Source of the DNA: Chromera velia
Taxonomy: Eukaryota; Sar; Chromeraceae
DNA length: 39,498 nucleotides
NCBI GenBank assembly: GCA_018398765.1
Contig: JAHBMJ010000856.1
Location: forward strand, 1 to 39,498
Direction: 5' to 3'
Shown here piece by piece: positions 1-39,498 of this stretch (position 1 is its first letter; every line of letters starts with the position of its first letter). The notes beneath the pieces are model-generated. The model had not been told where the DNA came from. It saw only the letters and a list, made by a program, of their open reading frames with translations, and did not search any database. The translations under genes and the position numbers were made by a program.

Positions 1-19
1 GTGTGTGTGCGTGTATGTA

Positions 20-61
<42 letters not shown>

Positions 62-66
62 TATGT

Positions 67-103
<37 letters not shown>
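1..103. repeat. (GT)n microsatellite with GTAT interruptions
   Basis: Almost pure GT dinucleotides interrupted by GTAT at the window start. It lies before the first exon I can place for gene 1 and is probably intronic. Reading frames through it give only Cys-Val runs and are not coding. Confidence 0.95.
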
Positions 104-104
<1 letters not shown>

Positions 105-206
105 ACTCGCGTGTCTCCGTCCCTCTTCTCTGTCTCGGTCTGTGTTTTTGACCTCACCCCCTCTGTGCGTGTATATGCTTGTGAGTGTGTGTGCATTTGT
201 GTGCAG

Positions 207-2696
207 GTCCTTGCACAGCACAAGAGCGAGCGTTTTCCTTCTCTGCGTTCCAGTCAGACAGCGAGACCGTTGGCAGAGGCAGCAGGGGCGCGAGTGAAGA
301 CGTTTGGACATCTGGATGTCGAGAAGGTGGGGCGGGAGGGGAGCTGCGGGCTGCGGGGGAAGGGAAAAGAAAGAAAGGGGGTCTGCCGGTTTCTCAAATT
401 GTGCCACTCTCAGTTATCCGCAATTTTTGCCTGCAGTGTGCCGGCTCATTTGTTTGTTTCAATGTGTTGGAACTCGCCCTACATCTCCTGCACTCAGCCT
501 GCTTGCTCTCCATCTCCGGTTCGTGCAGCTGACTGAGTGGGTATTGCGAGAGTATCACCCTTTCTTTGAGGAAGACAGGAAGAATGCAGAGAGAGAAAAC
601 AAGGGGCAGAAAAAGAAGAAAGAAGATTCAAAGGAAAATGAGAAAGCAGCACCTGAGGGGAAACAGAGAGAAGTCGTGGTTGTCGTCTGGGAGCATTTGG
701 CGATCCCTCACCTTGTCCAGATGATGCTTGTCAATTGGATGGCTCTCTCCTTCTGCACGTCTGTAGTGGAGAGGGAGGAGGAGAATAAGTGTTTGGTACC
801 CCACGCACAACATCTCTGTTCTCGAAAGTTGATGAAATTAGAGGAAAAAGTCCTCATGGAACCTAACATGGCAGGGGCCTACAACCCTCTGACCATAACA
901 GAAGACGGATTTCGTCTTCCCTTCCCCTCAGCAGTCCTAGGCATTCGCGAACCCCACGCCCCAAAGGCAACAGCCTCAGGGGGGTCGAGGGACGATGTCG
1001 ACTTTTCTGTTCCCCCCTTCTTTCCGCATCCCACGGACGAAGAGGTGTCGGTCGAGAAGAAGAAGGAAGAGAAGGGGACCCTCAGGGGTGCCCCCGCAGG
1101 TTCAGCCAGACCCTGCAAGGGGTGCATGCCTGTGGGGGTGCGGTTGGGGTCACTGGAGCTCCCTTCGTGGGGGGATGCCGTGTTCGACCGGATGTGGTTG
1201 TGGGACCCCAAGAGCCTCCACGTGCACACCCTCTGCCAAGAATTGATGTTCGGGGACAAAATGTGCAATGCTTCAAGTCTGGTCAGTCTTTCCTTGTGGC
1301 ATGTTTTCACTGAGTGCTGAGACGAATCGAAAAAAAATGCTTGTCAAACTGTGTAGCGCCCGTGTGCACCCACGCACACACTTGCGCACAGAGACAAAGA
1401 TAGATGCACTTATATGCACGCTCATGTAGACACACGCACCGGGAAGGACAGAGATAGAGATAAAGAGAGAAAGAGATAGAGACAAAGTGCGAGAAAGGAA
1501 CGCAGGAGAAGGTATGCCAGCACCTGACGGGTCTCGTCGTGTGCGATCGTCTTTGCGTCTGCCTGTTTGTCCTTCGTCTGTTCGCTCTGGTGGATTTTTC
1601 CTTCTGCTTCCATGATGAAAATTATGTTGGTGTGTCGCCAGTGACTGAGTGTGAGTAAGCATGTGAGAACAGTATAGGTGGTGGCTCCGCTCTCATGTTG
1701 TCATCCCTTGCAAGCCCGCAGGTTCGGGTCGAGGACTCCTTGGAGAGTCTGGGTGACTTTGTCGAATTTTCGCAATCGGCATCGACGGAGGGTGTTGGTG
1801 AGGGGGGGGTGGGGACTTCTCAGGCTAGTAATGAGGAGTTAGGCATTCTTCCTGGTGATGGTTCTGTTAAGGACCTCCGAGCGAATCTTTTCATTCCCGT
1901 GTGTCTGTCTGATTCCTGCGGGAAAGCCAGGAGGAAACCGTCGGGCCTTGAGTACAAAGCAAGCCCAGATAGTCTGCCCAACGGCACAGACATTTTCAAT
2001 GGAAGCATCGGGCTCGCCTCGAGCCCTGTTTCCGGTTCACTCCCCCGTCCCGGTTCTAGTGGCACAGCAGCCGAGCAAGGGCTGATAGGGCAACAGGAGG
2101 GAGGGGGGGGAGGCAGTGGGTGGACAGAGACAGACGAGAGCCCAAGAAGTCTTCCGTCTCCCTCACGATGGTCGTTGCTTCCTGTCATTCTTCTTGGCCT
2201 TATAGCTCTGGAGTGGATCTTCGTTCTTCGTTTCCTCGCGTGTTTCAGAAGGGACCCGCAGGGGGGGGGCTCTGGGCCTCTTCGCATTGAGGCATCGGGG
2301 GCTGAGGGAGACGTGGACGGACCCGCGGCTCGAGTGGCGCCGCCACGATTCAACAGTCATAGAGAAAATCCATTGGGGGGTCAGGGGGAACCGGGGGGGG
2401 AAGGGAGGGTTGTGGTGCGTCCAGGGGGGTTCTTCTGTCTCCCTTCTCAGACGAGCACTTCGGAGGAGGCCCGTTGCTCTGATCCCTTTCGGGGCTCCCT
2501 CATTTGCCCCAACGGTAGCCGAAAGGCGCATAATCCGTGTGAGGCAACGAAACCTGGGGGGCATTCGCCCTTCGGGGACAGGTTACAGCAGGCTGGGGTC
2601 TCTTGTGGTGGAGGTGCCTGGAGGGCCCCTCTGCTGGCGGGAGTGCGCGAGCAGGAAGGGGAGTCGGAGGCAGAATCGGTCGGCGTGCAGTGGTAG
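207..2696 (+). CDS. Gene 1: unknown protein, 3' part, three exons, one membrane segment
   Basis: The gene starts before the window. Exons 207..326, 529..1281 and 1722..2696 join in phase 0 at both junctions, with donors AAG|GTGGGG and CTG|GTCAGT, acceptors ending GTGCAG and CCGCAG, and a TAG stop. The middle exon carries the most protein-like sequence, with WEHLAIPHLVQMM and, near its end, WGDAVFDRMWLWDPKSLHVH around a highly charged Lys/Glu stretch. The last exon is Gly/Ser-rich and disordered except for one strong hydrophobic helix (SLLPVILLGLIALEW, about 2174..2218) followed by basic residues, which looks like a single membrane anchor. I do not recognise the family. The poly-G runs in the last exon make it prone to frame errors. 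It is convergent with gene 2. Confidence 0.6.
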
Positions 2697-3667
2697 ACGA
2701 TGACACGTGAACTGTCGATCCAACATGTGCATGCAAGGACTGACTGCATGGCCCAGCTGTGTCCTTTTGAAACGCTTTTTGTTAAACGATTGGACCAGCT
2801 AGGTGAAAATGGGGCCAGAAGCCCAGCTTGAGCGGCGGCCCGGGGCCGGCTTAGGGGCCAGCGCCGGGCCCGGCATGCTAAAGACACATTTCATTCAATC
2901 AATCAATCAACCAAACAGAGGTGACCGTGACGTGAATATATGTGATACGTGTATTTCAATTTATATATACAAGGCACCGGCTCACTTTTCTTCAAGGGCA
3001 AGGTGAGACAGACAGTTGCAAAGGAATGCATGAAGGCTTCTGAGGATGATGGGCATTCTTCCTCTCACTTTCCCCTCCTTGCTAGACTCACCCCTCTGCA
3101 GCGCGACTTCCCGTCCTCCCGCCGTATGTTTGTCTTCCTCCTGTGCAGCAAGTCGTCCTCCGGTGTTCCTTCCGTCTCTGCCCTTCCCCGTTCTGCCCTG
3201 TCGGTTACGGATGGCTCGATCTTTTCTTTTTTGCGCATGCTGACATACAACCCGATGGGCGGGCAAGGTGGGCTGCCTGTTGGTTGCTCTGATAGAAAGC
3301 TGTGCACCTATGAAGCCTGCTGCCGGTGTGTAGATGATTTTATTCATCGGCTCTCTGTTTGCCCCCGATGGACTGCCGAACAAGGCTTTTTACAGTGGTT
3401 GGCATTAATTCAATCAGACCGCTTCACTCGTTGTGACTCACCCTTTGCATCCGCCTCCTTTTCTGATCTGGGGGTTCGCAAGTTCATCACATCGCTCTTG
3501 CGCTCTCAACCCTCTCTCCTCTTTATGATTTCTCGCCATGTTGTAGTAAATGATTGATTAGATTAAGTTCGAATAACTGTCGTCCACTTAGCTTGCAGCT
3601 GGCATAATTAAACAGACCCATGCATGTATGCGCCGTCCGGGAGTTCTAACTCCACCTAGGGTTTGGC

Positions 3668-3717
3668 ATCAATCAATCAATAATTTGTGTATAAGTCTTT
3701 GATTGATTGATTGATAG
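3668..3717. repeat. Inverted (ATCA)n / (TGAT)n pair
   Basis: ATCAATCAATCAAT is followed about 20 nt later by GATTGATTGATTGAT. The two tracts can pair as a hairpin inside the AT-rich convergent gap. Further (ATCA)n tracts are at 2896, 17028 and 24652. Confidence 0.8.
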
Positions 3718-4303
3718 GTTCCGAACTAGGCCTTCCCGCTATGTCTATCTGTTGCACGTCGAGCGCTCGGCATTGGGGCAGGAGGCCAATCCTCCAGACA
3801 TTAATCCTAATCCTAAGGAAAGGAAAACGTACTAAGGATCAAATTCAAAAAATAAAATGTATGATCACTTAGATGATTTCTCCCAATTAAATTAAAACAT
3901 TGACTAGAATATTGAATATGAAACCTGAATCTAGATGTAGCATTAAACTGTAATTTTAATTCAAAAAGTCTTCTGGTTTGCATGCAGGAGTCTCGATCTC
4001 CAAGCTAGCTCGAATTTAGGCTCGAATCGCTGAAAATTTAGCCTAATATACACAGTGTTACAGGTTTTTTGCTTACTGGCAGATCACACTGGCGCCACTG
4101 GCAGCCTGGACTAGGCCGCCTAGCCACGCCGGAGGCCAGCAGTTTATACTGTGCAAGACTCTCTAAATCTCTCTGGAAAGCACAGTGTTTTTCGAACTCA
4201 AGCTCCCACTTTCACCATCCTACTGGAAACCTTCCCTGCATGTGACTTAAGTGTGAATGTATCTGTTGCGTCTGCACAAACATCGGTATGTATGTACGTA
4301 TGT

Positions 4304-4327
4304 ACCCCCCCCCCCCCCNCCCCCCCC
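4304..4327. repeat. Poly-C tract with one N
   Basis: A homopolymer of about 23 C residues is interrupted by a single undetermined base, marking a spot where the assembly or base calling failed. Confidence 0.95.
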
Positions 4328-4478
4328 ACGTGCCCGTTCCGTTGACCATCTACACGCAAAATTCCATCACCATCCTGGCGTAAACGTATGCACCGACGGG
4401 CAAGCAAGTGCCGACTGAATCAAGACAGTCAGACAACTTGAAGAAACGGAGGTCGCTCCAGGCTCCCTCCCTCTCACA

Positions 4479-5674
4479 TCACATGCCGACCTGGGCCTCT
4501 GCAGCGAAGAGGAAGAAGAGGTTCTTCCTCGCTGCGTTGCGACCCAGAGCATTCAGAGCGAGACAGCAGACCATCGAGGCCGCCACACCCTCAGTGGTCG
4601 CGAGGCCGAAGAGAAACCACCCAGGCTTCGGAACTGTCGCGCCCCCTCCCCGGTTGGCCCCAATGAATCTCTCGCTGGCCATCTTGCCGCGCCTGTCCCA
4701 ATAGAATGCCCTGCATGCATCATTTGGGAGGGAAGAAAACGAGAACAGCGAGGACGGAGCTATCTGCTGTGCATTCTGACTTTCTCACTTTCCTCCATTC
4801 ATACGTCTGCTCCTCCCGGCGAGGCGCAAACCCGTTGGCACAGCCGACTGAATGACTTCTTTTCCGATCACTCTGACTCTAGTCAAACACGCCGTGTGGC
4901 TCTTTGCCGAAGATTCGTGACCGCGCGCGCGCGTGTATGTGCGTGTGCGCGCGCGCGTAGCTAGGTCAATAGAGGAGTGAAGTGAGCTTGCCTACGGGAT
5001 CACAAAAGTCGAGGAATTTATTCATGCAGCCCCCCCTCCATTTTTTCGACCCTACAGGAAGAAGCTACTCAGCCGTTCGACCGTGCCAGGGATTCAGAGA
5101 ATGACAAGGGAATCACCTGCAGCATGACAGACAGCCGGACAGACGGACAGACGATGACAGAAAGAAAAACAGACAGACTGACGATTTATCCATTTTTCCT
5201 GGACCAGTGATGACTCCGTTGTCCACGGACACCTCCTGCAAAAAATGAAAAGAAGAGCAATTTAAACACAATACACCTCTACCCCCCACCCACAAACTGT
5301 ACGCACCATGTTCTCACACGTGCAGACAAAAGTGCGAACAAAAAGAAAAGCAGCAGTTCTTCACTCGAAACAGATGGCTCATGTGAAGACCAGAAGCAAA
5401 GCATGCAGGGCATAGGAAGCAGACAAAAAGGATTCGAAGAAAAAGAAATACAAAACAAGTTGTGCCTCATCATCAACTCCCGAAGCACCTGCAGTATCTA
5501 TGGCCAATAGATGCAGAAAGGATACACTCCCAACTTTTGTTTCTTTTTTCAGCAGTCTCTACACCCTTCCCCCCTTCCTCACCGCTCTGAATCTGTCCAA
5601 ACCCGCCACTTTCAGCTTGGGGGGGATGAGCAACTGGAGAATGTGCCTTGCTGCACATGTACAGACACACACAG

Positions 5675-5718
<44 letters not shown>

Positions 5719-5917
5719 GGAAAGGAACGCCCCAGAAGAGTAACAATCTAGAGGCAGCCATCTTGCACGAATTCGATCAGCCCACAAACAGAATTGAAAC
5801 GAGGAGGCAGAAGCTCATCCTTCTCTGGAAGAACTGCGAGCACAACGAGCCCAAAAGAAGCTGAGTACCAGAAGCTGGAAACAGACAAATGTGGCTGCAT
5901 TCCTGCAATCTCGTCGC

Positions 5918-5953
<36 letters not shown>

Positions 5954-8900
5954 CTTTTTTGTGCAGCATCCTCTCCACTTAATGGTGCAACCACAAGAAA
6001 GACTGACAGAGTCCACAGACATATGGGTCGTCTGACAGCATCTCACTGACTGACTGACAGACAGACTTACTGACCAGAAACAGTCGCGACAGTCTCCGAG
6101 GGAAAGAGAGCACTGCCCGCCCCCCCGCCTGTTTTGGCGGTTCCAGACGACGCGTAGACCTTCACGTGACGGTCGGAGGTCGTCATCGGAGAGACTGAGG
6201 TGCCGGCCCCGGAAAGATTCGGCGTGACGGTTCCCCCCGACACCAACGGACTGCCCCCCCTCGGATTTCTCCCCGAAACACCTCCACCCGTCCCGTCCCC
6301 ACTTGACGACTGCAAACCGCTTCGCTCGGATGACGAAGAGACACTCCCGGCATCTCTGTCTCTGTTGACGCCTGGCCGTGGTCTCCGGGGTCGGAGAAGC
6401 TTTGCAACGATTGAAGAGAACTCAGAGACCCTCTCGGGGTGTATCGGGACGTCGTGGAGGAGTGCGGCGACTTCGCGCAAACATATTCGCAGACCTGCAA
6501 GGAAAGGTCAAGATGAACAATGCAGACGGAACAAGCAGGAAAGGTGCATTTCAGTCGGATCAAAAAAGAGTGCCAATCAAAAGAGAAGGGAACGTTTTGT
6601 GTCCCTCCCTGTCATGTGCGAGTGGGGTGGTGGGAAAGGTGTCCCTTGACAAACAAAGAACGCACAGGCCCGCTGGTTCAGCTCTTGCAAATACACTCCT
6701 TTGAGTTGGTTCTTTCAGTTCGAGCTGTTACTGTAACTCGCTTTCGATATGCGAATCTGAAAAAAGAGAAAAGAAACCTCGCAGTGAGTCAGTGACCCCA
6801 TGCACCTGCTTGGTGGCATACAGGGGTCAGCAAGTTCATCATCGCTTCCATACGCACACATTGAATTTATAAAAGCAGTCACCTCAATAGTCAGATGAAA
6901 GCATCAAGCAGGCCGAACAGAACATGTTCGCACACAAGGAGGGTAGAAGTAAAGAAGCAGAGAGGGCGAAGAAACTGACGTGGTCCCGAGAGGAGAGTGG
7001 CGACTCTCACAGCGTCTTCAGATATGGGAGTCACACACAGCAGACAGGCCTTGACAAGAGACAAAGGGAGGGGATCAAAAGGTGCGGCCTGGGGGGCTTC
7101 CTGTAGGCTTTCTTTCCCTTCAGCTGGGTCGCCTTCGTTTTCTTTTTTTTTCGTTCCAGAGGGCCCAGAGAAGACACCTGATGAAGTCAAAACAAAGAGG
7201 GAAACTGAGTCTGTCTCTCGTTTACGATCTGCACCCTCCTTCTCCTTCTGTTGATTGTCTCTCTCTCCTCCCTCTTCAGTGGCTGCAGAGGAAGACGCAG
7301 AAGCAGCCAATCCCAAGTTCCCCCCCCGCACCCCAGAACCTAACCGTCTCCACCGAGAAGATCTCGGTAGTCTTGATGGGTCAATGCAAAAAAGTTTCAT
7401 CAATTCTTCAGGAGAGCATCTGCCCTCATCACAAACTGCTTCGAGGAATCGCCAGCCAGAAAATTCCTCCGCCTCGTCCTCCTCTACCAATCCCCTTTGG
7501 AGGCCCGCCGCCAAACCTGGCGAAGAAACGGGGGACTCCGACTCCTTCTCACCACCTCCCTGTTTTCTCTCAGTTCTCTTACCTAACTGAATCCGCACTT
7601 TCTGTTTACAAACTCTCCACAGCGTGCGTGCACTAGCACTACTAAATTCCCCCCTGTTCCTTTTCACATACGCTCCCCAATCCACCTTCTCGGGGAGCGG
7701 AAGAGACGGCCGACTGAAGGAAGAGGTCCAAGCGTGGGCAGAGGAAAAACGACGACGCACACCATCCAACTGACGAGCGCTGCTTTCCCCCTCCCACTCT
7801 AAACCCCCGTGTCCCTCGTCTGCCCCCCCCCACACACGACCACCTTGCGGAGGGGCTGTCACTTCCCGCTCTTCTCCCCCCTCTCGCTGACTGATGTTTG
7901 CTGCTATCCCGGCAGCTCTCCCCTCTACGCACGTGATGTCCTCACTGTCCGCACGACCTCGCCCATCCCGCCCGTCACTTTCCGATTCCAATTCAGGCCG
8001 ATACCTTGCAGCGTCGAGCAGGAGGGTCCCCTGAGGTCAAGGGAAGGAAGGAACAACGCAAGCAAACAGAAGAGGAGACAAGACCCACAACACACAGAGA
8101 TTGTGAAGGCGGCGATGATTGCTCAGAACGTCAGCCGCCAGACCGACCTAATGAACGGAAAAGTCTGAGGAGCCGCGAGGCCATTGAAACACGTGAGGAC
8201 ACCCACCCCACCCCACCCCACCCTAGCCTGCAGATGAGAGAGAAAAGCCCACCCGCTGAAAGAGTCTGCCCGATGTTCTGGCAAAGTTCAAACACACCGA
8301 GAACAGTTCCCGCAACCAACTGACCAATCTCTTGAATGTGGCTTGGGCCCTCTTCAACGTGGCCTCCATTTCGATTTTCTTTTTCTCCTCTTGGGCCGCC
8401 TGCCGCTTCCACACTGCTGACAGACCCGCCATCTGCAGATTGGACGTCGTCGCAGGTCCCGTGGCAATTGTGGAGGAACGGGGCCACTGTCGCATGGGGG
8501 TGCTGTTGGGTTCTTTCAAGTTTCTACTGCTGGAGCTGGAATCTTCCTGCTCGTCTATGGGGGGGAGAAGATACATGGGTGCAGGGACTGAAGAGGCTCT
8601 GGAAGGGGTCTCTTCTTCAAACGCATCCGCTGCAGTGTGGTGAGGGGGCATCATGGGGGGAATGCGCACCCCCCCCTTTGGTTCGTCTCCCGGTTCTTCC
8701 CCTTCAGCTTCTTCCACTCTCAGCTGCTCCACTGTCTCCTCGGGGACGTCTTCTAGGATCAAACTAGGGGAGAGAGGTGTGGAGGAGGTTTTTCCTCCCG
8801 GAAGGGAACCGGGGGAGTGATTTGAATGAGAGTGGGGGTCTGAATAGGAGACGGCACTTGAGGACGCACGTCGAGGCACAGAGGCAGATGAGACAAAAGA

Positions 8901-10563
8901 GTCTCTGTCCTGCCGCTCGACACCCCCGTCTCCTCCGGATAGAACGGAAGTCGACGAGACACGCCGACGCCGTCTTTTGTCCTTTTCCCCTGTTCCCCCT
9001 AATTTTTTCCCATCTTCTCCTTCCTCTGTCTCATTTCGTAGCAGTCGTTCTCGTTCTTCTTCATCCTTCTCTTTTCCTCTCTCCTTCTCTCGGGTCTTCT
9101 CCCTCTTCAGTTGTTGCTCAGCAAGTTCACGAGCAACTCCCTGCAAGCGCGGCAGAAGCAAAGGAGCGGGGAAGGGAAAGCGATGACGCGGGGGGACAAA
9201 GATACGCTTCAACGCAGCGGGCCATTTGCATGAAATAGACATAGAAACGAACTCCATCGGGCCAACAAGTGAGACAAGAGGAAGAGCATCAACCCAGACA
9301 GGAACATGCATATACAAGCACTTCCGTCAAGAAATGAACGGGGGGGAGACAACAAACTAGACGGGCGAAGACAGAAGTTCAACTCAAAAATCTGTTTGGT
9401 CATCTTAATCCTGTTCCCTTTTCTGAAGCAGTACGGGCAGACCTTTCGTGTGACTTCAATAGAATCCAGCCAGGTGATCAGACTCGGGTTTACTTAATTT
9501 CATACAAAAAAAAAAGACCTTTCGTGTGACTTCAATAGAATCCAGCCAGGTGATCAGACTCGGGTTTACTTAATTTCATACAAAAAAAAAAAAGACCTTT
9601 CGTGTGACTTCAACAGAATCCAGCCAGGTGATCAGACTCGGGACTGCAGACATCATCGCACCAGCTGCTGCAGCACTGACAGCTGTGGTTGCAAATTTGG
9701 CAACCGTCAGCGCGGTCTGTAAGCGTGCCTGCAGAAAAAAAAAATATGACGGAAGAGATGAAAATAAAAAGGGGGGTTAGACAGAGGGACGGACAGGCAT
9801 CATACATACAAACAGTGACAGCAACGTGGAGGACAACAAAGTGATGAGCGGTTAGAGAAAGTGGATCGAGGACCAACATACAAGGGCAGTTTTTTTGTAG
9901 TGCGTGTTTGTTCTGAAAATTTTCTTGACCTTCTGTCTTTTTGCTCGGATGATTTCCTTTCTTCTTTTTTCCCCCACAAACCTTTCCCCCCTTTCCTCCT
10001 CAGTACTGCTCTCTCCCTCTCTACGTCATCATTTCTCTCTGACTGTATTCTTGCGCCTGATCTCGTCATCCATCTAAGAATAAACCAGCAACAGAACGAC
10101 GATCGAGCAATGAATGAGCCGACTAACCTACCGTGGAGGCCACTTGCTGAATGGCGTTGACGCCGTGAGTGAGACCGCACATGAAGATGAACAGGATGAA
10201 CAGCGTGACGGCTGTGCACGCTTCCCTGAAGTGCCAAATGCCGATCTCGGTACTCCTGAGAATCCTACTCAAAGGAAATTGATCTGCAGACAGACGGATT
10301 TCATCAAGAAGGAAATGCATGTTCCTCTTTTTTCGATTTCTTGCTGGGGGGAACTGATCTGATATGGCCTGTGTTCTGTGGACAGGCCCTGTCCAAACCT
10401 CCAATTCTTCCAGATCGCGTGAATTCACGCGAAGGCCGAGTCAGAGGAAACCGATATGCCTGCCTGCCTGCACGAGCCACCGTAAAGGTCTCCCATGTAC
10501 CTGCCGAAAAGGCAGAGAAGGGGAGGGAGCAGAGGGAAGAGAGAGGGAGGGCGGGAAGGAAGG

Positions 10564-10605
<42 letters not shown>

Positions 10606-11695
10606 GACAGACGAGCTGATGGAGGGAAAGTTTGTACTTCGCTTTTGCGCTTACCGCCTGAAACATTAGCCGAGGCTGAAGACGAAGAGTTTAGTGTTGA
10701 AGCGCAAAAGTGGCTTATGAAACGGCGGGAAGAAAACGAATTTGCATGCCCTGAAGAAGGACTCACTGACCGACGGAGAGACGCCAGAAGAGAGTGAAGA
10801 TGAAAATTTGAAGAGGAATGGAGATATAAGTCAAGAAGATGATGAAGTCCAGCACTGCGTCAAACAGTCGCTGCAGTAGTAGAGCACAAGAACGGGAGAT
10901 CAAAGAAAGCATCATGAATTTGAATACAATCAATCGTTCGGACCATGCATGCTCAGGTCCCGTGCTGTGACACAGCCGCTGCATCAACCGGGGGCGGCGG
11001 GAAACGAAGTATTTCCCTTTTTTTCTGCAGCGTGTCTCTGGGAATGTACGCACGATCACAATGCATGTGTGTCATTTGACTCCATACAGGGGTGAGATGG
11101 CGGAAAGATGCTACAGCAGGTGAGGGTCCCATCTCGGCACCACGAGTCTTCATGCGAGGACCTCACGGAATGATTCGTCACGCATTCCGACGACACAGTA
11201 GCCAAAAATCCAGTTTTTGCATGCTGTGTCTGTGTCAAAGCCCTGAATGAATGCAGGGAAGCGGATATAACAGTAGGGAGTCGCGAGAACACAAATAAGA
11301 GAAGAGAGGCTTGCATGGCACACAAACCCCCAAGATCCGTTCCTAGCCTCACGCTCCTCTTTCCTCCAACAGCCTCTCACTCACTCACTTACTCCCTCAC
11401 TCACGTGCACTGAATCCTCGTGTGTCCACATCCACTGTTCCCCCTGTTCCCCTTCCAACACAAAGGCTGAGCTGTGCCTCGCAGCCAGACACAGCTTTGA
11501 GACCCCCTCTACTCCCCCCAGCTTGCCGTCTCCGACCCCCCCCTCTCCCTGTAGATGACGGGGAGACAGGAATCCCACCTCAGACATCCCCTCCGTTCCA
11601 TCGCTTTGTACAGATTCTCCCAGCCCCCCTTCGCCCTGAACAGCGCCAACCAAGTACAAAAAGAGGAGACGGAGAATAGGAGACAGATCAAACAT
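4479..11695 (-). CDS. Gene 2: ethylene-receptor-like membrane protein with a conserved CGxTH copper-binding module
   Basis: Hand-spliced minus-strand exons: 11695..11405, 11242..11162, 10870..10771, 10283..10132, 9728..9597, 9140..8325, 8030..7011, 6756..6732, 6494..6075, 5902..5790, 5235..5183 and 4710..4479, ending in TGA. Phases agree at every junction, giving about 1,140 residues. Residues 1-21 (MFDLSPILRLLFLYLVGAVQ) look like a signal peptide. Exons 3-5 encode three helices matching the ETR1 ethylene-binding domain. A charged coiled coil starts at GVARELAEQQLKREK, as in the receptor stalk, followed by about 600 mostly disordered residues. Two more hydrophobic segments lie near the C terminus (FWYSASFGLVVLAVLP and GWFLFGLATTEGVAAS). 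I see no GAF, kinase or receiver domain. The first five exons are firm. Exons 6-12 follow from phase and splice consensus; an optional extra exon near 5120..5086 would also keep frame. Divergent from gene 3. Confidence 0.7.
4921..4961. repeat. Alternating CG / GT purine-pyrimidine tract
   Basis: Two CGCGCGCG-type runs are separated by a GTGTATGTGCGTGTG spacer within the last intron of gene 2. The strict alternation of purine and pyrimidine is the pattern known to favour Z-DNA. Confidence 0.8.
5660..5714. repeat. (CA)n(GA)n composite microsatellite
   Basis: ACAC repeats change directly into AGAG repeats inside an intron of gene 2. On the coding strand it reads (CT)n(GT)n. Confidence 0.9.
5917..5953. 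repeat. (CT)n(GT)n composite microsatellite
   Basis: CT repeats run directly into GT repeats just upstream (in gene 2 sense) of the exon at 5902..5790. Confidence 0.9.
9440..9645. repeat. Tandem triplication (about 77 bp unit) of an exon end plus its splice donor
   Basis: Three near-identical units begin at about 9440, 9516 and 9594. Each contains, on the minus strand, the last about 45 nt of exon 5, the GAAAG|GTC donor and, in two units, an A-rich/T-rich spacer. Units differ by single bases (for example AACAG versus AATAG) and by A-run length. Only the most upstream copy (exon end 9597) is attached to the rest of the exon; the other two (9519 and 9443) lie in the intron. Confidence 0.9.
9597..9728 (-). 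other. Exon 5 of gene 2: helix 3 of the ethylene-binding domain
   Basis: Phase 0 at both ends, 44 codons. It encodes LTVAKFATTAVSAAAAGAMM, followed by VPSLITWLDSVEVTRK. This lines up with ETR1 helix 3 and its exit, where an AKVLTAVVS-type helix leads to IPDLLSVKTRE. The VTRK end then joins the coiled coil of exon 6, as in ethylene receptors. Confidence 0.7.
10132..10870 (-). other. Exons 3-4 of gene 2: helices 1 and 2 of the ethylene-binding domain
   Basis: Exon 10870..10771 encodes LDFIIFLTYISIPLQIFIF. After splicing (phase 1, codon GAT), exon 10283..10132 encodes LFILFIFMCGLTHGVNAI. In my model the key residues are D132, Y139 and P143 in helix 1 and I190, C193 and H197 in helix 2. In Arabidopsis ETR1 the matching residues are D25, Y32, P36, I62, C65 and H69, with identical local spacing (D to Y 7, Y to P 4, I to C 3, C to H 4). 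The helix 1-2 loop is about 20 residues longer here. Cys65 and His69 are known copper ligands in ETR1; their retention suggests Cu(I) and ethylene binding, which is inference. Confidence 0.75.
10570..10605. repeat. (GA)n microsatellite
   Basis: A run of GA repeats inside the intron between exons 3 and 4 of gene 2; on the coding strand it is a polypyrimidine (CT)n run. Confidence 0.9.
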
Positions 11696-12862
11696 CTTGC
11701 CTTTCTTCTCAGTCTGGTTCCTTCCGACCGAACAGGCCAGGACGAATGACAAGAGACGTCAATTGGTTTTGCTAGTTCCAACAAACAGCTGCAATACAAG
11801 AGGGCAGGGGACAAGACGTCTTTCCCGTCCTCGTCTTTCCTCTGTGCCCGGCAAAGCTCTTCTCTGGGAACTTTTAAGTTTACTTTACACGAAGCGCCTC
11901 CCTGGTGTCCCTTTTTCCAAAAAGACACAGAAGAAGCGAATCATTGCGAGTGAGAATACAGCGGATCAAGACAGGCAGATCCCATAAAACGGATTGAGTA
12001 CAGAGAAGGCACCGTTGACTGTCCGGAGCACCAACGATTTCTTGCAGGGGTCGATACGCAGGCTTGCTTCCTCAGCCCTTTGGACGGATCGACAAATCTC
12101 GACGCTCCAAGGCCCCGCTATTCTGTCGGGTCCCGTTGAAAAATTCAACTAATCGTGCATGATTGGAACTTGCGATAATCTGGCGTCAAGCCTTCCTGGT
12201 ATATACCAGAGAAACAAGGCCGGATTGAAAGCTAGGGTCCGATGTCACTCAATCCTCATGCAGGCAGCGTCTCGCTGTATCTGCGGCCGGGATGCCGCGC
12301 ACGCGCGGCCCGATAGTTCCCGGACCCGCGCGCGAGGCCGAAGTGCGCATGCATGCATTTCATTCGCATGCATGCGAGCAACACGCGTCATGCAATATAC
12401 ATGCATGCAGGTACCCAATTAATATCCGAACCGAACCTATATATAGATCTCTCTTATCGCCTCTCCGGGCGTGTATTGGATATATATGTATGCATACCGG
12501 ACCAATACATGCACGCCCGGAGAGGCGATAATTAAGAAAGCAACACGTCGATATATATACACGTCGTGCATGCATGCATGCAACATGTACCTGCAACGAC
12601 ATTATAATTGCAACGCGACTGAATGCAGTTCAGCATGAGGTTTCAGATACTTCTGCAATCATGCTTCACACGTGTTGGAGTTCTCTATATATATCCAGAT
12701 CGCTGCTGATGGCAAGAGTCCGCATGAATCGTACAAATTGCCGCTTTCAAGTGAGGACATGTCCATCCAGCCAGACTGATATGTAGACTGTTGTTAATGA
12801 TTTGAGGTCTTGAAACGTTATAAGAACCTTGCTTGCAAGTTGCAATCAACGCTACGCTCGCG
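11696..12862. promoter_or_regulatory. Divergent promoter region of genes 2 and 3
   Basis: The two start codons face away from each other across this gap. It contains GCATGCATGC clusters (12350..12372, 12402..12414, 12567..12580), GCAACAC words near 12377 and 12540, TATATATA runs (12437, 12481, 12552, 12687), and a long hairpin at 12454..12531. I see no coding sequence. The promoter role is inferred from position. Confidence 0.55.
12454..12531. repeat. Long near-perfect inverted repeat (26/30 nt arms, 22 nt loop)
   Basis: Left arm 12454..12479 starts TTATCGCCTCTCCGGGCGTG and ends TATTGG. Right arm 12502..12531 is its reverse complement except for four extra bases (CATG). The loop is TATATATG-rich. 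Without the CATG insertion every arm position pairs. Confidence 0.9.
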
Positions 12863-13914
12863 ATGAGGGCAGCTCTCCGCAGGCCCAGGTCAAGCGACAT
12901 CGCTTCGGCCTCTTTTCATCTCCGGAGGTCGAGTCAGATAATGCGAGAGCTTCAGGAGGCGTGCGGACAGAACCACCAGAGAGTCCTGAGTCATATGAAA
13001 GTCCCCTTCAATGCCTGGCTGAAGGAAATGATACACCGGCCAGACAATGCCTCATCAGTCCCCTCAACATTCCATTCACACGTCCCACGCTACCTCGTCA
13101 TCACCCTTCTCGGATCTCGGAACCTCCTTCCACTGTTACAACAGGTGAGCAGCAGTACGTACAGCTAAATTCACATGCAACTACAGGACGAAACTTTAGG
13201 CGTGGCAAACCGTGAGCGTTTCCGGACACAAGGCCCATTGTGCATGCATGTGCAGTCTGCTATTCACCGAACGACTGTGTCCTGCTTCAATTTCATTGAG
13301 TGCAGTTCCTCCAGACCTTTCCGGGACAGCTCTGCGATCTTGCGACTGTTCTCTCTGACGGTTTTCTGGATGGAGACCCGGAGGGAGGGAGGGTCTTCGT
13401 CTCAAAGTACCAAACCATCGAGATGCCAGATGAGAAGACACGGGTCTGTCAGTCAACCAATCAATTCATTCGCAGTCACACGGGCATGCTCTTGTAAAGT
13501 TGAGCAGTTAACTGTTCCATGCAACTCTTCAGTCAGTCAGTAAGAGACATTAAGTCAACCAGTCAGCCAATGAGTCAGTCAATCAGTCATCAGGCGTCAA
13601 AGAAAACAAAATTTGAGTTGGACGCTGTGCCTGCAGGTGCGAAGGGCCTTCATTGCAGACGTCCACGAGTACCTGATTGAACTCACACGAGCTCCTGCGA
13701 GGCCCCCGGACAGACTTGGAGACGACGCGGTCGGAAGGTCAGCCAGCGGAATGACCCTGGCAGCTCGTTGAAATGGAGTGGACACTTATATGCAATCTTT
13801 AGAGCCTGTCTGCTGATGCATCTTTCAAGCGTCTTTTTCTCTTCCTCTCTTTCTGCTTAGCTCTCTGTATATCTGTGTATAGGTGTGTAAGTGTGTAGAG
13901 GTGTGCAGAGGTGC

Positions 13915-13953
<39 letters not shown>

Positions 13954-15699
13954 TTGGAATTCTGTTCCTGTCTTTGCAGCTTCGTCTTCTACGAAGGGGA
14001 GACGGGAGTCGTCACAAAATTCAAGAGAAAGGGAGGGGGGGGGGAAGGGGAGTACGTGATTGGAATGTCTGAAAGGGAAATCTTCTTCGACCAGAAAATG
14101 TTTGAGCGCTCACGCAAACACCTCAAAAAGGTACCTGCGTCTTTTTGCCATTCTTTTGTCTACCAATCATGCAGAAACAAAAGTGAAAAAGAACACGAAA
14201 AATTCACTCAATCTCCTCTGACCCCTCTAAGGTTCTCTTCTCTTTTTGCAGCACAGTACTCTCAATTTAGAACGTTTTTGAGATCCAGAGTTGACACGGG
14301 CAGCCACTCCTTTCTTCCTTTCTCTTGTTCCGAGCCCTAAATGGAGTCTGCTTTGTTCTTTGACATCGCTTCCCCCCCCCCCGGATCCATTTGTCTCGCA
14401 TGCGCCCAAACAGACTGACATCTGAGTCCCAAATAATGAGGAACCGACAAGACTGAAGCAGATACACTCCTGGGCTGGAGCGAATTCAGAGACCTTTTTA
14501 TGTTGCAGTTCTTTCCGCATCTCTTCCACCGAAAAATCCGCCTTTCGGGACCGCGCAGCAGGCACCCCTGTGCACACCTCCTCTTGCCCGACGAAGCAAC
14601 GGAGAAGGATCAGGACGGTGACAGGAAGGACGGGCCTTCTTTTGGAAGGGGAGGCGCAAACGTGAGGGACGGCACGCTAACCTACTCAGACTTTCGGCAT
14701 CCTATGGAGGGGGTCAAAGAAGGGTTAGTAAGTGAGTGAGTGAGTGAGTGAGTGAGTCCGTCTGTAAGAAGGAAAGAAAAAAGATGTGTTGTTGTGTGGA
14801 GAGAACACGGGAAGAGACAAAGGGCAATTCATCCAGAAGAAAAAGAAATCAACCCTGTGACGGCTGTTTGCAGATATCGGGGCCCTGCCATCCACCTGGT
14901 GCACTTGTGCAGGTCAGACAAGAAGCTGCACCGTGGAGATATTTCCCTCTTTTTGCTGGTCCCTTTTCTTTTGTCTGCCCTTCTCCCGCCCTTCGCTTCT
15001 TCCTTCGATCTTTCCTCCATTCCTCTCTTCCTGCCTTGCTTTTCTTCTTTCTGCCTTCCACCTTCAACCAAAGATCACGCAAAAACTCCTTTTTTGTGGA
15101 GTATATGGGTCCTTTCTGATAAGTAAGAAAGAGACAGTGTGTCATGTGTGCTGCATGACATCCGTCGTTGTTGCTCAATGTACACACTATTCAGAGAGGT
15201 ATTGTATTGTGCTTTTTCAAAGACAAACAGGACTCTGTTTACATACTTTTGGGCAGCACTGCTGTGTATTTCTGCTTCGGGTCCAGCAGGTACTTGTCTT
15301 TGTGTCTTATTTATTGTTTGTGTTCTTCAGAGTTGCTCTTCGTTGCTTCCTCTATGTGAGTCTCCTCTTTGATTTCTTGCTTTACAGAACCTGTCGAGCC
15401 CAAAATCATGGATGCACATTCCGTGTCGACATGCGCTCTCCTGAGCTCAGAAGTATAGAACGCTGTTCAAAATTGTTCATTCAACCTCTGTGACTTTCAA
15501 GAAAGATATTGGTCATTCCCGTCTCGCCCTGCTAGTCGGAGTCTGCATCAACAGAATGAAACAGGGCTCGATTTGTTGGATAAGACAAACAAAACAGTGC
15601 TGATCAGAATGTTGATGGGCTGATGGATGCAGAACGGTGGACATTGAAGGATACGCGGACCCCCACTCACCCTTCGTCCAGCTGATGAGGAGGTGTGTT

Positions 15700-15733
<34 letters not shown>

Positions 15734-15814
15734 TTTTCTTTCTTTCTTTCTTTCTTTCTTTCTTTTCTTTCTTTCTTTCTTTCTTTCTTTCTTTTCTTTC
15801 TTTCTTTCTTTCTT

Positions 15815-15854
<40 letters not shown>

Positions 15855-16307
15855 TGTGTGAGTCTTGAGTTCGACGAGAACGATGAATTGCTGAATTCAT
15901 TCCTGTCAATGCGGCATTACCTTTCCAAGTCGACACCGAGAGACCTCTTTTTGACATGGCCTTTGTCTCTTTCCATCACCTGATGCATTTGAGGAGGAAA
16001 CCCTTTGACATGGATGAGGTGCTGGATTTTGTTGTGTTTCCTTGTTCTTCCTGCTCATCGAGTCTTGGATCTGAATACGCACATATGCTTGACATCTGGC
16101 TCCACTTCTGGAATGACTTTATGAAGTACCCATCATTCTACGATGTTTCTGGACGTATGGAAGATGTTCCTTTCATTTTTTGCCACCGTTTGCAGCCCCT
16201 CTTTCCGTGAAAGTCTGAAGAATCATGCAGACCTTGGCTCAGGAGCGAAGAGACTGGGAGGCAGCTCTCAAAGACGGTCGAAGTCCGCAGGACCCAGAGC
16301 GTGTTAG
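12863..16307 (+). CDS. Gene 3: unknown multi-exon protein
   Basis: Exons that agree in phase: 12863..13144, 13306..13443, 13637..13737, 13980..14130, 14509..14735, 14874..14912 and 15633..15692. One begins near 15863, and 16196..16307 ends in TAG. The first ATG opens an exon with basic N-terminal residues (MRAALRRPRSS). Conserved-looking pieces are VSKYQTIEMPDEKTR, RRAFIADVHEYLIEL, SFVFYEGETGVVTKF and RGPAIHLVHLCRTVDIEGY. I do not recognise the family and see no signal peptide or membrane helix. The part from 15863 to 16195 is uncertain: two frames look coding on either side of a T5 run near 15950. The tail SQRRSKSAGPRAC is basic. Divergent from gene 2, convergent with gene 4. Confidence 0.6.
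14726..14757. repeat. (GTGA)n tract forming the splice donor of a gene 3 exon
   Basis: GTAAGT is followed by GTGAGTGAGTGAGTGAGTGAG. Eight GT dinucleotides 4 nt apart could act as donors, cycling through all three phases. Only those at 14736 and 14748 match the next exon's phase. Confidence 0.85.
15691..15860. repeat. (CTTT)n (CT)n (GT)n compound microsatellite
   Basis: About 120 nt of CTTT repeats, then CT repeats, then GT repeats fill an intron of gene 3 from its donor to its probable acceptor, making one of the most repeat-dominated introns here. Confidence 0.95.
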
Positions 16308-17264
16308 ACCATATATTGTGTGGTTGTTATGCTTGAATGCTTGCGGTGACGAAGTTCTGTACATACTGTGCATCCCTGAAACATTTGTATGGACCCGTTC
16401 GATCGTAGTACCGCACATTTAGTAGCGCAGCTAGATGGAAACTGATTACCTTATTTTTTCGAAAAATGAAAGAAGTGGTCAATACCATCTCTATTTAGAT
16501 CTTTATAATTGTTTAAGTGACTTTTTATTCAATATATGTTATTATTGGCTGCATATATAATTTATATTGTTCACGTGGAACTGTGACCGTTGTATAATGC
16601 AATTTTTATGTCCGATTTCAAAGTTCTTCGTCGAATAAATTTAAAAGTGATAAAATAATACTAAAATTAATTAAGAAAAAAAAAATTAAAAAATAAAATA
16701 TTTGTTGTACATATGGTTTTAATGACAAAAATACAAAGGTGACCCTTGCTATTAAATTAAAGAACATGACTTACAAAAATAACTTAGGAAATTATATATT
16801 TTTAAGTGAAATTCTTATGCAAAATTCTCAATCATGTGTACTGAAATGATATCTTCTAGGATATCTTACTTTTAATATGTTTTACTATACCGTAGTCTGT
16901 ACATGCCTAAGTATATAAGTATGAATCTATATGATTTAGTATGATTAGTACTAAGCCTAGAAATCTGTGTGCGAGTTAGTATGTGAGTTATTTAAAAAAA
17001 TGAGTTCTAAAAAGGCCTAACGCGGAATCAATCAATCAATCAATCGATCGATCAATCAATCAATCAATCAATCAATATGCTGCAATTATGATATATTTTT
17101 TAACTCTTTAAAACCGCATTAAAATACAATTTATAAATTGAGATTTTTCATATTGAGTATCAATTTTTCAACTTCTGCTGATGCGGATACAATTGGCAGT
17201 ACCATGCGGAACCGTACGAATTGGTGCGCGTTTCTCTAGCTAGGCGTTTCTTGAGTTGGTGTCG
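16308..17264. other. Convergent intergenic gap, strongly AT-rich, no supported gene
   Basis: This separates the 3' ends of genes 3 and 4. From about 16430 to 17200 the base composition is visibly much more AT-rich than any exon nearby, with runs of A and T. Near 17028..17076 is a long (ATCA)n tract with a short ATCGATCG interruption. I found no open frame of note and no transposase- or RT-like sequence. Confidence 0.8.
17028..17076. repeat. (ATCA)n microsatellite
   Basis: About eleven ATCA units interrupted by ATCGATCG, within the AT-rich convergent gap. Confidence 0.95.
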
Positions 17265-20200
17265 TCATGAGCTCTTCCACGTGAAGTTCCCACTCATCCC
17301 ATTTGATGACCTGGGAATGGACTCTGCTGCACGGCTTCCGATTGGAAGGCCAGCACTGGCCTGTGTCGGAACCCACCCAGATGCAGTGCAAGGGGCGTGA
17401 AGCCCCCTCGGCCCGGCTGCCACACAAGGGGCGCACTGATCTGCTCCGAGAAAGCCGCACGGCTCTCCAGGGTACGCTGCAAGTCGTGATCCGCAACCCA
17501 CACCGTCCATATTACCCATGCCTGTGCGGCTGCTTTGCACTGGCACATTTTGCGAGAATGTCCGGCTGGGGAGCACTGAGCGGGGGGGGCTGCAGGTAGA
17601 GGCGCATCCCCCCACAGACCGAAAAGACACGAAAGTCGGCCCCCCCACGCGACACCGAGAACTAATGGACGCATCCCTGAAGTCTGCCAAGTCCGCCTCA
17701 ACATTCCCACTCTCATTCTGAAATCGGGAACGGAAGGGTGACTGACCGACGGGCCCGCCCGCCCCGGCTGCATTCCCCACCTCCCCTGGAGATCTCTTGG
17801 GGGAATCAAAGCGTAAATGGAGAGGAGGGGAAGAATTCCAAGTGAGGTTTCGAGACGGACAGAATGGACGTCTCTTTCTGTCTTCTGTAAAGTCATACCT
17901 TCTTGGTCCCAGTACTGATGCAGGAGGGTCATTCAGACTGTACGGGTCTGTCTCAAGATCATCTCCGTGTGATGGGACAGCAAATCCTGATGCTCCCTCT
18001 GTGTGCCTCTGATTGCCTCGAAGGCACGAGTCGTATTCAAATCTCTGCATTGACATTCTGTACGCCCTCCCTCCATCTCTATAGGCCTGAAATGGCCCTG
18101 GCCCGTTCAGCAGTTTCGCAAAGGGCTGCACGTCGTTGGGCTGATCAAATCTGGGCTCATCCTGTAAAAACCATGAGGGCAAGCAGGTTGTGTTGGAACG
18201 TCGACAGGCGGAGGAAGAGGCCTCCCCTTGCTGCATGGGGACGGGTGAGGAAGAAGGAAGTTCAACGTGCGCCCTTGATTCTTCTGGGAGACCGCTCTCC
18301 TCCGCTTCTCTGTGCGAGGACTCCATTTTCCTTTGCGCTTCCACGGTCCCTCCCAGATTTTCGTTTTTTACATCAATCGGCTGCGAATCTGTAATTTGTT
18401 CGGCTGGAGGATTCATGACAGAGGAAACGTTGACGGAGCCAGAACTGCTGGCAGACTGCTGAGATGCTGCTGCGGCTTTGTGTACAGCCATAATAGACTT
18501 TTGGGTGAATGTGTTGGCAGTCTTGGAGTCCCCTATCTCATCTGACATGGCGCGTGGGTGCGCATGAAGAGGCTCGTCTCCAAACCATACAGCTCCCATG
18601 TCTGCGTCCTCTGGTGCTGCGTTTTGATTTGTGAGTGTGTTGAAGTTGGACGGGTCCATCGTTGCGATTTGTTGTTCCTGCTCAGAAGAATTGATAGCCT
18701 CTTGAGGTGCTGTACTGGCTGCCTCCTTCCTTTTTTGAACCTCTGCCTCCTCATCTTCAGGAGCGAGAGCCCATGGATCATTGTCATCTTCTTTCTGGTC
18801 TTCTCTCTCTTCCTCTTTCTCTTCTTCGATTTCGGAAGCCTCGGAGACGTTTCTTTCTTCCTTGTTCAGTAATTGCTGCAACAATTCGTTGTTCATGTTC
18901 TTCCCATCATCTGAATTGATCGTTTTTAAGAAAGGGTTTTGATCACCACCGAACCCTTTTCCCTCGCCATCTTCGTCTTTTCTGCTCACATTTTTTCTCT
19001 CTGATGTCGCTTCGTTGTCTTCTTTTTGTATGTCTTCCTCCTCTTCATGAGCCCATTCGTCACCTTCCTCCTCACTCTTTTCGTCCTCTTTTCCCTTCCC
19101 CCTCAAGTCCCTTCTTCCCTCAATCCCTCCCTCTTCAGTCTTTTCATTTAATGGGTCTTCTGCCTCCTCCACTTCCCAGCCCCCTTCTTCATACTCATCT
19201 TCCACCTCAGACGCAGCCCCCTTCCCCTCATTCCCTCCAGAAGAAGGAGATCTGGGTGGTGGCTTCTCGCTTTGTTGTGACTCACTGGAAACGTCTTTCA
19301 TAGGGGAAGCAGAGAGAGAAGACGGCCCCGGAGGAGCGGGGTCCCGTGGCGTCTCGTTGAATCCCTCTGCATGGGTTTGACTCTGTCTGTCTCCCCTGTC
19401 CCCTTCCTCCTCGCTCTTTTCATCCCTCTCCCATATGTTTTCTTCCTCTTCTTGCTCCTGTACAGACCAAGAGCAGGCAGGAAAGGGAGGACAAATGCTC
19501 AGTGGTGAGACTGGTTGATTCGATCGGAGAGTCTTGTGATTCCGTTTCTTTCTCCGAGGGGAATGAAATGTCGAAGGATCGGATGACGGAATGGCTCCAT
19601 GACTCAGGGGAGAGAGGGAAGAGGAAAAGAAGAAAACAACCATCACAGAGACACGAAAGCACTATTGGTGGGTGAGATGAAAGCACAAAGTGATCCGTAG
19701 AAAAAGAAAAGAGGAGACACATGGATAGCATGCGAGCTCACCTGGTCTCTCGACGTCTGCGCTTCTGCTTCTTTTTGAATCTCTTGAAACCACTGGTCGT
19801 CATCATCTAAAGACTGTGGCTGCTCGAATGGTTTGGCTTCTTTCTCTCCATCTTCCTCTTCCTCTTCGTTTGTGTGGTGTGAACGGTCGGGAGGATCCCT
19901 GGGAGTCGGTTTTTCGGGAGTGTTTTCTCTCTCTTGCTGTTCTAACTTTTGGTCTTGATCTTCGTTTTTGTCCTCTTCCGGAAAGGGACTCGGGCTCCTT
20001 GGCTCACTCGTGTAGGAAGGAAAGTCAGACGCGATTTCATCTTCATTCTCATTTTCGTCTGCTTCCCTTTTTGTTTCCACAATAGGTTGACCCTGTGAAG
20101 AAATGTCCTCTCTCTTTCCCTCAGACTCCTTGTCTCCCCTTTTAACTTCTTTGAGAAAAGAGTCGAGTGGGTCGTTGAGAGGAAAATTCTTGTCCTCTTC

Positions 20201-21963
20201 CTCTCTGGGTGTGGGAAAATCGCTCCCTTCTCCTTCTTCCTCTTCGTTCCTTTTTGTTACTTCTTCTTCTTTCTCGATTTCGCCTTGCGTCTGAATTTTC
20301 AAGTCGCTCTTGCCCTCGTTCTCCGCATCTTCCTTTCCTGCCGACTCTTCCTTCACTCTTTCACTCCCGTTGTCAGTCAGTGCCTCCCAGTCTTCTTCTT
20401 CCTCTGCCACCTCTGAAATAGAGTCCTGTGGCTCCTCTTCTTCGTCTTTTTCTTTTTCTGCCCCCTTCCCGCCGCGGCCTTCCTTCTTCTCCTCTTCCTC
20501 CTCCCCTCCCTCAAACTCCGAAAGTCCCCCCCCATCTCCCGTCAGATCCGCCTGCCGAATTTCTGCACACACACACAGTTGCCGAAGGGGAAACAGAGTA
20601 GAATCCAGATGTGCAAGGGCGCAAAGAACAATTGCAGAAAGACAGCTGCCAGGGAGACATCAGCAGTCTGCGGCAGCTTGTGTACTATCGAACTGTCTGA
20701 TCTCCAAGATGACGCATTCACTGATTGCCAGACTCTCAAGCTGGCTGACTGACTGCCTGAGTAATATAATAGCTGACTTGCATGCTGACGGACAGACCGA
20801 CAGACCGACAGACCGACAGACCAACAGACCAACAGACCGACAGACAGACAAACAGACAGACAGACTGACTGACTGACTGATTAACTGACTGACTCTGCCG
20901 CTCCTCGAGGTCCAATTCTTCAAAGATTTCTTCCACGTCCACTTCTTCTTGAAGCCCGAGACGTGTAAGTGCCAGCTCCACCTCTGTGCGACTCAACTCG
21001 TCGTCTCCCGTGATGTCGATCTGACGGAAGGCTTTCTCAAGGGACCCGAATTTCTCTGCCGCCTTCTGTCTGAATTTCTTCACCGCCCCTGAGCGACGCC
21101 CCTTCAGCTTCTCTGCCGGACACCCGAGCAGCTCTTCCACGCTGATGGCTGCAGCATCAGACAACCACAGATACAGGCGGAGAGATACATAGACAGATGC
21201 AGAGAAGCAACTCGACTTTTCATGCTGTCAGAGTAGCTCAGAAGGAGACAAGGAAGACTTCTGAAAAAAGAAAAACACTTGCCAGAATGCATAAATGTCT
21301 CAATGAACTCCTCATCGAGTGACAAAGAAAAATTCACAGAAGAACCAAAATCGTCCCAAGCCCTGCGAACAGTCAGGTTATGAAATTCCCTTCACAACAC
21401 AGAAGTCAATTAAACAAGAGTCACGCTGACTGACTGACTGACTGACTGACTGACTCACTGACTGACTGACTCACTGACTGACTGACTGACTGACTGACGG
21501 ACTGACTGATGGACTGACTGACGGACTGACTGACGGACTGACTGAGTGACGGACTGACTGAGTGACGGACTGACTGACTGAAGTTGCTGTCTCCGTCAAT
21601 CTCTTTGAAGATTTCACCTGCCTCGTCTGATTCAAACCCCAGGCGTGAAAGCGCAAGGATAAACTCGTGCACTTCAATCTGGGTGCTCTTGTTGAGGTCC
21701 ATCAACTCAAATGCGCTCACAAGCGAACCAAACTGCTTGATGGTTTGTCGGCGGAATCTCTCAACCAAGCGGCCATGCCCTCTGCTTCTCTCTTGGGGGC
21801 TGGTACTGACATCAGCGTCTGCTCCAACTTTTTTCTCTTCCTTGTCATCTTGGTTTCTTTCATTCTCCTCGTCCTCGTCTTCATTCTCCTTCACCTCTTC
21901 TTGCTCGTCTTCCTCGAACCATCCACCATTCCAGTCGTCTTTCTCCTCTTCGAAGTCGTCCAT
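17265..21963 (-). CDS. Gene 4: EF-hand calcium-binding protein with a very long acidic, disordered C-terminal region
   Basis: Minus-strand exons 21963..21575, 21362..21279, 21148..20894, 20562..19742 and 19457..17265 (TGA stop). Residues 1-60 are acidic. Residues 89-100, DLNKSTQIEVHE, form a canonical EF loop (D, N, S, I, E at positions 1, 3, 5, 8, 12). A second repeat in exon 3 carries DITGDDELSRTE; both are preceded by the related helices QFGSLVSAFELM and KFGSLEKAFRQI, so they arose by internal duplication. A third loop, DLTGDGGGLSEFE, is one residue too long. Exons 4 and 5 (over 1,000 residues) are Glu/Lys/Asp-rich, then Ser/Pro/Arg-rich, with no domain I recognise. Calcium binding is likely, the cellular role unknown. 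The exon 2-3 junction phase is unresolved, since ATCAG|C at 21138 would fit better than the listed acceptor. Divergent from gene 5. Confidence 0.65.
20790..20893. repeat. (GACA)n / (GACT)n tract at a gene 4 donor
   Basis: In gene 4 sense, the exon ends GGCAGA and the intron begins GTCAGTCAGTTAATCAGTCAG, continuing into CTGT repeats. The donor lies at the edge of the repeat. Phase 1 here joins correctly to the exon at 20562. Confidence 0.85.
21421..21583. repeat. (GACT)n tract of about 160 bp at a gene 4 donor
   Basis: In gene 4 sense, the exon runs GGAGACAGCAACTTCA and then about forty GTCA-type units with CCGTCA and CTCA variants. The donor of exon 1 lies in this array. Confidence 0.9.
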
Positions 21964-22882
21964 CTCTCTCTGCGCACCCTCGTCGATAGGAATTTACGAC
22001 AAAATTCTCTTTCAGGTCTCAAGGCGAGAAGTCGACGAACGACGCAGTATTTTGCAACGAGAGTGCGGGGACAGACTTGCGTGTAAGGTCTTCTGCAATG
22101 GAAACGAAGAGAGCTCAATGGAAATTGAGTGACTCTTCTCTTGGACACATGAAGTTCCAGTCCCTGGTTTGCATGTCTAAGTGACTTGCCTCGGGGTGAC
22201 CCTTGTGTCGATACCCCCTTTTTGCACTATGTATAGACAACCCTCGATGCATGACAATCAGAGCGTCTTTCCTGATGCACGTATATATACATCTCCTCTA
22301 TCGACAGAGCACATACACACATGCATATAGATCGAGTTTTAATTACAGACATGTTCTTGCTATATATATATCTTCATTCAAGTAATGCTAATTATATGTT
22401 GTTAATAGTATTATTAATAATATCATTCTCTGTATTGAAATATGTAGATGTCTTTATGCGATATCTCAGTATATATTGAATTTGCACGTTTCGTGTGTTG
22501 CATGAAATGCAACGGCGCAAGTTGCGCAACAGGTGTTGCACTCTGCAACACGCGCGCGCGCGCGCGCGTTGCTTCCATGCATGCACGCGACTGACTGCGT
22601 GCATGTTGCTCGTGAGCAACACAAGGCAACAGATGCTGTTTCTGTCTGACAAGACTGACACTGATCGATTGCCTTCGTATAGTCTCTTATCTAAGCTGGA
22701 GTTCGAGCCACTCACATCTCTCTCTTTTCTGCTTCAATCTGAAGATCCGGTTCTGCTGAAGCTGTAGCCGGCTTTGCCCCTGTTGTTTTGATCACATCTG
22801 GGCGCTTATATACTTTTCACGACCCTGTAGTCCAGACAGTAGTCAGAATCAGGTCGTCACCGCGTTCGTGACCCCCGCATCG
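21964..22882. promoter_or_regulatory. Divergent promoter region of genes 4 and 5
   Basis: Start codons at 21963 (-) and 22883 (+) face away from each other. The gap has four GCAACAC/GTGTTGC words (22494, 22533, 22545, 22616), ATGCATGC at 22577, a (CG)n run at 22551..22569 and TATATATA runs at 22282 and 22362. No coding sequence is supported. Promoter role is inferred from position. Confidence 0.5.
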
Positions 22883-23911
22883 ATGCTACCGCCTAAATTC
22901 TGGTATGCACGTGGTCTATTGAGACAGCAAATGAGACTACCTCTCCTGGTCTCACTCTTTTCCCTTCCCCTTTGCGCCTTTTCCCGCTCCTTTTCCACCC
23001 CCTTCTTAGACTTGCATCCATTCAGGAGACGTATGAGGACTCCGTCGGTAGATTTTTGGCACGAGCCTTGCGGAAGGATCCTATCAGCAGCCGCTCTTGA
23101 AGCCTCCTTTGCTGCTCAGCCTTTCTGTTGGCGACTGAGAAAGAAATGTGGAGGGAGACGGGAGGAAACCAGGGCTGCACGACGTCTTCTCTTCTCCCCC
23201 TCAGATACCCCTTCTTCAGCCTCGCACTGCCCGGTTTTCACTCTTCTCTGTGCCTCTGATAGGTCAGACACAAAGCAGACATGCAGTTGGAGGACGAAAG
23301 AAAGGATGGGAGACAGAGATTTTCAGATGCAAGAAGGGAGGCCAGAAGACATGAACTTCATCAGACAACGCTTGGCTGCCGAGCTCATGAATCCTCTTTT
23401 TCTGGATGCTCGGAACTTTCTTGTGGTCAAGAGAGAGGAAGCGAAGTCGCCTGCCGCAGAGGTAGGCGCTACGCAGGTTCCTCCTACAGGGCTTACCGGG
23501 GCCCCTGTTGCTTTCGGCCAAGTTCGTCCCCTTTCTGGAGAAAGAACCCCTGTTTATGAGCTTGCAAGCCTGTACGTGGAGAAACCGTTTCGTGGTCGTG
23601 GCCTTGGTACTTGGCTGTTGAAGTCACTTGTCGAGCGGCACAAAGCTGAAAATGGAGATGCGCCGCTTTTCCTCTTGACGTTGCGGGGCACCATTCCTTT
23701 CTATGAAAGGCAGGGGTGGCGTTGTGTGGGAAGGCACAAGGATTTAGGTGGCGTCGCAACCCCAGACAGCACAAAAGCGATCGAGACAAAGAAAGACGCG
23801 GCTGCTGAAGAAGGGCTGCCCAAGCAGCTGGAGGTTCAAATTTTTCTGGGGAATTTGATTGCGGGTGTGGCACGGCAAGAAGAAGTGGTGTGCATGAAGT
23901 TTGATAAATGA
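22883..23911 (+). CDS. Gene 5: GNAT-family N-acetyltransferase with a plastid-type bipartite leader, intronless
   Basis: A single open frame of 342 residues from ATG 22883, or from ATG 22931, which gives a cleaner signal peptide. The acyl-CoA-binding motif A is LYVEKPFRGRGLGTWLLKSL, with RGRGLG at about residues 237-242 fitting the Q/R-x-x-G-x-G/A rule. It is followed by the motif B-type IPFYERQGW (about 272-279), where the Tyr is the usual general acid of the family. This places it in the GNAT fold, transferring acetyl from acetyl-CoA to an amine; the substrate is unknown. The N terminus has a hydrophobic run (LPLLVSLFSLPLCAF) then SRSFSTPFLDLHPFRRR, as in signal plus transit peptides of complex plastids, so a plastid location is likely but unproven. 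Being intronless makes it stand out. Convergent with gene 6. Confidence 0.85.
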   Translation: MLPPKFWYARGLLRQQMRLPLLVSLFSLPLCAFSRSFSTPFLDLHPFRRRMRTPSVDFWHEPCGRILSAAALEASFAAQPFCWRLRKKCGGRREETRAARRLLFSPSDTPSSASHCPVFTLLCASDRSDTKQTCSWRTKERMGDRDFQMQEGRPEDMNFIRQRLAAELMNPLFLDARNFLVVKREEAKSPAAEVGATQVPPTGLTGAPVAFGQVRPLSGERTPVYELASLYVEKPFRGRGLGTWLLKSLVERHKAENGDAPLFLLTLRGTIPFYERQGWRCVGRHKDLGGVATPDSTKAIETKKDAAAEEGLPKQLEVQIFLGNLIAGVARQEEVVCMKFDK

Positions 23912-25055
23912 TCATTCAGTCAGTTTGTGAGGCCGCAAGGGTACAGTGCATAGATCCACATCCTAACTCACAAGCAGCGCATGCTTTCATCTTTTTTCTC
24001 TTGTAAGTGTTAAACTTTTATTGTTTAATTGGAATTAGTTATTTATATGAGAAGCACAATAGCTGCATGGGCATTGGTCATTGACATGCGACGCGGCTCA
24101 CACGGCAGGGTCGCGGGAGGGCGGGGAAGGCCCATAAACGATTTTAACTTAAAGAGTTATTCTTATTAATGCTATTATTATTTAAGTGTATCCAATGTAA
24201 CTTAAACTCTAGATGTAACTACACATTTTTGTAGTCCAATAGTAGTTTAAGTGGCCTAACAGTGACGTGTCTGCCTAGATGTGTGCTAATACAAATCTAT
24301 TTTGAATGTTTAGTACAATATGAATATAATTATATATAAGCTGAAAATGAATTATTTTTTTTCAATTTAGAAAAATATATAAAAGAAAACCTATTATTCT
24401 TAGTATTAGTCTACTATTAGATTTATGTTTATCTTTCTGAAAACAAAATTGGATAAAACGTTTTAAATTGGATAAATTGGATAATTTGTATGTGCAGTTG
24501 TTAACCAATCATTAAAAAAAAACTGAAAACTATACTTAACACATGATATATTTATAGTTTTTAAGAATAATTGCATTTAATTAAAATCCTATTACGTTGT
24601 TTAGTTTTCTTGAGGCTACTGTTGTCAGAGGTAGATTTATTTAGAAATGTATTCATCAATCAATCAAATATGATTTAATTAAAAAAATGTATAAATGAAA
24701 TTTCAAAACAAACCCGTAATGAATCTTGAAATCGTCTTTCAAAGTTTTGAAGATTTTATATGCTTACAACAGCTGTGTAAGCCAAATTTTGCCGCGACTA
24801 CTAGCTTATGATGATGATGCCAGTGCTTCATCGCAGCTTCGAGCTAGGCTTCGAGTCTCTTCACGCCACTCTTGAAACATGTCATTTAGGAATGAGGATG
24901 AATTCGATCCGTATGACGATAGCCAGGTAACCACAACCAAAGTGTGTACAAAATGCAACATCACTGAGCGTCCGTGATGCCACATCGAGTCTGCACATCC
25001 TGAAAGGACATTTTACGGAGGCGGTGATTCATTGAGGAGCTAGGCAGAACGAGTG
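23912..25055. other. Convergent intergenic gap, strongly AT-rich, no supported gene
   Basis: From about 23990 to 24780 the sequence is AT-rich, with (ATCA)n at 24652..24664 and oligo-A and oligo-T runs. From about 24790 to 25050 it returns to ordinary composition without a convincing frame. It lies between the 3' ends of genes 5 and 6, matching the other two convergent gaps. Confidence 0.8.
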
Positions 25056-26658
25056 TCAGCAGCATGCCGTCAGGTACCCCCCCTCCGACCCGACCTGACC
25101 AGATTCCGTCTCGGAGTCAGAGGATTGACCGGAGTCTGTGAATGGACCAGCGGGACTCTTTCCGTTCCCTCTGTCTGACTCTGAGACTGGGTGTTCAAAA
25201 CAGCAGCTGCTCGTGCTTTGAATCGGGCGGGCACTCAGAGGAGGAGGGGACTGAAGAATCGGAATCTCTCTCTGGGGTATCTCCGGAGCATCCTTTTCCC
25301 CTCCTCTCTCGCAATGCCCTTTTGCTGAAGCTTTCGGTCTTTGAGGCTGTGGGCTGAAAGACGGCGCAGGAGGAAGAGACATGCCCATAGCAACATTGCA
25401 CTGTTGTGCGTCGAGAGCTGGTGAGACCAAATTCGTTTGAGAATTCTCAGAGGCAGAAAGTCGAAAAGTCAGAGTGGCCTCCGATGGGGTCATTTGGTGG
25501 TTCTTCTTTGGGTGAGAGAAAGCTGAGTTGTCCTCTCTGATCAAGCTTCTTTTTGAGGCTCTCTCTTTTTCTTGCCAACTCCTATCTGGGGCGGCGCAGT
25601 AGTGTGATACCTTCTCTTTTGCTTGTGTGGGTATTCGGGAACGTATAGGCGTGTGGACATCATGGAACCTCGTCGGGCCGATGTGAGGCGGAGGGGGGAG
25701 CAGACTGTGGATGAAATTGGAAACGAAGGGGCAGTCGTCGGGGGTGACAGAGTTTTGAGTTCTCTCAGGTTTCCTGTCAGCGTTGCGCGTCCCTATGGCC
25801 TCCTCTTCTTCCTCCGTTTCCGAGTGAATGAAGAGAACACGGTTCCCTTCTGACTCCTGGATCTGTCGGAGAGGAGGGGAGAAGGTGGGTGTAATAAGGG
25901 AAGGGTAGGAAGCAGGACAGTTGGGGTATGGATCCTGGTGAGTGGACCTGGGGGCTTGCGTTCTTCTACACGGGGACTGGGGGGAAGGGGAAGGCGAAGG
26001 TCCCGAAAAGGGATGAGAACAATTCGTTGTTGTTGACGCTCCTGCTCTCATTGAAGTCTCTTCAAGAGCTCTTCCCTCTCCTTTCCTGTCTTTGTTCCGA
26101 TACCGCCCCCCCATCTTCTTTTGGCTGTTTGGGGGGGAAGCCTCAGGCTGACTGGGGCCTGGAGGGGCAGAGGGTCGGTGGAGTGCTGAGCGTGTGGGGA
26201 GACGGGGGGGGGTCGTGTCTTCTGCCGGTCCCGGAAGGCATTTGTGTGCTTGTGGAGGGGACGATCGGCACGGCAGTCCGACCGGGTCCCCGGAGGATGA
26301 TGGGGGCACACAGGCTCTTTCCCTTCTGCTTCCTCTTAAGGGCCTTTTATGATGAAACCCCGTCAAGCTCCTCTCTAATGGGGTAGAAGAGTGGGGGGAT
26401 ATGCAGGAACCCCTGTCTCTCAGTTGCCGTGTGTCCCTCTCTGGGTGTACCTCCTCTTTTCTTTTCCCACTGTGCCCCTCTCGCTGTCTGGATGGAATTG
26501 CAGTGGAGGACTCTGGTGGGAGACTCAGAGAAGACCCGGCACGAAACAGGTTGAAGGCGGCGGCTGCAAACGTGCATCCCAGGTACACAAGTCCACATCG
26601 GGAATGAGGGAAACATGAACACAAAAAGAAAGAAAGAAAGGAAGGAAGGAAGGAAGGA

Positions 26659-26690
<32 letters not shown>

Positions 26691-27660
26691 CAGGAAAACC
26701 GACCAGAAAGTTGAAGAGCACTTAGAGTCCCCTGGAGGGCTTCCTGCAGGCAGACAGACAAATAGGGAGGAACGGGATGAAAGACCAAATGCAGTGTTCG
26801 GTTGGACTCTTGCAGGCCTGCGTATGCAAACTCACTCAAGTTGACAAGAAAACGGACAAACAAATGCGTTGGTCCAAGAGGGTCGGCCGACTGAAAAGTT
26901 CGGCTTTTTTTTCCAAATTTCTGCAGGTGTCTAAACCACGTTCGTTCTTTCTTCTCTGATCTTATCTTATCTTCTCTTCTCTTTCCTTGACGCGATGCCA
27001 CCAACCTTGTTGATTTGGTCCTCTGCAGACGCTGCGAGTATCCGCCTGCAATGGATTTATAGAACCGAGGATCCGAGAACAGAACAAAAACTTGAAAGGC
27101 ACCAAAACTGATGCATAAAGAGAGGGCGAGCAAATGAGCGACTTTTCCTTCTTACCCCGCACGGCGCCTGCTCGCTGCCTTTCATGCCTTCACTGAGTGG
27201 ATCTATCCACTCTTTGCGGTACTCTAAAGTTGATGCATATGTCTGTACAGGTCCATTTAACCCCACAACCTCTCTTCTGACTAAACTAAGCCACTGGACG
27301 AAGCATCGCTCAAATCGGAAACGCCTTACTGGCAAAAAGTCAAATCAACAGAACACTTTCGGAACAGAAACGGAAGAGACGAGGAGCCGCTCGGACCAGA
27401 ACTGCTCATACACAAAAAACATTTTCTGTATCCGCCTTTCGATCTCGAACGAATAGCAGTATTCCTGAACTGCCGAAACATTGATTCCTCTGGCTCTGCA
27501 CTTGGCGTCTGTCGGCTTACATTGCTGCGCGTTTTTCTTCCCTTAGAAGACACGCCAAGACCCTCGTGAGGCTCCTCACCGCGACTGCCCTCATGGAAGC
27601 CTGCTGGAGGCCCTCACGGATCCGTTGGCTTCGGAGAGTCCGTCTGCGTGCAATCAGATG

Positions 27661-27692
<32 letters not shown>

Positions 27693-28539
27693 GTCAGACA
27701 GACAGGCAAAGAAGCATGAAGAGCCAATCATCTCAGAAAAGCAAGTCACACTTTCTTCATGCCACCGAAGGAAACACCTGAAGAAGAAACCGGTTAAAGC
27801 ACAACTGAAGGTACCCACAAATGGCAACTGCATCACTCTCAGTCCCCCGATTCCCTTAATTGCCCGATACAGCATGACAGCTTGGCTTCGAGAAGTCCCA
27901 GCCCGGCTCCCGACGACATATAAAACAAAAACACAAATTGCATACGAGCCTCTGTCAGTTCTGGCTTAGCAGATTCAAAGCACAAGAAACTTATGAGGCA
28001 AGAAGGAACGACAGCAGGATCCATCCAAAAATCATCTGTGTACTCACTTACACACACGGACCGACTGACAGTCTATCCTGCTGCTTCATTACCCGGACGG
28101 CACAAGCAATCCCCTCTCGAAGGCTTCCTCGAAGGAAGAGACCCAACTTGGCGGCGCCCTGAAACCTTCTGAGCGGATTAATCGGACAGGACATGCAACC
28201 AGATACAACGCCCAGAAGAATAGAAAAGATACATGCAGAGACGGGTAGAAAGAAGGAAGCAGTCAATAAAGGAGAGATGAGGAAGGAAAAAAGAGTCTCT
28301 GTACCCTTCCTCCTTGTCCGTTTTCCCATGCTTCCGGGCTTGTGTTTCTTGGCTTCGTTGGAAAGACGGAAGTGGACATAATATCCCATCAAAAAGTGAG
28401 CATCAGATACAGGGAGGAAGCAAGGAAGGTCCCCAGAAGAAAAGAGCAATACAGGACTGACGAAGCGTCACGCCTCTGTCTGCGCATCGCCTCTTCTCTC
28501 TCGATCCGCAGACTCATTTCAAGGTGCCGACTGTGGTTC
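25056..28539 (-). CDS. Gene 6: unknown multi-exon protein with a helical N-terminal half and a disordered C-terminal half
   Basis: Supported minus-strand exons: 28539..28462 (HLEMSLRIEREEAMRRQRR), 28168..28070 (FQGAAKLGLFLRGSLREGI), 27643..27521 (RIREGLQQASMRAVAVRSLT), one containing EYRKEWIDPLSEGM near 27245..27160, one around 26925..26799 (HLFVRFLVNLSEFAYAGL), 26704..26743 (EALQGTLSALQLS) and 26563..25056, ending in a stop. Phases fit between the first two and between the last two; others are unresolved. The helical part alternates basic and hydrophobic residues, suggesting membrane association or a helical bundle. The roughly 500-residue C-terminal part is Ser/Pro-rich and ends with an acidic Ser/Glu stretch. 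I considered PEX11 but the resemblance is too weak to call. The start codon was not found; ATG 28785 is possible but its phase does not fit. Confidence 0.5.
26626..26691. repeat. (GAAA)n/(GGAA)n microsatellite
   Basis: Purine tetranucleotide repeats in the intron between the last two gene 6 exons; pyrimidine-rich on the coding strand. Confidence 0.95.
27659..27708. repeat. (GACA)n microsatellite
   Basis: A pure GACA array with one GTCA variant, sitting just upstream in gene 6 sense of the acceptor for exon 27643..27521. Confidence 0.95.
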
Positions 28540-28616
28540 CTGCAAGACACTCAGATGGAACACGATGGCTGTCATTCTCTCTTGGTCTCTTTTTTCTGCG
28601 CCTCGCGTGTGTGTGT

Positions 28617-28648
<32 letters not shown>

Positions 28649-28958
28649 TTGTGTGTGAATGCATTGGTGGTGCTCTGCGTGCGTCGTACAAAGACGGGCT
28701 TCGATGTCTGTTCCAAACAAACATCGACTGCGAGAGTGCGCGGGTCAGAAGGAACTGGAAGAGAAGAGCGGAAGTTGATGTTCATTCTTCTTTGGACTTC
28801 CTGAGGAGAGCAACTTTTGCAATTTTCATTTTGTACAGCGCCCCATGCTGTCTTGCCTCAAGGGTTCCGGGATGAAGACATTCTTCCCTTTTTTCTCTCT
28901 TAGACCACCTTCTTTCCTCTTCATGATGGCAAAAGAGACTGAGAATAGGCACTTGAAT
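28540..28958. other. Stretch between gene 6 and gene 7 without a firm gene
   Basis: It contains a (GT)n run (28604..28660) and a minus-strand open frame from ATG 28785 (MNINFRSSLPVPSDPR). That may be the first exon of gene 6, but I could not join it in phase. Confidence 0.4.
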
Positions 28959-31119
28959 TCACTTTGGCTCTTTGTGTGTCCTTCTGGATTGAGGAGTCGC
29001 AAAATCTGACCTCCAGTAGAGCACAGCTTGGTGGTCCTCTTGAGTGTCCTGGACGCCTTGGTGTTCGCCTCTCGTCGGCACCCTTCTCTGGATCTCTTTT
29101 GACCTCACATATGCGGATGTGGGTGTGGATGGAATCTGCATCAACGCACACACAGAGGCATTTGAGATCCAAACAAATTTTACATGGAGTCTTGCCGATT
29201 GATTACAACGGATGAGAGCAGCAGCAATCAACATGAAGGCCGGCATAAAGATGATGGATGTGCGGTCAGGGGGGCAAACAACGGTGTCAGTCCGCAACGA
29301 CAAGCACACACTCCAATGATACCGAAGCAAGGAAAGAGGAGGTGCGTCTACATGCGGAGCGCAAGAAATAAAACTGACGTGATGCAGTGATGCAGTGTTC
29401 CAAAATTGTCTTGAAGGGGGTTTGTTGTGTGGTCAATTCGGTCAATCACTCTATCGACCATTTTATTGGCACGTACTTCTTTGTATGCGTCACACAACTC
29501 ACCGTGGAGGGTCCTCTCCTTGGTTCCAAATGCGTTGGCATCCTTCTTGTTGTTCTAAGGGTGTCTGGTATCGTGTTCGAGGTCAGGACACTCAGCGCTT
29601 CTCTGATTTTCCTCTGCAGAGCTTTCTTGAGCGTCGAGAAGAAAAGAAGGACACAAGATCGAACAAGTCCCGGGTGATGATATGATGAATGAAGACGTGT
29701 GCGGGGAGAGAGAATAAAATGGGGTGTTTTATCATCGTATGACTCTCTGCCATCCTCCCCTCTTGTCACAATGGCGGGTTGAGGTTCACCTGAGAAGTTT
29801 GAATCCTTTTCGTTTTGTTTTGCCTGAGACGCAGTCTCAGGAGGAAACAGAAGAGGGACATTTGGGATGGAGGGAGAGAAAAATTGCGCGTTTGGGGCTG
29901 TTCTCTCTAATGAAATAGGGGGGTGGACTGAACACGAAGAGGACGAGGAAGAGGTTTCCAGTGAGCTTGGAGCTCTGTCGCTTTCTCTCCCTGTCATAGA
30001 GCCCCTCTCACTTTGCACAGTGAGGAAAGTGGGCTCCTTTCTGGTCTGTGGCTCTCTTTTTTTTCTTTCTCCATTCCATTTTTGACTCGTCTGACCGTTT
30101 TTTTGCAATGTCTTTTCATTCTCTTTTTCAGGCTTTTCATAAAGCATTTGCAGTGCTGGCAACCGTTCCGACTCGTACGAAAAAGAAGAAGAAGAAGGTG
30201 AATCTTCTTTGCGTTCTTGTCTGTTGTTTCTTGTTTCAGACACCAACGATGACAGTGGAAGGCAAGCAAGAGAGGGAGCGGAAGAGGAGGAGGAAAACGG
30301 AGAAGAAGACAAAGAGGCTCTGCAGGAAAGAAACGGAGTGACTGTCGGTGTGTCTTCAAGAATCTTCTTCCCAGCTCTCTCTTCTGGACCCGCCTTTGAA
30401 GGGTAAGGCGGGCTCTGCGTGCCCTCACGTGCACTCTGCAGTCTAACGAGGCTGGGCTCGTCTTGACTTTGCCTTCCGCTCCCACCTCCAACAGCAGTCT
30501 CTTTACGAAGTGCCCCTTTCCTTTTTGGTCTGCCTGGGTTTCTTCCCCTGACTGTCTGAGAGGATGGTAATGAGAAGAATGACACTCCAGAAGAGGTACT
30601 GTTACCGGTTGGGGGGGATGGGCATTGACTCAAGCCGTTTGCTTCCTTTGGGTCTCTCGAGTCTTTCTCCCCTCCTACCCCTCTCCTCGTCTCTTCCGCG
30701 TCTGTTGAACGTCCGGGCAAAGGAACATTGTTGTGATGAATTCTGCCGACTGCCTTTCTCTTCGACCTTTCCTGTCTCTCTTCGTTTGTGCCTCTGGCTG
30801 GAGGGGCGCTCACTAAACTGTCATCGACTGAAGCTTCCACCCTCTCGACAGATCTGGCTAACCGGACAACGCACGAGCCTCCTTCTGTGACGTGTGAGAA
30901 ATCTGTTGATGTCTTTCCACACGTGTTCTGCACCCGCAATGGCTCCTCTCTCATGCCACGCTGATGCTCCTCTCTCTGGAATTGCGATGCCGAGTCGCTC
31001 TGCTGCACCAAGGCAGGTCCACTTGGTGTGAAAGAGGAGATAGCGAAAGATGGTCTCTCTCTTATCCGCTGGATGGATGGACGGAGGGAAGTCTGGTGCT
31101 GTGCAGCCTCCTGCCTCTC

Positions 31120-31161
<42 letters not shown>

Positions 31162-31560
31162 ACTTCTCTGGTGGCAGGAATGTGTTGATTTGACTCTGGT
31201 GGACGGCTGAAAAATGGCTGTTGGACCTTTCAAGGTGTGCACGACTGATTGTGCAACAGGCACAAACGGGGCAGACCGGGGAGGTGTTGTACTCACCCTT
31301 TGTGCAACAGAATGGGGAACAACGGAGCGGGGGAGTGCGGTGGCGTTGACGGTTTCAGAATCTGCTGTTGACTGTGTCATGAGAACATGTTGGTGAAGGG
31401 CTCTGGAAACTCGTCTGACCACAGTGGGGGATTCTCTGGGTTCGTTGCTCTGAAACGACATCCCACTGTTGTTCGCATCTGCATAAGTGCACAACAGGTC
31501 TCGGTCTGTTTGGAACTTCGCAGGTACTGCAGACATGCACTCGCGGCGAATCCCCTTCAT
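28959..31560 (-). CDS. Gene 7: polyQ, Ser-rich protein with an AT-hook-like motif
   Basis: One long minus-strand exon from ATG 31560 to 29446 gives 704 residues. A GTGAGT donor after ACG at 29507 could instead splice, in phase 0, to an exon at about 29138..28959 starting IPSTPTSAYVRSKE, so the C terminus is uncertain. Visible features are 13 consecutive Gln (31119..31160), an AT-hook-like core NPGRPKRKG (about 30510..30545) flanked by basic residues, and long Ser, Pro and Glu/Arg-rich stretches. There is no signal peptide, membrane helix or folded domain that I recognise. GRP flanked by Lys/Arg is typical of minor-groove binding, so a nuclear DNA- or chromatin-binding role is possible but unproven. 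It is divergent from gene 8. Confidence 0.55.
31119..31161. repeat. (CTG)n trinucleotide repeat, encodes polyQ on the minus strand
   Basis: Thirteen to fourteen pure CTG units; read as CAG on the coding strand they give the Gln run of gene 7. Confidence 0.95.
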
Positions 31561-32292
31561 GCCTGGTCAATAAGCTGCCAAGTCGAGCCGTTCTCGTGAA
31601 TTTGTGCGACCAGCTGTCGCTCAAGAACTTCAAAGGGGCAACAGGGTTCACGACGTAGACGCAATGGCGGTCCGAGTATTTGTGTTCGAATTGTGCTACG
31701 CACAACGGAAGAACCTGGAACGAAGAAGGCCACAGGTTTGTGTGTGCCTGGACCTTTCACGATGACTCATTTGCCGCGTTTCGTACTGTAGCTCCGTCGA
31801 CATTTAAACTATAAAGCAAACTGATCGTGAGCAGTTGGAGAATTGACTTCCGGGAGAGGGTTGTTTGTTGAATCATGCAACACCTGTGAAGGCTCTTCTG
31901 TACGTAGTGTTGTTTTAGCCATGCAATTGCAAAGCCTATACCGATAGGCATGCAGTGCATGAATTTGCAATTGTCATCCCAATTGTCGTGACATGTCGTG
32001 ACGTACGATAAAAAATCGCCGTCTGGCTCGCAGTGTTTGACACCGAAAGCTCCCAGGGCTCAGATTCCTCCCATAGAGTGGCCACACCTTCACAAAACGC
32101 GGTGAAATGTCTTCGGAACGTTCCAACTTTTCAGAGGTACCCACACTCCGGTCTATTCACTGGTATCGACAGTACTGGGGCTGACGGCGATGAGACGGAT
32201 TTGCAAGATTGGTCCGGATTCACCTGTCTGAGAGATTCTGTGCCTTTCTGGTTCTGGGAGACAAGCAACGCAAGCCTCAGAGAAGAGTCAAA
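31561..32292. promoter_or_regulatory. Divergent promoter region of genes 7 and 8
   Basis: Start codons at 31560 (-) and 32293 (+) face away from each other. The gap has GCATGCAGTGCATG near 31948, GCAACACCTG at 31877, paired GCAATTGC-type words (31924..31980) and a repeated CGTGACATGTCGTGACG (31987..32005). A 67-codon minus-strand open stretch (31760..31557) lacks an ATG. Promoter role is inferred from position. Confidence 0.45.
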
Positions 32293-35200
32293 ATGACTGG
32301 AGAAAGGATCAAACAAGAAGACGTCATCCCATCCCCCCACAGAGTCACGAAAAAAGACCTCGACACAGAAGGAGACGGCGACAGAACTTGTCTCGAGTTC
32401 TCTCCTGTCTGCGACCAGCGGCTGAGCTGCCTGTCCCAGGACGGGTCTCTTCTGGCGGGCGCGGACAAATTCAAGCTGATAGTTAGTCGCCTGCAGCATA
32501 CTCGTGTCCCTGAGAGCGTGCAATGAGGGAGCACCGTTTCTGCCAACTGGCCAGCTGCCAATGAAAGAGCACTATAAGATACCGACCGGCCATGACCGCT
32601 TGAGGCTTTGCAATAATTTTGTTGTCGCTTAATTTGCTCCTTGTTTTTCGGTTTCTCTAGGTTTATTTCTCTACCTTTTACCAAACATTCATGCGTCTTC
32701 TCTGTTTCATTTCAGTCGCCCTCTCTGTCGCTCTCTCTGCGTGTGTGTGTGTGCGTGTGAGTGTGTGCGTCTGTGCAGATTCGAGATGCAGAAACGTTAG
32801 AGGTTCTCCACCTGTGCGTCTGTGTCGGTCGGATTGACCGGCTCCAGTGGGCCTCTCCCGCCGCTGCAAAAGACCCTTCATCTTCTTTTGACAAACGTGG
32901 TCACCGTATTCTTTCAGCGTGCTACAAGGAAGGTAAGCCATCGTTGAGGGTCGTTCGACCCCTCTTCGCTTTCTCTCCCCGCCCCCCTTCTTCCTGTCTT
33001 GCCTCTTTCACGTTTTTTCGATTCAATTTCTTCTTTTCTTTTCAACTTCACGTCTTTCTCATATGATGCTTGCTCACTGCTATTCCATGCTGCCCTCTCT
33101 CTCACATTTGGAATCGCACCTCTCTGTCTGGAGACGCACCGGCTTCTGTCGACCCTGCGCTCTCCTTCCCTTCACCCCCCCCCCCCCCCCCAAAACGAAC
33201 ACACGTACGCGTGCAGCCACCGTGGAGGTTTGGGAGATTCAACCCGGGGGGGACCTGACGGGCCAAGCGGCGGTCGGTCGGGCCGTCCAGCTTTGTCGCC
33301 TTTCTGAGGGGAGCGTCCTCGGCCTCTCCTGGTGCTGTTGGGCCCCCGACTGTCGAAATGTGGTCACCGTGTCGGAGTTTCAGGTTGGGCGAGGGACATC
33401 TCTCGGAAAGTGTAGGGATGCAAATAGGCAGTTACAAAATCCTTCTCGGAATCGATTTTCGGTCACCCAGGTACATCGGACCGCACAGACAGTGATCGTG
33501 TCAGCGAAAGTCAACGCTCTGATCATGCTTCTGAAGACCTCTCCTCCTTGGAAAATTCTGCTTATGCTTACACGATGCAGGTGCGGCTGACAGTATGGGA
33601 CGTGCACGATCGCACAAGCGTCTCCATAAGGGATCCGAAGATCGCAAATCAGAGGGGTGGGTGGGTTAGTGGGTCTGTCTGTCTGTGTGCGTCTGAGAGA
33701 GTGAGTGAGTGAGTGAGTCAGTGTGCCTGACTTGCACAGATGCGAAAGGGAGTCTCGTTCTTTCCTTCTTTCCTTCTGCCTTCTCCCCCCCCCCCTCTCT
33801 CCATCTTCTGTGCAGTCGAGTGCCAAAAAATCAACTTGGCATGCTGAAATGGCACAGAAACTCTCCCTTTCGCAAGTCGCGAAATTTCTTCCTTTCTTTC
33901 TTTCCTTCAGGCATCGCCTTCAGCAGCAGTGGGCGGTATCTGGCGGTCCTTCAGAGACAGGTAGGCAGGGAGGCAGGGACGGGCATGGCAGAAAAGTGTT
34001 TCAAGGCAAGTTACGGGCTTGGGAGGTTTGTGGATGTGCCAGTCCGAATCACACGTCCCCCCCCACCCCCTCTGTGTGTGTGAGAGAGAGAGTAGGTGTG
34101 TCTTGCCTGTTTCTGCTTGGCCCCAGCATAACTTCATCTTTTCAGCCGACTGATCTCCGTGCCTAGACACCTGTTTGCTTCTGGCGGGAGGGAGGGAAAA
34201 GGAATGGCGGAAGAAAGCACCCAAGGACAGAAAAAAGGAATATCCTGTGCTTCGTTGCCCTCAGATTGGTGTGTTTGTATCTCTCTGCGTTCGGTCGGTC
34301 TCTGCCTGCAGGACTGTCGAGATTGGCTGGCAGTGCTCGACTGCTATGACAAGTGGGCAACCGTACAGGTGAGCGTGCAGGCAGGAGATGCCTGGGGGAT
34401 GTTGCTGAGTCTTCCTATCTCCGAGTGTGCCTGGTCGCCTTTTTCTTTGTCTGTGTATGTTTCGTTTCGATCTGCACATAGTTCCGATTGATCTGCAAAA
34501 TCTTTTCATCGATACACCAGTTGTGTTGTCCGCATGGACCCATCGTTTCCCCTTCTTGTTTTGTGTGACAGTCGTTATGATTGTGCTCTTGTTCGTGACG
34601 CACGCAGAGAATCGGTGTGGAAACTTCTGACGCTCGGGAGATCCTGTGGTTGCACTACGATCTCCATCTGGCTGTGGTGGAGAGAGCTCTGGAGGTCAGC
34701 GGAGGGGGGGGGGGCACAATTGAAAAAGCCCTGCAGTGGGTGTGCTCCTGTGAAAAGATAGGGAGGATCGAGAGATGGATGGACTTTCTCTGTGGAAAAA
34801 AGTCATGGTCAACCTCTCTAAGTGGTCGCTCTCTCTTTATGTTTTGAGTGAACCTTTGTGATGCTCTTCTTCCTTCCATTTTTCTTCTCTTCTCTTCCCA
34901 GGCGCACCCTCCTTGTGTTTTTTCTGCCTTCGCGTCTCTATGTCCGCCCCTCCCCTTCCTTTGCATGCATGCATGCAGTACAAAGTGGTGGTCTACTCTC
35001 TGATGGGTCATCGGGTGGCTGCATTCGCGTTGCCTGGGGGGGAGTTTGCACCCTGTGTTGGACTGGGAGGGGGTGGAAGTCCTCGGAAGAGGGGGAGGGC
35101 GGAGAGGGAGAAAGGAGGAGGGCTTTTGCAGGGGGGGGCGGGGGGCGATCAAAGTCCCGAGAGTGGCGTGTTGGGGATTTTCTGTGCAGAGAGGGCAACA

Positions 35201-37509
35201 AGACGGCCGTTGCTTGCTGTGGGAAGTCGTGATAACGCGGTCGGTTGAGTAACTTGGGGGAGCGTCTGATGACTCTACTCGCTCTCTTGTACATGAAGCT
35301 TCAGAGTGTTCGTTTGTCTCTCCTGACTCTCTCTCTGTCTCTCTCTTTTTCGCTCTTTCGCTCCTCTGTGTTTGTGCGTCTGTCTGTGTGTGTGGGTGTG
35401 TTTTTGTCCGTGTTTGTGTATCTGAATTTGAATTCATGCTCTTTTGACTCTTTCTTCTTCAGTTGGCCGTCTGCTCTTTTGGTTTCATCACTTTGCTTTT
35501 TCGCGAAGCATGCTGTTTTATCGCTTTCACAGAAGAAGACTCTACGGATTTGTGTGGCTTATGAATGCAATCTTAAATTTTTCTTGCATATTGCGTTTCA
35601 TCTGCTCTTTCATCCTCCTTCCGGTAGCTGCACCATTGGTATTCGTGACCAGCTACTGTGCCTGGTTGGTTGGTTGCAGGTCCGTCTGCTGGACACGCAT
35701 GCATGGCTGCTTTCTCGGCCCCTCCAGCATTCTCAAGTAATCAGCCCCTGGAGCACGAGCACGAGCATGAGTTTGTGCAGAGAAAGAGACGAAGAAGGGC
35801 AGAGAGAGGAGGGCAAAGAGGAAGGTAAGAGAAGCAGACATATCCTCACCGGAAAGCATGAGCATCCGGTTGGAGAAGAGGGGGACGACCATGGAGACGA
35901 AACGGAAGAAGTGGACACCGAAAAAGAAAACAAAATTGGGCACGCCTCACCTGGGACACACAGCCAGAGGAAAGAGCGGGAAGATCGAGGAATAGGAGGA
36001 ATTTCAGGAGAGAAGGGAGGGGGCTCTGCTGGGAACCGGAGAGACGCAGAGAAGAACACGCTGCAAGAGAAGCAGATAAAGCACCAGATTGTGAGCTCGG
36101 GAGTGTGTTCAGATGGGTCTCTCAACATCTCTTTTGGTTTTTCTTGTCCAGATGCTTGATTGCCCCGTTCTTTTTAACACCGTGTAACTCTTCATCTACC
36201 ATTTTCCTTTGTTTCCCTTTCATCTCTTGTTTCCCTTTCATTTCCTTCATTCTCTCTTTTTCCACTGCTCAACCAGACTAGGAAGGTCCGGGAGGTTGCC
36301 TCGCCTTCATTCCCCCCTCCACTCCTGCCATCTTGCCTGTGACGGTCTCGGCCGCCCCCTGCTTCACGCTTGTGATTCTTTTTGCTCGCACAGTCGACGG
36401 ACCAAGTTGCATAAGACAGAGGGAACCAGACCGCTTGACATCCTCTGAGCACTTTTGTGTTTGAGATTTCAAGGGCTTTAGGATGGGTGTATGAGTGAGT
36501 GAGTCAACAAGGAGGTCTGTCCATGTATGTTTTCTCTCTAACTGCCGATTTTCGCAGGTAGTCTACAGGGAGGAACTAATAAATGCTGAGGGGGACCCTG
36601 TGTTGACAGACCGAATACATTTCCTGGCCGGGGCTGCTGTAAGATGTCCGTCTGGTTCTCTTTTGTTTTCCCCCCTCTGCGTCTGTTTGCAAGCTTGTCT
36701 CCTGCCGTTTGTAGACTCTATCTTCGTACCCGTTCCGTCTGTGGAGGGGCTGTTCTCCTTTTTCTTGTAGAGTACCCACTGTTCGTCTTTCTGTTCCTCT
36801 TCCTTCCTTCCTTCCTTCCTGGTGCTGCAGATTCCGTTGTTGACCCCCACGCGATGCATTCAGGAAACAGGGGAAAGGGGGAAGAGAGGAGGGGAGGTCG
36901 AAAGCGAAGCTCTCCTGGGCGTCCTCTTTCTTTCAATGCGGGAGGGGGGAAAAGAGGGGAGACAGCATTTGCGTGGAAGGAGGGGCTTCTCCAATTGCCC
37001 TCTGTGTCGACACAAACAGGGGCTTCAGATTTGGCGGTCAGGGCTTTCTTTGTCTGCAGTGCGCTTCGATGATTGCTTGCCCTTTTGCTTCAGAGACCCC
37101 CTTTTTTGCGCGTCTGTTCTTTTGTGAGTGCTTGCAATGCTAATTGGAGGGAGCGATATTGAGTGGTTGCCTGCTCTGAGTTGTCTCTCTCTTTGCTTTC
37201 GTGCATGCACATTCATTGTGCTGATTGGAGACATTCATGGACATTCATTGTCGCGCGTCATCCGGAAGATGAAGATGGCCGCTGAGGGTCGTCAGGCAGC
37301 TTGATAATTAAGTGATCGAAGTACGAGTGCAATATTTGTCTTTGCATTTGCATCGATGAGCATCCTGAGACTGCATGCCCTCTCTGGGATGAATTGATTT
37401 TGAGGTTTCTTTCGACCTTGCCGACTGTTTCTTCGTTTGTCTCTCTGTCTGCGTGGTTCGCTGTTTGTCTGTGTGCCGCAAGAAAACATGGTCTACCTGC
37501 CTGCCTGCC

Positions 37510-37541
<32 letters not shown>

Positions 37542-37660
37542 CTCAGGCGTCCGGATCGTACCCAGCCGGGCTGATGCGAGGAGCCTCTCAGATCGTGTGG
37601 AGCCCCGACGACAACCTCATAGCGACACGATGCGGTGAGAATAGGGGAGAGGGGATCTCC

Positions 37661-37708
<48 letters not shown>

Positions 37709-38222
37709 TATGTGTGTATGTGTGTGTGTATTTTTCTCATGTACACAGTGCCTCCTTGTTCATTTCTGTGCTTGTCTGCTCTTCACTCCATTTCTGTTTG
37801 GATAGGTTTGCAGAAACAAAATCACGTGTTTTTCACCATCACTTTTCTCGCCTTCTTTTGCTACTTTCACATGCTGGGTTGTTTTCCCCGCTTTTTTCTT
37901 GTCGGACGAAGCCGCTGCTTCCTCTCATGTGCCCGTCCTCTTCTCTTGCATGCTTTGTGCACGTCCTCCTGCCCTCCTGTGAGTGTGCATGCAGACGAAC
38001 TTCCAACCGTGTGCTGGGTGTGGGACGTTGACACTCTGCGGCCCCTCTCCGTTCTGGTCCACAGAAAGCCTGTGAGGTCTGTCGTGTCTTGCTTTTCTGC
38101 GTCGCCTTTTCTCAGATGTCTTTTCGTCAGTTTGTCAGGAAAGAATATCTGCCTGGCTTTTTGTTTGGCTGTTGCGCTGCGGGTGTCCAAATAGTCGTGC
38201 AAAGGGAAGAGATGTTATTGAT

Positions 38223-38283
<61 letters not shown>

Positions 38284-38485
38284 GTGTGTGTGTGTGTGTG
38301 TGTGTGTGTCTGTCTGTCTGTGTGTCTGTCTGTACACCTTCGAGAAAATCAGTGGAAGGTCAGCAGAGAAAGAATCTAGACTGACGAGGAAGACTATACA
38401 AAGTTGACGAAAAAGCCTGACGAAGGAAACCATACGAATGGGTTCCGCCGCCTTCCCTCTCTCTCTCTCTCTCTTTTTTTGTTTT

Positions 38486-38516
<31 letters not shown>

Positions 38517-39469
38517 CTCTCTCTCTCTCCCTCCCTCCCTCCCTCCCTCCCTCTCTCTTTTTCTTTCTCTCCCTTTCATTTGGTCTAGAGAGAGAGAGGG
38601 TGGGAGAATGAGAGAAAGAGAGAGAGAGGTATCATCATCATGATCGTTGATGTAGGTGGAACGAAATTTCGAACGGCCATTCTTCCTCGCTATCATAGAG
38701 GATCGACTCCAAAAACCCGTGTGACATGATACCGACGTCGCACCGTTCCCCTCCACTCACGGTTGCTCAAGAGATCTTATCTGCGTTTGTTGAGTGGATT
38801 CATTTCTGTACTTACTCCGATTTGAAAGAATTCCTCCTTCTTCTGTGAATTCTGGCTGCATGTGCAGGGATCTCTGCTGGGATCCATCGGGAGACGGCGT
38901 GAAGATTCCGTGTAGGCTGGCCATCTGTACGGGAAGCTCTGAGATATTCTTGTGGCAAAGAAGGGGGGCGGCGGTGGCGGCGCTCCCGTCAGGCCCCGGT
39001 TTGTCTTTGTGTGCCTTTGTGTTGAAAGAATAAGAATGCGTCATGGCTTCTCCACCCGAGATTTGCTCTTTGAACCTCAACTGAACAATATGGTTTGCGC
39101 TCTTGGGTTTTCCGATATTATTCTTCTTCCGAATGCCCGACGATGCTCCCATCGGACCCTCATGTGCATTTGCCCTCTCTGTTGATTCCTTTGTTCATTT
39201 ATTTTGTTCGTCCATAATAACTCCCTCTCGAGGGCCTCTGTCTGCAGCAGCTCTCCTTTTCTACTTTTTGTTTTTACCTTTGCCGTGTTTTCAAACTTCC
39301 CTGTCTCATCATTTTTTTCTCGCGGCGTCACTTTTCTTACGAACTTGATTCAGTGGGGCTTCTCGTTATGTGTCAATGTAGTTGATTTAATTTACTTTCT
39401 GCAGAGAGGATGAAGTGTCATCGGCTTCAGTTCTCACATGACGGCAAAAAGGCTCTGATACTCGACAGG
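32293..39469 (+). CDS. WRAP73: Gene 8: WRAP73 (WDR8) WD40-repeat protein, 5' and central part, runs off the window
   Basis: Exons: 32293..32481, 32779..32932, 33217..33383, 33581..33656, 33911..33960, 34312..34368, 34608..34694, 34979..35239, 35680..36090, 36558..36638, about 36831..37036, 37547..37634, 37995..38076, 38868..38998 and 39405..39469. All phases agree except around exon 11. Order and content follow animal WRAP73: IRDAETLEVLHLC, ATVEVWEIQP, RLTVWDVHDRTSVSI, GIAFSSSGRYLAVLQRQ, YKVVVYSLMGHRVAAF, LLAVGSRDNAVRLLD, VVYREE, IVWSPDDNLIATR, VCWVWDVDTLRPLSVL, RLAICTGSSEIFLW. WRAP73 family proteins form a WD40 propeller that, with the SSX2IP/Msd1 partner in animals and fission yeast, anchors spindle microtubule minus ends at centrosomes or spindle poles. 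Gly-rich and Glu/Lys-rich insertions sit in exons 8 and 9. The last exon ends AGG|GTGAGT at the window edge, so the 3' end is missing. Confidence 0.88.
37500..37546. repeat. (CTGC)n(CTGT)n tract serving as polypyrimidine tract of a WRAP73 acceptor
   Basis: CTGC units pass into CTGT units that end directly in CCTCAG, the acceptor of exon 37547..37634. Confidence 0.85.
37666..37732. repeat. (CT)n(GT)n composite microsatellite
   Basis: CT repeats followed by GT repeats with GTAT interruptions, about 30 nt after the donor of WRAP73 exon 12. Confidence 0.95.
38222..38335. repeat. (TGTC)n(TC)n(TG)n(TGTC)n composite microsatellite
   Basis: Four repeat types run into each other within the intron between WRAP73 exons 13 and 14. 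Confidence 0.95.
38453..38635. repeat. Polypyrimidine then polypurine microsatellite block
   Basis: (CT)n, (CTTT)n, (CCCT)n and again CT-rich sequence are followed by GA-rich sequence (38586..38630), so the two halves can pair in part as an inverted repeat. It sits in the same WRAP73 intron. Confidence 0.85.
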
Positions 39470-39498
39470 GTGAGTGAGTGGACGGGTGGGTGGGTGGG

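Follow-up and report, generated by a model that had tools for sequence, protein, structure and literature searches.

The window analysed here, a whole Chromera velia contig of 39,498 nucleotides, carries on its minus strand a predicted gene (C855) in which three exons encode an ETR1-type EBD. Residues were registered against D25, Y32, I35, P36, I62, C65, H69, and K91 of ETR1, the first seven of which are generally regarded as essential because ethylene binding by ETR1 requires them. The helix 1 exon (100 nt, 10771..10870, minus strand) holds the equivalents of D25, Y32, I35, and P36. The following exon (152 nt, 10132..10283, minus strand) encodes a loop insertion and helix 2, with the equivalents of I62, C65, and H69, and the helix 3 exon (132 nt, 9597..9728, minus strand) provides those of K91, T94, S98, A102, and P110 and ends in VEVTRK. 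The preliminary description had placed three such exons at 9597..10870, and they do lie there, joined in phase with an open frame; the motifs read from them, D-x6-Y-x3-P, I-x2-C-G-L-T-H, and AKF..VSAAAAG, were each found in the spliced exons. All three acceptors are CTGCAG, and the donors are GTCAGT, GTAGGT, and, for the helix 3 exon, the weaker GTCTTT. In a second locus, C3632, the helix 1 exon has a 100-nt counterpart, whose donor was picked to match the phase, and the counterpart of the helix 3 exon is likewise 132 nt long. Hydropathy peaks in the spliced core fall at residues 9-27, 55-73, and 99-117, consistent with three TM helices in the right order, the third being weak (1.47).

The profile search proposed in the preliminary description returned the spliced EBD with Pfam PF25487 (ETR1_N) at 37.0 bits (E 4.1e-9, cut-off 27). 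A custom profile of 81 EBDs, from 80 bacterial loci and one member of a viral-contig set, gave an E of 3.5e-9, and the best E among 2000 shuffled sequences (1000 each from the window EBD and the EBD of a third locus, C1766) was 0.038. When the same custom profile was run over the 964 unspliced six-frame ORFs of the window (at least 25 residues each), the three EBD exons took the top three places, collinear and on one strand, with E-values of 0.0029 for the helix 2 exon, then 0.1 and 0.2. In the whole-genome ETR1_N search at E 0.001, C1766 was listed and the window gene was not, because of its introns. Searching the PDB with the EBD yielded no match (best E 1.4). With a cyanobacterial EBD as the query against the genome, none of the three EBD genes was recovered; the single match had an E of 4.91.

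It might be argued that the exons are chance hydrophobic helices or the remains of a decayed gene, considering that a 76-bp tandem array (9439..9642, minus strand; TRF period 76, 2.6 copies, 97% matches) repeats the 3′-terminal part of the helix 3 exon within the following intron. Chance similarity was ruled out by the profile results, the shuffles, and the ORF ranking. The invariant residues also speak against this reading, as does the insertion that recurs in two paralogues, and we regard it as highly improbable. The profile scores, the residue pattern, the exon-by-exon match, and the two paralogues all agree with the membership in the ETR1-type EBD family that had been proposed, and judged by its sequence, the window gene is a true member.

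Among the 81 comparison EBDs, I35, F58, F61, I62, C65, G66, H69, and S98 are present in every one and Y32 in 80; C855 and C1766 retain each of these residues. Both genes also keep 7/7 essential positions, and C3632 keeps 5/7, with the changes I35L and P36S, from which weaker or no binding would be expected. D25, C65, H69, and K91 are retained in all three genes. According to the available parts of two publications, the copper site consists of Asp25, Cys65, and His69 (PMC12643061), and D25-K91 is linked to output (PMC11819568).

In the 177.8 Mb of genome searched, there are at least three EBD genes, namely the window gene, C1766, and C3632, the latter two scoring 41.9 and 39.3 bits with ETR1_N. 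A fourth candidate at C818 (E 0.67) was rejected, as the Cys-His motif was not found on reading. Where the window gene has an intron after its helix 3 exon, C1766 has none and continues as VEVTRKG; it runs into an assembly gap before its output end is reached. An insertion of 21 residues between TM1 and TM2 is common to all three genes, in which the Y32-C65 spacing is 54, whereas it is 33 in 79 of 80 bacterial EBDs and 34 in the remaining one. A phylogeny, another check that had been suggested, united the three genes in one clade, with C855 and C3632 on long branches, so that ligand specificity may have drifted. The highest identity over 93 columns was 34% for the window EBD and 35% for C1766 and C3632. 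Since one EBD tree placed Planctomycetota beside the clade and the other Cyanobacteriota, we draw no origin for the EBD.

The start of the gene is less settled. A tentative first exon of 97 aa (11405..11695, minus strand) begins with an ATG at 11695, has a hydrophobic start (KD hydropathy 1.73 across residues 1-19) and an open frame, and joins the helix 1 exon in phase 0 from the donor GTGAGT. The hydrophobic start is the one feature seen that may bear on an ER or plasma membrane location, an ER-type membrane having been suggested in the preliminary description. The resemblance of this exon to its C3632 counterpart, which was taken with one residue too many, was not significant (648 of 5000 shuffles were equally good), and homology of the two first exons was rejected on this test. 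Ahead of helix 1, a lumenal Cys pair or a C-x-x-Trp was looked for; a C-x-x-Trp is present in a small candidate exon 2 (11167..11242, minus strand), probably part of the preliminary gene model, which does not join in phase: its best donor, GTGAGG, ends in phase 1, and the helix 1 exon requires phase 0. This exon was rejected, and it does not resemble the C3632 first exon. The N-terminal Cys and Trp occur in 80 and 78 of the 81 comparison EBDs, respectively; they are missing in C1766 and were not placed in C855. C1766 has no signal peptide; its start lies approximately 10 residues ahead of the first hydrophobic stretch. The signal-peptide exon described earlier and the residue numbers C193 and H197 were not confirmed, both resting on an unproven N-terminus.

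Downstream, the exons from 10870 down to 4479 run in phase without a stop at the junctions chosen, all on the minus strand. Exon 6 (8253..9140; acceptor TTGCAG, phase 0) encodes a charged helical stalk and then a serine-rich low-complexity linker; an MIT-like match in it scored 17.4 bits, under the cut-off of 22.5, and was not used. Exon 7 (6980..8030; phase 0 in, phase 1 out) continues the linker, and its end is the start of a C-terminal module (SLVKACLLCVTPISE..), which extends into exon 8 (6075..6494; phase 1 in). These are followed by exon 9 (5786..5902), a phase-consistent hydrophobic stretch, exon 10 (5583..5650; 68 nt, RHILQLLIPPKLKVAGLD), exon 11 (5183..5235; 53 nt), and exon 12 (4479..4710; phase 2 in), which contains a TGA stop.

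The module recurs in C3632, where two ungapped matches, one with 16 identities in 63 aa and the other with 18 in 42 aa, were each equalled in 0 of 100,000 shuffles. The match across the exon 7/8 junction is ungapped over the same junction in C3632, and exons 10 and 11 have equal lengths in the two genes, some splice sites of C3632 having been picked to fit. For exon 10 the comparison with C3632 gave a score of 51, and the controls, which comprised 24 times more sequence, reached at most 37; its 68-nt counterpart uses GTCAGT, one of several possible donors. Exon 11 was placed by similarity (score 35, best control 34), and one junction, with the donor GTGAGT, fitted the required phases and gave 53 nt. 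After the phase-2 acceptor of exon 12, AF follows in both genes. Taken piece by piece, most of the module failed to beat the controls against C3632: the exon 7 piece alone scored 43 (best control 50), exons 8 and 12 alone were not above control, and for exon 9 no counterpart was recognised and no match exceeded control. The module had no match in Pfam or NCBIfam and no convincing one in the PDB (best E 0.44 and 0.82). Elsewhere in the genome, weak matches to the C-terminal region were seen at C1458 and C3551 (E 0.23 and 0.43); a local comparison with C3551 gave two 50-52% matches of 38 and 29 residues, with E-values of 1.4e-4 and 0.041 that refer to a search of just two loci, and these matches were set aside.

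These weak single pieces, the long low-complexity linker, and the fact that the gene model is predicted from sequence would suit an arrangement in which the EBD and stalk form a short protein and the C-terminal exons belong to a separate, unrelated neighbouring gene; stand-alone EBD ORFs do exist in bacteria (L084). We consider two genes unlikely, considering the unbroken phase from 10870 to 4479 at the chosen junctions and the presence of both blocks in C3632, in the same order and on the same strand, with several exons of equal length.

No histidine kinase was found with an HK profile in the 39.5 kb window contig, in 10 kb of C1766, or in 30 kb of C3632, the best E among the 964 window ORFs being 2.9. 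The profile detected 4 of 4 control loci, and a kinase split into short exons could escape it. A hidden kinase in the window contig was rejected on this result. Pfam gave no GAF or PAS match after the EBD in the ORFs of exons 6, 7, and 8 or of the C-terminal block. EIN3 was not detected over the cut-off in the genome, and the plant pathway below the receptor is thus without support here. The genome elsewhere has at least 38 HATPase_c and at least 50 receiver matches, with several contigs holding both, and the EBD proteins might pair through the stalk or the C-terminal module with such separate kinases, as split two-component receptors. No direct link of this kind was seen, the stalk judged by eye is a highly charged helix with no clear coiled coil, and in the libraries that were searched the C-terminal module showed no resemblance to an established partner domain. 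We rate split receptors as distinctly unlikely.

Compared with the plant receptors (Arabidopsis ETR1 and its relatives), the window gene has the same three-helix EBD, with the seven essential residues and K91 in register. It differs in the 21 extra residues between Y32 and C65 and in having no GAF or histidine kinase that we could find, in a genome in which EIN3 was undetected. With bacterial EBD proteins of the SynEtr1 and AzoEtr1 types, it shares the EBD core. HK motifs were recognised by pattern in 62 of the 81 bacterial and viral comparison ORFs, and some bacterial proteins likewise lack the kinase, being GGDEF/EAL-like, MCP-like, or EBD-only by eye. The C-terminal module of the window gene matched no family in Pfam or NCBIfam, the two libraries that this comparison covered. 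Chromerids are named among the SAR clades with homologues of cytokinin and/or ethylene receptors in the available sections of a review (PMC7700396), which cites Kabbara et al. 2019. From the way their domains are arranged, these homologues are said there to have widely varied outputs, as far as can be suggested in the absence of functional studies. Those sections do not specify the chromerid genes or their architectures, and they mention neither the loop insertion nor the C-terminal module. Receptor homologues in chromerids are thus on record in that review, and kinase-less EBD proteins occur in bacteria.

Taken together, we propose, with a probability of roughly 0.6, that the three genes form a Cu(I)-dependent receptor family for ethylene or a similar ligand with a non-kinase output. 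The proposal starts from the observed domain homology, the kept residues, the paralogues, the kinase that was not found, and the shared C-terminal module; copper and ethylene binding, membrane location and topology, and output are what we infer from the sequence. The product of the window gene would be an ethylene-receptor-type protein of the membrane, with the three helices forming the EBD. Cu(I) would be held by the Cys and His of helix 2, supported by the Asp and Tyr of helix 1, and this site in the membrane core may bind ethylene or a similar small ligand. The Lys of helix 3 and the charged helical stalk could then pass the change to the cytosol. Neither the GAF nor the histidine kinase usual for such receptors would be present in the cytosolic part, and the signal would most likely be relayed by the lineage-specific C-terminal module, probably via protein-protein contact.

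The EBD may instead have been kept for a ligand other than ethylene, either copper itself or a different small Cu(I)-binding molecule such as another olefin, CO, or NO. The copper ligands are kept while the rest has diverged far (identity at most 34% or 35% over the 93 columns), and the 21-residue loop, the I35L and P36S changes in C3632, and the undetected EIN3 all point this way. On the other side, two of the three genes keep all seven essential ethylene-binding residues, and AzoEtr1 and the cyanobacterial EBDs with binding tests bind ethylene, as stated in the available part of PMC11819568. Such a change of ligand appears rather unlikely to us, and the ethylene-type receptor remains the preferred reading.

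More tentatively, and at less than even odds, these photosynthetic relatives of malaria parasites may have built their own ethylene sensing: a small copper-ethylene receptor family that lost the histidine kinase, acquired 21 residues as a cytosolic loop, and signals through a C-terminal output module of a new kind, with many ordinary two-component kinases alongside. If the proposal is true, ethylene sensing in an apicomplexan-related alga would become directly testable with defined genes. A eukaryotic ethylene receptor independent of a kinase domain would show how the EBD relays its signal once the kinase has been lost, which touches the old question of how far plant receptors depend on a kinase activity of their own. 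Both shared features, the loop insertion and the C-terminal module, would also serve as handles to find the family in other chromerids and in dinoflagellates.

The three exons of the ethylene-binding domain (EBD), on the minus strand at 10870-10771, 10283-10132, and 9728-9597, were joined in phase with each junction read, and the open frame carried all of the motifs listed in the preliminary description, whose three-exon structure was thus borne out. That description had proposed an ethylene-receptor-type copper/ethylene-binding module, and the spliced core was indeed matched by Pfam ETR1_N with 37.0 bits (cut-off 27). A comparison profile was built from 81 EBDs, namely 80 of 178 bacterial-genome relatives and one from a viral-contig collection. 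Against this profile, the window EBD gave an E-value of 3.5e-9 and that of a paralogue on contig C1766 of the same genome (177.8 Mb searched, 4040 contigs, the window being contig C855) gave 7.5e-12; the best E-value among 2000 shuffles was 0.038. When the ORFs of the unspliced window were scanned in six frames, the three exons ranked as the top 3 of 964 ORFs of at least 25 residues, with E-values of 0.0029, 0.1, and 0.2. Single exons are weak, but jointly, on one strand and in the right order, they are not due to chance. A recent 76-bp tandem array (9439-9642) has duplicated the terminal stretch of that helix 3 exon, donor included, into the next intron, and the extra copies are apparently unusable in frame. 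Elsewhere, a single-frame ORF on the plus strand (22760-23911) encodes a GNAT acetyltransferase domain (Pfam Acetyltransf_1, E 3.8e-10), and two minus-strand ORFs (20736-21993) adjoining tetranucleotide repeats had weak EF-hand matches below the cut-off.

Positions were assigned to ETR1 numbering from what we take to be the ETR1 residues. I35, F58, F61, I62, C65, G66, H69, and S98 were invariant in all 81 comparison EBDs, and Y32 was present in 80, D25 in 76 (Asn in five), P36 in 78, and T94 in 80. All these residues are kept in both the C855 protein, encoded by the gene under study, and the C1766 protein. The copper site is given in the literature as Asp25, Cys65, and His69 (PMC12643061). Binding is reported to be lost in D25 or C65 mutants, and a pairing of D25 with K91, a residue with a role in output, has been predicted (PMC11819568). 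The Cys and His lie on a single predicted helix with a spacing of four residues and would therefore share one face. Cu(I) on Cys65 and His69, with Asp25 near, would bind ethylene within the membrane; judged from homology and the kept residues, this is the most likely reading, ahead of an EBD with another Cu(I) ligand. In the EBD encoded by ORF 2806-3870 of the 91-kb IMG/VR contig IMGVR_UViG_3300035445_000156, Asn aligns with Asp25 (MAFFT); judged by eye, the EBD is followed by a coiled region and then a STAS-like C-terminus. Although from a viral collection, the contig may be bacterial.

The C1766 EBD is complete, with a terminal VEVTRKG and all seven of the residues commonly regarded as essential (D25, Y32, I35, P36, I62, C65, H69). 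The third EBD of the genome, on contig C3632 (45090-46116; Pfam 39.3 bits), keeps D25, Y32, I62, C65, H69, and K91 and has I35 replaced by L, P36 by S, and T94 by C. With the copper ligands kept and I35L and P36S present, its ethylene affinity is possibly altered or lost. The EBD exons measure 100/152/132 nt in C855 versus 100/149/132 nt in C3632, with equal phases, the first C3632 donor having been picked to fit phase. The Y32-C65 spacing was 54 residues in all three genes; in 80 bacterial rows (viral-contig row left out) it was 33 in 79 and 34 in one, and in ETR1 it is 33. The phylogeny of the three-helix domain suggested in the preliminary description united C855, C1766, and C3632 in one clade (support 100/93, bootstrap not settled, 93 columns), but the placement of the group among bacteria differed between runs, the viral-contig row being absent from the second 93-column tree.

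Downstream of the EBD, the gene model, with junctions of our choosing, stayed in phase through seven further exons to a stop at 4479; counted from the start of the EBD exons, it encodes 1070 residues. Exon 6 opens with a charged helical stalk followed by a low-complexity linker, and no Pfam domain 3' of the EBD exceeded its cut-off in this model. No match to a histidine kinase profile, built from at most 32 length-filtered bacterial EBD kinases, turned up in the window, in 10 kb of C1766, or in 30 kb of C3632; the profile was positive in 4/4 control loci of the same genome. The C1766 gene meets an assembly gap approximately 440 residues past its EBD. Kinases are abundant in the genome, with at least 38 HATPase_c matches (38/38 scored, of 154 candidates), and there are at least 50 receiver matches (50/50 scored, of 139 candidates). 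These places, several on shared contigs, suggest a large hybrid histidine kinase set in this protist. The EBD proteins might pair with separate kinases, a less likely course than a kinase-free output.

Alternatively, and less likely, the EBD exons and the C-terminal exons might be two separate genes. Pieces of the C-terminal region (end of exon 7 to exon 12) recur 3' of the EBD in C3632. The exon 10 score was 51 in C3632, whereas control sequence of the same genome, 24-fold larger in amount, reached at most 37; the exon measures 68 nt in both genes, using one of several possible C3632 donors. The exon 11 counterpart was located by similarity at an unprompted site (35 versus a best control of 34), and a search requiring phases, not length, left a single junction pair giving 53 nt, the same as the window exon. 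In ungapped C855/C3632 alignments, 16/63 residues were identical across the exon 7-8 junction and 18/42 from exon 10 to the start of exon 12, each with 0/100,000 shuffles as good, figures that are flattered because the pieces were aligned after both sequences had been seen. Singly, both exon 7 pieces and exons 8, 9, and 12 did not rise above controls in C3632, and exons 8 and 12 had their best local match there elsewhere than in the expected place. Firmer support for a common module comes from the order, exon 10, and the equal exon lengths. The module matched no Pfam or NCBIfam family and had no convincing PDB match. Two nearby stretches of C3551 (972-1058 and 1501-1614, counted within the segment 64318-67431) resemble the exon 7-8 junction of the window protein (50-52% over 38 and 29 residues), perhaps as a repeat or distant relative. 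With the EBD and module read as one protein, the change on binding would most likely travel via helix 3 and the stalk, and the kinase-free module would relay the signal onward.

Kabbara et al. (2019) is reportedly the survey behind a 2020 review's statement on SAR receptors. That review places cytokinin and ethylene receptor homologues in several SAR clades, including chromerids, without functional studies as of 2020 (PMC7700396). Our literature search found no report of an EBD or ethylene receptor in Chromera velia or chromerids, and the same search missed this chromerid-naming review; the available text of the C. velia genome paper does not contain 'ethylene' (PMC4501334). Kinase motifs were recognized by pattern in 62/81 comparison EBD ORFs. 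By eye, several of the other 19 were cut by contig ends or resembled other kinase types, and others resembled GGDEF/EAL, MCP, or EBD-only proteins. A stand-alone bacterial EBD is the 169-residue ORF at 2812-3318 of a locus from Exilibacterium tricleocarpae, without an in-frame output domain. Given such bacterial ORFs, an EBD lacking a kinase is in itself no novelty. The present analysis adds a kinase-less EBD family of one genome, with a common loop insertion and a common C-terminal module.
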